From Woeseia sp. (GTDB taxonomy: Bacteria > Pseudomonadota > Gammaproteobacteria > Steroidobacterales > Woeseiaceae), in contig JAJFKW010000001.1 of NCBI GenBank assembly GCA_021773015.1, forward strand, positions 1,905,305 through 1,969,304: a DNA stretch of 64,000 nucleotides, written 5' to 3'. The notes beneath the pieces are model-generated. The model searched no databases. It was not told the DNA's origin and saw only the letters and a list, made by a program, of their open reading frames with translations. The translations under genes and the position numbers were made by a program. Of this stretch, positions 1-64,000 are shown one piece after another. Numbering within the stretch: the first letter of the stretch is position 1; each line of letters opens with the position of its first letter.

Positions 1-1405
1 ACTGGGCCGACGCAACCAACGCGGCTGTTGCCTCCCGCAGATTGCCGGTTCTCTGGTGGACTTGTGCAATGGCCGCCAGAGCCTCTGTGTGCGAAGGCTG
101 GTTTTGCCTCACGAAGTTAAGATGTTGCAACGCCGGCTGCAACATATCGCGTCGCAGATAGTAACTGCCCAATCCAAACTGGCCGTCGATAAGATTTGCG
201 TCCAACTCCAGCGACTTGTCGACCATTTCACGAGCGAGTTCCAGGCGCTCATCGCTGCGATCCCAATACTGTGCATACAGTTGTAGATGTGCCAGACCTA
301 AAGATGCGTAGGCCGGGGCAAAGCTGGGATCGTCCGCTATTGCCGCTTCGAATTCAGTTACCGCCTCCTGAAGATCAGGTTCGTCCCAGCCACGCGATAG
401 CGCTTCCCTACCTTTCAGATAGCGACCGTAAGTCTCGAGGCTCGGCGCTGCGCTTTCCAGTCGGCCAAGTCGCTCTGGTTCAAGCAACGCCACATCCAAT
501 TGCTGAGCGACACGCTCGGCGATACTCGCCTGAACATCAATGATGTCGGTAATCGGTTGCTCGTAAGTTTGCGACCACAAATAGCTGTCTGTCGCGACAG
601 CCACAAGATGCGCGTTAACACGGAGCCAATCGGTCGCATCGTCATTGGTGCGTCTGAGTGCGGTTCCGGTCACTAGGTATTCAGCGCCTAGTTCCGTGCC
701 GATCAATTCTGACGTTGCCGTCGATCGCGCAAATTGCCGCGTACTGTTTTGCGAGATTACCCGCAACTGCGCGACGCTCGCCAAACGCGTCGCTACCGCG
801 TCGGTCAAACCACGAACCATGAAATCTTCATCATTCGACGATAAGTTCTCAAATGGAATTACCGCAATCACGGGAATATCGACAGCCGTTTTGACTGGAT
901 CTTCTGACTCTCTGCCAAACTGCAGCCAAGCCACAACAGCAACCGCAACCAAACCCACGATCATCCACGCAATGCGAGCCGAGCCAGTTGCCGGCGCTGG
1001 TTCTGCCGTCACCTCCGCTGGCGGCGGTGTGGGCGATGACGTGGCTGGCGACGATGTATCTACCGGCACATCCGGCTCAGGTTCTGGCAACGTTACGTCA
1101 GCCAACAACCGGTAGCCGCGTTTGCGAATGGTTTCTATGTACTTTGGATGTCTGGCGTCGTCGCCTAGCTGACGTCGCAGCTCTGCGATGATGCGGTACA
1201 CGGGACTATCTCCGACGAACTGCCGGTCCCAGAGGTTCTCAATGAGCTCGTCCGGACTGATGACCTTTTGCGGGTGCCGCGCGAAATACTCCAGCACCTC
1301 AGTTGCCAGCGGTTCAAGGCTGACGGTTTGACCGTCTCGGTGAATCTGATTGAGTGCGGGCTCCAACACCCACTCGCCTATTGTTATTCCTTTTTGTTCT
1401 AACAT
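1..1405 (-). CDS. CadC-like winged-helix regulator with TPRs (3' end off the window)
   Basis: The gene starts at the ATG at 1405 and runs leftward off the window edge, so about 468 residues are visible and the C-terminus is missing. Residues about 5-103 form an OmpR/CadC-type DNA-binding winged helix (the typical endings IAELRRQLGDD and IETIRKRGYRLL are clear). A Pro/Thr-rich linker follows, then one membrane segment at about 145-163. After it comes the block beginning VIAVIPFENLSSNDED, which is common in CadC-like/TPR proteins, and then TPR-like helical repeats. The likely role is a membrane-bound one-component transcription regulator; its ligand and target genes are unknown. It reads in the same direction as the two kinase genes upstream, separated by 563 bases. 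Confidence 0.85.
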   Translation of the reverse strand, partial: MLEQKGITIGEWVLEPALNQIHRDGQTVSLEPLATEVLEYFARHPQKVISPDELIENLWDRQFVGDSPVYRIIAELRRQLGDDARHPKYIETIRKRGYRLLADVTLPEPEPDVPVDTSSPATSSPTPPPAEVTAEPAPATGSARIAWMIVGLVAVAVVAWLQFGRESEDPVKTAVDIPVIAVIPFENLSSNDEDFMVRGLTDAVATRLASVAQLRVISQNSTRQFARSTATSELIGTELGAEYLVTGTALRRTNDDATDWLRVNAHLVAVATDSYLWSQTYEQPITDIIDVQASIAERVAQQLDVALLEPERLGRLESAAPSLETYGRYLKGREALSRGWDEPDLQEAVTEFEAAIADDPSFAPAYASLGLAHLQLYAQYWDRSDERLELAREMVDKSLELDANLIDGQFGLGSYYLRRDMLQPALQHLNFVRQNQPSHTEALAAIAQVHQRTGNLREATAALVASAQ

Positions 1406-1437
1406 CGCATCGTTAACGCCTAGGCTTTCGTCGCACT

Positions 1438-1454
1438 GTTGTAGCAACTACAAC
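1438..1454. promoter_or_regulatory. Perfect inverted repeat upstream of the winged-helix regulator
   Basis: GTTGTAG, three bases, CTACAAC. The repeat is centred about 40 bases upstream of the ATG at 1405, where an operator for autoregulation or by another regulator would lie. Binding is inferred only from position and symmetry. Confidence 0.4.
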
Positions 1455-1610
1455 CGTCCCAAAATAGCACAACTTGGCCACGATTCGATCATCCAAGAAT
1501 CGATTCGATAGAAGAAAATTAGCAGCGTATATGCCCTTTTCATCCGGCCGATCTGGCACCAATTAATCAACTGGTCGGAATCACGGCAACCGCGGCATTT
1601 TGCACTGTCT

Positions 1611-1698
1611 CGTCATTTCGAGCGTAGCGAAGCAATCCCGCAAATAAGTGAAGCAGCGGTTGGAGATTGCCGCGTCGCTTCGCTCCTCGCAAAGACGG
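1611..1698. repeat. REP-like imperfect palindrome
   Basis: The left arm begins CGTCATTTCGAGCGTAGCG and the right arm ends TCGCTTCGCTCCTCGC followed by AAAGACG; the arms are imperfect reverse complements around a short centre. The wording matches a dispersed palindromic repeat seen in many bacterial genomes (CGTCATTGCGAG... type). Related arms are found at 54811-54841 and 54982-55015. Confidence 0.6.
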
Positions 1699-1767
1699 AT
1701 CAGCTTGAGCGCATAGCACACCCAGTCTGTCCGCAAGACCGATCAACGTGGAAGGGGCCAATAAGGA

Positions 1768-1837
1768 CTGACGTTTACTGCAATAAAGATCAATTCGCAT
1801 TCTCCGAATCCGCCTTTTCGCCTATGTGGGCGGATTG
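1768..1837. repeat. Interspersed repeat segment, copy A
   Basis: The segment starts CTGACGTTTACTGCA, continues with AAAGATCAAT and reaches GGGCGGATTGG. The same words occur in the same order and orientation at 54911-54983. It lies next to a REP-like palindrome in both places, so the two form one composite, degenerate element. Confidence 0.55.
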
Positions 1838-1968
1838 GGAGCGCATGAAGGACAGGAGTCCGAATGTCGCGAAGGCCACGCAAGAATCGTCGTCGGACTA
1901 AAGGCTAGCAACGTGGGTAGGAAGTGGACGATTGCCGAGAGCGACCCTGCCGCGATGACGAAACCGCG

Positions 1969-4464
1969 TTACGGATTCTGCTGCCGAAACGCCTCGGCGA
2001 GTTCGGGCCGTCCGGACTGTTCATACATCCACACGATGCTCTTTGCTGCTTCCTTTGCCGCAATGCTGTTCGCCCGCAGACGTTCTACAACTGTTTCATA
2101 GCCGTTTATCATTAATGTTTCGGCTTCTTCGAAGCGGCCAAGACCGGCGAGCGCGTGCCCCAATACCGTTGCTGCGCGCGCAGTCGAGCCATGCCCTAGA
2201 CCGCTACGTTCGACGCGAAGGTCGTAAGCACGGCGAACCAATTCCTCCGCCTCCGCATATCTTTCTTGATAGTTTAGAGTGATCGCCAAAGCCGTCAGTG
2301 CTGTTGCGATACGAGCGTGACCCGGCCGTAGTACGCTTTCCTGCAGTGCGAGTGCTTCTCTTTGCACCTTTTCAGCGTCTTGTAGGCGACCCGATAGTGC
2401 GTAAGTGCGCCCAAGATTTACCTTTGCTGTCGCGACCTGAGAATGTTCGGCGCCGAGCAGCTCTGTGAACATATTTACGCTTTCTCGCTGCAGTTCAGCG
2501 GTTTCTTCAAAGCGCTCCGCTTCCAGATAGGCCAACGCGAGATTATTCAGCGTGTTGGCAATATTAGGGTGCGCATCGTCGTAGAGCTGTCGATAAATCT
2601 TCAGCGCTTTTTCATACATCTCGCTCGCTTCGGCAAATCGACCCTGTTTCTTAATGTTCAATGCAACGTTATTGAACATCGTTGCCGTTAGCGGGTATAC
2701 CTCACCGAATTCGTCAAGCAAAACATCTAAACCACGAAGATCGTAGGCCTCTGCCTGGATATAGTCACCTCTCTGACTATGAACAGCACCTATGTTTCCC
2801 AATAACTCCGCGACCAACGCTGAAGGCCGCTCCGGCAATTGGTCGGCCGTATCCAATGCGCGCACAAAGAAATTCTCCGATGCATCGTAATCGGCGCGCA
2901 AATACTCGATGACACCCAAATGCGCATAGGTACTTACAAGCGCGACTTTTGGCTCGGCACCGTTGGCAACGCGAATATCCAACGCCTCGGAATGAAATGC
3001 CTCCGCTTGATCGAGATCGCCAGTTTGCGTATAGAGAGAACCCAGCTGATCCAAATTATCTGCAAGCACCAACGGCTCTAAATCAAGCGCTCGATTCTGC
3101 TCCAGCGCACGCTCAGACAATCGAATGGCCTCTTTGTAGAGGCCGAGATTCTTGTATACCTCCGCCATCGTCACCATCAATGTCGTCTGCACTATTGGCT
3201 GGTCGTCAAGTTCCTCATCGATTTTCGCCGCGCCAACTTCCAACACTTCGCGTGCCGTCATCGAATTTCCACGCGCCTCAGATGGATCGGAAACCTCGAA
3301 CAGATCGACAAGAAAGTCAGATACCTGTTGTGCTGTTTGCGCTTCTTGCAAGGCTATACGCTCCGACTCCCGAGCTTGCATGAAACCAACAAATGCAGCA
3401 GAAGCGCCAGCAATAATCGCCAGCAGCGACAGCGCGCCAGCGGCAACAGCCAGTTTGTTCCTGCGAACGAATCGGCTGACAATGTAACCGGTACTTGGCG
3501 GTCTCGCGCTCACCGGTTGGTGGTCCAGAAAGCGACTCAAATCATTGGCGAAAGCATTCGCAGTGTCGTAGCGCAGCTCGCGATCTTTGGCACAGGCTTT
3601 CATGATGATCCAATCAAGGTCACCTTTTAGCTCTCGCAAAAGTACGCGATAGTCTGTAGACCGCGCCGCGGATATTTCCGCCTGCGTGTCTTTCAATTCG
3701 CCAAGGCGCGTGCTGGGTATCGGCGTAGGTTTTTCGCGAATCAGGTAACCGAGCGCGTGAGAACTGATCCCATGCAGGTCGATTGGCGTCGCACCGACGA
3801 GCAATTCATAGAGCAATATGCCTAGCGAGTAAACATCTGCTCTGGTATCGATGGGTTCGCCGCCCAGCTGTTCCGGACTCATAAACTGAGGTGTACCGAC
3901 CACAACCCCGATTTGCGTAAGTTGTGTTTTGTCGGAGGTGTCAGGTTCAACTGCTTTTGCAATACCGAAGTCAATGACCTTAACGACCGGAGCGCTTTCT
4001 TGCTCCGCGACCAATACATTGGAAGGTTTAATATCGCGGTGAATTAGTCCCTTGATATGTGCATGCTGTATCGCTGCACATACATCCAAAAACAGCTCTA
4101 TACGCTGTCGCGTTGTCAGGCGAGCGCGATCACAGTATTCGCCAATCGTCGATCCGCGGACCACCTCCATAACGAAATACGGTGCACCGTCGTCTGTTAC
4201 GCCGGCGTCGAAGACCTGTGCAATGTTCGGATGCTCTAAGACCGCAAGCGCCTGTCTTTCTGACTCAAAGCGTTTGACCACCTGCGCGGTATCCATGCCC
4301 TTCTTGATCATTTTTAGCGCCACATGACGCCGCAGTGGCTCTGTTTGCTGCGCCAGATAGACAATGGCGATACCGCCTTCGCCAAGCCGTTCCAGAATTT
4401 CGTAGGGACCGATATTTTTATGCATTTTCTTGGGTCCGAATCTAAGCTTTGTTGTGTGAGTCAT
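1969..4464 (-). CDS. Membrane Ser/Thr protein kinase with C-terminal TPRs
   Basis: This 831-residue protein has a PknB-type kinase domain at about residues 20-315: Gly-rich loop GEGGIA at 28-33, catalytic-pump Lys51 (VALK), catalytic loop HRDIKPSN from His142, DFG at 165-167 and the bacterial SPEQ motif near 196. All key residues are present, so it should be active. One membrane segment lies at about 337-361, followed by about ten TPR units (about 400-825), placing the TPR sensor/scaffold outside and the kinase inside. Met14 (position 4425) is a possible alternative start because the kinase homology begins just after it. It reads in the same direction as the winged-helix/kinase fusion 42 bases upstream, probably in one operon. 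The substrate is unknown. Confidence 0.9.
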   Translation of the reverse strand: MTHTTKLRFGPKKMHKNIGPYEILERLGEGGIAIVYLAQQTEPLRRHVALKMIKKGMDTAQVVKRFESERQALAVLEHPNIAQVFDAGVTDDGAPYFVMEVVRGSTIGEYCDRARLTTRQRIELFLDVCAAIQHAHIKGLIHRDIKPSNVLVAEQESAPVVKVIDFGIAKAVEPDTSDKTQLTQIGVVVGTPQFMSPEQLGGEPIDTRADVYSLGILLYELLVGATPIDLHGISSHALGYLIREKPTPIPSTRLGELKDTQAEISAARSTDYRVLLRELKGDLDWIIMKACAKDRELRYDTANAFANDLSRFLDHQPVSARPPSTGYIVSRFVRRNKLAVAAGALSLLAIIAGASAAFVGFMQARESERIALQEAQTAQQVSDFLVDLFEVSDPSEARGNSMTAREVLEVGAAKIDEELDDQPIVQTTLMVTMAEVYKNLGLYKEAIRLSERALEQNRALDLEPLVLADNLDQLGSLYTQTGDLDQAEAFHSEALDIRVANGAEPKVALVSTYAHLGVIEYLRADYDASENFFVRALDTADQLPERPSALVAELLGNIGAVHSQRGDYIQAEAYDLRGLDVLLDEFGEVYPLTATMFNNVALNIKKQGRFAEASEMYEKALKIYRQLYDDAHPNIANTLNNLALAYLEAERFEETAELQRESVNMFTELLGAEHSQVATAKVNLGRTYALSGRLQDAEKVQREALALQESVLRPGHARIATALTALAITLNYQERYAEAEELVRRAYDLRVERSGLGHGSTARAATVLGHALAGLGRFEEAETLMINGYETVVERLRANSIAAKEAAKSIVWMYEQSGRPELAEAFRQQNP

Positions 4465-4506
4465 TGAGCGACGTAATCAACGAAGCACCGTGAGAATACT
4501 CTCTAT

Positions 4507-5898
4507 TTATGCGATCAATTTCCAAGCCACGATCAAAATAACGATTGTCGCGGCAATTCCCACGCTGAACATCGCCAATTTGCGACTACGCTTGCGCATT
4601 TGGCCTGGTTTCTCATCGGTGGCGTCCTCCCCCGCCAGATGCCGCACGACCTGCTCAGCGGTTGGCCGGGTGCTCGGGTTCTTTTGCAAGCATTGCTGCA
4701 CGATGCGAGTAATCGGCGCCGGCAAGTCCTGACGAATATCGGCGAGACTTTGCGGTGTGTTTTTGATGTGCACCGTCGCGGGATCGACTGCCAAATCTTC
4801 CTCGTAGGGGTAGCGACGACCGAACAACATGAAAGCGACTATGCCCAGACTGTAGATATCGCATTGCGCTGTGAGTGGGTCTCCACGAGCTTGTTCTGGG
4901 CTGATATATCTTGGGTCACCGAGTATTTCGCCAACACGAGTTAATCTCGCCATCTGAGTGCTGCCGGTTTCCTGAATTCCCGCTATCCCAAAATCCGTCA
5001 ACAGTACACGACCACTTTCTTGCTCAACCAAGATGTTGCCAGGCTTCACATCGCGATGGATGATGCGCTTGTTATGTGCCGCGGCGAGGGCAGATGCAAG
5101 TTCCGAAAACATATCTACCGCCCGCTCAACACTCAATTCGCCTTCAACTTCCAGCATTTGAGCCAACGTTCGACCTTCCACGAATTGCTGCACAATATAC
5201 GGAGCCCCGTCTGGCAACGTACCTACGCGATATACCGTCGTCACATTTGGATGCAGCAATCTGGCAGCCGCTTGTGCTTCACGTTCAAATCTTTGGCATG
5301 CGTTTACATCGCTGGTGAGTTCGGACTTTAACGTCTTTACGGCAACCAAGCGCTCAAGACTTGCCTCCCGGGCAAGATGTACCTGCGCCATGGAGCCTTT
5401 GCCCAACAAGCGAATAATTTCTAGACCGTCGTGCTGCAGCGGGTGTTCCCAAGCTTCGACTGAACGACCTTCCTGCGGCACAAAATCGCTAGCCAACTTC
5501 GGGTAGCTTCCGTGCTCCAAAGCACGAACCGGCTCGATCAACCGGTAGCCAATTTTGTGCACGGTTTGCACGTACCTTGGTTTGGTGCCGGAATCACCCA
5601 GCTTTTTTCGAAGCTCCGCGATACAGCGAAACACGGCGCCGTCAGAAACAACGCGATCATTCCAAACGTCAGCGATCAACGCATCGTGATTGACCGCTTG
5701 TCCCACGTTACTGGCAAGACACACTAAAAGCCGCATCACTTTGGGTTCGACATTGACGACACCGTCCGGTCCACGGAACTGACCCTCGGCCGGCAGCACT
5801 TGCCAGGGGCCAATGCGAAACCCTTGATTTAACTCAGTTGCATCCAAACGTCGTCCCCCGATCACACCCATCCAGGATAGTTGATCCGCGCCAACCAC
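4507..5898 (-). CDS. Winged-helix DNA-binding domain fused to Ser/Thr kinase, C-terminal membrane anchor
   Basis: In 463 residues this protein joins an OmpR/CadC-type winged helix (about 25-122; note FRCIAELRKKLGDSG and VQTVHKIGYRLIEP) directly to a complete PknB-type kinase (about 158-425). Kinase motifs are intact: GKGSMA loop at 166-171, Lys188 (VAVK), HRDVKPGN from His281, DFG 302-304, SPEQ near 333. A basic stretch and one hydrophobic helix (about 442-462) end the protein, so both domains would sit in the cytoplasm tethered by a tail anchor. This architecture suggests a transcription factor whose DNA binding may be controlled by its own or its neighbour kinase; that is inference. It lies first in a leftward unit with the TPR kinase. 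Confidence 0.9.
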   Translation of the reverse strand: MVGADQLSWMGVIGGRRLDATELNQGFRIGPWQVLPAEGQFRGPDGVVNVEPKVMRLLVCLASNVGQAVNHDALIADVWNDRVVSDGAVFRCIAELRKKLGDSGTKPRYVQTVHKIGYRLIEPVRALEHGSYPKLASDFVPQEGRSVEAWEHPLQHDGLEIIRLLGKGSMAQVHLAREASLERLVAVKTLKSELTSDVNACQRFEREAQAAARLLHPNVTTVYRVGTLPDGAPYIVQQFVEGRTLAQMLEVEGELSVERAVDMFSELASALAAAHNKRIIHRDVKPGNILVEQESGRVLLTDFGIAGIQETGSTQMARLTRVGEILGDPRYISPEQARGDPLTAQCDIYSLGIVAFMLFGRRYPYEEDLAVDPATVHIKNTPQSLADIRQDLPAPITRIVQQCLQKNPSTRPTAEQVVRHLAGEDATDEKPGQMRKRSRKLAMFSVGIAATIVILIVAWKLIA

Positions 5899-6102
5899 GC
5901 GACAGTCAATCTACTATCAGTGTCATCAGTAACCAATTTCAGCCATATTAGGTTAAAAAACAGCGTTCACCTCGTCGTGTACGAAGCGGAGAGTAATCGA
6001 ACATAAAGATCAGGGTTTCCTTAGAAGAGCATCAAGCTTGAAATACGCCAATTGCGAATTATGGGGCTGTGAACAATTCATCTTTCAAGGGGAAATCTTG
6101 TT

Positions 6103-7050
6103 ATGGATATACCAATCAAAAACTCGCGGGCCGTAGCGCGGCTGTTGGCAATATTGCTCGCTCTTGGTGCAAACCACGCAAACGCTGACATAACCGTCGG
6201 TCAATACTCGCCGGCACAATCCGCCGACGGTTCCATCGACGTCCTTGCGGGAGACACACTAGCCTATCAAATCGTCGCAACCGGCCCTGAACTGTCGTCC
6301 GGCATGCAGATTATTGAAGACTGGCCAGTTGGATGGGATTTTGTTGACGCTCAGGCAACACCGGTCGCAGCGGTTTCGTTTGACGCTGCATCTCGTCAAT
6401 TGACCTGGTTTGTTGAGGCGGATGCAACGCAATCCGCAACGCTGGACGTCGTTGCGATGGCGAACAATGCGGTCCAAGGGCAAGCGCTAAACAGTGAGTT
6501 TACACTTGGCGGTAGCGACGCCAAGCTCATAATTGACTCGCAATTGGTGACGCGCGGTATCTCCGGCGCAAATGTTGACTTGGCAATTTCCGGAACAGCG
6601 ACCAATAATCAGAGTGGTGGCGGTAACGACTCGAGGTTTATGGTGTCAATCGTGAACAATGGCCCTGACACAGCGACAAGTGTCATTGCGAACGTCATCA
6701 TAAATCCCATTGTTGAAAATGAAATCGAAAGTGGCATCTTCACCAATACGACAGGTCAGTGCGATGTCAATACTCGACAGTGCACATTTGGCGATCTTGC
6801 TGTTGGTGAGACAGCAACGTTCGATCTCTTGATTCAATCCGAAACAGACGTCGGGCCCTTTACACTGGGGATTGACTTCGAGGTAACCTCCCTCGACGTT
6901 GACAGTAATTTGGCCAATAACGCGACATTCCTCAGCGTATTCCTCCCCGAGGACGAAGACGAAGGTGGCGGCACACTGGGCCCGCTTGGCCTCTTGTTGC
7001 TCAGCATGTTTGTGGCAATTCGCCGGTGGCGATCGGCGCAGCCTCGATAA
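6103..7050 (+). CDS. Exported DUF11-like protein with GlyGly-CTERM-type sorting tail
   Basis: 315 residues. A Sec signal peptide ends near ANA at 26-28. The mature part holds two immunoglobulin-like beta regions; the second (about 155-275, with VNNGPDTATS and LAVGETATFDLLIQ) reads like a DUF11 repeat. The C-terminus has an acidic run (DEDEGGG), a hydrophobic helix (about 291-305) and RRWR, the layout of GlyGly-CTERM tails that rhombosortase cleaves. Such proteins are usually handed to type II secretion or the surface. No rhombosortase gene is in the window. A good ribosome site (AAGGGG, about 6088) supports the start. Exact role unknown. Confidence 0.75.
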   Translation: MDIPIKNSRAVARLLAILLALGANHANADITVGQYSPAQSADGSIDVLAGDTLAYQIVATGPELSSGMQIIEDWPVGWDFVDAQATPVAAVSFDAASRQLTWFVEADATQSATLDVVAMANNAVQGQALNSEFTLGGSDAKLIIDSQLVTRGISGANVDLAISGTATNNQSGGGNDSRFMVSIVNNGPDTATSVIANVIINPIVENEIESGIFTNTTGQCDVNTRQCTFGDLAVGETATFDLLIQSETDVGPFTLGIDFEVTSLDVDSNLANNATFLSVFLPEDEDEGGGTLGPLGLLLLSMFVAIRRWRSAQPR

Positions 7051-7151
7051 CGCAAGAATCGGTGACTCGAATCGAGACACATGGCAAACCGTGCTGAGCG
7101 TAATTCGTGCTTTGACCAAAGCCGCGACTAAAGCAATTGCGATCACTGCCA

Positions 7152-7179
7152 CCCGGATGCCGAGGGACTGGCATCCGGG
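7152..7179 (+). terminator. Strong hairpin after the DUF11-like gene
   Basis: Perfect 10-base arms CCCGGATGCC / GGCATCCGGG around an eight-base loop, about 100 bases past the stop at 7050. Only a weak T-rich tail follows (GGTCTTG), so it could be a terminator or an mRNA 3' stabilising stem. Confidence 0.5.
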
Positions 7180-7291
7180 GGTCTTGCTGCCAATTGGCGA
7201 CCAGATCACAGACATCTAGTGTTTATTCCCGGAAGATATCGGCCAATTCGATTAATGCATATGCTATATTTCCGGCCCGGGAGGGCGTCTC

Positions 7292-7606
7292 TTGGCAGAA
7301 GAAGAACAAGCGTCAGAAAAAAGCTACACGATAGCGGTATGCCTGTCCGCGATCTTTGGCATGCTCGGTGTTCAGCACTTCTATATGGAGCGCTGGATCG
7401 AAGCGATTCTGGACCTTGGCATGTTCTTCCTTGCGATCTATCTATTCTTCGTCGGCGAACCTGTCTACGCATTTATCGCCTTCGCAATAGACGGAATCCA
7501 TACCTTTATCGTTACCATCATGCTCCTGACCGGTTCTTTTAGAGATGGCAGCGGTAAGTTAATTTGTTACCCGGGTCAAAAGCTCAAACGAGGAGATGCG
7601 ACATGA
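7292..7606 (+). CDS. TM2-domain membrane protein (TTG start)
   Basis: 104 residues with two or three hydrophobic helices in the TM2 arrangement: a Gly-containing first helix (AIFGMLGVQHFYMERW), then IEAILDLGMFFLAIYLFF, then an ending MLLTGSFRDGSGK. The start is a TTG at 7292, chosen because a strong Shine-Dalgarno sequence (GGGAGGG, about 7279-7285) sits seven bases upstream and no ATG fits. The stop overlaps the next TM2 gene by four bases (ATGA), indicating translational coupling. TM2 proteins have no agreed biochemical function. Confidence 0.8.
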   Translation: MAEEEQASEKSYTIAVCLSAIFGMLGVQHFYMERWIEAILDLGMFFLAIYLFFVGEPVYAFIAFAIDGIHTFIVTIMLLTGSFRDGSGKLICYPGQKLKRGDAT

Positions 7607-7833
7607 ACGATGATGCTGAAGTCAGCGACAAAGGTTTTGTACCAGCCATACTGCTATGTTTTTTTCTAGGCATGCTGGGAATCCATCGATTTTACGTAGG
7701 TAAAATCGGCACTGGCATATTGATGATTGTGACACTAGGTGGCTTGGGGATCTGGACCCTTGTCGATTTCATTATGATCGTCACAGGATCGTTTCGTGAC
7801 AAACAAGGTCGTGTCGTTAAGGCATCTTCTTAA
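7603..7833 (+). CDS. TM2-domain membrane protein
   Basis: A 76-residue TM2 protein: LGMLGIHRFYVGKIGTGILM, a second helix, and the closing motif IVTGSFRDKQGR. The ATG at 7603 overlaps the stop of the first TM2 gene and has AGGAG at about 7591. The 3' end overlaps the convergent M48 protease gene by 17 bases. The two TM2 proteins probably act together; the function is unknown. Confidence 0.8.
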   Translation: MNDDAEVSDKGFVPAILLCFFLGMLGIHRFYVGKIGTGILMIVTLGGLGIWTLVDFIMIVTGSFRDKQGRVVKASS

Positions 7834-8656
7834 CGAGATCTGCAATATGCTCCGGATAGGGTTGCGGCTCCAAAGTAGCCCAGCCCTTTTCCGCAGTCTT
7901 CTGATGTAAATACTCGATCCGACGATCCAGTCTTGGATGGGTTGACAGTATTTCCAAGGACTCTGCCGCGGCATCCCCCTGTAGTTCTTTCAGCACGTCA
8001 AATAATTGCGTTGCGCCGGCCACATGTCCGTAATGCCTATTCAAAGCCTCCAAAGCCAATAGGTCGGCGCGTTCTTCTTGCGCTCTGCTATAGGTAAAGA
8101 CGGTCATCTCGGATGCCAAATTCGCGACGGTACTTGGGTCGCCGCTTCCAGATAAAGCTGCTATCGCCATACCGATCAACATGCCGCGCCCGGAACTCAC
8201 CAATGGGTCGCGCTGTTTTACATGAGCAATTTCGTGTGCAAGAACCATCGCAAGGCCGCTTTCTGTTTCTACAGCCCGCATCATATTTTCTGAAACGAAG
8301 ACATAACCGCCGAGTGTTGCAAATGCGTTAACCGGACCGTCGTTCAACAGCTTGTAGTCTATTTTGAGGTCAGCATCGATATTCATTTTACTCGCCAGAT
8401 CCTTGGCAAGGGTTTCTACATAGAGTTGCAGTTCCTGCTCGCTGTCATCAAGCCAATTATCATTAATGTACTCAGCGTAAGGTGCAATAAACTCCCGCTC
8501 GCTGTCGTTGCTGATGAGCAGCAGCCACCTGTCTGCCGTCACAACCGCAACAACAACCAAAATAACGAAGGCCAGCGTGACGCCGGCAACCCAGTAGAGA
8601 AATTGCTGAATCTGCTTAGACTCATTCTTGCTGACTTGATGTACGTAATCGTTCAT
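7817..8656 (-). CDS. M48-family membrane zinc metalloprotease
   Basis: 279 residues. An N-terminal membrane helix (about 21-40) is followed by a peptidase M48 domain. The zinc site HEIAH is at 141-145, with the third ligand expected in the QEERAD motif (Glu194/195). The STHP motif near 238-241 is the usual M48 signature further on. It probably faces the periplasm and degrades misfolded membrane or secreted proteins, as Ste24/BepA/LoiP relatives do; the exact target is not shown. A ribosome site (AAGG, about 8 bases upstream) supports the ATG at 8656. Confidence 0.85.
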   Translation of the reverse strand: MNDYVHQVSKNESKQIQQFLYWVAGVTLAFVILVVVAVVTADRWLLLISNDSEREFIAPYAEYINDNWLDDSEQELQLYVETLAKDLASKMNIDADLKIDYKLLNDGPVNAFATLGGYVFVSENMMRAVETESGLAMVLAHEIAHVKQRDPLVSSGRGMLIGMAIAALSGSGDPSTVANLASEMTVFTYSRAQEERADLLALEALNRHYGHVAGATQLFDVLKELQGDAAAESLEILSTHPRLDRRIEYLHQKTAEKGWATLEPQPYPEHIADLVKKMP

Positions 8657-8921
8657 CCGGCTACCTTATGGCTGAGTGCGGCAACGTATTCGATCTAGTT
8701 ACTTTTTTGATTCTTGCCTCTAGTTCACTCATCGCCGGCAACGTCGCAAGCACTTTTAGTCGCGGACTCGTATCGAGAAACATCCTTGGCAACATGTTTT
8801 GCTGAATACATCGAGAAAGAACCTCATTTGCGTCAAATTCGTTAAGACCATGCGAATAAATTAGCCCGGCGTTTTTCCAAGCTGAGTTATTTGAATTGTA
8901 GAATCTTCTCTGACTCTCGCT

Positions 8922-9728
8922 CTAGGCCGGATTATTCGCGAAGATGAAGTCGCGCAGCAATTGTCGGCTCACATCCGGCGCTTCCTGTGGCACCATATGC
9001 CCGCAGTTCGGAATGATGTGACTCTCCGGGCCATTCAGATGCTCGATCAATTGCAAACCGGCTTTGCGTGGCGCCATTTTGTCATTCGCACCGAGAATAA
9101 CCTGTGTCGGGCAAGTGATTTTCATTGCCGCCGCTTTGCCATTTTGATACTCGTTGCATGCCTTCAAGTCGATGGCTAATGCATCGGGAACGTTGCGTCG
9201 CATTACTTTCGCGCCACCCGTTAACATCGAGTTACCGGGAATAGTGCCTTGATGGAGATGGCCTGCGCTCCCAAATCCCCATCCCACCATCATCGCGATG
9301 GCTGCCTCCGGATTTTCCTCCGCACTTTTTATCAACGCGCCATTAACAGGCGTGGCCAGACCGCTCGCGATAAAAGAAACTGACCGAACTCGGTCTGGAT
9401 ACCGCGATGCAAACTCAAGCGCGTTAAGGCAGCCTTGCGAATGCGCGACAATTGATATGTTCCCGATAGCGAGCGTGCTCACGACGTCATTCAACCACTC
9501 GCCAATGCCTTCGATCGATTCCAGCGCGGGACCCTCTGAGTTCGTATGCCCTGGAAGATCGGGCGCAAGCACTGAATAGTTTCGAAATGCGAAGAATCGT
9601 GCGTGCAAACCCCAAAACGTATGATCTAAGGCGCTTCCATGCAAAAAAATGACAGTGGGTTTTGCGTTGTCGAATGGCTTGCCGCCAGTCGTCGCGAATA
9701 CGCGTCTGCCTTTGGCCTCGAAATACAT
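8922..9728 (-). CDS. Alpha/beta-hydrolase
   Basis: 268 residues. The oxyanion motif HGSALDHTFW begins at 30, nucleophile elbow AHSQG has Ser97, and the acid/base pair is Asp216 (GANDKMAP) and His244 (NCGHMVPQEAP). The triad is complete. The start lies one base past the metY stop, so it is the last gene of the methionine unit. Such hydrolases often sit with metX/metY; whether it acts on an O-acyl ester or thioester side product is unknown. There is no signal peptide, so it is cytoplasmic. Confidence 0.85.
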   Translation of the reverse strand: MYFEAKGRRVFATTGGKPFDNAKPTVIFLHGSALDHTFWGLHARFFAFRNYSVLAPDLPGHTNSEGPALESIEGIGEWLNDVVSTLAIGNISIVAHSQGCLNALEFASRYPDRVRSVSFIASGLATPVNGALIKSAEENPEAAIAMMVGWGFGSAGHLHQGTIPGNSMLTGGAKVMRRNVPDALAIDLKACNEYQNGKAAAMKITCPTQVILGANDKMAPRKAGLQLIEHLNGPESHIIPNCGHMVPQEAPDVSRQLLRDFIFANNPA

Positions 9729-9729
9729 A

Positions 9730-11028
9730 CTAGCCCTTCGCGACTTTCTTAGCGGCGCGAAATCCGTTTTCGAAGTCGGCTTTTATGTCTTTGACATCTT
9801 CAAGCCCAACCGACAAACGAATCATATCCTCAGTGATACCGGCGGCGGCGAGTGCGTCCGCATCGATGCGTGAGTGTGTTGTTGTCGCTGGATGAATGAT
9901 CAGCGTTTTCGCGTCGCCAACGTTCGCCAAATGCGATGCAAGTTCGACGTTTTCGATAAACGCCTTGCCCGCCTCCCGTCCGCCGACTACGCCAAAACTG
10001 ACAATCGAACCTGCACCCTTTGGCATATATTTCTTCGCCAACTCGTGACTCGGGTGCTCCGGCAAATTCGGATGGTTAACCCATGAAACCTGCGGGTGGT
10101 TGGTTAGGTAATCCAGAATATCGCCAGTATTCGCCGCATGCTTGTCCATTCGCAGCGACAGCGTCTCGATGCCTTGCAAAAGCAAGAACGCATTCATCGG
10201 ACTCATCGACGGTCCTATGTCGCGCATTGCCTCTGCACGAATTCGCGTCGCGAACGAAGAGGGTCCAAACTCCTCCCAAAAGTTCATGCCGGAGAATGGT
10301 GCATAGGGTTCTGTGATCGTCGGATAATTAACTGTCGCGCCCCAATCGAAATTACCACCGTCAACGATGACGCCACCAATCGCCGCACCGTGACCGCCCA
10401 TCCATTTGGTGACCGAGTGAATAGTGATGTTGGCGCCGTGATCCAAACACTTGCAGAGATATGGCGTATTGAAAGTTGCATCGACCATAAACGGAATATG
10501 TCGTTGTTGAGCGATCTTCCCGATTGCCTCCAAGTCCAAAATATCGAGACCGGGATTGCCAATCAGTTCACCGTAGATCAAACGCGTGTTGTCTTGAATT
10601 GCGCTTTCGAATGCGGCGTTATCCGTTGGGTCTACAAAAGTTGTCGTAATGCCAAAACGCGGCAGCGTGTTTTTCATCAGGCTGATATTGCCGCCGTACA
10701 TTTGTGTCGACGCAACGATGTGATCGCCCTGCCCCAAAATCGCCGTTATCGCACAAAATGTCGCGGCCATCCCGGAGGCGGTACACACAGCGGCAGAGCC
10801 GCCTTCCAGAGCTGCAATACGCTGCTCTAAAACGCCGACTGTCGGATTGGTTATTCGACTATAGGCATGACCGCCGCGCTCTAAGTTGAATATCGAAGAA
10901 GCGGTATCGGTATCCGGGAAAACGTAGGAAGTCGTTTGGTAGATAGGCGCTGCTCGGGCGCCGAACTCCGGGTCCACCGTTTGGCCGGCGTGCAAGCTGA
11001 GCGTGTCAAATTCATAAAACTGCGACAT
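9730..11028 (-). CDS. metY: O-acetylhomoserine (thiol)-lyase / sulfhydrylase
   Basis: A 432-residue Cys/Met-metabolism PLP enzyme. The long form, the opening FDTLSLHAGQTVDPEFGARA, YSRITNPT (from Tyr56) and HSVTKWMGGHG with PLP lysine Lys208 are typical of MetY. It makes homocysteine from an O-acylhomoserine and sulfide. It lies downstream of metB with 81 bases between and upstream of a hydrolase. A GGGTGAG ribosome site precedes the ATG. The presence of both metB and metY means that the organism may use trans-sulfuration, direct sulfhydrylation or both. Sulfite released by SuyAB could feed this route after reduction, which is only inference. Confidence 0.9.
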   Translation of the reverse strand: MSQFYEFDTLSLHAGQTVDPEFGARAAPIYQTTSYVFPDTDTASSIFNLERGGHAYSRITNPTVGVLEQRIAALEGGSAAVCTASGMAATFCAITAILGQGDHIVASTQMYGGNISLMKNTLPRFGITTTFVDPTDNAAFESAIQDNTRLIYGELIGNPGLDILDLEAIGKIAQQRHIPFMVDATFNTPYLCKCLDHGANITIHSVTKWMGGHGAAIGGVIVDGGNFDWGATVNYPTITEPYAPFSGMNFWEEFGPSSFATRIRAEAMRDIGPSMSPMNAFLLLQGIETLSLRMDKHAANTGDILDYLTNHPQVSWVNHPNLPEHPSHELAKKYMPKGAGSIVSFGVVGGREAGKAFIENVELASHLANVGDAKTLIIHPATTTHSRIDADALAAAGITEDMIRLSVGLEDVKDIKADFENGFRAAKKVAKG

Positions 11029-11109
11029 AGTTTCTCACCCGTCGGTAACTCGCCGCTAGACCGCGACGCCCTGCAGTGTCTGGCGCATTGAAAGTCACCT
11101 GTAACCTAT

Positions 11110-12261
11110 CTACGTTTTTTCGAGCGCCGCGTCGAGCGCGCCGATCAAATCTTCTGCATCTTCCAAGCCAACCGACAGTCGCACCAATCCATCAATAATG
11201 CCAACGCGCTGCCGCTCTGCCTTCTCAACATCGGCGTGTGTCATTGTAACCGGGTGTGTGATGAGCGATTCGACCGAGCCTAAATTCTCGGCAAGACTCC
11301 AGACGTCGATATTGTCCATTAACTTCTTGCCAGCAACTAAACCGCCCTTGACCTCGAACCACAGCATGGCGCCGTAGCCGGTCGCCTGCCTACTTGCCAA
11401 TTCGTGCTGTGCAAACGATTCCAGGCCTGGGTACACGACTTGCTCAACCTTCGGGTGCGCTTCAAGATATCTCGCAACATCCATCGCGTTTGCAGACTGA
11501 TGATCCATGCGCACAGAAAGTGTCTTGCAACCTTGCATTGTCAACCAAGCAACCTGCGGTGACATGATGCTGCCGGTGCTGTTTTGGATAAACCGAACCG
11601 CGTCCGCGTGCTCGGAGGATTTGCATATTACTGCGCCACCGACGGTCGCATTGTGACCGTCCATATACTTCGTTGTGCTATGTATCGAAATGTCCGCGCC
11701 CAATTCCAGAGGACGCTGGTAGTACGGCGTCAAGAATGTGTTGTCGACCGCGTGCACCGCGCCGGCAGCATCCGCTATTTCGGAAATCGCTTCGATATCG
11801 GAACATTTCATCGTCGGATTCGCGGGCGTTTCCGTCAGAAACAAACGCGTGTTTTCGCGCACGGCGCTTTCGACATCGTCAGGGTCTGAGCCATCGGCAA
11901 AGCTGAATTCGATGCCAAACCGGCTAAGTACCTTGGTACACAATCGGTAGGTGCCACCGTAGGCGACGTCAGAGATTATCGCGTGGTCGCCCGCGCTTAA
12001 GAACGCCAGCATCGTGCCATGAATAGCGCTCATACCGGTACCGAACGTTGCGCAATCCATACCGCCTTCAAGATCAGCAAGCTTTAACTCTAGTGCGCGA
12101 ACCGTCGGATTACCTGAACGTGAGTAAGTAAACCCTTTCGATAAATATTCATCGACCGATGGTTGCACATAGGTAGTTGTTTGATAAATCGGCGTCAAGA
12201 TCGCGCCGGTCACCGGATCGGGCGTAACTCCCGCATGTATTTGTCTGGTCTTAAATCCCAT
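11110..12261 (-). CDS. metB: Cystathionine gamma-synthase / gamma-lyase family enzyme
   Basis: A 383-residue Cys/Met-metabolism PLP enzyme: YSRSGNPT from Tyr46, GTGMSAIH near 74-81, and HSTTKYMDGHN with PLP lysine Lys198. Length and motifs fit MetB/MetC-type enzymes. Synthase and lyase cannot be safely separated by eye; being between metA and metY favours the synthase (O-acylhomoserine plus cysteine to cystathionine), while a lyase or sulfhydrylase is possible. AAGGA upstream of the ATG supports the start. Confidence 0.85.
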   Translation of the reverse strand: MGFKTRQIHAGVTPDPVTGAILTPIYQTTTYVQPSVDEYLSKGFTYSRSGNPTVRALELKLADLEGGMDCATFGTGMSAIHGTMLAFLSAGDHAIISDVAYGGTYRLCTKVLSRFGIEFSFADGSDPDDVESAVRENTRLFLTETPANPTMKCSDIEAISEIADAAGAVHAVDNTFLTPYYQRPLELGADISIHSTTKYMDGHNATVGGAVICKSSEHADAVRFIQNSTGSIMSPQVAWLTMQGCKTLSVRMDHQSANAMDVARYLEAHPKVEQVVYPGLESFAQHELASRQATGYGAMLWFEVKGGLVAGKKLMDNIDVWSLAENLGSVESLITHPVTMTHADVEKAERQRVGIIDGLVRLSVGLEDAEDLIGALDAALEKT

Positions 12262-12332
12262 GAATACTATTCCTTAATACGTTGCAGCTACGCTGCGAAA
12301 CTTGATCAAAATACGCCAAACGATGCCGCAAG

Positions 12333-13406
12333 CTAGGCCTCCGACAACGCTAAAGGATCATCAGGATCGACACCTGGCATGAATTGTTGCGTGCGATCCA
12401 AGTTCGTCAGTTGGTACACCAAACCCAACCAGTTGTTGATGATCGCTTTGCCTGTGTCGCCCCAAGTATTGTCGATTTCGGCAGCCAGCTCTAGCTCCGG
12501 AAACGTCGGAAACGTGTCTCCATCCGACTTTGCTTTCTGAACCAATTGTATGTGGTGGCGGGCAATCGAGCGTGCGGCTTGCGAAAAATAGCGTTCCGGC
12601 AACCGTGGCGCAACATCTCGTTCATCACGCTGATAGCGCACCACCTCTCGCTTGTATTCCTTAAGCAAACTAATGGCGTCGTACTCCGGGTGACCTTGAA
12701 AATACACTACACGAAACTGATCGGGGCTGACCGCCATATGCACGCCCGCTTCTTCACTATCCACCAATACCGTGGCTCCTACGCCCTCAAACTGCTCACG
12801 TGAGACATCGTTATAGCGAGAATGTGGCGCGTCGAAGCGCGTATTGATATCGCGCATTAATGGATGCGTTGGTTCGGCCACCCGATGACTGAATACGCCC
12901 CATTGCTTGTGTGGAAGATGGCGTCTGTCGATATTGTAGTAAGACTTGACCAGCGCGTGGGTCGCGAGGCACGAACACAAGATCGAGGCAACATGCGACT
13001 CCGCCCAGCGGACAATATCGATCAGCGGGTGCCAGAATTCTTCCTGATCCAGCGACGGATTGATGACATTGGCGCCGGTGATAATCAGGGCATCGAGACC
13101 CTGTTCTTGCAGCCTCGAAAAGTCGAAATAGTGCTCACGTATATGCGCTTCCGCGGCCGCGCCGCGTCGCAACTCCGGAATTGAAAACGGATATACATAA
13201 AATTGCGCGATGCGATTACAGTTGCCGACCAGACGAATAAATTGCGATTCCGTGGCTGCCAATGCCGCATCCGGCATCATGTTGAGGAAGCCGATGTGGA
13301 GCTCGCGAATGTCCTGCTTTTGCGCTCTATCGAGCGACAGCACTTCCTGCCCATGGTCGCGCAGGCGTTGAAATGTTGGCAGGTTGTTGTGGGCGACCAA
13401 TGGCAT
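12333..13406 (-). CDS. metA: Homoserine O-acyltransferase, MetA family
   Basis: A 357-residue MetA-family (class-I glutamine-amidotransferase fold) enzyme. Nucleophile Cys146 and the GHPEYD motif with His239 and Glu241 align with E. coli Cys142, His235 and Glu237. It should make O-succinyl- or O-acetylhomoserine at the head of the metA-metB-metY unit. Two features are unusual. The position matching E. coli residue 111 (Gly in succinyltransferases, Glu in acetyltransferases) is Ile115, and the LMPKK motif is MMPDA, without the lysines. The acyl donor therefore cannot be called, and a divergent acyltransferase activity is possible. Confidence 0.85.
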   Translation of the reverse strand: MPLVAHNNLPTFQRLRDHGQEVLSLDRAQKQDIRELHIGFLNMMPDAALAATESQFIRLVGNCNRIAQFYVYPFSIPELRRGAAAEAHIREHYFDFSRLQEQGLDALIITGANVINPSLDQEEFWHPLIDIVRWAESHVASILCSCLATHALVKSYYNIDRRHLPHKQWGVFSHRVAEPTHPLMRDINTRFDAPHSRYNDVSREQFEGVGATVLVDSEEAGVHMAVSPDQFRVVYFQGHPEYDAISLLKEYKREVVRYQRDERDVAPRLPERYFSQAARSIARHHIQLVQKAKSDGDTFPTFPELELAAEIDNTWGDTGKAIINNWLGLVYQLTNLDRTQQFMPGVDPDDPLALSEA

Positions 13407-13444
13407 GGTCGGCCATTATTCGTTAACTAGCGCTACTGTTCAAA

Positions 13445-14851
13445 CTATCCAGCGCCCTGTTGCCGTAGTCGCGCTAACATTACGCCCGGTTCCATCGGCA
13501 AGCCGATTTTGGCAAGCAAGGCTGTAAATCTGGCCTGTCCATGCAACCCGCGAAATTCAGGGAATAAATGTATATAAGGCGCAAATACGGAACGCTCCTC
13601 AACAGCCCGCTCCAATGCGCGAAGCGTTGCATCCGGATCGCCCAGGTGAGCATGCATACGCGCAAAGCTAACAGGGTCGACGTACTGCGCGGCTTGTTGA
13701 TTTTGCAATGCCGAGAGAACGGCGCGCCAATAGCGAGTCAATACTTCCGCGTCACTGACCATATCAAGCGGCTCGCTATCCGGTGCAGACTGAATCGTCG
13801 TTCGTATTATTGCCGCCGCCTCATCGATGCGCCCCATGAGTATCTTTGGATGTAGCGCACACGTATTTGCCGGGTGAGACTGTGGATCAACTTTCGATAA
13901 TAGCTCGCAAACCTGGATTGCCTCAGTGTACTTACCGCTGATCGTGTAGTACCAAACCAGATCGGCATTCAGAATGATCGATAGTGGGTCTATTGCCAGA
14001 CCCTTTAACATGATCGCTTCACCGCCAGCGATGTCACCCTGCAAATACAAGAGCGGCGCGAATGCGTGATACGACTTCGCATCACCCGGCGCCAATTGCA
14101 ACGCCTGACGCAAGTATTTTTCTGCAGACGGCCAGTCTCGGTCCCAAGTAACGGCGACGATCGCGGCGTGCCGCAGTGCGCCGACATGCTCCGGGTCGAT
14201 GGCTAATGCCCGCTCTGCCGCGTACTTGGCTTTTGGTAACGCAATATCCGGTGCCGCGTTCTTGTAGAGATAAACTTTGGCCAACGCGGCCCATGCGTCA
14301 GCGTGATCTGGTGAATCCGCGACGACAGAACGTAACAATTCGATGACTTCCGTGTAGCGCGCTGCATCGCCGGCGTCCAGCATAGCGCGCGCCTCGATAT
14401 AGCGATCATCGTGTACCTGCGATGTGTCGACGACATTGGTGGAATTTAGCTGGTTAGCGGCCAACGCAATGACGACCAACGCAGTGACCGTCATTGCAAC
14501 AATCTTTGCAGGTTGTAGAAACCCACCGATGGATTTTGCTTGTGCGAGCCGATAGCCTTTTCGAGGCACTGTCTGAACAATACGCGGATTACGCCCGTCG
14601 TCGCCTAGTGTCTTACGAAGATCGCGAACAGCGGCATTTAGCCGTTGATCGAAATCAATATCCGAATTACCCCAGAGGTGTTCGGCCAGTTCGAGACGGC
14701 TGACCGTCCGTCGCGGGTTATTAGCGAGAAAACACAGAAGTTGCAGCGTCTGGTGACGAATCTTCACCAATTCGCCGTCTTTGCGCAGCTCGCCGCAGGC
14801 TTCGTCGATCTCAAAACCTGCAATATGTTTAGGTGTGGGCTGCTGTTGCAT
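13445..14851 (-). CDS. CadC-like winged-helix regulator with membrane helix and TPRs
   Basis: 468 residues. The OmpR/CadC winged helix spans about 10-105 (AAVRDLRKTLGDDG, VQTVPRKGYRLAQ), a membrane helix lies at about 117-136, and TPR-like repeats fill about 150-440. The protein is complete, without an added enzyme domain. It ends 38 bases before metA and reads in the same direction, so it may be cotranscribed with the methionine genes or simply sit beside them. Its signal and targets are unknown. Confidence 0.85.
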   Translation of the reverse strand: MQQQPTPKHIAGFEIDEACGELRKDGELVKIRHQTLQLLCFLANNPRRTVSRLELAEHLWGNSDIDFDQRLNAAVRDLRKTLGDDGRNPRIVQTVPRKGYRLAQAKSIGGFLQPAKIVAMTVTALVVIALAANQLNSTNVVDTSQVHDDRYIEARAMLDAGDAARYTEVIELLRSVVADSPDHADAWAALAKVYLYKNAAPDIALPKAKYAAERALAIDPEHVGALRHAAIVAVTWDRDWPSAEKYLRQALQLAPGDAKSYHAFAPLLYLQGDIAGGEAIMLKGLAIDPLSIILNADLVWYYTISGKYTEAIQVCELLSKVDPQSHPANTCALHPKILMGRIDEAAAIIRTTIQSAPDSEPLDMVSDAEVLTRYWRAVLSALQNQQAAQYVDPVSFARMHAHLGDPDATLRALERAVEERSVFAPYIHLFPEFRGLHGQARFTALLAKIGLPMEPGVMLARLRQQGAG

Positions 14852-14988
14852 TGCTCACACTATCAGAGACTTACGCCACCAGCGCAAGCTTATCCAGGCA
14901 CATTTCACAACTTCTCATTTGGATTTCATTGCATGCACCCAGGCGACCTGACCATGATCGGCGCAATCTATGGCAGTCGGAGCAGTAC

Positions 14989-15801
14989 ATGCAGGCGTGT
15001 TCAATTAGCAACAAGTTCATTGCAATATTCGCCGCCCTTGCGGCGCTAATCGTTAGCGTGGCAGTAAGGGCGGATCATGGTGTCTATGTCTACGACGTCG
15101 CGCCCGGTAGCGACGTACTCGATACGCAACGCTTACAGCCCTATCGAGCGAATTGGCAACAACTCAAACGTGTCGAGGACGGCCTCCTAGACAGCGGTAC
15201 GGTATTTGAAGAATTGCTGGAAATATCCCCGGAGCGCCTGCGCCACACGCAGATTGTGCGCACCGAAAGCGGCCCTGTAGTGACTGAAACCCGCGATTTT
15301 GACCTAACCTCCTTATTGCCCACGCGTTTGTACCGCACCCTGGAAAACGGCCCGCCGGATCAACCCAAGGAAGTCGAACTGAAAAGAGACAATCTGCTTT
15401 GGTCAGGACCCATCATGATCGGCGAAAAAACCGCAACGACCTTTGAATATGCAACAGAAGTCGCTGCGTTCGACGGCTGGGTCGCCGGACTGACGCTCGC
15501 CGCGCTACCTTTGAAAGAAGGTTATGCAGCAAGGCTGCCAACCATGGTGCAATTTCAGCGCGCGACCTATTGGTTACATGCAGAGGTTGCGGGGCGTAAA
15601 GACTACCCAGTCACTGCCGACGTAACAATACCGGTTTGGATCGTGGATACGGAGTGGGTCAACGTTGTCGATGGCTCAGTATCAGAAGGCGGCGAATATG
15701 AAAGCGGTGGCAGCTATTTGATTGCCGTGGCGCCGCAACCAGGACAACCACATGTCGTGGAGTACGCGAACAAAGGCGCGGTCATTCGCTGGGTGCCATA
15801 G
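14989..15801 (+). CDS. Exported protein of unknown function
   Basis: 270 residues from the ATG at 14989, chosen because CGGAGCAG lies just upstream and the next residues form a proper Sec signal peptide ending near VRA at about 28. The mature protein is rich in beta-type sequence and begins DHGVYVYDVAPGSDVLD; no catalytic motif is recognised. It resembles DUF3108-type periplasmic proteins loosely, a weak impression. It is transcribed away from the winged-helix/TPR regulator, and the two starts are 137 bases apart, so they share a divergent promoter region. Confidence 0.6.
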   Translation: MQACSISNKFIAIFAALAALIVSVAVRADHGVYVYDVAPGSDVLDTQRLQPYRANWQQLKRVEDGLLDSGTVFEELLEISPERLRHTQIVRTESGPVVTETRDFDLTSLLPTRLYRTLENGPPDQPKEVELKRDNLLWSGPIMIGEKTATTFEYATEVAAFDGWVAGLTLAALPLKEGYAARLPTMVQFQRATYWLHAEVAGRKDYPVTADVTIPVWIVDTEWVNVVDGSVSEGGEYESGGSYLIAVAPQPGQPHVVEYANKGAVIRWVP

Positions 15802-15936
15802 CTCGCGACAATTATCGACGTACAAGGCAAATGGCAACAAATTTCTTCATGTCGCCGCCGACGAGATAGTGACTAAACCGAATTGCATTAATCGTTAACG
15901 TTTACCGTACAGTGAAGACCCGCAGAATCTTCCCTG

Positions 15937-16869
15937 TCACGCAGTAGAATTGCGCAGCAATTTTGCAACGTTTTCAGCAGTAACACGGCTAACGCGCACA
16001 TTTGATTCAATTGTCACCCCTGCAATGTGCGGTGTCAGCATCAAATTCGGAACATTCGCAAATCGTTCGGCGGCGGCGCCCAATGGCTCGCTTTCAAACA
16101 CATCGAGTGCCGCACCACCTAGCGTCGCCGATGTTAGCGCATCGACAACAGCACCTTCGTCAACGACGCCACCGCGCGCAGCATTGATGAGTATGGCGTC
16201 GTTTCGCATGCTGGCGATAAATCCTGCATCCACGATACTTCGTGTGTCGTCCGTTAGTGGTACATGCAAACTGACCACGTCGCTGGATCGCGCAATCTCT
16301 TCCATCGACAATCGCGCGACGTCGGCCCAGGCAGGGTCGTCCGCCGCAACATACGGATCAAAGGCGGCAACCTGCATGCCCAGCGCCGCCGCGCGTAACG
16401 CAGTTTGTCTCGCAATAGAACCAAAACCTAACAGCCCCAGGCGTTTTCCCGAGATCTCGCGACCAATCAAGTCGTTGCGCGGCCACTCGCCGGACGTCAT
16501 TTGTGCACCCGCGTGCCAACAACCTCTAAGCAGTATCATTGCCGCACCGATTACGTACTCTGCAACCGCCGTATCGTTCGCGCCGGTCGCCGGGTGAACG
16601 ACAACGCCGCGTGCCTTGCAAGCGTCTAGATCGATGTTATCCAGACCAACGCCAAGCCGCCCGACCACTTTCAGATCGCTGGCGGCAGCTAGTAGGTCGG
16701 CATCGACCTGGGTTCGATTCCTAACGACAAGCGCCTTTGCGTCCTCTACCAACTGAATTAATCGCTCGCGATCGTCGACAAGCTGTGGATCGTAATGCAC
16801 GTCGAATGCACTTAATTCCTGATGAATAGCGGCATCGTCCATAAATTCTGAAATTACGATTTCAGCCAT
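15937..16869 (-). CDS. slcC: (S)-sulfolactate dehydrogenase, D-2-hydroxyacid dehydrogenase family
   Basis: 310 residues from the ATG at 16869, which follows GGGGG and keeps the comC stop just upstream (4-base gap). Rossmann motif GFGSIA at 148-153; catalytic Arg232 (NAARGG), Glu261 (ESEP) and His281 (TPHIAG) are intact. The fold is shared with phosphoglycerate dehydrogenase, but the place next to comC and suyAB is that of SlcC. SlcC oxidises (S)-sulfolactate to sulfopyruvate with NAD+; ComC then reduces this to (R)-sulfolactate for SuyAB. The gene is last in the leftward suyA-suyB-comC-slcC unit. Alternative: another 2-hydroxyacid dehydrogenase, unlikely in this context. Confidence 0.88.
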   Translation of the reverse strand: MAEIVISEFMDDAAIHQELSAFDVHYDPQLVDDRERLIQLVEDAKALVVRNRTQVDADLLAAASDLKVVGRLGVGLDNIDLDACKARGVVVHPATGANDTAVAEYVIGAAMILLRGCWHAGAQMTSGEWPRNDLIGREISGKRLGLLGFGSIARQTALRAAALGMQVAAFDPYVAADDPAWADVARLSMEEIARSSDVVSLHVPLTDDTRSIVDAGFIASMRNDAILINAARGGVVDEGAVVDALTSATLGGAALDVFESEPLGAAAERFANVPNLMLTPHIAGVTIESNVRVSRVTAENVAKLLRNSTA

Positions 16870-16873
16870 TTTG

Positions 16874-17905
16874 TCAGGCCCCCAAAGTTTCGTTGTAAAC
16901 GCTCGCCAGATTGTTAATCTGTGCATGCAATGCTGCTGGTATTTGCAATCCGGCGTCGCGCGCATGCAGGCGATGCTTCAATCGTGACGTCCCGGGAAGT
17001 CGTGCCCCAGGTGTTTGTTCAATAGCTGCAGTTATGTCCTCCATACGACTTTGAAAGGCGCCATTGGCAGTCAGCCCTGGGTTGAATGCGAGGATCGTAT
17101 GACCGATTCCAGGCGCGCCTCCTTGGTCGTCAAAAAACGAACTCGCTTCGTAGCCGAATTGGCTACCCGTTAATGCGGCGGCCAGTACCTCAACCATCAG
17201 CACCAGGGCCGCACCCTTCGCATCACCCATTGGCAACATCGATCCAGCAAGCGCCGCATCGGCGTCGGTCGTTGCTTGGCCATCGCCGTCGAGCGCCCAA
17301 TCATCAGGTATCGGTTGACCGGATTGTTTTGCAGCGACGACTTTTCCCCGCGCCACTTTTGATAGCGCCATATCGATCACCAATGGCGCGCCACTACTGA
17401 GGGGTGCGGCGAACGCAATTGGGTTTGTGCCCATCATCGGTTGTTGGCCACCCCAAAACGCAATGGCTTTCGGAGAATTGCTCAACACCAGTGCGACCAA
17501 GCCCTGTTCTGCGAGCCGTTCCGCATGTGCGCCCGCCTGACCAAAATGGTGTGAACGATGGATGATTGCAGAAGCAACACCACTTTGATTGGCAAGCTCC
17601 GGCAGTAAGTCAAGTGCACACTCAATCGCCGGGTAGGCAAATCCGTGACCAGCGTCAACGCGAATTAGGGCATCCGCGACGCGTGCAACTTTCGGCACCG
17701 CATGGCCATCGATCTTTCCGCAACTTGCCTGTAATGCGTAAGAAGGTACCCTGGATAGACCGTGACCTCTCTGGCCATCGGCCTCCGCGCGCACTAGCGC
17801 AAGCGAAGTCACCCTGGCATTTTGCTCGCTCGTTTTACTGGCAACCAATGCGCGAGCGCATAGTACCTCAGCATCATCAGACGACAGGCTAACCAATTCA
17901 GCCAC
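16874..17905 (-). CDS. comC: (R)-sulfolactate dehydrogenase, malate/L-lactate dehydrogenase type 2 family
   Basis: A 343-residue ComC/Ldh2 family enzyme: RGHGLSR at 46-52, HRSHHFG at 116-122, GTNPIAFA at 159-166 and DMALSKVARGKV after it. ComC interconverts sulfopyruvate and (R)-sulfolactate with NAD(P)H. With SlcC it forms a racemising pair, so that both sulfolactate enantiomers reach the stereospecific lyase SuyAB. The start is a GTG at 17905 with a weak GAGAA ribosome site; no better ATG is present. It follows suyB by 28 bases. Confidence 0.9.
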   Translation of the reverse strand: MAELVSLSSDDAEVLCARALVASKTSEQNARVTSLALVRAEADGQRGHGLSRVPSYALQASCGKIDGHAVPKVARVADALIRVDAGHGFAYPAIECALDLLPELANQSGVASAIIHRSHHFGQAGAHAERLAEQGLVALVLSNSPKAIAFWGGQQPMMGTNPIAFAAPLSSGAPLVIDMALSKVARGKVVAAKQSGQPIPDDWALDGDGQATTDADAALAGSMLPMGDAKGAALVLMVEVLAAALTGSQFGYEASSFFDDQGGAPGIGHTILAFNPGLTANGAFQSRMEDITAAIEQTPGARLPGTSRLKHRLHARDAGLQIPAALHAQINNLASVYNETLGA

Positions 17906-17933
17906 CAGTTTTTGTTCTCGCGCGATATTGTGA

Positions 17934-19106
17934 TCAAGCGCTACGATACAGCTTCGTCATCACAAATTCTTTGTGCCCTAGCGCTTCCGCCGCCGTCAAT
18001 CGGCCATTTGCCGTTTTTACAACGCAGTCGATCAACGCATCCCCGGCTTCTGGGATCGTCATTTCGCGTCGCACGACGCCAGATACGTCGACGTCAATAT
18101 GCTCAGACATCGTTCGAACAGTGCGCGGATTTCCGGTTAGCTTAACGACCGGTATGACTGGATTACCGACGATATTGCCCTGACCCGTTGGGAACACGTG
18201 AACGACGTATCCTGCAGCAGCCATCAACGTCACACACTCCGCTGCTGCCGACGAAGTATCCATGAAATACAACCCGGGCCCGGCAGCTGGTGCTTCAGCA
18301 GGCTCTAGCACGTCAATGTAGGAAACTTTTTTTCCAATTTTTTCCAGATTGCCGAGCGCCTTTTCTTCAATCGTCGTCAGACCACCTTCGATGTTGCCTT
18401 TAGTCGGTTGGCTGTCGGACAAATCGGATGTTTTGTGTGCTTCGATTACGTCGTCCTGATAAGCCTGAAATGTACGCATGAATTTATTGCCAATCTCCGG
18501 CGATACCGCGCGTGCCTTGCACAACTCTTCGGCGCCGGTCAATTCCGAGGTTTCGCCAAATACACCGTAGATACCGTCCGGTATCAATTTGTCATACATG
18601 TTGCCAACGGCAGGACAGGAAGCCAGACCAGTGGTCGTATCCGATTCACCGCATTTTGCAGAAACCCAGATTTCCGATAAATCACACTCCTGGCGTAACT
18701 GACCGCTGGTTTGATGTACGAACTCCTTCGCCTTGCGCGACGCCTTGGCAATTGTTTCGATATCGCCGCTTTGCTCAATCGCGAAACCGGCAACCGGTTT
18801 TCCAGTCTCGGCGATACCATCGACGATCTTCTGCGTCCAACTGGGTTCTATCCCGATCACGATGCAGGCGGCGACGTTCGGATTGCTGCCGGTACCGATC
18901 ATCGTGCGAAAATGTAAGTCCAAGTCCTCGCCGAACTGCAGCCGGCCATACGCGTGCGGCAATGCCATGGTGCCGCATATGTTGGCTGCCACGGCCTCGC
19001 ATGCAGCATTGGAGATGTCGTCGACCGGCAAGATTGCCACATAGTTGCGTACACCAATTCGGCCGTTTTCACGACGGTAACCATAAAATTTTCTGTCTGT
19101 AGACAT
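17934..19106 (-). CDS. suyB: (R)-3-sulfolactate sulfo-lyase, large (beta) subunit
   Basis: A 390-residue UxaA-C/altronate-dehydratase-like protein, the catalytic subunit of SuyAB, which splits (R)-sulfolactate into pyruvate and sulfite. Typical blocks are [19 protein letters not shown] at the N-terminus, [19 protein letters not shown] and the C-terminal [18 protein letters not shown]. The conserved cysteines in the CGxSD and SCPAVG blocks are in place for the Fe-dependent site. The ATG at 19106 follows GGGGAG; an upstream TTG would overlap suyA. It follows suyA by 11 bases. Confidence 0.92.
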
Positions 19107-19117
19107 GACGCTCCCCG

Positions 19118-19405
19118 TCACCAACGTTTCGTTTTTAGATTATGTGTATGTACGTGGCCACCGGCCGCGACCGGCGCGACAATGCGACCGATGTCCTGAC
19201 CATATTTGATAGCGTCGTCGCCCTCTTGCAGATCTTTCAGTGCAATCTTATGGCCAATGGGAACATCGTCTTGAACGACCAGTTGAAAATCTGAATTGTC
19301 TTCAGTGACCACGCAAAGCATCTCGGATCCTGAACTGATACCCTCGACGACGACCACGCCAACATTATCTTGTTTGTCATGAACAAGAAGCTGAGGAATA
19401 CTCAT
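19118..19405 (-). CDS. suyA: (R)-3-sulfolactate sulfo-lyase, small (alpha) subunit
   Basis: A 95-residue SAF-domain protein, the partner of SuyB. The typical run [20 protein letters not shown] is followed by [14 protein letters not shown] at the C-terminus, the conserved end of UxaA-N/SuyA proteins. The ATG at 19405 was chosen over a longer frame because AGGGAG precedes it. It is the first gene of the leftward desulfonation operon; the promoter lies in the region shared with the divergent GntR gene. Confidence 0.92.
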
Positions 19406-19474
19406 ACGGTTTTTATCTCCCTGAAAGATTGCACCAGTCGACAACAATGACGCTGTCTATGGGATGCTAATAAC

Positions 19475-19486
19475 TCTTATATAAGA
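19475..19486. promoter_or_regulatory. Palindrome in suyA/gntR divergent region, candidate GntR operator
   Basis: A perfect 12-base palindrome, TCTTATATAAGA, lies between suyA (start 19405) and the GntR gene (start 19585). The half-site TATAAGA recurs at 25721-25727 upstream of the TonB-dependent receptor of the same island. HutC-type GntR proteins bind short AT-centred palindromes, so regulation of both arms by this site is plausible but unproven. Confidence 0.5.
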
Positions 19487-19584
19487 TACAATACCACGAA
19501 CCGCGGAGCAATAGCTCCGGCAAACAAGAGCCGTTGCCGATGCAATGTTGTGTATCGCCTAAGGCCGCATTGCAAAGGGGAACC

Positions 19585-20310
19585 ATGGAACCATTACCGG
19601 ACTTTCAACCGCTGTATAAGCAGGTTTACGACGTGCTCGTACGGCGAATTGCTGAGGGCGAGTGGCGTCCGGCGGAGGCCCTGCCGAGCGAACAGGCCAT
19701 TGCCGCGGAGCTTCGCGTAAGCCAAGGCACCGTGCGCAAAGCGTTGGACGCCTTGGCCGCTGAAAACTTAGTGCAACGCCGGCAGGGAAAAGGCACTTAC
19801 GTCGCGGAGCACACACAAGAACATGCGTTGTTTCGTTTTTTCCGCCTATCTCGGCCAGGGACCGACGGCGAGCGCGTTACCCCGGAAAGCGGTACCGATA
19901 CTTGTAAGCGTCGAACTGCGACTGCGGCGGAAACTGACAAATTGCATTTGGGAAAGGGTTCGCAAGTTGCAGAAATCAATAGAATCCGCCTTATCGACGG
20001 TGTGCCGGCGGTCAGCGAGAAAATCATATTGCCGCTGGCGCTTTTTCCGGAAATCGATCACCAGGAAGCACTGCCCAATACCTTGTACTCGCTGTACCAA
20101 AGCGTCTATGGCATCAGTGTTGTGCTTGCAAAAGAAGAGCTACGGGCGGTTTTGTCCAATAAGGGCGACTCACGCCAACTAGGGTTGGAGCCGGGAACGC
20201 CAGTATTACAGGTTGAGCGCGTCGCCTTGGGTATTGACGGTAAGCGCGTCGAATTGCGCATCAGTCGCTGTGAAACACGAAATTTTGTTTATGCAATCGA
20301 TGTCAAATAA
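19585..20310 (+). CDS. GntR/HutC-family transcription regulator with UTRA ligand domain
   Basis: 241 residues from the ATG at 19585 (AAAGGGG upstream). The N-terminal GntR winged helix (about 8-75) has LPSEQAIAAELRVSQGTVRKALDAL-type helices and the wing RRQGKGTYV; the UTRA domain (about 90-235) binds a small effector. It lies between the sulfolactate operon and the kinase-isomerase-TRAP operon and probably represses both until a sulfonated sugar or acid is present. An inverted repeat TGCAATG/CATTGCA (19541-19574) ends just before the ribosome site and may structure the leader. Confidence 0.88.
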   Translation: MEPLPDFQPLYKQVYDVLVRRIAEGEWRPAEALPSEQAIAAELRVSQGTVRKALDALAAENLVQRRQGKGTYVAEHTQEHALFRFFRLSRPGTDGERVTPESGTDTCKRRTATAAETDKLHLGKGSQVAEINRIRLIDGVPAVSEKIILPLALFPEIDHQEALPNTLYSLYQSVYGISVVLAKEELRAVLSNKGDSRQLGLEPGTPVLQVERVALGIDGKRVELRISRCETRNFVYAIDVK

Positions 20311-20353
20311 CACAGCGATTGATTCGATCGCATTGTTTGCGGTCGCCTAACGT

Positions 20354-21262
20354 ATGTCGAGCGTTTTTTGCATTGGCCACGCCGTTCAAGACTTCGTCTT
20401 TTATCTGGATACCATGCCGGCTCGCGCAACAAAGTTTCAGGCGAATCGATTTGAGTCTATCGGTGGAGGGCCTGCCGCGACGGCTGCCGTCACTATTTCC
20501 CGCCTGGGCGGCAACGCGACGCTTGCTGCAAGATTAGGCGACGATCTTATCGCTGACAACATCGTCAAAGAGCTTTGCAGCTACGGCATAGACTGTTCCT
20601 GGCTTAGGCGCCTGGACGGACAGTCGTCCTTATCGGCGGTCATCGTCGACGAGCAAGGCGAACGAATAATCGTAAATCACCTCGATAGAAATCTGAGTCC
20701 TAGCGCACACTGGTTGCCGGAAACACTTCCCGAAAACACCGCCGCAGTGTTGGCCGACAGTCGCTGGCCTGAGGGCGCGAAGCGCGGTTTTCAGTTAGCA
20801 AATGCCGCAGGTATTCCGGCAATTCTCGATGCCGATGTACCTGTTCCACGCGACCCCGATTTGCTACAACTTGCCAGCCACGTCGCTTTTTCAGCGGACG
20901 GGCTGGCTGAATTCAGCGGCGCCGACAACGACGAGGATGGGCTTAGAATAGTACAAGACAGAATCGATGCCTGGTGCTGTGTAACCGTCGGTAGCCGCGG
21001 CACCCTGATGATTGAAGATGATCAAGCGGTGTATCGCGGTGCTTTTTCAGTGGAACCGCAAAACACGTTGGGCGCGGGCGACGTGTGGCATGGCGCATTC
21101 GCCTTGGCCATAGCAGAGTCCGCCACATTGCATGATGCTGTAAATTTCGCCGGTGCAGCCGCCGCATACAAAGTGGCCCATGCTGGCGGGCGCAGCGCAA
21201 TTCCAACTCGCAATGAACTCAATCAATTTTTGGCTAAGCATTCACTGGAGTTATCGGCATGA
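20354..21262 (+). CDS. PfkB-family sugar kinase, probable 6-deoxy-6-sulfofructose kinase (YihV-like)
   Basis: A 302-residue PfkB/ribokinase fold kinase. GGGPAATAAV at 37-46 and the ATP/base motif TLGAGDVWHG near 230 are clear. It matches E. coli YihV as remembered closely along its length (GERIIVN, LADSRWPEGAKR, LGAGDVWHGA, AHAGGRSAIP). The residues that in YihV hold the sulfonate of sulfofructose (Lys27, Asn109, Arg138) are Lys27, Asn108 and Arg137 here. It would phosphorylate 6-deoxy-6-sulfofructose at C1. The gene is coupled by ATGA overlap to the isomerase and lies 43 bases after gntR. A generic fructokinase or tagatose kinase is less likely, given this triad and the suy genes. Confidence 0.78.
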   Translation: MSSVFCIGHAVQDFVFYLDTMPARATKFQANRFESIGGGPAATAAVTISRLGGNATLAARLGDDLIADNIVKELCSYGIDCSWLRRLDGQSSLSAVIVDEQGERIIVNHLDRNLSPSAHWLPETLPENTAAVLADSRWPEGAKRGFQLANAAGIPAILDADVPVPRDPDLLQLASHVAFSADGLAEFSGADNDEDGLRIVQDRIDAWCCVTVGSRGTLMIEDDQAVYRGAFSVEPQNTLGAGDVWHGAFALAIAESATLHDAVNFAGAAAAYKVAHAGGRSAIPTRNELNQFLAKHSLELSA

Positions 21263-22656
21263 GCCTGACTTACGGCGTCGTCGCACTGGCACGCAGTACT
21301 TTCGACATGGATTTTGCCGAGGAGATGCGCAGCAAAGCATTTGCAGCATTGCAGGCCGCAAATATCGACATTATCGGCCCCGAATCGCTTGCCTGTGACG
21401 TTGCCCAAGCGAACGAAGCTCTGGCTGAAATCGGCAGTGCAAAAAAAATTGATGCGCTGTTGATATTGCAAGTCACCTTTACCGACGCCAGCATGACGGT
21501 TCAGATCGCCAAAAGCGCGAGGGTACCGGTGGCGCTATGGGGAATACCTGAACCGCGTATCGGCGGGCGCCTGCGCTTAAATGCATATTGCGGCATCAAC
21601 CTCGCCGCGCATGCGATGGGTAAGGCCGACCTTCCCTACAATTGGTTATTCGCCGTACCGGACAGCGTCGGGCTGAGCGATAAGTTGCGAGCTCTCGCCG
21701 ACGAACCGGCGGCACCCGAAATTGATCTACCCGAAATTGACGCTGCGGAAGACACCGCGGCAGATAAGGTGATTACGAAACTCCGCAGCGCGCGAATTAG
21801 TGTGATCGGCGAACACCCAGCCGGTTTCGATACCTGTGAATACGATGCAAGCGAGCTCAACGAACTGACCGGTGTCGAGGTCAACCAGGTGTCACTCGAC
21901 GATGCGTTCGATAAAGCAAGAAATTCCGACAGCGCGCGAAATTTGCGACATCGAGAAAAAGCGGATGAGAGCCTTGCCGGCCTAGCCGAAGTCGATCAAG
22001 TGGAGCTTGATAGATCATTTCGTTTTCTCAGTGCGTTAGAGGATATTAGTCGCGAGCAAAAGGCAGATGGCTTGGCGGTTCGCTGTTGGCCAGAGACTTT
22101 CACGGAATTCGGCTGCGCCGCGTGCGGCCCGATGGCAATGATGAATGAGGCAGGGATACCCAGCGCCTGCGAAGCTGACGTATACGGATCGGTTACCACG
22201 TTGATGTTGCAGGAATTGGCTGGCGAGCCGGTCTGGATGGCAGACCTCGTTGACGTCGATGAACAGGACAATAGCGCGGTTCTTTGGCATTGCGGGCTCG
22301 CGCCATTATCTATGTGCGACCCAGAGGTAACGCCAACGGCGACTATTCACACCAATCGAAAAATGCCGTTGCTGCACGAGTTTCCGCTGAAACCCGGTCG
22401 TGTAACGCTCGCGCGCCTATCGCAAGCGAAAAACCAAAAGAAATTGATGATCGCAGGTGCAGAGGTACAACGCGCACCCATGGCGTTTACCGGCACCTCC
22501 GGTGTCATTCGTTTCGACCGCAGCGCGGCCAAGGTTTGCGAAACGATTATGAACCAGGGCCTGGAACATCATTTCGCATTAGCTTACGGCGACCATCGCA
22601 GCGCCCTCCGGCAAGTGGCCAATCGCCTCGGCTTGCCGGTACTCGAGATAGCCTAA
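21259..22656 (+). CDS. L-fucose/L-arabinose isomerase-family protein, possible sulfoquinovose isomerase
   Basis: A 465-residue member of the fucose/arabinose isomerase superfamily. RCWPE at 276-280, Glu305 (ACEAD) and Asp329 (WMADLVD) are 24 residues apart, exactly like metal ligands Glu337 and Asp361 of E. coli FucI; a His ligand is expected at 437/438 (EHHFALAYGDH). It lies in a coupled pair with a YihV-like kinase, so the expected reaction is sulfoquinovose to sulfofructose. Isomerases of this superfamily (called SqvD) are known to do this in sulfoglycolysis outside enteric bacteria; unlike them, E. coli uses YihS. Substrate is inference. Confidence 0.72.
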   Translation: MSLTYGVVALARSTFDMDFAEEMRSKAFAALQAANIDIIGPESLACDVAQANEALAEIGSAKKIDALLILQVTFTDASMTVQIAKSARVPVALWGIPEPRIGGRLRLNAYCGINLAAHAMGKADLPYNWLFAVPDSVGLSDKLRALADEPAAPEIDLPEIDAAEDTAADKVITKLRSARISVIGEHPAGFDTCEYDASELNELTGVEVNQVSLDDAFDKARNSDSARNLRHREKADESLAGLAEVDQVELDRSFRFLSALEDISREQKADGLAVRCWPETFTEFGCAACGPMAMMNEAGIPSACEADVYGSVTTLMLQELAGEPVWMADLVDVDEQDNSAVLWHCGLAPLSMCDPEVTPTATIHTNRKMPLLHEFPLKPGRVTLARLSQAKNQKKLMIAGAEVQRAPMAFTGTSGVIRFDRSAAKVCETIMNQGLEHHFALAYGDHRSALRQVANRLGLPVLEIA

Positions 22657-22657
22657 G

Positions 22658-23224
22658 GTGAGCGTCAGCGAAGCGTCGATCTTGCACAAACTAATGCGCT
22701 TGCTGGCCGCTATTAACTCGGCCCACTGTAACGCCAGTCGGATCGCAGCGGGTGGTTTACTCATCACGATGACATCTATTGTCCTGCTGCAGATCGTATT
22801 TCGTTACGTACTGAATGATTCGCTAATTTGGACCGAAGAAGTATCTAAGACCATGATGGTTTGGGCTGCGTTTCTCGTTGCGCCTTGGGCTTATCGTGTG
22901 GGCGCCAACGTTAGCATCAACATGTTCGTCGATCTGTTGTCTCGGCGCATGCGCTTGCTCATCCATTTACTGCTCAATTTGCTGGTTTTATGGATCGTCC
23001 TTGTTTTCCTGCGCGAAAGTTTTGGCTTCTGGCAGCGCGGCTTCAGCATTCGTGCCGCCAGCCTGCCAATTCAAATGGGATGGTTTTACACGATCGTACC
23101 GTTTGCGTTTGCAGCGATGTTTCTGGTAGGGGTCGAGTTATTGCTGCGCGATGTTCTTTCTTTGGCCGACCCGCGGACTGACTACACCATTCCACCACCC
23201 GACATCGTCGCGGAAGGCGAGTAA
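22658..23224 (+). CDS. TRAP transporter small membrane subunit (DctQ)
   Basis: 188 residues with four membrane helices; the DctQ signature VLLQIVFRYVLNDSLIWTEE and MVWAAFLVAPWAYRVG are seen. It starts at a GTG at 22658, two bases past the isomerase stop, so it is in the same operon. With the M and P subunits it forms a sodium-driven uptake system for an acidic compound. TRAP systems for sulfonates such as taurine, isethionate and DHPS are known, so a sulfonate substrate fits. Confidence 0.9.
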   Translation: MSVSEASILHKLMRLLAAINSAHCNASRIAAGGLLITMTSIVLLQIVFRYVLNDSLIWTEEVSKTMMVWAAFLVAPWAYRVGANVSINMFVDLLSRRMRLLIHLLLNLLVLWIVLVFLRESFGFWQRGFSIRAASLPIQMGWFYTIVPFAFAAMFLVGVELLLRDVLSLADPRTDYTIPPPDIVAEGE

Positions 23225-23231
23225 TGCCGTT

Positions 23232-24518
23232 ATGTCTCTAGCGTATTTTTGGATATTTATTTTTCTGATGGCTTGCGGGTTGCCCGTCGTATTCGCGCTG
23301 CTCATCGGACCGGGCTTGAGCCTCGCACTTGACGGCGACCAAGTGTTCTATAAAGCGCTGTTGTCTCGACTCTACAATGGCATGGATTCATTTCCCCTGA
23401 TGGCGTTGCCGTTTTTCATACTTGCCGGTCAATTGATGAATTCTGGTGGCATCACACGATCGATCGTCGATTTCAGCCAGTCAATGATTGGGCACGTTCG
23501 CGGTGGCCTGGCACAGGTCAATATTTTTTCTTCGGTGCTTTTCGCTGGTCTATCCGGCTCTGCCGTCGCGGACACTTCTGCATTGGGCAAGATTTTTATT
23601 CCTGCCATGACTCAGAATGGCTACTCGCGCCCATTCGCAGCAGCAGTCACCGCTGCGTCTTCCGTGATCGGTCCAATCATTCCGCCGTCAGGCATCATGA
23701 TTTTGTATGCCTTTATCATGAACGTGTCGGTTGCCGGCTTGTTTGCGGCCGGTCTGGTTCCCGGGTTACTCATATCTTTTGGTCTGATGGCCGTTACCAG
23801 CGTCATCGCGAAAAAGCGCAATTACCCAATCGCAAATCGCCGCGCCACGTGGAAAGAGCGCGGTACTGCTTTTCGCAAAACGTCCCTGGCACTCGCGACG
23901 CCTGTGATTTTGCTCGGCGGAATATTGGGCGGCATATTCACACCAACGGAGGCTGCAGCTGTTGCAGCCGCTTACGCACTGGTGGTAACAATATTCATCA
24001 TGCGAACCCTAAAGGCACGTGATTTGCCGAAAGTCTTTGTAGAGTCTGCCGTGCAGGCTGGCGTCATATTGTTGCTGGTTGGCACATCCGTCGTCTTCGC
24101 ATGGATTATCACGGTCTCCGGATTTGCGGAGATAATCGGTAGCACCATGCGGGAGGCCAGTGACAACGTCTATATGTTGTTGTTCTTGACTAACTTGCTG
24201 CTGTTTGTCGTCGGCATGTTCCTCGATGCGGGACCTGCGATTCTTATACTTGGTCCGGTTCTTGGGCCGCTTTTCGTTTCAATGGGTGTCGATCCGATCC
24301 ATTTCGCTGTGGTGATGTGTGTGAATGTCACCGTAGGACTCGCGACGCCTCCACTGGGTCTCGTACTTTTCGTTGCCGCATCGGTTTCACGCGAGAAAGT
24401 TGAAACCATTGCCTGGCAAATGCTGCCGTTTTTGGGTGTTGAGATCGCGGTAATATTTCTTATTACCTACGTGCCGGCAATATCCATGACGTTGCCACGA
24501 CTACTTGGGTTCGCTTAG
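23232..24518 (+). CDS. TRAP transporter large permease subunit (DctM)
   Basis: 428 residues from the ATG at 23232, which gives the normal start MSLAYFWIFIFLMACGLPV; longer frames run into dctQ. About twelve membrane segments are seen with DctM hallmarks (PLMALPFFILAGQLMNSGGI, GLSGSAVADTSALGKIFIP, PPSGIMILYAF, GIFTPTEAAAVAAAYAL). It is the transport channel of the system and lies seven bases after dctQ. Confidence 0.93.
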   Translation: MSLAYFWIFIFLMACGLPVVFALLIGPGLSLALDGDQVFYKALLSRLYNGMDSFPLMALPFFILAGQLMNSGGITRSIVDFSQSMIGHVRGGLAQVNIFSSVLFAGLSGSAVADTSALGKIFIPAMTQNGYSRPFAAAVTAASSVIGPIIPPSGIMILYAFIMNVSVAGLFAAGLVPGLLISFGLMAVTSVIAKKRNYPIANRRATWKERGTAFRKTSLALATPVILLGGILGGIFTPTEAAAVAAAYALVVTIFIMRTLKARDLPKVFVESAVQAGVILLLVGTSVVFAWIITVSGFAEIIGSTMREASDNVYMLLFLTNLLLFVVGMFLDAGPAILILGPVLGPLFVSMGVDPIHFAVVMCVNVTVGLATPPLGLVLFVAASVSREKVETIAWQMLPFLGVEIAVIFLITYVPAISMTLPRLLGFA

Positions 24519-24531
24519 AGGATGCCTGCGC

Positions 24532-25599
24532 ATGAATAAACGTTACATGATGCTAGGTTTGTTTGTTTCTATTTTGCTGGTCTGCACTGTCGGCACCGTG
24601 GTCTCTAGCAGCGGCCCACCTGCGGAACATGTCATTCGATTTTCCTTTTTGGGTTCTCCGGAAGATGAGGATTACGATGGTGCGATGGTTTTCAAACAAT
24701 ACGTTGAGAGCCGTAGCAACGGGCGTGCTTCGGTAGAAGTATTTCCGTCGGGTCAGTTTTGCTCGAACGAGCGGGAATGCCTGGAGGGATTACAGACCGG
24801 CGTCCTGCAAGTGTTTATGCTGACCACCGGCGGCCTCGGCAGTATTTTTGGCCCGGGCCAAGTTCTGGATCTACCGTATATTTTCAGAGACGATGCGGTC
24901 GCAGAGTGTGTGCTTGACGGCCCAATCGTCCGCGAAATGAAAAACGCGGTACTCGACTCGGGACTGCAAATACGGCTTATGGCTGTATCTAACACTGGCG
25001 GCTGGCGTAATTTTGCGTCTACGGACAAGCAAATTCGTGTGCCCGCCGACATTGCAGGGAAAAAATTCAGAACGATCTCAGCACCGGTCCAACAAGAATT
25101 GGTGCGCCAGCTTGGCGGCAATCCCACGCCGGTTGCCTGGTCAGAGGTCTATACCGCATTAGCAACAGGTGTCGTTGAAGGAACGAAAAACGGCATCCAA
25201 GATATTGTCGGTATGAAACTGCACGAACAAATCAAATTCATCACCCTTGATGGCCACAGCTACATGGGCGGATTGTGGTGGTTTTCAGAAGACAGCTGGC
25301 AAAAACTGCCGCCTGATGTCCGACGTATCGTTTACGACGGATTTCAGGAGTTGAAGACGGTTACGCGAGGCATTATCAAGCGTCGCGAAATTGATGCTTA
25401 CGCAGAATTTGAGAGTTCCGGCGGCACACTCTACGTGCCAAACGCGGAAGAAAAGCTAGAATTTCGCGCAGCCGCCAGCGGCATGCGCCAGTGGTACGCA
25501 GACGAGTACGGTAGCGAATGGCTGGGCAAACTGGATGCGGCGGTCGCGCAATGCGAAACCGACATTGATGCTGCGTACCACGACGCGGTAGCCAACTAA
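24532..25599 (+). CDS. TRAP transporter solute-binding protein (DctP)
   Basis: 355 residues from the ATG at 24532 (GAGGA upstream). A signal peptide or uncleaved anchor (about 4-26) is followed by a DctP domain. The run GKKFRTISAPVQQELVRQL holds the conserved Arg that binds an anionic group, and PTPVAWSEVYTALATGVVEG is the usual core. It should deliver an anionic substrate to DctQM in the periplasm. Two cysteines (CSNEREC) may form a disulfide. It ends the gntR-kinase-isomerase-TRAP unit before a strong hairpin. Confidence 0.9.
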   Translation: MNKRYMMLGLFVSILLVCTVGTVVSSSGPPAEHVIRFSFLGSPEDEDYDGAMVFKQYVESRSNGRASVEVFPSGQFCSNERECLEGLQTGVLQVFMLTTGGLGSIFGPGQVLDLPYIFRDDAVAECVLDGPIVREMKNAVLDSGLQIRLMAVSNTGGWRNFASTDKQIRVPADIAGKKFRTISAPVQQELVRQLGGNPTPVAWSEVYTALATGVVEGTKNGIQDIVGMKLHEQIKFITLDGHSYMGGLWWFSEDSWQKLPPDVRRIVYDGFQELKTVTRGIIKRREIDAYAEFESSGGTLYVPNAEEKLEFRAAASGMRQWYADEYGSEWLGKLDAAVAQCETDIDAAYHDAVAN

Positions 25600-25618
25600 C
25601 ACTTTTCACTCGTTTCTC

Positions 25619-25666
25619 GCAGATCAACGCTTATAGTTTCGGATGAAACCATAAGCGTTGATCTGC
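25619..25666 (+). terminator. Long hairpin between the TRAP and receptor genes
   Basis: 22-base arms with one mismatch around a four-base GGAT loop (left arm begins GCAGATCAACGCTTAT, right arm ends ATAAGCGTTGATCTGC), followed shortly by CTTTTC. It starts 20 bases after the DctP stop. It may terminate the TRAP operon or separate transporter and receptor expression. Confidence 0.6.
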
Positions 25667-25698
25667 CGCCTTTTCGGCCAGAATTTCCAATCCACAGC

Positions 25699-25736
25699 AA
25701 ACTTATATATTATGGTCATGTATAAGACATAAGTTT
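25699..25736. promoter_or_regulatory. AT-rich nested inverted repeats upstream of the TonB-dependent receptor
   Basis: AAACTTAT at 25699 pairs with ATAAGTTT ending at 25736; inside, CTTATA (25702) pairs with TATAAG (25721). TATAAGA at 25721-25727 is the half-site of the palindrome at 19475-19486. A likely promoter/operator region, 30 bases before the ATG. Confidence 0.45.
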
Positions 25737-25766
25737 CATTACAGTTTGCCAGGAGGGGGAAACGCA

Positions 25767-28112
25767 ATGCCAACTATCCATCGTTGGGCGCCCAAGCGCC
25801 TATTTACTTTTTCTACGAGTTTGCTTGTGATGCTCGGTCTCGCAATGCCAGCGGTTGCCGAAATCGAGGAAATCACGGTAACGGCAACCAAGCGTGAACA
25901 AAACGTGCAAGACGTGCCTATTGCAGTCACCGTATTGTCCGAAGACACGATTGAAAACGCTTACGCAACTGGCTTCGAAGGTTTGCAAGCATTGATCCCT
26001 TCGGTCTCGTTCCGTAAAGGCAACACCACTCGAAACTCTACGGTCGTCATTCGTGGCATTGGTACGATTTCGTTCAGCACGGCCGCAGAGCCTAGCGTTG
26101 CGACCGTCGTTGACGGTGTTGTCCTGGGCAGATCGGGCCAAGCATTCGGCGATTTATACGACCTCGAGCGCATAGAGGTACTGCGCGGCCCGCAGGGTAC
26201 GCTGTTTGGCAAGAACGCTTCAGCCGGTGTGGTTAACATCACAACCAAACGACCCAGCGCCGAATTAACCGCGTCTGCCGACCTGTCCTTCTTTCAAGAC
26301 AACGAAACACGACTGAAAGCCAGCGTGTCAGGGCCTTTGTCGGACAATCTGCGCGGTAGCATAACGGCCTTTAGTGGCGACTTCGATGGCTATATTACGA
26401 ATGTATTCACCAACGAAACCACCAGCGGATACGACCGCGAGGGTGTTCGAGCAATGCTTGAATACGATCCGGCCGATGATCTGAATATGTTGTTCATCTT
26501 TGAGGACTACAATGCCAACGATGAGTGTTGTGCTGATCTGGAAGTGCTGCCCAGCGGTCGTCATCCAGGCTCTGAAGCGCTACCGAATAGTCAGGGTGTC
26601 GTCAATAACGTTGCCGACTTGGACCTGAATCAGCGGTTGATTGACCATGATTTGACAACGGTCACCCTGGACAGCACCACCGCTTTCTCATTGCAGATAG
26701 ACAAGGAATTTAGCAACAACATGACCTTGACTTCGATCACTGCAAAACGTACCTGGAACAATACAGAAATCCGCGAAGGTGATTTCACATCGACCACCGG
26801 CGACGTTGCCGTCCCCGTCGACTTTGGCGCAACGTCATTTCAATTGCACGATGTTGGCCCACAGGAGTGGCGGCAGTTTTCGCAAGAAATTCGTCTGGCA
26901 TCACCAGGTGGCGAAACATTCGATTGGCTGGTTGGCTTCTTTTTCTGGAATATCGACTCGGAGCGTAATTTTACCCGGGAAGCGAGCTGCCAAAACAATG
27001 GTGGCCAAAATGATGCCATCCTAGCGGCCAACCCGGGCCTCACGTGTAATGCCAACGATATCGTCTCCGCGACAGCATTCTTCAATACCGAATTCAACAA
27101 CTATGCGGTATTTGGAGAAGGCACCTACAGCTTTACCGATTCGCTGCGCCTAATCATCGGCGCTCGATTCACCGATGACGAAGTCAGCTTCAATCATAAT
27201 CGACGCAGCAATGACCCATTCGGTCGTCAAGGCGTTGGGGTTCGTAATGCCGCTAACAATTCCAATTTTGAGGGCGAAACGGATGACACCAACTTCTCCG
27301 GAAAATTGGGTCTGCAGTGGGATATCGGCGACGCCGGGATGATTTACGGCACCTATTCACAAGGTTACAAAGGGCCTGCGTTTAATACTTTCTACAACAT
27401 GGGGCCGAACGACGTGTTGCCGATCGGTGCTGAGGAATCGGATGCCTTTGAACTAGGCTGGAAATTTACGACCGACACTCTGTTGCTTAATGTTTCAATA
27501 TTTCAAACCGAAATTGAGAATTTTCAAGCCAACAATGCAGACAATTCTACCGGCGTCACCATCACACGCCTGACCAATGCCGGTGACGTTACAACTGAAG
27601 GCATCGAGGTCGACTTCATGTGGTCGCCTATCGATAACTTTTCGGTCGGCGGCGGCATCGCATCAATTTCAGCCGAGATTGACCGCTTCAATTGCCCACT
27701 AGACCCAATGACCGGTCAGCCGCCACCACCCTCTTCGTGTACCGCACGTTCAGGGCTCGCTGTGCCCTTTGCCCCTGACTTGAAATACTCGCTCTACTCA
27801 AACTGGAGCTATCCGTTGAGTAACGGCAGCGAATTTTTTGTCAACGGTTCATTCGTTTACACCGACGAGCAGGTCTCGGGCCTACCGAGCAACAACGGTA
27901 CCGTTGCGGCTACGGGCATACTTCCCGACTACAACGTGATCAATTTAAATGCTGGCTTATCAATGTCGGATGATCGTTTCCGAATTACGTTGATCGGCAA
28001 GAATCTAGGTGACGAAAGTTATGTCACAACAGCGAGCGGCGACGGTTTCCGTTTCCAAATACCGCGCGACGCAGAGCGTTATTTTGGTGTTAATTTCCGG
28101 GCTACGTACTAG
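25767..28112 (+). CDS. TonB-dependent outer-membrane receptor
   Basis: 781 residues from the ATG at 25767, chosen for the strong AGGAGGGGG site. A signal peptide ends near AVA; the mature N-terminus has the TonB box EEITVTATKREQN. The plug (about 45-160) with VLRGPQGTLFGKNASAGVVN is typical of carbohydrate/xenobiotic-type receptors, followed by a 22-strand barrel ending in YFGVNFRATY (C-terminal aromatic-rich strand). It would import a compound too large or rare for porins. Its place within the sulfonate island suggests sulfoquinovosyl glycerol or related sulfolipid fragments, as inference. Confidence 0.92.
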   Translation: MPTIHRWAPKRLFTFSTSLLVMLGLAMPAVAEIEEITVTATKREQNVQDVPIAVTVLSEDTIENAYATGFEGLQALIPSVSFRKGNTTRNSTVVIRGIGTISFSTAAEPSVATVVDGVVLGRSGQAFGDLYDLERIEVLRGPQGTLFGKNASAGVVNITTKRPSAELTASADLSFFQDNETRLKASVSGPLSDNLRGSITAFSGDFDGYITNVFTNETTSGYDREGVRAMLEYDPADDLNMLFIFEDYNANDECCADLEVLPSGRHPGSEALPNSQGVVNNVADLDLNQRLIDHDLTTVTLDSTTAFSLQIDKEFSNNMTLTSITAKRTWNNTEIREGDFTSTTGDVAVPVDFGATSFQLHDVGPQEWRQFSQEIRLASPGGETFDWLVGFFFWNIDSERNFTREASCQNNGGQNDAILAANPGLTCNANDIVSATAFFNTEFNNYAVFGEGTYSFTDSLRLIIGARFTDDEVSFNHNRRSNDPFGRQGVGVRNAANNSNFEGETDDTNFSGKLGLQWDIGDAGMIYGTYSQGYKGPAFNTFYNMGPNDVLPIGAEESDAFELGWKFTTDTLLLNVSIFQTEIENFQANNADNSTGVTITRLTNAGDVTTEGIEVDFMWSPIDNFSVGGGIASISAEIDRFNCPLDPMTGQPPPPSSCTARSGLAVPFAPDLKYSLYSNWSYPLSNGSEFFVNGSFVYTDEQVSGLPSNNGTVAATGILPDYNVINLNAGLSMSDDRFRITLIGKNLGDESYVTTASGDGFRFQIPRDAERYFGVNFRATY

Positions 28113-28132
28113 CCGGTATATCTTCGCGTTGC

Positions 28133-28174
28133 GCTGCTACGTTCCAATACCCCGCCTCCTTAGAACGTAGCAGC
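28133..28174 (+). terminator. Hairpin after the TonB-dependent receptor
   Basis: Perfect 12-base arms GCTGCTACGTTC / GAACGTAGCAGC around an 18-base loop, 20 bases after the receptor stop. No T-run follows, so it could be a rho-type boundary, mRNA end-stabiliser or protein site rather than an intrinsic terminator. Confidence 0.45.
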
Positions 28175-28184
28175 CTTCGCGGTG

Positions 28185-28218
28185 ATCTAGGGCCTGTTAG
28201 TGTTACCAGATCCTAGAT
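28185..28218. promoter_or_regulatory. Inverted repeat overlapping the first oxidoreductase start
   Basis: ATCTAGG (28185) and CCTAGAT (28212-28218) are perfect reverse complements, and the right arm includes the start codon at 28217. No Shine-Dalgarno is visible, so an operator or a translation-blocking stem is possible. Confidence 0.3.
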
Positions 28219-29218
28219 GAGCGCCATACGAATCGGGGTTTTGGGCGCGGCAAGAATTGCCCCCAAGGCGATCATCGAGCCTTGCACACAAATTAGTGGC
28301 ATTTCAGTTACCGCGATCGCCGCCAGCAGTCAATCCAAAGCCGCCCAATTTGCTGAGCAACATCGTGTTCAAATTGCACATGCCTCCTACCGCAAATTGA
28401 TTGAATCTGACGACATAGATATCGTCTACATTGCCCTACCACCTAGCGCACATGAAAAATGGGCTATTGCTGCCATGCGCGCTGGCAAGCACGTATTATG
28501 TGAAAAACCGTTCGCAATGAATGCGCAACAAGCAAGAAATATGACGGTTGTTGCGGATGGCGAAAATAGGGTGTTGATGGAGGCGTTCCATTACCGTTTT
28601 CACCCCTACTTTGCGTGTGCGATTGAGTTATTGGATAACGGCGCCGTCGGTAGAGTGCATAGCATCGATGCATCTTTTGATGTTCACATCCCATTCGCTG
28701 AAAACGAATTTCGTCACGTGACTGCATTAGGTGGCGGTGCATTAATGGACCTCGGGTGCTATCCCGTACACTGGCTTCGCACCTTAATTGGCGCCGAGCC
28801 GATAGTCGAATCTGCTACCTGCAAAATTTCCACGTCGGGCGTTGATCTAACGACGACGGCTACCTTCCGATTTCCGCACAACGTCACTGGACGTATACAG
28901 TGTTCAATGGATATCGATGCGGGTGTGGCCCATGCTGCTGAAATTGAGATTAATGGCGACGCTGGAAGAATAATCCTAAGCAACCCAATTGCACCGCACA
29001 ACGGTAATTCAATTTGGTTGGAAAACTCTCAAGGTATCAGTGAGAAAAGCATTTCCGGTCGCTCGACTTATTACTATCAGCTTCTGCACTTCTTGCAGGT
29101 CGTGAATCATCGGGAATCGCCAATCATCGACACTGCTGATGCCGTGCTCAATATGCAGGCCATCGATTCCATTTACGAAGCAGGTGGTGTTGATCGCAGC
29201 CGGTTGGAAACGTGCTAA
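28217..29218 (+). CDS. Gfo/Idh/MocA-family NAD(P)-dependent oxidoreductase 1
   Basis: 333 residues: N-terminal Rossmann domain (IGVLGAARIAPKA) and catalytic alpha/beta domain. EKP motif at 96-98, EAFHYRFHP at 122-130, and GGGALMDLGCYPVHW with Asp178 and His185 resemble the D-xylose 1-dehydrogenase/dihydrodiol dehydrogenase branch. It could oxidise a sugar at C1 or act as an NAD-dependent glycosidase component; the sugar is unknown. No signal peptide, so cytoplasmic. It begins a three-gene run of related enzymes; the next gene overlaps its end. Confidence 0.85.
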   Translation: MSAIRIGVLGAARIAPKAIIEPCTQISGISVTAIAASSQSKAAQFAEQHRVQIAHASYRKLIESDDIDIVYIALPPSAHEKWAIAAMRAGKHVLCEKPFAMNAQQARNMTVVADGENRVLMEAFHYRFHPYFACAIELLDNGAVGRVHSIDASFDVHIPFAENEFRHVTALGGGALMDLGCYPVHWLRTLIGAEPIVESATCKISTSGVDLTTTATFRFPHNVTGRIQCSMDIDAGVAHAAEIEINGDAGRIILSNPIAPHNGNSIWLENSQGISEKSISGRSTYYYQLLHFLQVVNHRESPIIDTADAVLNMQAIDSIYEAGGVDRSRLETC

Positions 29219-30231
29219 CGGCGGCTGTTATCGGTTGCGGGCACGGCGGCTATCTGAGCATCGACGCCATACAGAATTCAGGCGAATTTGAGTTGATTGC
29301 GGCAACAGAAATATCGCCGGTAGCGCGCACTAAGGTCAAACTGGCAGTTCCTGGCGCAGCATTATTTCGGGAATTCCGAGACATGCTCGATCACTGTGAC
29401 CCTGACGTCGTATGTGTCGCAACGCCCACACCATCACACTTTGAAATATCTTGTGAAATTCTAACGCGCACTAACACCCTGAGTGGTCTGCTTATAGAAA
29501 AACCTGTAGCCGCAACGACGCAAGACGCCGCGGCGCTTGCAGAATCAGTCCGTCGACGCCAACTCCCTACAGTAGTGCCTCACGGATTATTGGTATTGCC
29601 GACCACGCAGCAGATTCGCACTCGAGTAGAGAGCGGTGAGATCGGCAAGCTCGTCAGCATTGAAGTACAGAATTCTGTCGACCTATTGAACGGTGGCATA
29701 CATTGGGTCGTCTACATCATTAGCTTGCTACACAACGATCCTGTTGAACTGGTGAACGCTACGTTTTCGACCGATCAGCAATTGGTCAATGACGGCATCC
29801 ACGTAGAGAATCTTGGCAAAACATCTTTGCGTTCCGAATCTGGTGTCGATGTGGTTTTGTACTCCGGCACAGATTACAAACCGATGAACTCGAGAATCCC
29901 GATCGCCGAACAAAAAGGCGCGCTATTTAGGCTCGTCGGTTCGATGGGTACTATCGAATTTGCTGCCTGGTCCAATCTTTATTGGATTGGATCGACCGAC
30001 AACAAATCCGGACACACCGTGCGCGTATTATCAGTTGAGGAGCGAAGCTACCACCAATTGTTTTTGGAGCAGCTGGCGCAGCAAATACACAAGCGCAGTA
30101 CAGATTATCAAAGTCTGGAGTATTCTTTGGCCGCACTACGGCTGATAGAACAAGCCTACCGGACGGGACAGCTGGCCACCGAGGCTAAATCACCCGCAGA
30201 CAGGCGTCTTGGTAAAGTTTCCGAAGCGTAG
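29212..30231 (+). CDS. Gfo/Idh/MocA-family NAD(P)-dependent oxidoreductase 2
   Basis: 339 residues. Dinucleotide motif AAVIGCGHGGYL near 4-15 and EKPVA at 96-100 are intact; the active-site region reads LLNGGIHWVVYI with His164. The GTG start at 29212 overlaps the stop of oxidoreductase 1, pointing to coupled expression. It is distinct in sequence from the other three family members here, so it is not a recent duplicate. Substrate is unknown; a sugar or sugar acid related to the sulfonate island is likely by context. Confidence 0.8.
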   Translation: MLTAAVIGCGHGGYLSIDAIQNSGEFELIAATEISPVARTKVKLAVPGAALFREFRDMLDHCDPDVVCVATPTPSHFEISCEILTRTNTLSGLLIEKPVAATTQDAAALAESVRRRQLPTVVPHGLLVLPTTQQIRTRVESGEIGKLVSIEVQNSVDLLNGGIHWVVYIISLLHNDPVELVNATFSTDQQLVNDGIHVENLGKTSLRSESGVDVVLYSGTDYKPMNSRIPIAEQKGALFRLVGSMGTIEFAAWSNLYWIGSTDNKSGHTVRVLSVEERSYHQLFLEQLAQQIHKRSTDYQSLEYSLAALRLIEQAYRTGQLATEAKSPADRRLGKVSEA

Positions 30232-30247
30232 TAAGAGGAAAAACGCA

Positions 30248-31330
30248 ATGAATGACGAAACAATCGACTTTGCGATCGTTGGCGCCGGCTGGCGAAGTGA
30301 TTTTTTTCTACACATTGCGGCGGCGACACCGAATATACGAGTGTGTGGTGTGGTAGTGCGAAATACAGCACGCGCCGAGGAAGTCGAGTCCCAGTGGCAT
30401 GTCGATTGCTATGCCGATATTGAGACGCTAAAGAAGCACTGTAATCCAGCGTTTGTCGTAGCCTGCGTCTCAGCGTCATCAATGGCGTCTGTATGCCTTG
30501 ATTTGGCAAGTCGCAAAATTCCGGTACTGGCGGAAACGCCACCGGCCATTGACTTGAGCAGCCTGATTACGCTCTACGAATCGATGCAGAGACTCGGCGC
30601 ACGCATCCAGGTTGCGGAGCAGTATTGGGCGCAGCCAATGCATGCTGCCCGTATTGAAACTGCAGCCAGCGGCCTGCTTGGCGAGATCAGCGAAGCTCGC
30701 GTTTCCGTTTGCCACGGTTATCACGGCATGAGTTTGATTCGGCGCATGTTGGGGGTTAAGTTTGAATCCGCAAACATTCGCGGAATACGCTTCCCGAGCG
30801 AGGTTGTCGCCGGGCCCGATCGAGGTGGACCGCCCGAGAGCGAAACGATCAGCCACGTCGAAACAGATTTTGCCTGGTTAGACTTTGCTGGGAAGCTGGG
30901 TGTATTTGACTTCACACTCCCTCAATACCGAAATTGGATACGCGGCCAACGAGTTTGCGTACGGGGAAGCCGTGGAGAAATCGTCGATGAGCGGGTTACC
31001 TATCTTCAAGATGCAACAACGCCCATTCAGGGCGAATATGTTCGCCACGAAGCGGGTCGGCGAGGAAATCTGGAGGGTATGCATTTAAAGGGCGTGCAAT
31101 TATTCGGCGAGTGGTGTTATAGAAACCCACTAATTCCCGCAAGATTATCGGATGAAGAGGTCGCGGTCGGTCATTGCCTACTTGCGATGCAAAAGTTTGT
31201 CGAGACCGGCGAAGAGTTTTATAGCTTGGCCGAAGCTTGTCAGGACCAGTATTTAGCGCTCGCCTGCGAAGAAGCGATCGTCAGTGGCAACGTTATTGAA
31301 ACGCGTCCACAAATTTGGGGCAATAGGTAG
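30248..31330 (+). CDS. Gfo/Idh/MocA-family protein 3 lacking the EKP lysine
   Basis: 360 residues from the ATG at 30248 (AAGAGG upstream). The Rossmann fold is clear (DFAIVGAGWRSDFFLH). The place of the catalytic EKP motif reads AETPPA (95-100), so the usual lysine is missing. Loss of this lysine is known from family members that work as NAD-dependent glycosidases (for example GH109, where it reads EVPA/EVSA-like), not plain dehydrogenases. The partner motif has His/Tyr in CHGYHGM (about 158-164). It is the best candidate for an oxidative glycosidase cleaving sulfoquinovosides (compare GH188), but this is inference. It follows oxidoreductase 2 by 16 bases. Confidence 0.75.
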   Translation: MNDETIDFAIVGAGWRSDFFLHIAAATPNIRVCGVVVRNTARAEEVESQWHVDCYADIETLKKHCNPAFVVACVSASSMASVCLDLASRKIPVLAETPPAIDLSSLITLYESMQRLGARIQVAEQYWAQPMHAARIETAASGLLGEISEARVSVCHGYHGMSLIRRMLGVKFESANIRGIRFPSEVVAGPDRGGPPESETISHVETDFAWLDFAGKLGVFDFTLPQYRNWIRGQRVCVRGSRGEIVDERVTYLQDATTPIQGEYVRHEAGRRGNLEGMHLKGVQLFGEWCYRNPLIPARLSDEEVAVGHCLLAMQKFVETGEEFYSLAEACQDQYLALACEEAIVSGNVIETRPQIWGNR

Positions 31331-31348
31331 ATTATGCGGGAATCACCG

Positions 31349-32569
31349 TTATAGCAGATGCGACAGATTTTTTTCGTCCAGCAACTTTGAAATTTCGATT
31401 ATCTCACCACGAGCGACAGACTCCTCCGCAGCAACGCCGACAACGACGGACCAAAATGCATCCATCGGCGTTGGGCCGTCTGCAACCCCTGTTCCGATAT
31501 TGTCAACAAATTTTGCATGCTCGAAGAACGTCGCACCACTATGGCCCGATTCTTCAATGATGACGGGATAGCTTGGCGAGGTAATTCTTGACGGCCTACT
31601 TTCACCAGCGTGGATTTCGATTTGTGATTTCAGTGCGGAACCTGGCAAGAAATCCTGGTTTTCCCATGCCTTGAGATGGCCCTCGTCGCCGCACAGAACA
31701 ACCTCTTCGTAGATCATTGGTGAGAACATCGAGAGCTGAAAATTGGCTCGTATGCCGTTCTCGTAGACGATCACCACCATCGCATTATCGAGTATGTCCG
31801 ACTTACCGTGCTCGTGCTCAAACTCAATGAAATTGACCGCCGCACTACCAGACGCATAAACCTGAACAGGCTTAGACTGTGCGAAGTGATTGATGAGATC
31901 GAAGTAGTGGCAACATTTCTCAACTAACGTACCGCCCGAAAATTGACTGTACTTATTCCACTGGCCCACTTTGTCCAGAAACGGTATGCGCTGCTCAACC
32001 ATGCTAATGGTTTTGATATCGCCGAGCGTTTTGCGCTCAAGTGCCTCGTGAATCGCCTCGGTGAAAATCGCTTTGTAGCGATACTGCAAACCAACTTGGA
32101 ATATGGCCGCGTATTTATCGGCGATACCGGCGATCTCGTATGCATCTTCGATAGTCGTCGCCACTGGCTTTTCGAGCAAAATATGCTTTCCAGCTGCCGC
32201 CACCTTGCGGACAACGTCCACGTGGGTAAAGTTTGGTGTACAAATAATGATCCCATCAACGGACGGATCACTGCATGCAGCTTCAATCGAGTCGTAGATT
32301 GTTAGCTCGTCAGCCGACCAGTTAGCAAAGGTCTTCTTGGCATTTTCGATACTTAAGGATGCGGGATCGTAGACACCATGTATCGTCGCGCGTCCTTCGA
32401 GCATCGTGACTCGGATATGTTCCAGTCCCATAGTGCCCGTACCGATGACGTTGAATCGATAATGTGGCGTCTCACGCGCGAAAAGATACTTATCCTTTTC
32501 CTCAACCAGGTCGCCGTGCCCGTAGCGCCCGGCAAATTCGCGGCTACGGATTTCCTTTCCCCTACTCAT
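31349..32569 (-). CDS. Gfo/Idh/MocA-family NAD(P)-dependent oxidoreductase 4
   Basis: 406 residues, longer at the N-terminus by about 35 residues than the other three (a charged, non-signal extension). NVIGTGTMGLEH from 40, EKPVATT at 133-139, and GGTLVEKCCHYFDL with Lys218 and His221 in the active site; this EKxxH type differs from the usual Asp/His pair. It reads convergently toward oxidoreductase 3 with an 18-base gap, and may have its own promoter at about 32570-32677. It may take part in the same sugar route; the substrate is unknown. Confidence 0.8.
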   Translation of the reverse strand: MSRGKEIRSREFAGRYGHGDLVEEKDKYLFARETPHYRFNVIGTGTMGLEHIRVTMLEGRATIHGVYDPASLSIENAKKTFANWSADELTIYDSIEAACSDPSVDGIIICTPNFTHVDVVRKVAAAGKHILLEKPVATTIEDAYEIAGIADKYAAIFQVGLQYRYKAIFTEAIHEALERKTLGDIKTISMVEQRIPFLDKVGQWNKYSQFSGGTLVEKCCHYFDLINHFAQSKPVQVYASGSAAVNFIEFEHEHGKSDILDNAMVVIVYENGIRANFQLSMFSPMIYEEVVLCGDEGHLKAWENQDFLPGSALKSQIEIHAGESRPSRITSPSYPVIIEESGHSGATFFEHAKFVDNIGTGVADGPTPMDAFWSVVVGVAAEESVARGEIIEISKLLDEKNLSHLL

Positions 32570-32677
32570 CGGTGTCTCTCCGGATGTTTAGTGCGGCCCG
32601 GCCGACCGGGAGTACTTATAACTCAGTTAGAAGAGTTTACCACGTGCGGAGAATGACCTGCTATTCGAATACACCAT

Positions 32678-34093
32678 TCATTGAGCCTCTGTCTTCATCT
32701 CTCTAATTAAACGAATCGCGATCAGGCCGACGAAAGCAACGCCCAACAATAGACCAGCCCAGAGCAACGCTTTACGCCAATCAACGGTCTTTTCCGCGAT
32801 CAGACGGTCAGATCCGCCCAGCGGATAGCGCGGCCCAATCGTTGCCAACGCTGGCGGACCTGTGTCGTCGGCCAGCGTTGCAATAGAATGGTTTCCATAG
32901 GTTTTTTCCTGTGGGAATCCGTCGACGGCATCATCTGCGCGACCGACGGCCAGGGTAAATGGCGCACTGCCCTGTGCCAAGAACAGCAATGTTTCGGGCC
33001 GCCAACCAACCTCAATTTGCATCGCTGTTTGCGGATCCCCGCTTTCGATAACGACCCTGACTTTATCGGCACGAATATTCGCGACGGCCACAGCCGGGCT
33101 GGTAATGGTTTCGTGAGCGCGGCCGATATGGTGGTGCGAACCGAGCGCAATTCTGGACCACCGGCCGTGCAACGGGTGCCTAACGTATATGCCTGCCGTA
33201 ATTACCGTATTGGGCTCCGGCAATACAATTCGTACGCTGTCGATTGTTAACGAGCCACCCAATTCGTAGATTCGTTCATTGCCTTGTGTGCCGTCCGAAT
33301 GTGACTCTAGTACCAGCGACTCTCTAGACAGTGGTGCTATGCCATCAATTGAAATGCCGTAAGCCTCAATCACGTGCCATTCACTCGGTAGGTCGCGCCA
33401 CCTGAGTTGCAAGAAGTCGTTATCGTTTTCCTCAACGTGAATAGTGTTTTGTACAATGCTCGCTGTATCTTCCTGCAAATCAGCAACGCTACCCGACCCG
33501 ACATCGGTCCAGTTTTGCAAGTCATCGCTCGCAGCTGCAGAAACTCTACCAACAAAATTTGTTGCAGATTTTGGCCACAGCAACTCCAGCGACTCGATGT
33601 CTGCATCAATCGCGCGTAGGTCCACAATATATGCAGCTACTTTCTTGCCCTTTTTCGTTTGTAGAGATTCACTAGCGTTTAACTCGATGCGCGTTACATC
33701 CGCCTCTCTTTCGAACCAAAGTCGAATATCGTCAGCAGTCCCAGCATCTTCTTCGTATAGTGGGACGATCGGTAATCGATGCCGTGTGCGGGTTATTTCG
33801 GTATTGATTCGAGAATTCTGCAGGACTCTCGGGACTGGATCGCCCGCGGCGTTGTAAATACCAAGGTCGCGCAGGCGCGAGTCGCTAGCTGATCGATACA
33901 CGGCCAGCGGTATCTTTGCCGCATAAAAACTCGCGTCATCCTGCGCATGAATTGAAAATCCCCACGCATAGCCCGCGCTTTCTGCAACGTCTTGTGCGAA
34001 AGCAAATGACATTAGCACCATTGCAAACACGCCAACACTCCAACGGACTACGTACCGAGTCGGACAGCGTTCCGAAATTTCGATTCGGCTCAT
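32678..34093 (-). CDS. Exported DUF3999-type protein
   Basis: 471 residues: signal peptide ending near AFA (about 33), a long beta-rich periplasmic region, and one membrane helix near the C-terminus (about 447-465). The order and pairing with a DUF2339 protein are typical of DUF3999. Its ATG overlaps the stop of the DUF2339 gene (ATGA), so the two are translated together. No enzyme motif is seen; the pair may form an envelope complex of unknown role. Confidence 0.8.
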   Translation of the reverse strand: MSRIEISERCPTRYVVRWSVGVFAMVLMSFAFAQDVAESAGYAWGFSIHAQDDASFYAAKIPLAVYRSASDSRLRDLGIYNAAGDPVPRVLQNSRINTEITRTRHRLPIVPLYEEDAGTADDIRLWFEREADVTRIELNASESLQTKKGKKVAAYIVDLRAIDADIESLELLWPKSATNFVGRVSAAASDDLQNWTDVGSGSVADLQEDTASIVQNTIHVEENDNDFLQLRWRDLPSEWHVIEAYGISIDGIAPLSRESLVLESHSDGTQGNERIYELGGSLTIDSVRIVLPEPNTVITAGIYVRHPLHGRWSRIALGSHHHIGRAHETITSPAVAVANIRADKVRVVIESGDPQTAMQIEVGWRPETLLFLAQGSAPFTLAVGRADDAVDGFPQEKTYGNHSIATLADDTGPPALATIGPRYPLGGSDRLIAEKTVDWRKALLWAGLLLGVAFVGLIAIRLIREMKTEAQ

Positions 34094-36858
34094 TCCGACT
34101 GCTCCGCACGGGCGTTAGCATGTTTCGGCGGTGCTGGAGCGAAGTAGCCGACGACCAAAAGCAACGCCCCCACGCCAAGAAACGACACTATTCTTGCAAC
34201 AGTCCCTGTATTACCAAGATCCACCAAGAACAATTTAAGCACCACCAACGCCATCATCGCGGTGCCCGCAACCCAGACCCAACGTCGTGCATTGCGAGCG
34301 CCCCAAACCATTCCGGCAAAACCCAACATACCCCAATAAATAGACAATGCGGACTGCACATAACTCGAATTGGCGAGCGCCCGATCGCTCCAGGAAACGT
34401 CTGTAAAGTGATGTACGCCACGGGTAACAGCAATTGTAGTCAATATTAATGCGGCAACACTCCAGGCGCCAAGCGCGTACTTCACATCCAAAACCGCGAA
34501 CCGAGTGCTGGTTGCGTTTGCAGTCACAATGATACGAAGCGCGACTAGCAACCCAATGATAGTAAGCACGTCCAGTGGATTTAGAATCGGCACGTACGGT
34601 AACGGCGATGGATCACCGGGGCTATCAATGCCGCCAGCAATAAGCGCGAGGAGCGTCACAGAAATAATGGCGCCAGCCGCAGCCAAGTATGCGCTCCAAT
34701 AGCGCTGCAATGGCCAGGCGACTTTTTGTCGCGCGTAAACAATCATAATCGCAACGAGCGCGGCAGTGAACATTGCAGCGCTCGCAGACCACAATGCCGA
34801 CAGCGATGCCTGTGCCACGCGCCAATGCAACTCCTGCGCGGAGACTGTCACAATCATCACGACGCCAGCAGAATGCCAAACACCTTCGATCTTTCCGCGA
34901 CCGTCATCGTACGCATACAGCAATCCAAAGTGCGCAACGATAGCCGCTAACCAGGCCACCGCCCCGAATCCCGCGAATACGTGCCCGAAATTGATGTAGT
35001 AAAGCAATGCGATGAACGGGAGTATCGGCAAATAGGCCAACGTCGTGCGGCGAGCCGCAAGCCAATCATAGCGACGCGCAATCCAGGCCAGAATCGCCAC
35101 GCTGGTCGCGGCAAAAACAGTCAGAAAATGCACTGCGTTATCATTCGTTGTGCGCTCAAATATTTCCCAGGTGCCAATTGCTCCCCACCAAGCAAGCCCC
35201 CAAAGCAACAATGGCACCGACATGAATTGCTGACCTGTCATTGGTGACCTATCCGTCGCTAAATAACGCGCAGAGAATATTGACGCAACACTGATTAGCA
35301 TGCCGCCGATAAAATTTCCGTTGATGATCGGAATGCCCTCACCATGGGTCCAGCCATATTTGATGTAGGCAATTCCACCGGCAATAAGCAATACCGCGCC
35401 GCTCAACCGAGCCAGCGAACCCTGTTGTCGCACGCCAACCCAAATGAGCGCCGCGCCTTCCAAAGACCATGCAGCAGCGGTCCAGCGATCATCCAGCGCG
35501 AGCGGTATGGCGATGGTCGCGAACGCAATGGCAAGCGCAACATATGATTCGACCAAAAGCCGCATGCTGCTTCCTTGGCGACGGTGTAGTCCCGCAGCCA
35601 CCAGGATATAAAAAATCGCGACAGTGATCGCACTAACAGAAAGCCCGTTTTCCATTCCGTCAACCAGGCGCGACTGCAGCGCGAACGCGATGACGGGCGT
35701 GCCGAACACCAGGGTACCGTCAACCAGACCACGCAAGTTCGGTGGCTGACGATAAGCGAACAAAACCGCAATAGCCTGATAAAAAAGAAAGTAGATAATC
35801 AGAAACGGTTCAGTCGTCGCAAACAACCCGGGGCGATAGGATTCGTAGCCCCACAGCGACCCAACGCCGAAAGTGAAAATGAAGCCGATAATATTCAGGC
35901 CGCGCCATGTTTTGAACCATGCAATACCAAGCACGGCGCAATTGAGCAGCAGATAGTAGCTGAACAGCGCAATGTGATTGCCAGATCCGGTTGAGGTCAG
36001 TACGGGCGCGAGGAAACCACCGACGATGCCAAGGATTGCCAGCGCTTTGGCATCCTGCATAACAGCTAGAATTCCGGCGAACGCTGTGAGTACGACTAAA
36101 AGGAAAAACGCCAATGGGCCAGGCAACAATGGGTGTAGTCGAAATGCCGCAAAAATTATAAGAAACAGGATTCCGATGCCACCACCTTGCAGGCTCAATG
36201 CATAGACGCGCATTCGGTCGCGAAGCCGCCAGCCAACGGTCATTAACGCAATCGCGATTGCAGCGACTGCCAGGTAGCGTAACTCGATGGGCAAAGAGAA
36301 GATTTTTCGCTCAACCGCGTACTTTAGTAAGAATGCGACACCGAAAAAGGAAATGATGACGCCAACTTTCACCGGAACGTTGCCAGTCGTTATCCATTCC
36401 TTTGCGAGAATGAATAATCGGTCAAACGTATTTGATTTGTGTGGCGTTGCTTGCACCGGCGTGTGCGCAACAAGATTGATTTCGACGGCAGGCACTTCCA
36501 ATGGCTTTTGTGTAGTGCCGGCGCTTTGCTCCGGCGCTGCATCGTCCGCTATCTCTTGTGCCACCTCTTCCGCCACCGACTTCGGACTGAGATCTTCAGG
36601 TTTATTCGCATGATCTGCAACTACGTTTGCAGGAGGAAATGCGGCATGTGTTATTTCCTTGCGCAATACCTCAAGCTGTTTAGCCAACGTGTGATTCTGT
36701 GTGACCAGGTAGCCCAGCAAGCCACCGACAATGAGCCCAAATAGAGGACTGCCAAAGCCACCGAGCATTGCGCCGAGAATACAACCGACGATTATCAAAC
36801 CTACTTGCATTGACAGACCAGCCTTCGAAGCGACCTTCGTGGTTTGCGATGTACGCAT
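34090..36858 (-). CDS. DUF2339 polytopic membrane protein
   Basis: About 922 residues with more than twenty hydrophobic segments. An N-terminal hydrophobic hairpin is followed by a short coiled region (LAKQLEVLRKEI), a Pro/Ala/Glu-rich linker, and the DUF2339 core from about 155 (WITTGNVPVKVGVIISFFGV and RVYALSLQGGGIGILFL). The ATG at 36858 is used; a GTG six bases upstream is an equal alternative. The function is unknown. It is coupled to the downstream DUF3999 gene. Confidence 0.85.
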   Translation of the reverse strand: MRTSQTTKVASKAGLSMQVGLIIVGCILGAMLGGFGSPLFGLIVGGLLGYLVTQNHTLAKQLEVLRKEITHAAFPPANVVADHANKPEDLSPKSVAEEVAQEIADDAAPEQSAGTTQKPLEVPAVEINLVAHTPVQATPHKSNTFDRLFILAKEWITTGNVPVKVGVIISFFGVAFLLKYAVERKIFSLPIELRYLAVAAIAIALMTVGWRLRDRMRVYALSLQGGGIGILFLIIFAAFRLHPLLPGPLAFFLLVVLTAFAGILAVMQDAKALAILGIVGGFLAPVLTSTGSGNHIALFSYYLLLNCAVLGIAWFKTWRGLNIIGFIFTFGVGSLWGYESYRPGLFATTEPFLIIYFLFYQAIAVLFAYRQPPNLRGLVDGTLVFGTPVIAFALQSRLVDGMENGLSVSAITVAIFYILVAAGLHRRQGSSMRLLVESYVALAIAFATIAIPLALDDRWTAAAWSLEGAALIWVGVRQQGSLARLSGAVLLIAGGIAYIKYGWTHGEGIPIINGNFIGGMLISVASIFSARYLATDRSPMTGQQFMSVPLLLWGLAWWGAIGTWEIFERTTNDNAVHFLTVFAATSVAILAWIARRYDWLAARRTTLAYLPILPFIALLYYINFGHVFAGFGAVAWLAAIVAHFGLLYAYDDGRGKIEGVWHSAGVVMIVTVSAQELHWRVAQASLSALWSASAAMFTAALVAIMIVYARQKVAWPLQRYWSAYLAAAGAIISVTLLALIAGGIDSPGDPSPLPYVPILNPLDVLTIIGLLVALRIIVTANATSTRFAVLDVKYALGAWSVAALILTTIAVTRGVHHFTDVSWSDRALANSSYVQSALSIYWGMLGFAGMVWGARNARRWVWVAGTAMMALVVLKLFLVDLGNTGTVARIVSFLGVGALLLVVGYFAPAPPKHANARAEQSE

Positions 36859-37025
36859 ATTCACCCAGCGGCGTCACTTAATAAAGGACGTAAGCCATTG
36901 TATTCGTGGGAATCGCCGTTTCACAGCGGCTATCGACCGCGTTGCCCGCCGCGGCCGGGCAGCAATCTGCAAGAAACTGCGCTGTGCGGTGTTAGAGTGG
37001 CTGCCTCGATTCGTCGGAACTCGCT

Positions 37026-37904
37026 ATGCGTTTGCTACTGATTATTTGTGTGTTGGTTTCGCTTGCAGCAAGCGCTGAGGCGGATGAGCAGCGCGCCGGC
37101 CCAACAGGCGGTACGCTACTATTGGCTGGCGGCAATCTTTCCAACCCAAAAATATTCGCAAAATTTCTGGAATTTGCCGGTGGTAGCGACGCCAATTTGG
37201 TCATCATCCCAACTGCAATGCCGGACGAGTATCTCAACGAACCAGGTTTCGAGTCAGAACTTATCGATTCTTTTCGCAACCATGGATTTCAAAATATCTC
37301 GATCTTGCATACCCGCGATACGCGACAGGCCGACAGTCAATCGTTTGTTGATAGAATTGACGACGCTGACGCCATTTGGTTTACCGGCGGGCGTCAGTGG
37401 CGCATCGCCGACGGGTTTCTAAACACACGATCGCATCAAGCGCTGCGAGGCCTGCTGGAGCGCGGTGGCATTATTGGCGGCAGCTCCGCCGGTGCAACCA
37501 TTCAAGGCTCTTATCTGGCACGCGGCGATACTAAAACCAATACTGTAATGATGGGGGATCACGAGCATGGGCTTGGTTTTCTCGTAGATGTTGCGATCGA
37601 TCAGCATCTTTTGAGGCTCAATCGCCAATACGACATATTTGAGATTATCCGAGCCAAACCCGAACTTTTAGGACTAGGAATAGACGAAGACACAGCGATC
37701 ATCGTGCAGGATGGCATTTTTGAAGTTGTCGGCTCGAGTTTTGTCGCCGTTTATGACGGAACATTTAGTAGAATCGTCCATGACACAAACGACTGGTCGA
37801 AGTGGCACATCGAAGTCAAACCGCTGGCGGCCGATAGCAACAAGTTCTATCTACTTGGCGAAGGCCGTCGCTATGACCTACAGCGGCGGTTGCCAGTAAA
37901 GTAG
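37026..37904 (+). CDS. Exported cyanophycinase-like peptidase (S51)
   Basis: 292 residues with a signal peptide ending near AEA (about 19). A peptidase S51 fold follows: GGTLLLAGGN, TGGRQWRIAD near 120, nucleophile Ser154 in GGSSAGA and the DQH motif with His194. Relatives (CphE) hydrolyse cyanophycin (Asp-Arg polymer) outside the cell. No cyanophycin synthetase is in the window, so it may use polymer from other organisms or act on a different beta-Asp peptide. A GGAA-type ribosome site precedes the ATG. Confidence 0.85.
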   Translation: MRLLLIICVLVSLAASAEADEQRAGPTGGTLLLAGGNLSNPKIFAKFLEFAGGSDANLVIIPTAMPDEYLNEPGFESELIDSFRNHGFQNISILHTRDTRQADSQSFVDRIDDADAIWFTGGRQWRIADGFLNTRSHQALRGLLERGGIIGGSSAGATIQGSYLARGDTKTNTVMMGDHEHGLGFLVDVAIDQHLLRLNRQYDIFEIIRAKPELLGLGIDEDTAIIVQDGIFEVVGSSFVAVYDGTFSRIVHDTNDWSKWHIEVKPLAADSNKFYLLGEGRRYDLQRRLPVK

Positions 37905-38021
37905 CAGGTCGCGACCACATCGCTTTGATGTGCTTTGAGTATTTTGGGCATCAGCCAGACTGCGAAACAGCTATACAACAAGAATGCGGTCCTGGCTTGC
38001 AGGATATTAAGGAATTACCAA

Positions 38022-38534
38022 ATGATAAGAGGCAGGATTTTTGTAGCGGTATTCGTCTTCGCACTGTCCGCTCAAGGACACGTGTTTGCCCAAGATTCAT
38101 CTGCGATGATGCAAAAAGAGCAGAGTGGCGTGCCATTGTCATCGTCGGTGGACCGTCACATGTGTGAACCGGATGGCATTGCCGTCGGCGGCTACGATTT
38201 GATCAGCTATCGTCAAGACGACGGGCCGATCGTCGGCGACGCGGAATTTGCGGTGGTGTACGCGGATTCTACGTTCCTGTTTTCGAGCCGCGAGAACAGC
38301 GACGCCTTTAACGCGAGCCCGGAGAAGTATCTGCCAGAATACAATGGCTTCTGTGCAATTACGCTCGCCCTAGGGCGAGTCACCTGTCCACAATACGATA
38401 ACTTCAAAATTGAGGACGATCGGCTCCTGCTTTTTGAAGTGACCGGATTTACCAATGGCCGGACGCTTTGGAATAGCGACTCATCGAAATTTCGCGCCAA
38501 CGCGGACACAAATTACGGCAAGTTGTTTGAATAG
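38022..38534 (+). CDS. Exported YHS-domain protein
   Basis: 170 residues from the ATG at 38022 (AAGGA upstream). Signal peptide to about 24 (VFA). The YHS domain shows AVGGYDLISY, FLFSSRENSDAFNASPEKYLPEY-type spacing and NGFCAITLALG, followed by a TLWNSD tail. YHS proteins often bind metal or serve copper/heme or TRAP-linked systems. It lies two bases before the TAXI-type lipoprotein, so the two are probably cotranscribed. Confidence 0.8.
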   Translation: MIRGRIFVAVFVFALSAQGHVFAQDSSAMMQKEQSGVPLSSSVDRHMCEPDGIAVGGYDLISYRQDDGPIVGDAEFAVVYADSTFLFSSRENSDAFNASPEKYLPEYNGFCAITLALGRVTCPQYDNFKIEDDRLLLFEVTGFTNGRTLWNSDSSKFRANADTNYGKLFE

Positions 38535-38536
38535 AC

Positions 38537-39775
38537 ATGCGCGCACGTTTGGCTATTTTTCTATGTATTGCATTTTCTTTTGCGGCACTTGTAAGTTGCA
38601 CAAAAGAACAACGCCGATTAACGTTGGCGCATTCGACAGAGGAACCTGCACCTTCGATAGCTGATATAATCAGCACAAGTCTAGCTGCCCACGATCTCGA
38701 CCTCTCATTGGAAGAAATTCCGAACAGCACCGACATCGTTCGTGCAATTCTTGATGGCGAACTCGATCTGGGTATTATCGAAGAACCCGATCACGCGTTG
38801 CCAGGCATCGTGACGATTGCGCCGCTCTATCCCAGTGTATTGCACGTGTTGCATCGTAAGACTGACGACCCGAAAGATTTTGCGGACGTCGTCAGAAACC
38901 ACTCAGTGTATGCCGGCCCAATTGGTGGCGCTGCGCATCGCCTTCTAGAACAACTCGCTGACGATTTTGACGTCGCTAGATCGCAGTACAAGATCCTCGA
39001 TAATCCGTGGATCGTCGAGCCCGACGTATACTTTATCTTCGGCGGACTATTGTCGGCAGACAGCATTTCACAGCTAAGCAAGTTTCAGTTATATAGCTTT
39101 GCTCGCCATGATGACGTCGATGGCGGTTCAGTTGCCGATGGCATTGTATTAAAACACCACCACCTTGAGTCATTTCTTCTACCGCGTAAGATTTACTATT
39201 CGATGAACGACGAATCCGTCGTTACACTGGCCATACGCTCTGCCCTCATCGCAAATGAAAACTTCGACAATGATTTGGGCTTCAAAATCGCGTCCCATCT
39301 TTTCAACAACGCTCAGGAAATCGGTAGGGATTACCCTTTAGTTACTCATGAGCTCAACGTGGATCTCAATGCCGCTGACCTAATGTTGCCATTGCACGCC
39401 GGCAGCCGGCGCTTCCTTGAACGCGACATGCCCGGTTTCGTTGAGCGATATGTTGACGTCATTGCACTTGTCTTGACAGTTGTATTAGCGATCCTCAGTG
39501 GCTTGTTTACGCTCTACCGCCGTCAGCAACAGGCCAAGAAGGACCGGGTTGATGATTACTATGAGAAACTTTTGCTCATCCGCGACGGCGCGGAAGGTAC
39601 GTCAGATCGTGAAAATTTACGCGCCGCCAGACGTCAGACACTGACAGTGCAACAGGATGTGCTTAGCCTATTGATCGATGAACGAATCGCCGCGGATACC
39701 AGCCTGATGGCGTTTCTCAGCCTGTCCAACCAAATCATAAACGAACTCGATCATCGAATTGACTACCGGCTGTAG
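38537..39775 (+). CDS. TAXI-type solute-binding lipoprotein with C-terminal membrane helix
   Basis: 412 residues. Lipobox LVSC with Cys21 predicts a lipoprotein. The next 280 residues resemble TAXI-family TRAP-binding proteins (IIEEPDHALPGIVTIAPLYPSVLHVLHRK; GPIGGAAHRLLEQL). A membrane helix (about 308-330) is then followed by a charged helical tail of about 80 residues. No TAXI permease is near, so it is an orphan, perhaps a sensor-like binding protein rather than a transporter part. It follows the YHS gene by two bases. Confidence 0.75.
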   Translation: MRARLAIFLCIAFSFAALVSCTKEQRRLTLAHSTEEPAPSIADIISTSLAAHDLDLSLEEIPNSTDIVRAILDGELDLGIIEEPDHALPGIVTIAPLYPSVLHVLHRKTDDPKDFADVVRNHSVYAGPIGGAAHRLLEQLADDFDVARSQYKILDNPWIVEPDVYFIFGGLLSADSISQLSKFQLYSFARHDDVDGGSVADGIVLKHHHLESFLLPRKIYYSMNDESVVTLAIRSALIANENFDNDLGFKIASHLFNNAQEIGRDYPLVTHELNVDLNAADLMLPLHAGSRRFLERDMPGFVERYVDVIALVLTVVLAILSGLFTLYRRQQQAKKDRVDDYYEKLLLIRDGAEGTSDRENLRAARRQTLTVQQDVLSLLIDERIAADTSLMAFLSLSNQIINELDHRIDYRL

Positions 39776-39789
39776 GACACGTCTGTTTC

Positions 39790-40542
39790 TCAGTTGCTTA
39801 TCCAGCCTCCGGCCGCCTGCAGCGGTGCGAGTTCCGCTTCATTGGAAACCCAAAAGGCCAATGCATAACGTTCGGCGGTCGTATTGCTAGCCGGGCGCTG
39901 CAGCGACGCAGTATAACGATCCCCGTTGCGTTGCATTGCGGTAGTCGCATGCCGTAGCACGACGAAGTCATGGCTCAGCTTGCGTCCTGCATTTTCACCC
40001 GCTCTTACTCTTGACTCGAGACCGAAGCCAAGAAGCGCAACATTCGCCACAAGATTATCTGCAAGCTTATCGTCAGTCGGTACGAAACGCAGCGTAACGG
40101 AATCGTCCTTAACGTGGCCAACCAGCGCCCCGACGTCGTCACTGACGACGCGGCCAGGCGCTGCGTAGCCGAAATTTCGCCACTCTTTGCCATTGGCGAC
40201 AAGGCCCGGCGTGTAGATGGTTGCCTGGCTGTTTTCCCTGGCGATTCTACGCTGCCGGTCTGCGAATTCCGGCTGCGCGAAGCGATCTTTCCAGCCAATG
40301 TAATCCCAGTAATCCACGTGAAACACAATCGGAATGAGTTGCTCCCACAGTGCCGGATGTTCCTGCAAATTACTTGCCCATACATCGGCGGGGGGACAAC
40401 TGCTGCAGCCCTCAGAGGTGTACAACTCGATCAACCTGGCCTGTGACAGCCCGCTGCGAATAACAGTATCGGCAAATGAGTTCACGCTAATGAAGGTGAA
40501 TGTAAGGAGTAATCCAAGGCGGAGATATTTAGCATGCTTCAT
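39790..40542 (-). CDS. Exported DUF1223 thioredoxin-like protein
   Basis: 250 residues. Signal peptide ends near SFA (about 24). The hallmark LIELYTSEGCSSCPPAD gives a CxxC pair (Cys46, Cys49) in a thioredoxin-like fold, typical of DUF1223. A periplasmic redox or cofactor role is possible, but no function is established. It converges with the TAXI lipoprotein gene 14 bases away. Confidence 0.85.
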   Translation of the reverse strand: MKHAKYLRLGLLLTFTFISVNSFADTVIRSGLSQARLIELYTSEGCSSCPPADVWASNLQEHPALWEQLIPIVFHVDYWDYIGWKDRFAQPEFADRQRRIARENSQATIYTPGLVANGKEWRNFGYAAPGRVVSDDVGALVGHVKDDSVTLRFVPTDDKLADNLVANVALLGFGLESRVRAGENAGRKLSHDFVVLRHATTAMQRNGDRYTASLQRPASNTTAERYALAFWVSNEAELAPLQAAGGWISN

Positions 40543-40717
40543 GGTTTCTGGCCTACGTGGTTTCTTGGCGATCTCAATTCAATTGACCTTCCGCAACCGC
40601 CCATTATTACTGGCTGTTACGGTTTTATGCTTATTTCCGACTGGAATAATTGGTGGCCGTGACATTTTCTGAAAAAGAGTTACTATTTGGAAACCCGGCG
40701 ATTATTTGAGGTGCCAC

Positions 40718-40978
40718 ATGATCTACAGGGTATTTTTAGTACTTCTGCTTGCAGGCTGTGCGCCAAGCATGGAAAAGCTCACCGAAGAGGCTGAAAAAAC
40801 CGGTGACTGGACCGCGGTCAACGCTCGCATGGCAACCATAGAGAAAGAAAAAAGCTTGCGCCCAGAATCCTGCGGTCGTAATGAACGATATTGGTGCGAC
40901 GAAGCAAATAATCGAGAGGGCTGCCGTTGTGTCGATGACGAAGACGCGCAGGAAGCACTGCGGGGCATGGGCTTCTAG
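40718..40978 (+). CDS. Small lipoprotein
   Basis: 86 residues from the ATG at 40718, chosen because TGAGGTG lies just upstream. MIYRVFLVLLLAGC is a signal with lipobox Cys14. The mature part is charged and has five further cysteines (at about 52-71), likely two disulfides or a metal site. The gene is divergent from the DUF1223 gene. No family is recognised. Confidence 0.7.
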   Translation: MIYRVFLVLLLAGCAPSMEKLTEEAEKTGDWTAVNARMATIEKEKSLRPESCGRNERYWCDEANNREGCRCVDDEDAQEALRGMGF

Positions 40979-41171
40979 AAGCCGCTGTCGGTTCTCTGAG
41001 ATGTCGAGGTCGGCGCCCCCTGCGGCGCATTAAATTGCGCCAAATCAAATACTTGCCGTAGCCAAGGCAGCCCGGAACATTTCCTCAGTTATTCCTAAGG
41101 GCATCATCAAGCAACAACGTCTGTATTCACCGAAATTGACCGTCAGCGATATCTGACCTTGGAGAATCTGG

Positions 41172-42191
41172 ATGAAGTACTACACCTTTCTTGCTTGCGC
41201 TACGTTGATTGCGTTTGCAGACACCAGCGTGGCGACGACGATAGAGGACGCCGCAGCAGGCTATACCATTGAATTACCTGACGGATTTACCGAAATGGAC
41301 CGTCGAAATGCCGCCGGGACCACGGTCATTAATTTCGGTAAAGACGGGGCGCCCGTTATCACTTTGAGTGCTATTCCTCTGGAAACCGGATTTGACGACA
41401 ACGCCGAACTTTTTGAGATGCAAACGGAGACTATCGAGGAAACCCTCGGCGGGACCATGACGGTACTCGAATTGCACGACTTCGAACTCGGCGGAATGCC
41501 GGCGCGTTGGGGATGGATGGAAAAAACCGACTCGGACTACGGCAAGGTATATGCCGGGGTCGGCGCGGTAGAACTCGACGACATTCAAGTAACATTCTCC
41601 GCCGCAATCCGAGACGAGCTACACGCCGAATGGCAAGGCGCTATCGAGACATCTTTCTTGAGCATCCGTAATCATGGTGACGAAATCGGCGAAGTGCAAA
41701 ATAGAGTCGCGGCGAACCGGTCCAAAGCCGAAGAGGTCGTGCTCGCAGAAGCCTCAACCTACGACCATCCGCTGTTCTCACTCGATCTACCCAAAGGTTG
41801 GGAAGCGACGACGAACTCTACGAATCCAAAGGCTATCAACATGGCCCTATTGAAGAGGCCGCCAGGTAACACAGTAACGGTCCTTTGCCTAAGTGGCTTT
41901 GGCGCAAGCAAAAAAGGTATGGAAGAAGCGGTCGCGTCAGGCATGTCAAGCAACATCCCGAATATCGATCTGCTCAGACAGGACACGGTAAAGGCGGCAA
42001 ACGGCAAAAAGACCAAACTATCTATTTATCAAGGAAAAACGGAGTCACAGGGTACAACCGTAGTGCTAAACGGAGTCACTGGTACGCTGAAGCATAAGAA
42101 GTGTCATCTCGGCTTCATTGGTCTAAGTCCTGCTGTCGCCGGAAATCAACTCGTCGATGAAATGCTGGGGATAGTCAAATCCGTGCACTGA
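41172..42191 (+). CDS. Exported two-repeat protein of unknown function
   Basis: 339 residues. Signal peptide to about 21. Two related domains: one opens AAAGYTIELPDGFTEMD and the other YDHPLFSLDLPKGWEATT, as in PsbP/DcrB-like proteins, suggesting an internal duplication. No catalytic residues are clear. TTGGAGAA precedes the ATG. It ends 11 bases before the propeller protein, so the two are likely cotranscribed. Confidence 0.65.
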   Translation: MKYYTFLACATLIAFADTSVATTIEDAAAGYTIELPDGFTEMDRRNAAGTTVINFGKDGAPVITLSAIPLETGFDDNAELFEMQTETIEETLGGTMTVLELHDFELGGMPARWGWMEKTDSDYGKVYAGVGAVELDDIQVTFSAAIRDELHAEWQGAIETSFLSIRNHGDEIGEVQNRVAANRSKAEEVVLAEASTYDHPLFSLDLPKGWEATTNSTNPKAINMALLKRPPGNTVTVLCLSGFGASKKGMEEAVASGMSSNIPNIDLLRQDTVKAANGKKTKLSIYQGKTESQGTTVVLNGVTGTLKHKKCHLGFIGLSPAVAGNQLVDEMLGIVKSVH

Positions 42192-42202
42192 TCCTCACCG
42201 CG

Positions 42203-44140
42203 ATGCTCTGTTGCTGCCTTCTGCTAGATCCTCAGCCGGGACATGCAGGCCTGCTTGATCGCTGGGATCTGCCGGTCGAACAACCGGTATCCACATCGGA
42301 AGAAAACTTGCAGCGGCGACTCAAACGCCGCGGGCAAGCGCTTTGGAAGATTCCACTGGGCACTGCCTTCGTGGAAGATCTGCGGTGGGTTGGCGATGGG
42401 CGAATTTATGTCAGTCTCAGAGATGAGGACGCCAAGCTTGGCAATCTCGATCATATGGTAATTAACGCGAGTGACGGTTCAGTCCTCTGGCGTAGTAAAC
42501 GCCCCCGGGCTGCAGACAGATTCTCTGTTTTACACGCTGCCGAAGACATACTGCTTATTAACATTGATGCAGCAAACGGCCAACGAGTCTTGACTGGACT
42601 ATCGATACGTACAGGCGAAGAAGTCTGGTCGCGTAAATATAAACCGCACAGAAAACACGGTCACATTGCTGCGACCGTCGTCGCGGCGGAAAATCTCGTT
42701 ATCGCGGTCGATCCGCGAAAAAGGAGTGCCAGCGCGATCCGGCTTAGTGATGGTACGGATATCTGGCGCCGAAACTATTCGAAGTCCGATGAAAGCCCAA
42801 GGTCGTTTTTGAGCGATGGTTTTCGGGTATGGGATCCGAACGGCACATTCACAGCGGTAAACCCTCAAGATGGTCAGAGCCTGTGGGATCAAACAACGGC
42901 TGTAAGCATTGATTCGGGCGCACCGCCGCAGAGTTCTGCCGATCACGTTGTTGCCCGCAGCTCTAAGCATGACGTTCTGCTGCTAGATGCACATTCCGGC
43001 GAGATTGTATGGCAAACACGGCTACCCGGCTCCGTCGAAATCACCAATCTCTATCCTTACGGCAATCGAATTTATGTTCGAGGAAGAAGCGACGCAGGAG
43101 AGGATACCGAATCCAATTACCTATTTGCGCTCAATCATAGCGACGGCAGAATTGATTGGCAGCATGAGACCGCAGATCCGAGTTTGAGCAACATTGTCGA
43201 ACACGGAGGTTTCGTATACCACGCAAGCGGCGCTGACGTATTCAAGGTCAATCAAGCAACCGGGCAACAGATTCTCAAGAGGCGAGTGACCGATACCGGT
43301 CGAACCTACCCGGTTCGATTGCGTGCGGCTGAAAAGCACCTCGTCTACATTGGCGAACTAGTGATAGCAGGCTTGAGATACGACGATGGCGCTATTCTGT
43401 TCAAACACGGCGTGACACCAATATCGGCCGACACCAGCCTGAACGCGCTAGATGTATCGATTCCGCGCCTGCAAAAACAACTGGGAGCAAATACATCTGG
43501 ACCGGGACTTCAACTTGGCGAGGCGCAGCGCTATCAGAATATGGCCAACGCTTATCATCGACAGGCACAGAATTATCGGAGCAGTGCTTTTATGTCCGCA
43601 AGCAGCGGTAACAAAAGCAGCGCGGACAACGCACGTTTTCGCGCGATAGAGGCTCAGGCCGCAAGTCGCGCGGCATCGGCGCACGCACGCACGATGGCCG
43701 GTGTTGAAATGGCGATGTCGGTGATGAATTTGGCGATGGAAATGCAAAAAGCCTGGAAGCGGGCGGGCATTCAAGCCATCGCTGATCGGCAAATTTTGTT
43801 TCGCAACTCCATACTGTCAAACTACGCTGCAGCCGAAAATATTGACTACGTCTATCGGCCACAAAATAGATTCAAGTCCTCGGACAACAACTTTGTTGGC
43901 GTTCAGGTGGTCAATTTGGAATCTGGCGCACGCCGCTTTAACTACCTGTCACCAACGTATCGCAGCTACGGCTTGTGGAATCTCATCGACTTCGAGCGCT
44001 CCGTCGTTATTCATCACGGTATTGGGCTTGATTCTACCGATTACCATTACAGTGAAGAGCGCCGCCCGGCCATCCTTGCGCCAAAGATAAAGACGATAGA
44101 AAATTTCCTGATTGCAGCGCCCATTCGATTGCCAAAGTAA
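42203..44140 (+). CDS. Exported PQQ-like beta-propeller protein with C-terminal helical region
   Basis: 645 residues. The N-terminus is a short signal-like segment (LCCCLLL...GHAG); a CTG at 42188 would lengthen it. About seven propeller blades carry the PQQ-repeat ending DGxxLW or TGEEVW (for example DGSVLWRSK, TGEEVWSRK, DGTDIWRRN, SGEIVWQTR, DGRIDWQHE). Residues about 430-535 are Ala/Gln-rich and helical. The last 100 residues again look beta-type. PQQ cofactor residues of alcohol dehydrogenases were not identified, so a binding/scaffold role like BamB is more likely than an enzyme. Confidence 0.75.
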   Translation: MLCCCLLLDPQPGHAGLLDRWDLPVEQPVSTSEENLQRRLKRRGQALWKIPLGTAFVEDLRWVGDGRIYVSLRDEDAKLGNLDHMVINASDGSVLWRSKRPRAADRFSVLHAAEDILLINIDAANGQRVLTGLSIRTGEEVWSRKYKPHRKHGHIAATVVAAENLVIAVDPRKRSASAIRLSDGTDIWRRNYSKSDESPRSFLSDGFRVWDPNGTFTAVNPQDGQSLWDQTTAVSIDSGAPPQSSADHVVARSSKHDVLLLDAHSGEIVWQTRLPGSVEITNLYPYGNRIYVRGRSDAGEDTESNYLFALNHSDGRIDWQHETADPSLSNIVEHGGFVYHASGADVFKVNQATGQQILKRRVTDTGRTYPVRLRAAEKHLVYIGELVIAGLRYDDGAILFKHGVTPISADTSLNALDVSIPRLQKQLGANTSGPGLQLGEAQRYQNMANAYHRQAQNYRSSAFMSASSGNKSSADNARFRAIEAQAASRAASAHARTMAGVEMAMSVMNLAMEMQKAWKRAGIQAIADRQILFRNSILSNYAAAENIDYVYRPQNRFKSSDNNFVGVQVVNLESGARRFNYLSPTYRSYGLWNLIDFERSVVIHHGIGLDSTDYHYSEERRPAILAPKIKTIENFLIAAPIRLPK

Positions 44141-44197
44141 GTCGCTGTACTGGCGGCCTGGCATCAGCCACGGCATTCGTTTTGCGTATCCTAGGGA

Positions 44198-44767
44198 TTA
44201 GTGATTAACGCTCAGTATAGGTTTAACTTCGTCAAACATCGGTTCCAATTCAACACCCAATGCGTCGCCAAATTTCGAAATCATAATGTACGTCGTAATG
44301 ACGAACGTCGCTTCGACAATCTGCGCCTCACTCCAGTGCGCATGCAACCGCTCCCAGAGTTCCGCCGACACGCGATTCGCGTCTTCGCCGATTTGTACTG
44401 TCAAATCGAGTAACGCTCTTTCGCCATCGGTAAAATGCTCACTTTGCCGATAACGCTCGCCATCAATATCCGCAATTTTTTCCGCCTTCATACCAAGCAT
44501 ATCGGAGACACGCTCGTGCTGGACAACACAATATTGGCATTGATTTCGCTGCGTCGCTTTGAGGATTAGCAGTTCCTTAGTGAGCCAGTCCAATTCGCCG
44601 TCCTTTAGAATCGCCATTACCAAATCGGTAAAGACGGTTCCGTATTCCGCGTGATGGCCGAACACTTTGAAAATATTGAGAAGTGCTTGAAATCGCTCTT
44701 CGGCTCTGTCGTAAAACGCAAGGGTGGCATCGTCCGCTTGCTCCCTTTCTACGTAACTGACTGACAT
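44198..44767 (-). CDS. Carboxymuconolactone decarboxylase/AhpD-like protein
   Basis: 189 residues. The AhpD-type motif reads CQYCVVQH, with Cys77, Cys80 and His84, the pair used for peroxidase-linked redox chemistry in AhpD. The fold is all-helical. It lies downstream of a TetR gene in the same direction, which points to stress- or substrate-induced expression. Whether it is a redox protein or a ring-cleavage enzyme is not shown. Confidence 0.8.
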   Translation of the reverse strand: MSVSYVEREQADDATLAFYDRAEERFQALLNIFKVFGHHAEYGTVFTDLVMAILKDGELDWLTKELLILKATQRNQCQYCVVQHERVSDMLGMKAEKIADIDGERYRQSEHFTDGERALLDLTVQIGEDANRVSAELWERLHAHWSEAQIVEATFVITTYIMISKFGDALGVELEPMFDEVKPILSVNH

Positions 44768-44820
44768 AGCTGTCTCCTGGAAGAATTTAAACTGATCATT
44801 CCAAACTTCGGCAAATTTTT

Positions 44821-45402
44821 TTACGTTAGCAGTGCTTCAACCTGACCCAGAATAGATTCAATTACCGAATTGTCGGGCTTCGAACGGGTGATAACACGAA
44901 CCCCAAGGAATAAGCTGTATAACAAATGTCCGGTCTTCTCCAAATCCAGCTTCGCATCAACCGAACCGTCTTCTTTCGCTGCTCGCAAAGATTCGTGAAA
45001 AAAGTTTTCTACCATTTTCAATTTTTCTGAAACGAGTTTTTCTATTTCGCTGTCGTGCGGCGACATCTCTAATGCAGTGTTGATCAGCAAACACCCGTTT
45101 CGATCGTTGCCGTCATCTGCGGCGATTACAACGCTGTGAAAGGCGGCCAAAATCGCCTCTTTCGGCGAGTGCGTTGCCAGCAGATCTCCCAGGAAATCTT
45201 CGCGAAACTTCTTGTCATAAAATTCCAGCGCGCGAACGAAAATTTGCCGCTTGCCGGAAAACGCCGCATACAATGAACCCCTATTGACACCCGTTGCATC
45301 AACGAGATTGTTAATAGAAGTCGCCTCATAGCCTCGCGCCCAGAACGCCTGCATCGCCCGCTCTAGCAAGACATCTTCGTTATATTGTTTTTCCCAAGGC
45401 AT
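44821..45402 (-). CDS. TetR/AcrR-family transcription regulator
   Basis: 193 residues from the inner ATG at 45402 (MPWEKQYNEDVLL). The DNA-binding helices are clear: AFWARGYEATSINNLVDATGVNRGSLYAAF. The C-terminal domain has NGCLLINTALEM, a motif common in this family. It probably represses itself and the AhpD-like gene, which follows after 53 bases. The ligand is unknown. Confidence 0.88.
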   Translation of the reverse strand: MPWEKQYNEDVLLERAMQAFWARGYEATSINNLVDATGVNRGSLYAAFSGKRQIFVRALEFYDKKFREDFLGDLLATHSPKEAILAAFHSVVIAADDGNDRNGCLLINTALEMSPHDSEIEKLVSEKLKMVENFFHESLRAAKEDGSVDAKLDLEKTGHLLYSLFLGVRVITRSKPDNSVIESILGQVEALLT

Positions 45403-45517
45403 AGCCCATGCTGTCACGATCATGCGAACGGGTCAACGGCTTGCTGCGTTGGCGATTGCCACCCGTGCGTAATTCACAGAACGAGTGTGTCGCAGTTCCG
45501 ATTTAGATATTGGAAAT

Positions 45518-46081
45518 TTAACGTAATGGAACGCGGTGCGTCGCCGCTACACAGGATGCCTGGTCGTATAAACCAGACATTAAATTGAGTACCTTAGAGA
45601 TTGCCTCGAGATCCATTCCTTGCGTTACTGTATTGGTCAGCGATAACAGCAATTCATTGCGAAATATTGCGTACTTGTCCGTAACCTCACGCCCTAATTC
45701 GGAGACTGTGTAAGTAACGCCTTTCTTGCTGCGAGTATCGGTAGCCTTTTCAATCAAACCGGCTTTGAACAACTTGCGAATGCCGTATTGTAAATTGGAC
45801 TGATCGTCTCTCTTGAGAAGCCGGCCGATCTCGGAAATGCTTTTTGGCCGGTCGTGCATACGGATTACATGCAGTACCGCCGTGTCGGAGCCAGAAAACG
45901 ACTGGCCGTGGCAGCAGGCCAGGCAATCGGACTGCCAGCGCTCAAATGCAGCGGACACCCTGATGATCGAGAATTCGAGCTCGGTTATGCCGACCTCCGA
46001 CTCGTCGGTCGCGAGATGCCAGTGTTTATCGAGGCCTGCGCTCGATTCCGACCGCGCGCCCTGCTTTATCGGCTTAGCCAT
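45518..46081 (-). CDS. MarR-type winged-helix regulator with cysteine cluster
   Basis: 187 residues. The winged helix at about 68-130 includes SISEIGRLLKRDDQSNLQYGIRKLFKAGLIEKATDTRSKKGVTYT-type spacing. Cys53, Cys56 and Cys57 lie in the helix before it (SDCLACCHGQ), possibly a redox or metal sensor. The gene is divergent from the TonB-dependent receptor; a palindrome in between overlaps the receptor's putative -10 box. It is likely to control the receptor-monooxygenase unit. Confidence 0.82.
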   Translation of the reverse strand: MAKPIKQGARSESSAGLDKHWHLATDESEVGITELEFSIIRVSAAFERWQSDCLACCHGQSFSGSDTAVLHVIRMHDRPKSISEIGRLLKRDDQSNLQYGIRKLFKAGLIEKATDTRSKKGVTYTVSELGREVTDKYAIFRNELLLSLTNTVTQGMDLEAISKVLNLMSGLYDQASCVAATHRVPLR

Positions 46082-46097
46082 TCGCCCCCCAATTTAC

Positions 46098-46125
46098 TTG
46101 ACACTTAAAACATCGTCAGTAATAT
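46098..46125 (+). promoter_or_regulatory. Sigma-70-type promoter for the receptor unit
   Basis: TTGACA at 46098-46103, 16-base spacer, TAATAT at 46120-46125, on the strand of the TonB-dependent receptor, about 190 bases before its start. Confidence 0.6.
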
Positions 46126-46149
46126 TACCGTTAAAACTACCGTAAAAAC
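46119..46149. promoter_or_regulatory. Palindrome and tandem repeat, candidate MarR operator
   Basis: GTAATATTAC (46119-46128) is a perfect palindrome over the -10 box. It runs into two direct 12-base repeats, TACCGTTAAAAC and TACCGTAAAAAC (46126-46149). A repressor bound here would block the receptor promoter. Confidence 0.5.
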
Positions 46150-46317
46150 AACGGGACGACAAAATCCGAGCACACCGCGAAGTATCAGAAAACCTATCTA
46201 TTCAAATACTTAGCTAATTTCATGAGTATAGCCAGGCCCGCATCGCCGAGCGTTTTCGGTTGCGATACTGATCAGAATTTACGTCAATTATTGGATTACC
46301 ACTCTCGGGGGAGAGCA

Positions 46318-48738
46318 ATGATCATCAAAAACACTTGTATTGCCATCACATTGGTAACCGTTGCGACCGTCTTCGCTGTACCTGCAAAAGCACAGGTATT
46401 GGAAGAGATCGTTGTAACAGCACAAAAGCGCGAGCAAGACATTCAAGATGTTGGCATCGCGATAACGGCGTTTTCCGGTGCCCAGATGGAGGAATTGGGC
46501 ATAGAGCAAAGCTTCGATATCGCCGCGTTCTCTCCTGGCGTGCACATCAGCGGTAACCTGGCCGGCCAGAATATGCAATTTACGATTCGCGGGGTTACGC
46601 AAAACGATTTCAACGATATCGTTGAGGCGCCGAATGCCGCGTACTTGGACGATGGATACTTCGCGATCGCGCAAGCGCAAACGTTTGCCGTGTTCGATGT
46701 AGAACGCGTAGAAATATTGAAAGGTCCTCAAGGAACCTTGTTCGGTCGAAATGCGACCGGCGGCCTCATTCATTATCTATCACGAAAACCCAACTTCGAC
46801 GAGTTGGAAGGGTATGCTGATATCACTGTTGGCCTGTTTGACAGCAACGCCGATGCCACACAAACAAAGTTTGAAGGCGCCATAGGCGGCCCACTCAGCG
46901 ACGTTGCCGCGGCACGTGTTGCCGTGATGTACAACCAGCACGACGGTTACCTGAACAATCTGTACCCTGCGCAAGCACCGGTAGGTGCCGGAAGTGCATC
47001 ACCGGGGCCGGGCGCTGGCGCTGACTTAGGTGACGACGACACAATCGCAGTACGCGGCACTATCGACCTCAAGCTCAGCGACCGTGGTTTACTTCGACTG
47101 TCAACGAACTATGCGAAAACGGAGATAGCCACTGGCCCGTACCAATCGAAGTCAACGATTGCCGTGCTTGACGCAAATGGCGAGCTCATCAATGTTATCG
47201 ACACACCAGCAAACGAGACACGTTTAAGCATTCAGGGCAACGCTGACGGCGGCGGCGATGCTATCGACGGCGACATGTTTCTTCCAGACGGCGGCATTGG
47301 CCTGACGGGTCGGCCGGTGCCAGGTGGTGACTTCTTTGGCTATATTGATGCCGATGGCGATGACTTCGATACAAGTGGTGATTTCGCATTCGAAGATTCC
47401 GGCGATACGGAAACATTTGGATTCAACGCACGGATCGAGTGGGAATTTGACAACGGCGCGCAACTCACCGCGGTTTCCGATTTCAAAGACTACGAAAAAT
47501 TGCTGTTTATTGACGTAGATTCTGCGCCGGTCAATCAGCTCGCAAACTATGCGGGTGTTGATGCGACCTCGTTTTCGCAAGAAATTCGCGTTAATTGGGA
47601 GAACGATACATCGCGCTATGTTGCCGGTATCTACTATCTGAATATCGATACACATTCTGACAACGGACTCAAAGCACCTGGCACCAGTATCATTGGCGGT
47701 TTGGACATCGGTGTGGTTTCTAATTTGGAAACAAACTCGCTGAGCGTCTTCGGCCAGGCCGAATTCGACTTTTCCGACAAGCTGACGGGCATCATTGGCG
47801 GCCGGGTTATTCGCGAAGAAAAGGAATTCGATACGGCGATCGGCGTATTTCCTTCTCTGAGTAATTTCACCGTCAATCAAGGCGGATTCATACCGAATAT
47901 TTTCGGTGCTGGCTCGCCGTTCATCGAAACCGATGAGCGTGAAGACACACTGTGGGCAGGCAAGCTGCAACTCGACTACCACGTTACCGACGATTTTCTC
48001 ATCTATGGTGGCGTCAATCGCGGTGTGAAGGCGGCAAGCTACAACGCCCCGTTGCTTGGCGCGTTTCTTGGCTCGGGTGGTGCACCCGCTTTGCCGTACG
48101 ACGAAGAAGTTCTAGTGTCGTATGAGTTTGGATTCAAATCCACTCTGCAGGATGGCCGGACAAGGTTTAATGGCACAGCATTTTACTACGACTACAGCGA
48201 CTATCAGGCATTTTTGTTCGTTGGTGTTGGCGGCGTTGTCATCAACGCGGATGCCGAAAACTACGGCATCGAGCTAGAGTACGTAACCTCACCGGCGGAA
48301 GGTTGGGACATACTCTTAAGCGCAGCCTACTTTGACGCAACCGTCAAGGACGTGCTGTTGCGAGGTGGCTCACCATTGCCGGCGCGTGACGTCGATCCGA
48401 CTTATGCACCAGAACTACAAGCGACGGCACTAGTGCGCTACGAGTGGCCAGTTGGCAACGGCAAGATGAATGTTCGCGGGGACGTTAGTTACTCGGACGA
48501 GTTCTTCTACAACCTACGAAACTTCGATGCTGACAAATTCGATAGTTACACAGTGGTCAACGCCGGTATCGGTTGGACCAGTGAAGACAACGTTTGGGAC
48601 TTCGACTTCAAGATCAACAACCTGACCGACGAACGCGTTGGCGTCCAGGGATTTGATCTGGCAACGCTTTGCGGCTGCAACGAAGTTTCCTACCAACCGC
48701 CTCGCTGGTACGGCTTCAGCGCCAAGCTGTCGTTCTAA
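46318..48738 (+). CDS. TonB-dependent outer-membrane receptor
   Basis: 806 residues from the ATG at 46318, which follows GGGGGAGAG and gives a normal signal peptide ending near AKA. TonB box EEIVVTAQKREQD; plug with ILKGPQGTLFGRNATGGLIH; C-terminal barrel ending in WYGFSAKLSF. It is of the same broad class as the receptor at 25767 but not a close copy. It is probably the uptake step for the substrate of the LLM monooxygenase and GMC dehydrogenase that follow; the substrate is unknown. Confidence 0.92.
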   Translation: MIIKNTCIAITLVTVATVFAVPAKAQVLEEIVVTAQKREQDIQDVGIAITAFSGAQMEELGIEQSFDIAAFSPGVHISGNLAGQNMQFTIRGVTQNDFNDIVEAPNAAYLDDGYFAIAQAQTFAVFDVERVEILKGPQGTLFGRNATGGLIHYLSRKPNFDELEGYADITVGLFDSNADATQTKFEGAIGGPLSDVAAARVAVMYNQHDGYLNNLYPAQAPVGAGSASPGPGAGADLGDDDTIAVRGTIDLKLSDRGLLRLSTNYAKTEIATGPYQSKSTIAVLDANGELINVIDTPANETRLSIQGNADGGGDAIDGDMFLPDGGIGLTGRPVPGGDFFGYIDADGDDFDTSGDFAFEDSGDTETFGFNARIEWEFDNGAQLTAVSDFKDYEKLLFIDVDSAPVNQLANYAGVDATSFSQEIRVNWENDTSRYVAGIYYLNIDTHSDNGLKAPGTSIIGGLDIGVVSNLETNSLSVFGQAEFDFSDKLTGIIGGRVIREEKEFDTAIGVFPSLSNFTVNQGGFIPNIFGAGSPFIETDEREDTLWAGKLQLDYHVTDDFLIYGGVNRGVKAASYNAPLLGAFLGSGGAPALPYDEEVLVSYEFGFKSTLQDGRTRFNGTAFYYDYSDYQAFLFVGVGGVVINADAENYGIELEYVTSPAEGWDILLSAAYFDATVKDVLLRGGSPLPARDVDPTYAPELQATALVRYEWPVGNGKMNVRGDVSYSDEFFYNLRNFDADKFDSYTVVNAGIGWTSEDNVWDFDFKINNLTDERVGVQGFDLATLCGCNEVSYQPPRWYGFSAKLSF

Positions 48739-48747
48739 ATTAGGCTT

Positions 48748-48779
48748 GAGCCCCGTACGACCCTCGCACGGGGCTCTTT
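48748..48779 (+). terminator. Intrinsic terminator after the receptor
   Basis: GAGCCCCGT / ACGGGGCTC perfect nine-base arms with an 11-base loop, then TTTA. It begins nine bases past the receptor stop and separates it from the monooxygenase gene. Confidence 0.8.
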
Positions 48780-48859
48780 AATTCGCGGCGGGTCGTGCCT
48801 GCCGCCGCGCCGCAAGTGGTATTGGGCGATGCATCGCGCCGAACCCTCGAGGAAACCGC

Positions 48860-49972
48860 ATGGGACACAAACAATCACCGATTCTGAACGATAACAAACT
48901 CAAGCTTGGATTTTTCTCACCGAATTGCTCCAGCGGCATGGCCGTCACCAAAGTCGAAGAACGCTGGGTCAATTCCTGGGATAACAATATTGAACTAGCG
49001 AAGCTCGGCGATGAAGCAGGCATAGAATTCATCCTGCCAATTGCGCGCTGGATTGGCTACGGGGGCGAAACGGATTTTCACGGCAGTGTTTTAGAAACGG
49101 TCACATGGGCAACCGGCCTACTCGCCCATACCAAAAACATCAACGTATTTGCAACCGTTCACACGGCTTTCATTCATCCAGTGGTGGCCGCGAAGCAACT
49201 AGCGACTGCGGACCAGCTAAGCCACGGTCGGCTTGGCTTGAATATCGTTGCGGGTTGGAACAAACCCGAGTACGACGCATTCGGCATCGACCTGCCAGAA
49301 GCCCACAGTGATCGATACGAACTCGCGCAAGAGTGGTTCGAAGTTGTACAAAAAATCTGGGACCACGATGGACCGTTTGATTGGAAGGGCAAGTTTTACA
49401 ACTTGAAGGGTATTTACGGCTATCCCCGGCCTTACGACGGCAAGCCACCCATCATGAACGCGGCCGGATCACAAGAGGGACGCCAATTCGCGACGCGCAA
49501 CGCAGATTTTCTGTTTTGTATTTCCGTTGATCCCGACCAGTCCAAACAAGAAGTTATCGATATACACGATCAAGCAACGGCGCAAGGCAGAAACACCGGC
49601 GCGTTCACATTGACCCACGTTGTGTGTCGGCCGAACAAAAAGGAGGCCGAGGAATATCTCGACCATTACGCAAACCAAAATGCGGATTGGGAAGCAGTCG
49701 ATAATTTGATGGAACTGCAAGGCATGCATGCTCAATCATTTCCCGCGGAGGCATTACAGATGTTTCGCGGTCGCTTTGCTGCAGGCCACGGCACATACCC
49801 GTTGGTCGGCGATCCAGATACCATTGCTAAGGAACTGGCGCGATTTACGGAAGCAGGATTTGCTGGTTGCACGCTATCGTTCGTCGACTACGCCAAAGAA
49901 TTTCCGTATTTCCGTGATGAAGTGCTACCTCGGCTTGAGAAGATGGGCCTACGGCAACCGTTCAATGGTTAA
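48860..49972 (+). CDS. LLM-class FMN-dependent monooxygenase
   Basis: A 370-residue luciferase-like TIM-barrel monooxygenase: LGFFSPNCSSGMAVTK at the start, EFILPIARWIGYGG, GRLGLNIVAGWNKPEYDAFG and the C-terminal GDPDTIAKELARF. It is closest in feel to the SsuD/SfnG/RutA group, which use FMNH2 and oxygen to split C-S or ring bonds. A flavin reductase is not adjacent. The substrate is not shown; an organosulfur compound is one option. AGGA precedes the ATG. Confidence 0.85.
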   Translation: MGHKQSPILNDNKLKLGFFSPNCSSGMAVTKVEERWVNSWDNNIELAKLGDEAGIEFILPIARWIGYGGETDFHGSVLETVTWATGLLAHTKNINVFATVHTAFIHPVVAAKQLATADQLSHGRLGLNIVAGWNKPEYDAFGIDLPEAHSDRYELAQEWFEVVQKIWDHDGPFDWKGKFYNLKGIYGYPRPYDGKPPIMNAAGSQEGRQFATRNADFLFCISVDPDQSKQEVIDIHDQATAQGRNTGAFTLTHVVCRPNKKEAEEYLDHYANQNADWEAVDNLMELQGMHAQSFPAEALQMFRGRFAAGHGTYPLVGDPDTIAKELARFTEAGFAGCTLSFVDYAKEFPYFRDEVLPRLEKMGLRQPFNG

Positions 49973-49990
49973 GACCATGCCACACGTATC

Positions 49991-50608
49991 ATGAATCCTT
50001 CGAGGCGTAGATTTCTAAAAAATACCGGCCTAACTAGCGTGGGACTGCTCACATTTACCGTTGCGGGTTGTCAAAGGGAAATGACGCCGGCCACGGCACG
50101 CCAGGAAGGGGTGACCTTACAGATATTGTCGCCGCTTGAATATTCGACGCTTGAAGCACTTGGCGATATCTTAGTCCCAGGCAGCAAAGCCGCGGGACTT
50201 GGACATTACATCGACAATCAACTTGCGGTGTCGACAAGCGATAGCATGTTGATGATCAAATACCTCGGTGTACCTGCACCGTACGCACCGTTTTACCATG
50301 GTGGTCTGAACGCGCTCAATCAACTTGCACAATCACTATTCAATAAGGCGTTTGCCAATCTCGATACAGCAGACGCAGCCTCCCTGGTGGCAAAGATGGC
50401 CGGAGGCGAAGTAGCGGGTTGGCAGGGTCCGCCGCCAGGTTTTTTGTTTTTTGTACTACGATCTGATGCTGCGGATGTCTATTACGGCACGCAAACCGGC
50501 TTCGCACGATTGGACATTCCGTACATGGCGCATATCGAGCCGCCAAGCCCATGGGGCAAACTCGCCGAAGACGAGAATAGCAATGCAAGCAAATCGAGCG
50601 ACGCATGA
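49991..50608 (+). CDS. Tat-exported gluconate 2-dehydrogenase subunit-3-like protein
   Basis: 205 residues. The N-terminus SRRRFLKNTGL is a Tat motif, followed by a hydrophobic run ending in VAGC, so it may also be lipidated. The rest resembles the small subunit that accompanies GMC dehydrogenases (gluconate 2-dehydrogenase subunit 3) and helps export of the flavoprotein. Its last four bases overlap the GMC gene (ATGA). Confidence 0.8.
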   Translation: MNPSRRRFLKNTGLTSVGLLTFTVAGCQREMTPATARQEGVTLQILSPLEYSTLEALGDILVPGSKAAGLGHYIDNQLAVSTSDSMLMIKYLGVPAPYAPFYHGGLNALNQLAQSLFNKAFANLDTADAASLVAKMAGGEVAGWQGPPPGFLFFVLRSDAADVYYGTQTGFARLDIPYMAHIEPPSPWGKLAEDENSNASKSSDA

Positions 50609-52203
50609 GCGAAGACACGCCGCCGCTCGATCAACAGTTTGACGCGATCGTGGTTGGCTCTGGCGCGGCAGGTAGCGCGATCGCGGCGCGCCTGGGTCAG
50701 GCGGGTAAGCGTGTTCTCATTGTTGAGGCTGGTCCTGAGCGGACGCAGGCGGATATGGTCAGCTCGACGCTGTGGGCGCGGCGACTAAAATGGAATGGTG
50801 CTCCCGTCCTGGAGAAGGGAAACAACGCTGTCGGTCATGCGTTCAACGCGGGATTTGGGACCGGCGGCGCAGCACTGCACCATTACGCTGTTTGGCCACG
50901 CATGCACGAAGAAGATTTCGATATGCGAATGCGTTACGGACGCGGTTCCGACTGGCCGATTAGTTACGCGGAATTGGCGCCGTTTTACGATCGCGTACAA
51001 ACTGAAGCTGGGATTTCCGGTGATGCAGAACAGGAAAAGTGGCGACCGGCCGGAGCCCCCTACCCCATGCCGCCCATTTCGCGGTTCAAACAAGGCGATA
51101 TCCTCGCAAAAGGATTCGAACAAACGGGCAAATCTGTTGCGCCGCTGCCGTTAGCAATCACAACGGAAGTTTATAACGGCCGACCACCGTGCTTGTTAGA
51201 CGGCTGGTGCGACGCAGGCTGTCCGATCGGCGCGTTGGCGAATCCGTTAACCATCCACTTACCCAAAGCACTCGCAGCCGGTGTAACCATCGCCCACGAC
51301 ACGGAAGTTACGAAAGTATTAACGGACGGCAGCGGCAGTGTCGCAACGGGTGTGGAAGTTGTTGCCGATGGTGGCGTACACAAGACGCTGCATGCCGATA
51401 TCGTCGTACTCGCCGCGTTCGCGATTCAGAACCCGCGCATTCTGCTCGCATCGGCAAATGAACATCATCCGCACGGCTTGGGAAACAGCACCGACAATGT
51501 CGGTAGGAATATCATGACCCATTTGGCGGGTCTGGTTTACGGTATTTTTGACGAGGACACCGAGCATTACAAGGGCGCATTTGGCGGGCAACTCGTCAAT
51601 CAGGACAGCTACGGCAAAGAGACACACAAGCAAGATGGCGCTTTCGGCAGCTATCAGTGGATGATCGCGCAAGCCGTGAAGCCTAACGATTTGTTGGGCA
51701 TAGCAACCAGTCGCGGCAATCTATACGGCGAGGAGTTTCACCAGTTCATGAAACGAGCGGCAAAAGGTTTCGCCAGCATGACGGCGGTCATTGAAGGCCT
51801 GCCGGTGGCGGACAATCGCGTGACCCTTTCAGAGCAGAAGGATGCGAACGGCACGCCGCTAGCGGAAGTCGCGCATTCAACACATGCGGACTCGCTGGCA
51901 CTATGGCAGGCATCGTTGAAAGAGGGCCAAGAAGTATTCCATGCCGCTGGTGCAAAAGAAGTTTGGACAGGGCCGCCGGGGCCTATGCATATCATGGGTG
52001 GCACGGTGATGGGCGACGATCCCGCCACATCGGTGACGAACAGTTTCGGCCAGGTTCATGAAATACCGAATTTGGTGATTGCCGGACCCGGTTTATTCCC
52101 AACCAGTGCAGGTGTGAATCCGACATTCACCGTGCATGCGTTAGCAGTGCGCACATCGGAACACCTGCTAGAAGACTGGGAGTCAATTACTGCTGAACCT
52201 TAG
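50605..52203 (+). CDS. GMC-family FAD-dependent dehydrogenase
   Basis: 532 residues. FAD-binding motif VVGSGAAGS at 17-24; later GGAALHHY for the flavin loop, a C-terminal HIMGGTVMG and the closing SAGVNPTFTVHALA that holds the catalytic His/Asn pair of GMC enzymes. No signal peptide is present, so it probably leaves by riding with the Tat-bearing small subunit. The usual cytochrome c subunit is missing: the next gene is convergent. It oxidises an alcohol or sugar of unknown identity. Confidence 0.87.
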   Translation: MSEDTPPLDQQFDAIVVGSGAAGSAIAARLGQAGKRVLIVEAGPERTQADMVSSTLWARRLKWNGAPVLEKGNNAVGHAFNAGFGTGGAALHHYAVWPRMHEEDFDMRMRYGRGSDWPISYAELAPFYDRVQTEAGISGDAEQEKWRPAGAPYPMPPISRFKQGDILAKGFEQTGKSVAPLPLAITTEVYNGRPPCLLDGWCDAGCPIGALANPLTIHLPKALAAGVTIAHDTEVTKVLTDGSGSVATGVEVVADGGVHKTLHADIVVLAAFAIQNPRILLASANEHHPHGLGNSTDNVGRNIMTHLAGLVYGIFDEDTEHYKGAFGGQLVNQDSYGKETHKQDGAFGSYQWMIAQAVKPNDLLGIATSRGNLYGEEFHQFMKRAAKGFASMTAVIEGLPVADNRVTLSEQKDANGTPLAEVAHSTHADSLALWQASLKEGQEVFHAAGAKEVWTGPPGPMHIMGGTVMGDDPATSVTNSFGQVHEIPNLVIAGPGLFPTSAGVNPTFTVHALAVRTSEHLLEDWESITAEP

Positions 52204-52226
52204 GTGGTTCTTGCTCACGCTGTCGC

Positions 52227-52249
52227 TGCCCGGCGAAAATCACCGGGCA
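52227..52249. terminator. Hairpin between convergent GMC and VOC genes
   Basis: TGCCCGG / CCGGGCA perfect seven-base arms around a nine-base loop, 24 bases past the GMC stop; short T-rich sequence follows on the plus strand. It may serve both directions. Confidence 0.6.
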
Positions 52250-52271
52250 ACTTGACTTTCAGTCGACAAAC

Positions 52272-52634
52272 TTATGAATTGGCATGCAACGCCACCCGAT
52301 TACCTTCACTGTCCACGAAGTGTCCAATCGTTCCGTAGTCGCCGATAGACATCGTATCGAGTGCCACACTGCCGCCCGCTGCAGTCGCCCTAGACAACGC
52401 GGCCGCAACATCATCCGTATTGAAATAGACGAGAGGTCCACTGGTTGAACTACTCGCATGTTCCGAACCATCCAATGCACCAGCCGGCATTTCGCCGTTC
52501 ATAAATACCTTCATGGGACCATCCGGCCCCGGCATTTCACCGAGTTTGGTTTGTAGAACGTTTTCATAGAACGCCACTGCTCGATTTACATCACTGGCGG
52601 GAATTTCGAACCAATCGACTGCTACGTCTGCCAT
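52272..52634 (-). CDS. VOC-family (glyoxalase/dioxygenase-fold) protein
   Basis: 120 residues from the ATG at 52634; AGGAG is well placed upstream. VDWFEIPASDVNRAVAFYENVL is the typical first beta-alpha unit and GHFVDSEGNRVALHA the last. Such small one-domain VOC proteins dimerise around a metal or antibiotic/substrate site. The role is unknown; it could detoxify an aldehyde or act in a pathway with the neighbouring oxidoreductases. Confidence 0.85.
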   Translation of the reverse strand: MADVAVDWFEIPASDVNRAVAFYENVLQTKLGEMPGPDGPMKVFMNGEMPAGALDGSEHASSSTSGPLVYFNTDDVAAALSRATAAGGSVALDTMSIGDYGTIGHFVDSEGNRVALHANS

Positions 52635-52858
52635 TTTTACTCTCCTAATTATTAAACGAACCACCTACTTGAGCCACCAGGCCGAACCACCTGGTCGCCG
52701 GCGGTGCCGCCATGGACGCGGTTATCTATGTAGACGAAGCTGCGTTTGTATAACGGACAGGTATTTCGATATTTTTTTTCGTTGAACGACTGTTCTAGCG
52801 GACATGTCCGAAAATAGCCGCCCAATACGTCCTATTAATGGGACCCAGGAGATATCAA

Positions 52859-53167
52859 ATGCCAAAAGAAAAAAAAGACTGCCCATTCGACGAATTGACC
52901 CCAACCGGCATAAAATGCCCGGAGTGCAAAAAAGGCCAGCTTGTGCCGGCGCGTGGACGATTTGGTCCAGTATACAAATGCGATGCGGCAAACAAGCCCA
53001 GATGCAAGGTTATGCTAGGTTCGCGGCCAACGGGACGTAACTGCAGACACCCGAGAGACGGTGGGCGAAAGTGTGGCCAGCTCATGGTCGAGGGAACGAA
53101 AACGATACCCGAACGCTGCTCGGATCGAGAATGTCCGAATCGAAATCCACACAAATTGAATAAATAA
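52859..53167 (+). CDS. Stand-alone topoisomerase-I-type zinc-finger protein
   Basis: 102 residues from the ATG at 52859 (CAGGAG upstream). The first finger reads KCPECKKGQLVPARGRFG and has Cys20, 23, 41 and 49, the pattern of the C4 zinc fingers at the C-terminus of DNA topoisomerase I. A second possible finger uses Cys62, 72, 87 and 92. No topoisomerase core is present, so it may be a DNA- or RNA-binding small protein, or a domain lost from a larger gene. Confidence 0.75.
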   Translation: MPKEKKDCPFDELTPTGIKCPECKKGQLVPARGRFGPVYKCDAANKPRCKVMLGSRPTGRNCRHPRDGGRKCGQLMVEGTKTIPERCSDRECPNRNPHKLNK

Positions 53168-53189
53168 CCGAAAACCTAAGGAATCGACA

Positions 53190-53549
53190 ATGGAATACAT
53201 GTTACTGATTTATGAAGCCGAGGAAGTTTGGGAAAGCATGTCAGACATCGAGCGGCGTGATGTTATCGACGGGCACATGCAACTGAACAAAGAACTCGGA
53301 AAAAACAATGTGAGCTATTCAGGCAATCCACTCATGCCGACAAGCGGGGCAACATCGGTGACCATTAGCGATGGCAAACGGCAGCTCCGTGACGGTCCGT
53401 TTGCGGAAACCAAAGAGCAATTATTGGGCTATTACATCGTGGACGTCGAAACGATAGATGAAGCCTGCAACTATGCGGCTATGATTCCGTCGGTACGCAC
53501 CGGCACGATCGAAGTTCGCGGTGTAGCCGATCACAGTGAATACACCTAA
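53190..53549 (+). CDS. YCII/DGPF-domain protein
   Basis: 119 residues: MEYMLLIYEAEEVW start and LRDGPFAETKEQLLGYYIVD, the DGPF motif. Such proteins are partner genes of ECF42-type sigma factors, as here, where the sigma gene starts inside its last codons. Its role is unproven; a ligand-binding sensor is possible. Confidence 0.88.
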   Translation: MEYMLLIYEAEEVWESMSDIERRDVIDGHMQLNKELGKNNVSYSGNPLMPTSGATSVTISDGKRQLRDGPFAETKEQLLGYYIVDVETIDEACNYAAMIPSVRTGTIEVRGVADHSEYT

Positions 53550-54810
53550 GGCTGCGGCTGACAAGGACGATCACGGCCGGATCATTCGTTCGGTCTACCC
53601 ACGCGTCGTTGCGTCTCTCGTGCGCGTCTTTGGGGACATGGATCTTGCGGAAGATATGACACAAGAGGCAATTGTCAAGGCGCTCGTTAGCTGGCCAAAA
53701 TCGGGCCTGCCGGATTCGCCGACAGCCTGGCTAGTAACTGCGGGAAAAAACCGCGCCATCGATCTTCACCGCAAAACACGCCGCGAAATAAACAATTCTG
53801 ATCAATTGCTCACGTTGGTCGACAACAATGAACCCAGCGACATCGTGCAACTTCGAGGCCGCTTCGACGACGATCTCTTGCGTCTTATTTTTACCTGCTG
53901 CCACCCAGACTTGCCGGACGATTCGCAAGCAGCGCTAACGCTAAAAGTCATATTGGGATTTTCGGTCAACGAGATCGCGCAGTCTTTTCTCGCGTCGCCT
54001 GCGGGCATTGAAAAACGGCTCACACGCGCCAAACGGCATATTCGCGAACGGCGAATTCCTTACGAGGTCCCGAAAGGAGAGATGCTTCCGCAGCGTTTAA
54101 GCGGAGTCCTAGACGTCGTTTATGTGCTTTTCAATCGCGGTTTTTGGAGCCCCGAAGCGCCGGAATTGTATCGTGCCGATGTTTGCAACAATGCGATTCG
54201 CCTCGCTCGCATGGTAGTGCGGCTATTTCGCTATCACCCGGAGGCCAGATCGTTGCTTTCGTTAATGCTGCTTGCGTCCGCCCGGGCAAGCGGTCGCATT
54301 TCCGCATCCGGCGATCTCGTCGCGCTAGAAAATCAGGATCGAACGCAATGGAACTGGGGTCGCATTCGGGAAGGTAAAGCACTTCTCGAGAGTGTATTTG
54401 CCGCGCGACAGCCGCCGGGTAATTTTCAGCTACAAGCTGCCATCGCTTCAATTCATAGCAATCAAGATACGCCTACGATTGGCGACTGGAATCACGTAGT
54501 CGCACTCTATGAAAAATTGGAAACGATAAACGCATCGCCAGTGTTTGCGATTAACAAAGCAGTGGCTATGGGGCACTGTGGCGATGCTGCCGAGGCACTG
54601 GCGTTGGTCAAGTCGATTTACGATGAAAACCGATTAACAAACTACCAACCTTTACACCTTTGTCGATCGTTTCTGCTGGAAAAATGTGGCCAGATGAATG
54701 ACGCCATAGCGGCGAAGCAGGAGGCGATTGCATTGGCTGGCAGTCCTATTGAAAGACGGTTTTTACAAAGTGAGTTGGATGAGCTGGAGCGCGCGAAAAA
54801 GACGGGGTAG
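53536..54810 (+). CDS. ECF42-type RNA polymerase sigma factor with C-terminal extension
   Basis: 424 residues. Region 2 (YPRVVASLVRVFGDMDLAEDMTQEA) and region 4 (DSQAALTLKVILGFSVNEIAQSFLASPAGIEKRLTRAKRHI-type) are followed by about 230 residues of helical repeats typical of ECF42 proteins. The GTG start at 53536 overlaps the DGPF gene by 14 bases. No anti-sigma factor is near; the extension is thought to control ECF42 members. Target genes are unknown, but the DGPF partner is the usual one. Confidence 0.88.
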   Translation: MNTPKAAADKDDHGRIIRSVYPRVVASLVRVFGDMDLAEDMTQEAIVKALVSWPKSGLPDSPTAWLVTAGKNRAIDLHRKTRREINNSDQLLTLVDNNEPSDIVQLRGRFDDDLLRLIFTCCHPDLPDDSQAALTLKVILGFSVNEIAQSFLASPAGIEKRLTRAKRHIRERRIPYEVPKGEMLPQRLSGVLDVVYVLFNRGFWSPEAPELYRADVCNNAIRLARMVVRLFRYHPEARSLLSLMLLASARASGRISASGDLVALENQDRTQWNWGRIREGKALLESVFAARQPPGNFQLQAAIASIHSNQDTPTIGDWNHVVALYEKLETINASPVFAINKAVAMGHCGDAAEALALVKSIYDENRLTNYQPLHLCRSFLLEKCGQMNDAIAAKQEAIALAGSPIERRFLQSELDELERAKKTG

Positions 54811-55016
54811 CGGTGTCACGGCGCTCCTCACGATAGCGGGTGAACGAAACGTCGTCTTTACGAGCCCAGTTCACACGCGGTCCGGATACTCCGGCGGCGA
54901 TAATTGTGAACTGACGTTTACTGCACAAAAGATCAATCTGCAGCATTCAAATTCGCTGCGACTGTCACTGAGGGCGGATTGGATTGCCGTGTCGCTACGC
55001 TCCTCGCAATAACGGG
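54811..55016. repeat. Interspersed repeat, copy B, flanked by two related arms
   Basis: Arms GGCGCTCCTCACGATAGCGG (54820-54839) and ACGCTCCTCGCAATAACGGG (54997-55016) are degenerate copies of each other and of the right arm at 1671-1698. Between them lies CTGACGTTTACTGCA...AAAGATCAAT...GGGCGGATTGG, shared with 1768-1837. No gene is seen in 54811-55079. Confidence 0.6.
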
Positions 55017-55079
55017 TTGGACTGCGCTTTTCGCAACGACAGCTGTGCTACACACACATAATGGGTGCAGTAGTTACTA

Positions 55080-55676
55080 TTAGATCGTTTGCTTCTTTAA
55101 TTCTTCGATCAATCGCTGTCGTTCAATGTCCGCACTGTCACCACTACCGAAAATAAACAGCCCTGACGAGTAGCTGGTTCCATAAGAGGTCACAACATTA
55201 GCGGTTTGTCCGAGCCCAACAAGAAACTCTTCGTCCGTAAGCGTGCTCAGTGGGTGAATATAGGTGCCCCACAGGAGTCCCTGTGCGATTGCGTAGCGGG
55301 CATCCAATGCGGAATCGAAATTGGCCTGCATTAACCGCAACAGCTCCTCACTATCGACCTCATCGGCCTTGCCAATGGGAATTAGAATTCGCATTCGGTC
55401 GGCCGCAGGGTCGAATACCAGAATTGTATCGAGCCCGGCTACTTGAAAATGCCAAGTGGTCTGGTTAAGCGTCGCCTCTTCATCGACTCGCAGGATGAGC
55501 TCGCCTAGCCGTTCAACGGTCATCGGCGATCCGTTAAATGCCTCTTCCGGCTCATCAGGTTGCTCAGATTCTTCATCCTGGGCAAGCAGCGAAACACCGC
55601 CAAGGCTTACGCAGAGCGCGATGAGTGCCGGGACAAACCAGCGGCGTACAGAATTGTTTAGCACTACATTCTCCAA
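55080..55676 (-). CDS. Exported CesT/YbjN-fold-like protein
   Basis: 198 residues. Signal peptide ending near LLA (about 32), then an acidic linker and a domain of about 140 residues (LNQTTWHFQVAGLDTILVFD, MRILIPIG, LLRLMQANFDSALDARYAIAQGLLW) whose pattern recalls YbjN/CesT chaperone-like folds. This is a weak similarity; no function is assigned. It lies between the sigma factor and a TonB-dependent receptor. Confidence 0.55.
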   Translation of the reverse strand: MENVVLNNSVRRWFVPALIALCVSLGGVSLLAQDEESEQPDEPEEAFNGSPMTVERLGELILRVDEEATLNQTTWHFQVAGLDTILVFDPAADRMRILIPIGKADEVDSEELLRLMQANFDSALDARYAIAQGLLWGTYIHPLSTLTDEEFLVGLGQTANVVTSYGTSYSSGLFIFGSGDSADIERQRLIEELKKQTI

Positions 55677-55749
55677 TATCTGTTACGCCGCTGATAGCGA
55701 ATCACGTTCTTGCCTAATTTCCCAATGAATTAAATCTCCGACACAGTGC

Positions 55750-58089
55750 CTAGAAGTCGAACTGTGTGCGGACGTAATAATAAGCACCGTTCATGCCTAT
55801 GCCCGACAATACGTCATACGGCAAGTGACCGAAGAAGTTAATGTCATCGCTCGATAGGTCAGGATATTCGTCCGTCAAATTATCCGCGCCGACCGCAACT
55901 GTCCAGGCCTCGGTGATATTCGCTGCAAACTCCGCATCAATCGACCAGACCGATTCATAAGTCTGCTCCGGCTCAAAGCCTCCACCAAAATCGAAAATAC
56001 GTGTGGTATCACCGAACTGCGTCGCTCTCAACAGTAGGGAATAGCGGTCAACTTTCCAGGTTCCGGACGCTATGAACTTGTCTTCCGGTGGCGCCGTCTC
56101 AATAGTATTAAGGTCTTCCACTCCCAGAACGCCTGGATTTTGAACGTCCGTCTCCGAATTATTGTAAGAAGCGCTCCAGTTAAGCGAACCACTTCCAAGA
56201 TCGGTGGTACCCGACAGTACGACATCGAAACCGGTCGTTTCCGTATCCACCAAGTTGGAGAAATACAAGACGTTATTAGCGGCACTAAACAATGAAATTC
56301 GATCATCTACGTCTATTTGAAACCAATCGACCGTCAATTCGAATGCCGGCCCCATATCAACGACAAATCCAACGCTAACGTTGGTAGCAGACTCCTCCTC
56401 AAGTGGGACCGCGCCGTTCGCAATTGCGACCGGGTCCGAAACAGGCAAGAGACCAAATAACTCCAGCATTCCACCGGCGCCGAAATTGGTTGTAGAGTTC
56501 TCGAAACTCGTTTGCACGAGTGACGGCGCTCTAAAACTTGTGCCAACTGCGGCGCGAATCGAAAATTCATCAGACAGGTGATAAATGCCAGATAATTTAC
56601 CCGTTAGTTGATTACCGAAATCGTCATAGTCTTCAAAACGAGCAGCAGCGCCAACTGTAAATTGATCCGTCAGGTCGGCTCCGACGTCGACATAGACCGA
56701 ATAAATTAGCCTATCTGCATCAGCCTCACTACCTTCCGCAAGACCCGGCCCTGCTTGAGCACCAACGGCGGCGTCAATTGGGCCTATTTCAAATGATGCC
56801 GGATCGCCGGCTGTCGTTTCATAGTCCTCCGTTCTGATCTCTACGCCATACGCTAGCGTGAGCGGCCCAGCGAACGAATCGGTGTCAATTTCGCGTACCA
56901 AATCCGCGTTTAGCGTCAATTGCGTGAATTGAAAACTGCCAAGATCAAAACTCGTGGGGCTCGCAGGCCCTAGCGACGGATTCGCGGAATCCTTGACGCC
57001 CGATTCGAAATCGTTCTGGCCAAGTGTCACGCTGATATCCCAATCCGATTGTAAGAATCCTGAGCCCCTTAAACCTGCAGAGAACGAGAAATCCGTATTG
57101 TCGCCCAATGTAATCGGACGAAAACCATTCGGATGCAAGCTCGGAACGCTCTCGAATCCGTTGGGATAGCGAAAAAAGCCAGTGCCTTCTGTTTCACGGT
57201 TCGAATATCGGCCGAATGTGTAAAACTCATTTTCACCCGCCGGAAGGCTCGCGTTGTAAAACAAATAAATATCGTCCGCCCCACCGTCACCGGGTGAGAA
57301 CACTCGCGCCGGATCCAACGCCAAATTCGCCGGCGTTTGATCTTCAAAAAATGGTAGTACACCAATTCCGGCGCGATTCGTCGGATTACGCTCGCGGTAC
57401 TCACCACCAATGCGCAAACTACCGCCATCGCCTACTTCGAATCCATAATCAGCGGCAATCGACACCGTATGTCCATCTGTAATTGTCTGGTCACCTATTG
57501 GCTCAAGATCCGTGCGATGTGCGCCGTAGGAGGCGGTCACCGTCCCGCCCTCGTTAGCGTCTTTCAGAACGATGTTGATTACGCCTGCAATTGCATCGGA
57601 GCCATATTGCGCGCCAGCACCGTCACGCAGGATTTCGATTCGTTTGATTGAGTTCAGCGCAATCGTGTTGAAGTCGAAAGGGTTGGCGCCCAGACCGATC
57701 TTCGATTCCAGCGCGGCAACTGATGCTGGGTGCTGACGTTTGCCATTCACTAGAACCAACACGTGATCGGGGTTCATGCCACGTAGTTGCGCAGCACGCA
57801 CATGATCGCCAACACCGGAGTTCGATTGGCGCGGAAAATTAAATGATGGCGACAGCGCCTGCAGCAACTCCCCGAGTTCGCCGCCAAATGAATGTACTTC
57901 TGCAATTTCGTCTGCGCCGATCACATCGATAGGAACCGCACTATCGAGTGGATCGCGTGCGTCACCGCGAGTACCGACAACGACAACTTCTTCAGTGACA
58001 TCGTCTTGCGCAATCGCAAACGCTGTTGCAAATAGAGAACTGCTGAGTGCTGCAATTATGGTTGCAGCGAATTTGATTTTTTGATTCAT
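55750..58089 (-). CDS. TonB-dependent outer-membrane receptor
   Basis: 779 residues. Signal peptide to about 27 (AIAQ), TonB box EEVVVVGTRGDARDP, plug with QLRGMNPDHVLVLVNGKRQHP and ILRDGAGAQYGSDAIAGVIN, C-terminal strand ending YYYVRTQFDF. The plug type is that of siderophore/cobalamin/purine-like receptors with a VLVNGKR motif. Its ATG overlaps the stop of the exported SAM hydroxide adenosyltransferase gene (ATGA), so it is translated with it. A product or substrate of that enzyme may be the ligand. Confidence 0.92.
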   Translation of the reverse strand: MNQKIKFAATIIAALSSSLFATAFAIAQDDVTEEVVVVGTRGDARDPLDSAVPIDVIGADEIAEVHSFGGELGELLQALSPSFNFPRQSNSGVGDHVRAAQLRGMNPDHVLVLVNGKRQHPASVAALESKIGLGANPFDFNTIALNSIKRIEILRDGAGAQYGSDAIAGVINIVLKDANEGGTVTASYGAHRTDLEPIGDQTITDGHTVSIAADYGFEVGDGGSLRIGGEYRERNPTNRAGIGVLPFFEDQTPANLALDPARVFSPGDGGADDIYLFYNASLPAGENEFYTFGRYSNRETEGTGFFRYPNGFESVPSLHPNGFRPITLGDNTDFSFSAGLRGSGFLQSDWDISVTLGQNDFESGVKDSANPSLGPASPTSFDLGSFQFTQLTLNADLVREIDTDSFAGPLTLAYGVEIRTEDYETTAGDPASFEIGPIDAAVGAQAGPGLAEGSEADADRLIYSVYVDVGADLTDQFTVGAAARFEDYDDFGNQLTGKLSGIYHLSDEFSIRAAVGTSFRAPSLVQTSFENSTTNFGAGGMLELFGLLPVSDPVAIANGAVPLEEESATNVSVGFVVDMGPAFELTVDWFQIDVDDRISLFSAANNVLYFSNLVDTETTGFDVVLSGTTDLGSGSLNWSASYNNSETDVQNPGVLGVEDLNTIETAPPEDKFIASGTWKVDRYSLLLRATQFGDTTRIFDFGGGFEPEQTYESVWSIDAEFAANITEAWTVAVGADNLTDEYPDLSSDDINFFGHLPYDVLSGIGMNGAYYYVRTQFDF

Positions 58090-59057
58090 TTTACTATCTC
58101 GATTTTCCAGCTCGGGCCGGATTGAATATCATGGGTAGCGGAAAAATTTCCCTGGTTGAGAGCTAGCGCAACATCATTCAAACTGTTTAGGTAGAGCAGC
58201 GGTTCGCCAACAGCGACGCCACCGAATGTATTGAAGAAGGGCAATCGAATTTTCAATACGTCCTTGTCACCGTCAGTTATTTTGACGTGCACTAGTTGGC
58301 CTGGCGCTACACCGAGTTGGCGAAACGTCTTGCGATCGATATTTGTCCAAATATTGCCGTACTGCGGGTCTAGGATCTCAATATTGCCAACAATCCGGCC
58401 CTCGTTATAGGAAGGCTTTTGGTAGTCAATGGTCAATACTTCGGCCGGTAACTCTCTACCGACTTCCTCAAATGTAATCACGTCTGCCGCGAGTCTGGCG
58501 CCGGTGTAAGCGTAAACGTCGCGACCGTGGAACGTATACGATCTTTCGGAATTCGCGAGGCGGTTGACTGCCTCGTCAATCTCGCGAACTGCCTCGATTC
58601 CCAGTAATTCTGCTACTGCTGTCAAGCTGCCGTTATCTGGAGAAACGAAGAAGTGCCCACTCTTAGTTTTCAACACGACGGATTTCCGCACCGTGCCAAC
58701 GCCCGGATCTACGACCGACACGAACACTGTGCCGGCAGGCCAATATTCAGCTGCCTGCGCCAGACGCAACGATGCTTCCCAAATATTGAACGCAGGCACT
58801 TCGTGAGTAAGGTCGTGTATCGCAAGATCAGACGAGATGCTAGCCGCCACACCCTTCATTGATGCAACTGCGGAGTCTTTCACGCCAAAGTCGGACTGCA
58901 GCACCAACGGACCTTCAGCCCAAGCGCCGAATCCGGTCAGCATCGCGCACATAGCTAAACAGTATTTTATGCCGTCGACAGCACGACACCGGCCAGTTCT
59001 TCGGCCTGTGCCATGTCGCAGTAAAACGTGAAAAATTGTGGAATTTTTTATTGTCAT
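58086..59057 (-). CDS. Exported SAM hydroxide adenosyltransferase (DUF62) 1
   Basis: 323 residues from the ATG at 59057 (GGGGGC upstream); an ATG 18 bases earlier is less likely. The N-terminus is a long signal with hydrophobic part CLAMCAMLTGFGAWA. DUF62 motifs follow: LQSDFG with Asp56, VDPGVG with Asp117, Arg124, SPDNGSL and FHGRD with His177. The Asp-Arg-His triad (7 and 60 residues apart) is that of SAM hydrolases, not halogenases, so SAM is expected to give adenosine and methionine. Export of such an enzyme is unusual. Confidence 0.85.
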   Translation of the reverse strand: MTIKNSTIFHVLLRHGTGRRTGRCRAVDGIKYCLAMCAMLTGFGAWAEGPLVLQSDFGVKDSAVASMKGVAASISSDLAIHDLTHEVPAFNIWEASLRLAQAAEYWPAGTVFVSVVDPGVGTVRKSVVLKTKSGHFFVSPDNGSLTAVAELLGIEAVREIDEAVNRLANSERSYTFHGRDVYAYTGARLAADVITFEEVGRELPAEVLTIDYQKPSYNEGRIVGNIEILDPQYGNIWTNIDRKTFRQLGVAPGQLVHVKITDGDKDVLKIRLPFFNTFGGVAVGEPLLYLNSLNDVALALNQGNFSATHDIQSGPSWKIEIVK

Positions 59058-59073
59058 TTGGAGCCCCCGTGTC

Positions 59074-59094
59074 AAGATCGTCGTTGACGATCTT
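59074..59094. promoter_or_regulatory. Palindrome between the two SAM hydroxide adenosyltransferase genes
   Basis: AAGATCGTC, three bases, GACGATCTT: perfect nine-base arms in the 76-base region between the divergent starts. It could be a shared operator. Confidence 0.5.
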
Positions 59095-59133
59095 CTGTAT
59101 TATGACTCTTCTGCCACCAAAAAGGTTTAACAA

Positions 59134-60060
59134 ATGAGTAACTTCATATGCAAAATTGTTATGGTTTTTTTGTTGGCGGGAATGGCTGCAGCCGAACCCC
59201 CGAGCGAGCACGCTCCACTCGTTCTCATGAGTGATTTTGGTACTACGGAGCGATTCGTCGCGAGCATGAAGGGTGTCGCGATGATCGTGGACGCCGAATT
59301 GCAAATACATGACCTGACGCATCAGATCGAACCCTTCAATATCTGGCAAGCATCATACCTGCTGTCTGGAACGATCGATTTTTGGCCGGTCGGAACGGTA
59401 TTCGTGTCGGTGGTCGATCCTGGTGTCGGCACCAAACGCCGATCTGTGGTTGTCGAGACGCGCTCGGGGCACTACATCGTCACCCCGGACAATGGCAGCT
59501 TGACTCTAGTAGCAGACAAGCAGGGTATTAAATCAATTCGCGAAATTGACGAACGGACGAACCGACGCCCTGGCTCCGCAGACTCCCACACCTTCCACGG
59601 CCGCGACGTCTATTCGTATACCGGCGCACGCCTGGCCGCATCGGTGATCTCCTATGCGGAGGTCGGACCGGAGTTACCGAATAAGGTTGTCCGGCTTACC
59701 TACCAAAAAGCGGCGATATCGGACAATAAATCGATAATCGGTAACTTGACCCACGTGGAGATGCCGTTCGGCAACATTGTCACTAATATACCGAAGGGCA
59801 TGCTGGACAAACACGGCATAACGCCGGGTCAAAACTCGCGGGTTAAGATCAAAATATCGAAAGCCGGGAGATCTGTTTTCACACAATCGCTGAACTATGC
59901 ACCCTCGTTTGGATTTGTGGGTGCTGGTGAGCCCTTGCTGTACAGCGACTCATTACAAATGCTCGGCCTCGCCATCAATAGCGGCGATTTTTCAGCGCAG
60001 CATTCCGTAGGCGCCGGTCATGATTGGACGATCGAAATTGCTAAACAAACAGCTGACTAA
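59134..60060 (+). CDS. Exported SAM hydroxide adenosyltransferase (DUF62) 2
   Basis: 308 residues with a Sec signal peptide ending near AAA (about 20). DUF62 motifs: LMSDFG with Asp34, VDPGVG with Asp95, Arg102, TPDNGSL, and FHGRD with His155. The triad is complete, with the same spacing as in the divergent paralogue. It is likely to be a periplasmic SAM hydrolase. The two copies differ along their length, so they are old paralogues, possibly with different substrates or partners. AAAGG precedes the ATG. Confidence 0.85.
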   Translation: MSNFICKIVMVFLLAGMAAAEPPSEHAPLVLMSDFGTTERFVASMKGVAMIVDAELQIHDLTHQIEPFNIWQASYLLSGTIDFWPVGTVFVSVVDPGVGTKRRSVVVETRSGHYIVTPDNGSLTLVADKQGIKSIREIDERTNRRPGSADSHTFHGRDVYSYTGARLAASVISYAEVGPELPNKVVRLTYQKAAISDNKSIIGNLTHVEMPFGNIVTNIPKGMLDKHGITPGQNSRVKIKISKAGRSVFTQSLNYAPSFGFVGAGEPLLYSDSLQMLGLAINSGDFSAQHSVGAGHDWTIEIAKQTAD

Positions 60061-60078
60061 GAACGCAAATCAAACGCA

Positions 60079-60104
60079 AAACGGCGAACTCTCGTTCGCC
60101 GTTT
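60079..60104. terminator. Bidirectional terminator between convergent genes
   Basis: AAACGGCGAAC, loop TCTC, GTTCGCCGTTT: perfect 11-base arms between the DUF62 gene and the convergent M20 peptidase; A/T-rich sequence lies on both sides. Confidence 0.75.
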
Positions 60105-60127
60105 GTTGAAATATAGCCTCTCAGTAT

Positions 60128-61609
60128 TTACTCGCTGGTGTCGGCATGCGAGAGCTTCTTCACTAAGCGATACAGGAATTCCTGTCCCTCGAAATAAGAC
60201 TCAATAAGAATCCGCTCGTTTTGGCCATGCGCGCGCGAATCGTCGATATCGCCAAACAATCCAGACACGCCATAAACCGGAATTCCCGCGTTGCGTAAAA
60301 ACAGACCGTCCGTTGCACCGGTACTCATCATCGGAACAACCGGCACGCCAGGCCACATTTCCTCTGTTGCTGATTCGATCGCGCCGAGCACCTCGGGCGT
60401 TAGTGGAGACGGCGCAGAGGGCGTTGCCTCCTGAACACGGGAGACCGTTACCTGATTGTTACCAACAACAGTTTCCAACGTCGCATGCACTGCATCGATC
60501 GACTCGCCAGGCAAAACGCGGCAGTTCACCGTCGCGATGGCGCGCTGCGGCAGCGCATTTTCCGCGTGACCCGCGTCCAATTGTGTCGCTACACAAGTAG
60601 TACGCAGCCGGGAATTGTAAAATGGTATTTCCTGCAGAAAAGCAATAGCGGCCGAATCCGGTGGGCTTTGCAATACACCGCGCATGGCATTTGCGAGATT
60701 CCCTTCTTCCAGTTCCGCTGACCGCTCAAAAAATGACTTTGTAACTTCATTCAGACTGACCGGAAAATCATGATTCCGAACACGCACCAAGGCATCAGCA
60801 AGATGGTAGATTGCGTTGTCTTTTTTCGGCAACGAGCTGTGTCCACCTGGGTTCGTCACTTCAAATTCAAATGTTTGATACACTTTTTCGCTGGCTTGTA
60901 CACCGTTGGCGATTCTGCGACCTTCTTTCATCGCGCCACCGCCGCCTTCATTTAACGCGTACTCCGCATCGATGAGTTCCGGGTGATTCTCCAGCAACCA
61001 GGTCACGCCATTGTGGTCGCCCCCTTCTTCGTCTGCCGTTAATGCAACAATAATGTCGCGATCCGGTTGATAACCCTCTTGTTTCAAACGAATCAAGTTT
61101 GCGACGTGGATTGCGGCTTCGTCCTTATCGTCGGTCGTGCCACGACCGTAGTAGTAACCGTCTTGTTCGATGAACGTGAATGGATCGAGGGTCCAATCAG
61201 CGGGGTCCGCTTCGACAACATCAATATGCGCCAGCAGCAGGATCGGCTTTCTACCGGTATCTCTGCCGCGCAGGCGCGCGACCAAATTGCCCTTGCGATC
61301 AACCGGACCTAATACGCGCACGTCTTCTTGCGTAAAACCGGCCGCCAATAATCGATTTGCCATGGCCTGAGCAGCTGCTGTGTTGTCGCCTTTGCTGTCG
61401 GTTGTGTCAATTTCGATCAGCTCTTTCAGCAGATCTCTCGCTAACTGCTGATGCGCATCAAGCCCTGGATCAGGTGCTGCTACTTCCGCCTCGGCGGCAG
61501 GTGCTGCAATTTCGTCTACTTCTGCCGGTTCGTCCTGACCACAACCTACGAGAAAGACTGCGCACGCGAAGAAAAATGTGCGCACTGCCGGCACGGTCCA
61601 ATTAGTCAT
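60128..61609 (-). CDS. Lipoprotein M20-family metallopeptidase
   Basis: 493 residues. Lipobox LVGC with Cys23, then an acidic linker and a peptidase M20 domain: LLAHIDVV with His128/Asp130, RGTTDDK with Asp161, ADEEGGD with Glu194/Glu195 and a final His461. All dinuclear zinc ligands seem to be present. It is probably a periplasmic or outer-membrane di/aminopeptidase or carboxypeptidase of the CPG70/PepV-like branch. The start is the ATG at 61609. Confidence 0.88.
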   Translation of the reverse strand: MTNWTVPAVRTFFFACAVFLVGCGQDEPAEVDEIAAPAAEAEVAAPDPGLDAHQQLARDLLKELIEIDTTDSKGDNTAAAQAMANRLLAAGFTQEDVRVLGPVDRKGNLVARLRGRDTGRKPILLLAHIDVVEADPADWTLDPFTFIEQDGYYYGRGTTDDKDEAAIHVANLIRLKQEGYQPDRDIIVALTADEEGGDHNGVTWLLENHPELIDAEYALNEGGGGAMKEGRRIANGVQASEKVYQTFEFEVTNPGGHSSLPKKDNAIYHLADALVRVRNHDFPVSLNEVTKSFFERSAELEEGNLANAMRGVLQSPPDSAAIAFLQEIPFYNSRLRTTCVATQLDAGHAENALPQRAIATVNCRVLPGESIDAVHATLETVVGNNQVTVSRVQEATPSAPSPLTPEVLGAIESATEEMWPGVPVVPMMSTGATDGLFLRNAGIPVYGVSGLFGDIDDSRAHGQNERILIESYFEGQEFLYRLVKKLSHADTSE

Positions 61610-61645
61610 TTGTTCTAACTCCAGATCCTGTTGTCTACCAATAGA

Positions 61646-62236
61646 TTACGCAGTTGAGCTTTCAGCGGACTCACCTGCAGCATTTGATTCATTGATCAAT
61701 TTTCGAATTTCCGTCCATTCCATTTTGAACCAGGGCGTAAATTGATCGGCATTGATTGTTAATTGTTCGTCAATTTCGCCAACCGAAAAGTGGCGAACTT
61801 CTGCGATCTCCGATTCATTGATACTTAGCGATCCGTTGTAGTACCCGACATACACAGAGCAAAGCTCGTTTTCAGAACCGACATCTTCATAATTCGCCTG
61901 ATACTGAAATTTGTAAACGAAAGACACCTTGCACGCCACACCCAGTTCCTCGTGCATTCTGCGGCGAATCGCGACGTCCATCGACTCACCAACTCTTGGG
62001 TGACTACAGCAACTATTCGACCAATAAAGCGGCCACAACGGCTTGTCGGCACTACGCTTTTGCATGAGAACCGCGCCGCTAGAATCGACCAGAAATACGG
62101 AGAAGGCACGATGCAAAATGCCATCGCCCAGATGGCAATCTGTTTTCGACATCTCACCCAGTGAATTGTCATCATCGTCGACGAGTATGAGTTGCTCAGA
62201 CGGAAAAGAGACGATGTCCCTGCGTTGCATATTCAA
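61646..62236 (-). CDS. idi: Isopentenyl-diphosphate delta-isomerase type 1
   Basis: 196 residues, Nudix fold. LHRAFSVFL, WSNSCCSHP with catalytic Cys77, RRMHEELG and SENELC with Glu124 match Idi-1. It interconverts IPP and DMAPP, balancing precursors for the adjacent squalene/phytoene and FPP synthases. Being next to them suggests a terpenoid (squalene/hopanoid or carotenoid) gene group. The gene reads in the same direction as the synthase upstream. Confidence 0.93.
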   Translation of the reverse strand: MNMQRRDIVSFPSEQLILVDDDDNSLGEMSKTDCHLGDGILHRAFSVFLVDSSGAVLMQKRSADKPLWPLYWSNSCCSHPRVGESMDVAIRRRMHEELGVACKVSFVYKFQYQANYEDVGSENELCSVYVGYYNGSLSINESEIAEVRHFSVGEIDEQLTINADQFTPWFKMEWTEIRKLINESNAAGESAESSTA

Positions 62237-62294
62237 TTCCTAAGGGGTATCTAGCGCGAATAATACTCTCTATCAGGTACTCTGCGCACGCAAC

Positions 62295-63428
62295 CTAGTG
62301 CAGGCCTGTTTCGCGGACCGCCGGCGACTGTCCGACTTGAGCTTCGACCATGCTCTTAAGTCGTACCGGATCGCAGACTTCGTCGACATCGGCAAGCGGC
62401 AAGCCCATGGATGCCAAATCAAACCAGGCACGGACAAGGTGATTGCTATAAATCACGCTATTACAACTCAGCATAACCGCCCTGACTCTGCGGCGAGATA
62501 TTTTTACCGTGTCACCATTGCTATAGCCCGGATTACGGTAAATTTTTTGTAACGTCAACAGCGCCATGCCGATTGCCCACAGACAAAATCGACGAATACC
62601 GACCTGACTTTTCGGAATCATACAACTGTAATTCAGCGCCATTTTGAGATTGGCGTGCGCAATACCAACTAGTTCGTCGATGCCGTTTGCCAACTCCGCC
62701 GAATCTTTATTGCGAATCAGAACGCCAAGATTTTCGCTGTTTTCGCCAAATGCTGAACGCGGCAACCAGCACGATCCGTCGTCACTATCTTCCCAGACGT
62801 CTTTGAGAATATTGGTCATCTGCAAGCCATGTCCGAAGCAGACCGCCAAATCCATCATCGTGTCTTTGTTGTCGCGGATTTCATCAACTTGCTGACTGAA
62901 TAGCTCAGTCAGCATTTCCCCGACGACGCCCGCAACGACGTAGCAGTAACGATACATATCCGATATAGACTTCAGGCCACTTAGACTTTTGCTTACCTGA
63001 AACTCGTGCATGCCATTACACATAATTCGCGTGCAACGAATCAGCGATTGTTGCTGCGCCTCGGTCAGCACGTGCGTAAGCTCGACAACCGTCGGCGTCG
63101 CGGCGATTAATTCGCGCTCGTTATGCGGCACACTGGCCGACAAAGCACCGTGCAGCCTCGCCGCAAACTGGGCGGCGTTTGAGCGTTTGTTGAGGACAGC
63201 CATAAACTCTTTATAAAGGGAGAATTTGGCGTCGTTATCGATACCCGGATCGTCTTCTATCGTATCCACGATCCGGCACAGCAAGTAGCCATTACCGACG
63301 ACATTGCGCAATTCCTTTGGCAGCTGCGGAATCGTCAACGCAAAGGTCCGCGAAACGCCTCGTAACAGGCTTGCCTGGACGGCCCAGTTATCGCTTTCCA
63401 CGGCCTCAATGTTGTCTAAACGAGCCAC
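62295..63428 (-). CDS. Squalene/phytoene synthase family enzyme
   Basis: 377 residues. First Asp-rich motif DTIEDD (55-60), second DVWED (210-214), plus VSRTFALTIPQLP and YCYVVAGVVGEMLTELF. The features are nearer to squalene synthases (one-enzyme, eukaryote-like) than to phytoene synthases, but this cannot be fixed by eye. It would join two farnesyl or geranylgeranyl diphosphates. Divergent from ispA, upstream of idi. No signal peptide. Confidence 0.85.
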   Translation of the reverse strand: MARLDNIEAVESDNWAVQASLLRGVSRTFALTIPQLPKELRNVVGNGYLLCRIVDTIEDDPGIDNDAKFSLYKEFMAVLNKRSNAAQFAARLHGALSASVPHNERELIAATPTVVELTHVLTEAQQQSLIRCTRIMCNGMHEFQVSKSLSGLKSISDMYRYCYVVAGVVGEMLTELFSQQVDEIRDNKDTMMDLAVCFGHGLQMTNILKDVWEDSDDGSCWLPRSAFGENSENLGVLIRNKDSAELANGIDELVGIAHANLKMALNYSCMIPKSQVGIRRFCLWAIGMALLTLQKIYRNPGYSNGDTVKISRRRVRAVMLSCNSVIYSNHLVRAWFDLASMGLPLADVDEVCDPVRLKSMVEAQVGQSPAVRETGLH

Positions 63429-63489
63429 TTAATCCCCTTGTTGACAATGACCTTACTCAGCATTGAGACTGTAGCCGGCGCGACAGGCG

Positions 63490-63506
63490 GGCCATCCGGG
63501 ATGGCC
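63490..63506. promoter_or_regulatory. Inverted repeat between squalene synthase and ispA
   Basis: GGCCATC, CGG, GATGGCC: perfect seven-base arms in the divergent region 63429-63610. A candidate operator or stem; no regulator is adjacent. Confidence 0.35.
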
Positions 63507-63610
63507 AAATGCTGCGGATTCAATTCCGCTAACGATTCTCGCAAACTTTGCGGTGAAAAGTTACCAAAATTCAACTTGGCCAATCATTTCTTTTAGGCAA
63601 GGACCCCAAA

Positions 63611-64000
63611 ATGGCTATCGATCGCGGCGAATTCGCGGAGCGAATTCCGCAATATAAGGATAGAATCAATCAGGAATTGGCAACCTGGATCGATCCCCAG
63701 CTCATTGCCAGCGATGCACTGCGCGATGCGATGAGCTACGCGCTGCTCGGCGGCGGCAAGCGAATTCGTCCACTCCTTGCTTACGCGAGCGGTGAACTCC
63801 TGGGAGTTGCCGCCACAGATATTGATGCGATCGCCGCCGCAGTCGAAATGATTCACTGCTACTCGCTGGCTCACGACGATTTACCGGCAATGGATGACGA
63901 TGATATTCGACGCGGACGGGCGACCGTCCATATTGAATATGACGAAGCTACCGCAATTTTGGTGGGCGACGGACTCTTGACCCTGGCATTTCAGGTGCTG
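63611..64000 (+). CDS. ispA: Short-chain polyprenyl (farnesyl) diphosphate synthase, 3' end off the window
   Basis: 130 residues visible. GGGKRIRP at 47-54, first Asp-rich region HDDLPAMDDDD at 88-98 and the following RRGRATVH are those of IspA-type FPP synthases. The start at 63611 follows AAGGA. Makes farnesyl diphosphate from IPP and DMAPP (or GPP), the substrate for the divergent squalene/phytoene synthase. The right edge cuts the gene. Confidence 0.9.
   Translation, partial: MAIDRGEFAERIPQYKDRINQELATWIDPQLIASDALRDAMSYALLGGGKRIRPLLAYASGELLGVAATDIDAIAAAVEMIHCYSLAHDDLPAMDDDDIRRGRATVHIEYDEATAILVGDGLLTLAFQVL

Follow-up and report, generated by a model that had tools for sequence, protein, structure and literature searches.

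DUF62 enzymes hydrolyse SAM to adenosine and methionine, StDUF62 with a preference for (R,S)-SAM; FlA1 favours (S,S)-SAM (PMC10491745; PMC12120602). The physiological role of DUF62 is disputed (PMC10491745; PMC12120602), and a 2025 study questions whether StDUF62 serves in the cell to clear the wrong SAM epimer (PMC12120602). The hydrolase triad is missing from halogenases (PMC10491745). The known DUF62 proteins (StDUF62, PH0463, MJ1651 and T. maritima DUF62) have both domains, the fold and the Asp-Arg-His triad in common with a pair of DUF62 proteins encoded in the window, the whole 64,000-nucleotide stretch analysed here, but the window pair differs from them in belonging to a separate exported clade, in occurring as paired paralogues, in being linked to an importer and in missing the (R)-SAM hydrolase cut-offs. 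The chlorinase SalL and the fluorinase FlA also have this fold, and their D207/W213-type pocket recurs in one of the pair, DUF62a; unlike them, the window proteins carry the hydrolase triad, and with a score of 106.8 against a cut-off of 400 for the fluorinase model a halogenase identity was rejected. FepA/BtuB-like TonB-dependent receptors share their Plug and barrel architecture with the TonB-dependent receptor (TBDR) of the window, which nevertheless represents a subfamily of its own, is coupled to an enzyme and reached no model of known substrate. The S, A and T parts of ECF vitamin transporters (S component PF07155/PRK13661) are found beside related DUF62 genes in Bacillota, but there, in contrast to the vitamin transporters, the sets are joined with DUF62 and a PepV-like dipeptidase; none is present in the window. 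No prior account of an exported or importer-linked DUF62 protein was found in the open-access literature, a scope that leaves most subscription papers outside.

The window belongs to a 4.84-Mb genome (G000) of a Woeseiaceae-like gammaproteobacterium, the nearest named relatives of which are uncultured Woeseiaceae. Positions 55750-60060 comprise the TBDR gene, DUF62a upstream of it and a divergent paralogue, DUF62b, with genes, coordinates and strands confirmed. The TBDR (779 aa; 55750..58089, minus strand) presents Plug and beta-barrel domains (Pfam, 63.7 and 108.2 bits). For DUF62a, a SAM hydroxide adenosyltransferase-like enzyme of the exported clade (58086..59057, minus strand), the ATG at 59057 is the most suitable start, preferred over a TTG at 59075, to which the open reading frame extends (58086-59075). 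The DUF62a stop and the TBDR start overlap as ATGA (58086..58089, minus strand), as the initial annotation had pointed out, and the overlap is exact in 5/5 relatives checked (L033, L034, L035, L036 and L039); judging from this overlap, the TBDR is translationally coupled to DUF62a. Between the DUF62a ATG and DUF62b (59134..60060, plus strand) lies a divergent intergenic region of 76 bp (59058..59133), which presumably holds both promoters. On the evidence of its recurrence in further genera, with receptors 73–77% identical, the arrangement is not a product of chance. A candidate extra member is an M20 hydrolase of the PRK09133 subfamily with a lipobox-like signal (60128..61609, minus strand); the subfamily adjoins the receptor in L134 and lies inside the DUF62a-TBDR operon of L161, but is absent from the neighbourhoods of the remaining TBDR loci, so that its membership in the module is unsure. 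An exported protein encoded downstream (55080-55676) was rejected as a member, having neither a family match nor a labelled homologue at related loci. Positions 61646-64000 of the window carry isoprenoid genes, namely an IPP isomerase-like NUDIX protein, a squalene/phytoene synthase and the start of a polyprenyl synthase-like open reading frame.

Both DUF62 proteins contain SAM_HAT_N and SAM_HAT_C domains (Pfam; N domain E = 5e-51 and 5e-50), with scores of 172.8 and 64.1 bits in DUF62a and 169.5 and 58.7 bits in DUF62b (cut-offs 26.3 and 25.5). The two divergent genes had been credited with full Asp-Arg-His triads, and these are indeed intact, as D123/R130/H183 in DUF62a (329-aa numbering) and D95/R102/H155 in DUF62b; Asp and Arg are invariant across all groups aligned, and His is found in 15/15 DUF62a and 11/13 DUF62b. 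Fold comparison of an AlphaFold model of DUF62a, with a mean pLDDT of 90, gave matches to T. maritima DUF62, to SAM-bound SalL and to fluorinases. From the family chemistry and the intact triads, hydrolase activity is predicted for DUF62a and DUF62b, with SAM as the probable substrate. The cut-offs of the (R)-SAM hydrolase equivalogs were missed by DUF62a (NF058624, 123.5 of 350; NF053629, 114.3 of 470). Within the pocket (numbering of the 299-aa DUF62a), D207 and W213 are fixed in DUF62a, as in SalL and the fluorinase, E207 and V213 are fixed in DUF62b, and the cytosolic type has D with mostly I. On one hypothesis, these differences would give DUF62a and DUF62b distinct substrate or epimer preferences. 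The differences between the paralogues and from the cytosolic type would also suit an identical architecture acting on another natural substrate, a different 5'-activated adenosine such as decarboxylated SAM, a 5'-halo-adenosine, a dimethylsulfonio- or arsonio-adenosine, or an amide-bonded adenosyl compound opened by the M20 hydrolase. DUF62 chemistry requires just a C5' leaving group, and an M20 hydrolase recurs, in Bacillota as the PepV type; however, the DUF62a pocket resembles that of the SAM-using SalL and fluorinase, and the linked LAT-type permease and methionine aminotransferase described below fit methionine. We regard such a substrate as a minor but appreciable possibility.

Signal peptides had been attributed to both proteins. 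Scored by hydropathy and by eye, this stands for DUF62b, which has a textbook signal peptide (MSNFICKIVMVFLLAGMAAAEPP), and less simply for DUF62a, whose N-terminus is atypical, with a basic n-region of ~30 residues followed by CLAMCAMLTGFGAWA-EGP, yet whose orthologues mostly present textbook signals; one orthologue (L036/G009) reads MKKRLQ-SDFG and has seemingly lost its signal. In a tree of 100 DUF62 proteins, an exported type (67 rows) is separated from a cytosolic type (33 rows) with support of 100/100, and both window proteins fall inside the exported clade. Signal peptides or lipoboxes are present in exported-type proteins of Pseudomonadota, KSB1, Calditrichota, Ignavibacteriota, Gemmatimonadota, Planctomycetota, Bacteroidota and some Bacillota, and none was seen among the 33 cytosolic-type rows. 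These signals argue strongly for export of the clade as a whole and, less strongly given its atypical N-terminus, for export of the window DUF62a. Exported DUF62 proteins of five Bacillota MAGs (L053, L055, L056, L059 and L060) have clear N-terminal signals despite their monoderm-type lineages. Within the exported type, the DUF62b clade has support of 99/95 and the DUF62a clade is weaker (89/89); each spans Gammaproteobacteria, Calditrichota/KSB1 and Ignavibacteriota, and the pair would therefore be old or co-travelling. A Bacillota branch of 16 rows linked to ECF genes, without clear signals, is nested within the exported type, consistent with a loss of export.

A third DUF62 protein of the window genome, whose gene lies at a distance of ~0.9 Mb, lacks a signal peptide and groups with the ordinary cytosolic clade. 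Its gene follows that of a queuosine precursor transporter (TIGR00697, above cut-off) by 31 bp (L003 685-2283, plus strand; G000:C1 near 1,018,000-1,019,700); SAM is the ribosyl donor in queuosine synthesis. That the genome keeps this separate cytosolic enzyme bears on a reading in which the exported-type proteins would have the housekeeping task suggested for cytosolic DUF62, clearing the wrong SAM epimer, and their predicted signals would not function. The nearest models carry the NCBIfam name (R)-SAM hydrolase, and the window DUF62a N-terminus is atypical, both of which would fit; against it speak the cytosolic copy and the fact that, the ECF branch apart, almost every exported-clade member has a canonical signal or a lipobox, and we consider it extremely unlikely.

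The TBDR reached no curated cut-off among the receptor models of known substrate (FepA, 94.6 of 583; B12, 90.8 of 599.7), and identification as a siderophore or B12 receptor was rejected on these scores. A receptor of at least 73% identity is present in 5 of 61 related genomes (G000, G005, G009, G026 and G029), in all five directly behind DUF62a with DUF62b divergent; conservation of the receptor without DUF62 partners, which the initial annotation had named as counting against its proposal, was not seen at this level of identity. A sixth close receptor lies behind DUF62a in L034, more distant ones (47–61% identity) occupy this position in G781, G724 and L045, a receptor fragment follows DUF62a in L042 (Melioribacteraceae), and two KSB1 genomes have 34–35% identical receptors near DUF62a. 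A receptor is immediately 3' of DUF62a in about 10 genomes; DUF62a also occurs without an adjacent receptor (L038, L040, L057 and L118), and in G008, where neither DUF62a nor DUF62b was found, a 65% identical receptor ends at a contig edge. The closest profile resemblances, to FepA- and BtuB-like receptors, could be taken to mean that the receptor imports an unrelated cofactor (siderophore, cobalamin) and its coupling to DUF62a is incidental, or that DUF62 acts on the adenosyl group of such a cofactor, for example adenosylcobalamin. However, the scores lie far under the curated cut-offs, linkage to amino-acid and purine genes is repeated, and no cobalamin riboswitch was found; this reading appears highly improbable. 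The riboswitch search covered the window, five Woeseiaceae loci and ten ECF loci, and SAM riboswitches were likewise absent from all of them. A 36% identical receptor paralogue in the window genome (L133 2549-10260; G000:C1 near 3,373,500-3,381,300) lies near FAD oxidoreductases, DadA-like by eye, which hints at amino-acid-like compounds as possible cargo of the receptor subfamily.

The system is rare and patchy, being present in 2/321 Gammaproteobacteria genomes sampled, 20/296 genomes of the order, 14/82 genomes of the phylum of the Calditrichota locus and 2/197 genomes of the class of the Ignavibacteriota locus. Rough binomial estimates for the linkages (permease, 6e-13; receptor subfamily, 2e-10) ignore shared ancestry and should therefore be read as meaning 'not chance' rather than as probabilities.

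Surveying the neighbourhoods of signal-bearing DUF62 genes, as had been suggested at the outset, revealed importers, a permease and purine genes that recur across phyla. One subfamily of LAT-type APC permease adjoins an exported DUF62 or the trailing TBDR in 8 genomes of several phyla (L034, L036, L042, L044, L071, L077, L157 and L158), and a more distant APC permease adjoins a related receptor in G038. Among solved structures, the LAT-type permease is nearest to SLC7 LAT-type transporters and to a bacterial SLC7-like protein. In the window genome, the permease orthologue (65%) lies at another locus, where a methionine aminotransferase gene and a YafV-type amidase gene overlap (both above NCBIfam cut-offs) and the permease gene begins 34 bp behind the latter, a context that suggests methionine as the cargo. 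An MttB-like methyltransferase gene and an apparent second one flank this permease (L164 8446-11816). On the adenosine side, G781 (Woeseiaceae) encodes, in one direction, DUF62a, TBDR, a cyclase, an unknown protein, an M20 hydrolase, a DeoR/LsrR-like regulator and a purine nucleoside phosphorylase (PNP). In a sister exported type (ADF clade), the neighbours are adenosine deaminase, an amidohydrolase, an alpha/beta-hydrolase and MFS in L131, NUP in L132, and NUP, an NCS2 permease, an adenosine deaminase with a signal-like N-terminus and a TBDR in L147. In the last locus, an exported DUF62 is also naturally fused to an alpha/beta-hydrolase domain (L147 7654-9423, minus strand); the two are separate neighbours in L131 and L132.

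The signal-less Bacillota branch occurs in operons that also encode the S, A and T components of an ECF transporter together with a PepV-like dipeptidase. Among gut-type Bacillota (L062, L065, L070, L072, L078, L079, L080, L082 and L085), these operons combine the ECF set (S = PF07155/PRK13661) and a PepV-like M20 dipeptidase with one or two signal-less DUF62 genes; the names HtsT/MtsT were rejected for the ECF transporter, since the literature offers a bare table mention only. Wherever an energised importer adjoins, DUF62 is predicted to reside in the compartment behind that importer, and this match is the strongest argument that DUF62 acts on imported material. Detoxification or defence, which the initial annotation had offered as an alternative to scavenging, would have exported DUF62 break down an extracellular SAM signal or an adenosyl compound that does harm, with the receptor as a coincidental or exploited entry route. 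The exported location would agree with such a role, and SAM and 5'-halo-adenosines can be bioactive; however, the neighbours are importers and catabolic genes, where cytosolic relatives lie beside ECF importers, these would carry the compound into the cell, and no defence or resistance gene was present among the annotated neighbours. With not a single find in its support, defence is unlikely.

The best explanation of the locus, held with moderate confidence, is a module that salvages adenosyl-sulfonium compounds outside the cytoplasm, with SAM as the likeliest. The TBDR would bring the compound across the outer membrane, and in the periplasm DUF62a and DUF62b would let water displace the sulfonium at C5', a step proposed because of the family chemistry and the intact triads, yielding adenosine and methionine. 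Methionine would enter through the LAT-type APC permease, encoded elsewhere in the window genome, and adenosine would pass to nucleoside catabolism (PNP, adenosine deaminase). As old paralogues, DUF62a and DUF62b may divide sulfonium epimers or substrates between them, or assemble together, and the signal-less Bacillota branch would perform the same task in the cytosol behind its ECF importer. The salvage module is favoured by the intact triads, the SAM-enzyme fold, the separate exported clade and the receptor, permease, purine and ECF linkages. Counting against it are the genomes with receptor-less DUF62a, the atypical signal of the window DUF62a, the seeming signal loss in G009, the position of the permease and purine genes away from the module in the window genome, the absence of NUP from that genome when searched, and the M20 partner, which SAM does not account for. 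A further point against it is that SAM is labile at sea-water pH, so that free SAM may be scarce. The inward direction of transport is predicted, and any role of the M20 hydrolase is putative.

The original proposal is supported in part. Comparative context speaks well for a scavenging role in which the receptor is the importer, given the conserved TBDR-DUF62a linkage and neighbours that fit both predicted products (for methionine the permease; for adenosine PNP, adenosine deaminase, NUP and NCS2), with the qualification that DUF62a also occurs without an adjacent receptor; its extension to a module of several phyla is, from comparative genomics, the best explanation and on balance probable. 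More tentatively, and short of probable, this would be a dedicated, patchily and probably horizontally spread system that uses SAM as food, combining TBDR or ECF import, compartment-matched hydrolysis by two specialised DUF62 paralogues, which might each serve one sulfonium epimer or join as heterotrimers, and uptake of both products, methionine and adenosine. Why cells hydrolyse SAM is an open question for DUF62, and the exported, importer-linked branch suggests an answer, open to test, that would hold for part of the family, namely that SAM or a related compound is used from outside. Feeding on outside adenosyl compounds would be a role for which the open-access literature covered here holds no description in the DUF62 family. 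If true, a large branch of DUF62 would gain a physiological role, with SAM itself as a food, the TBDR subfamily and the ECF S component would gain a candidate ligand, and adenosyl-sulfonium compounds would join the substances for which sediment bacteria may compete.
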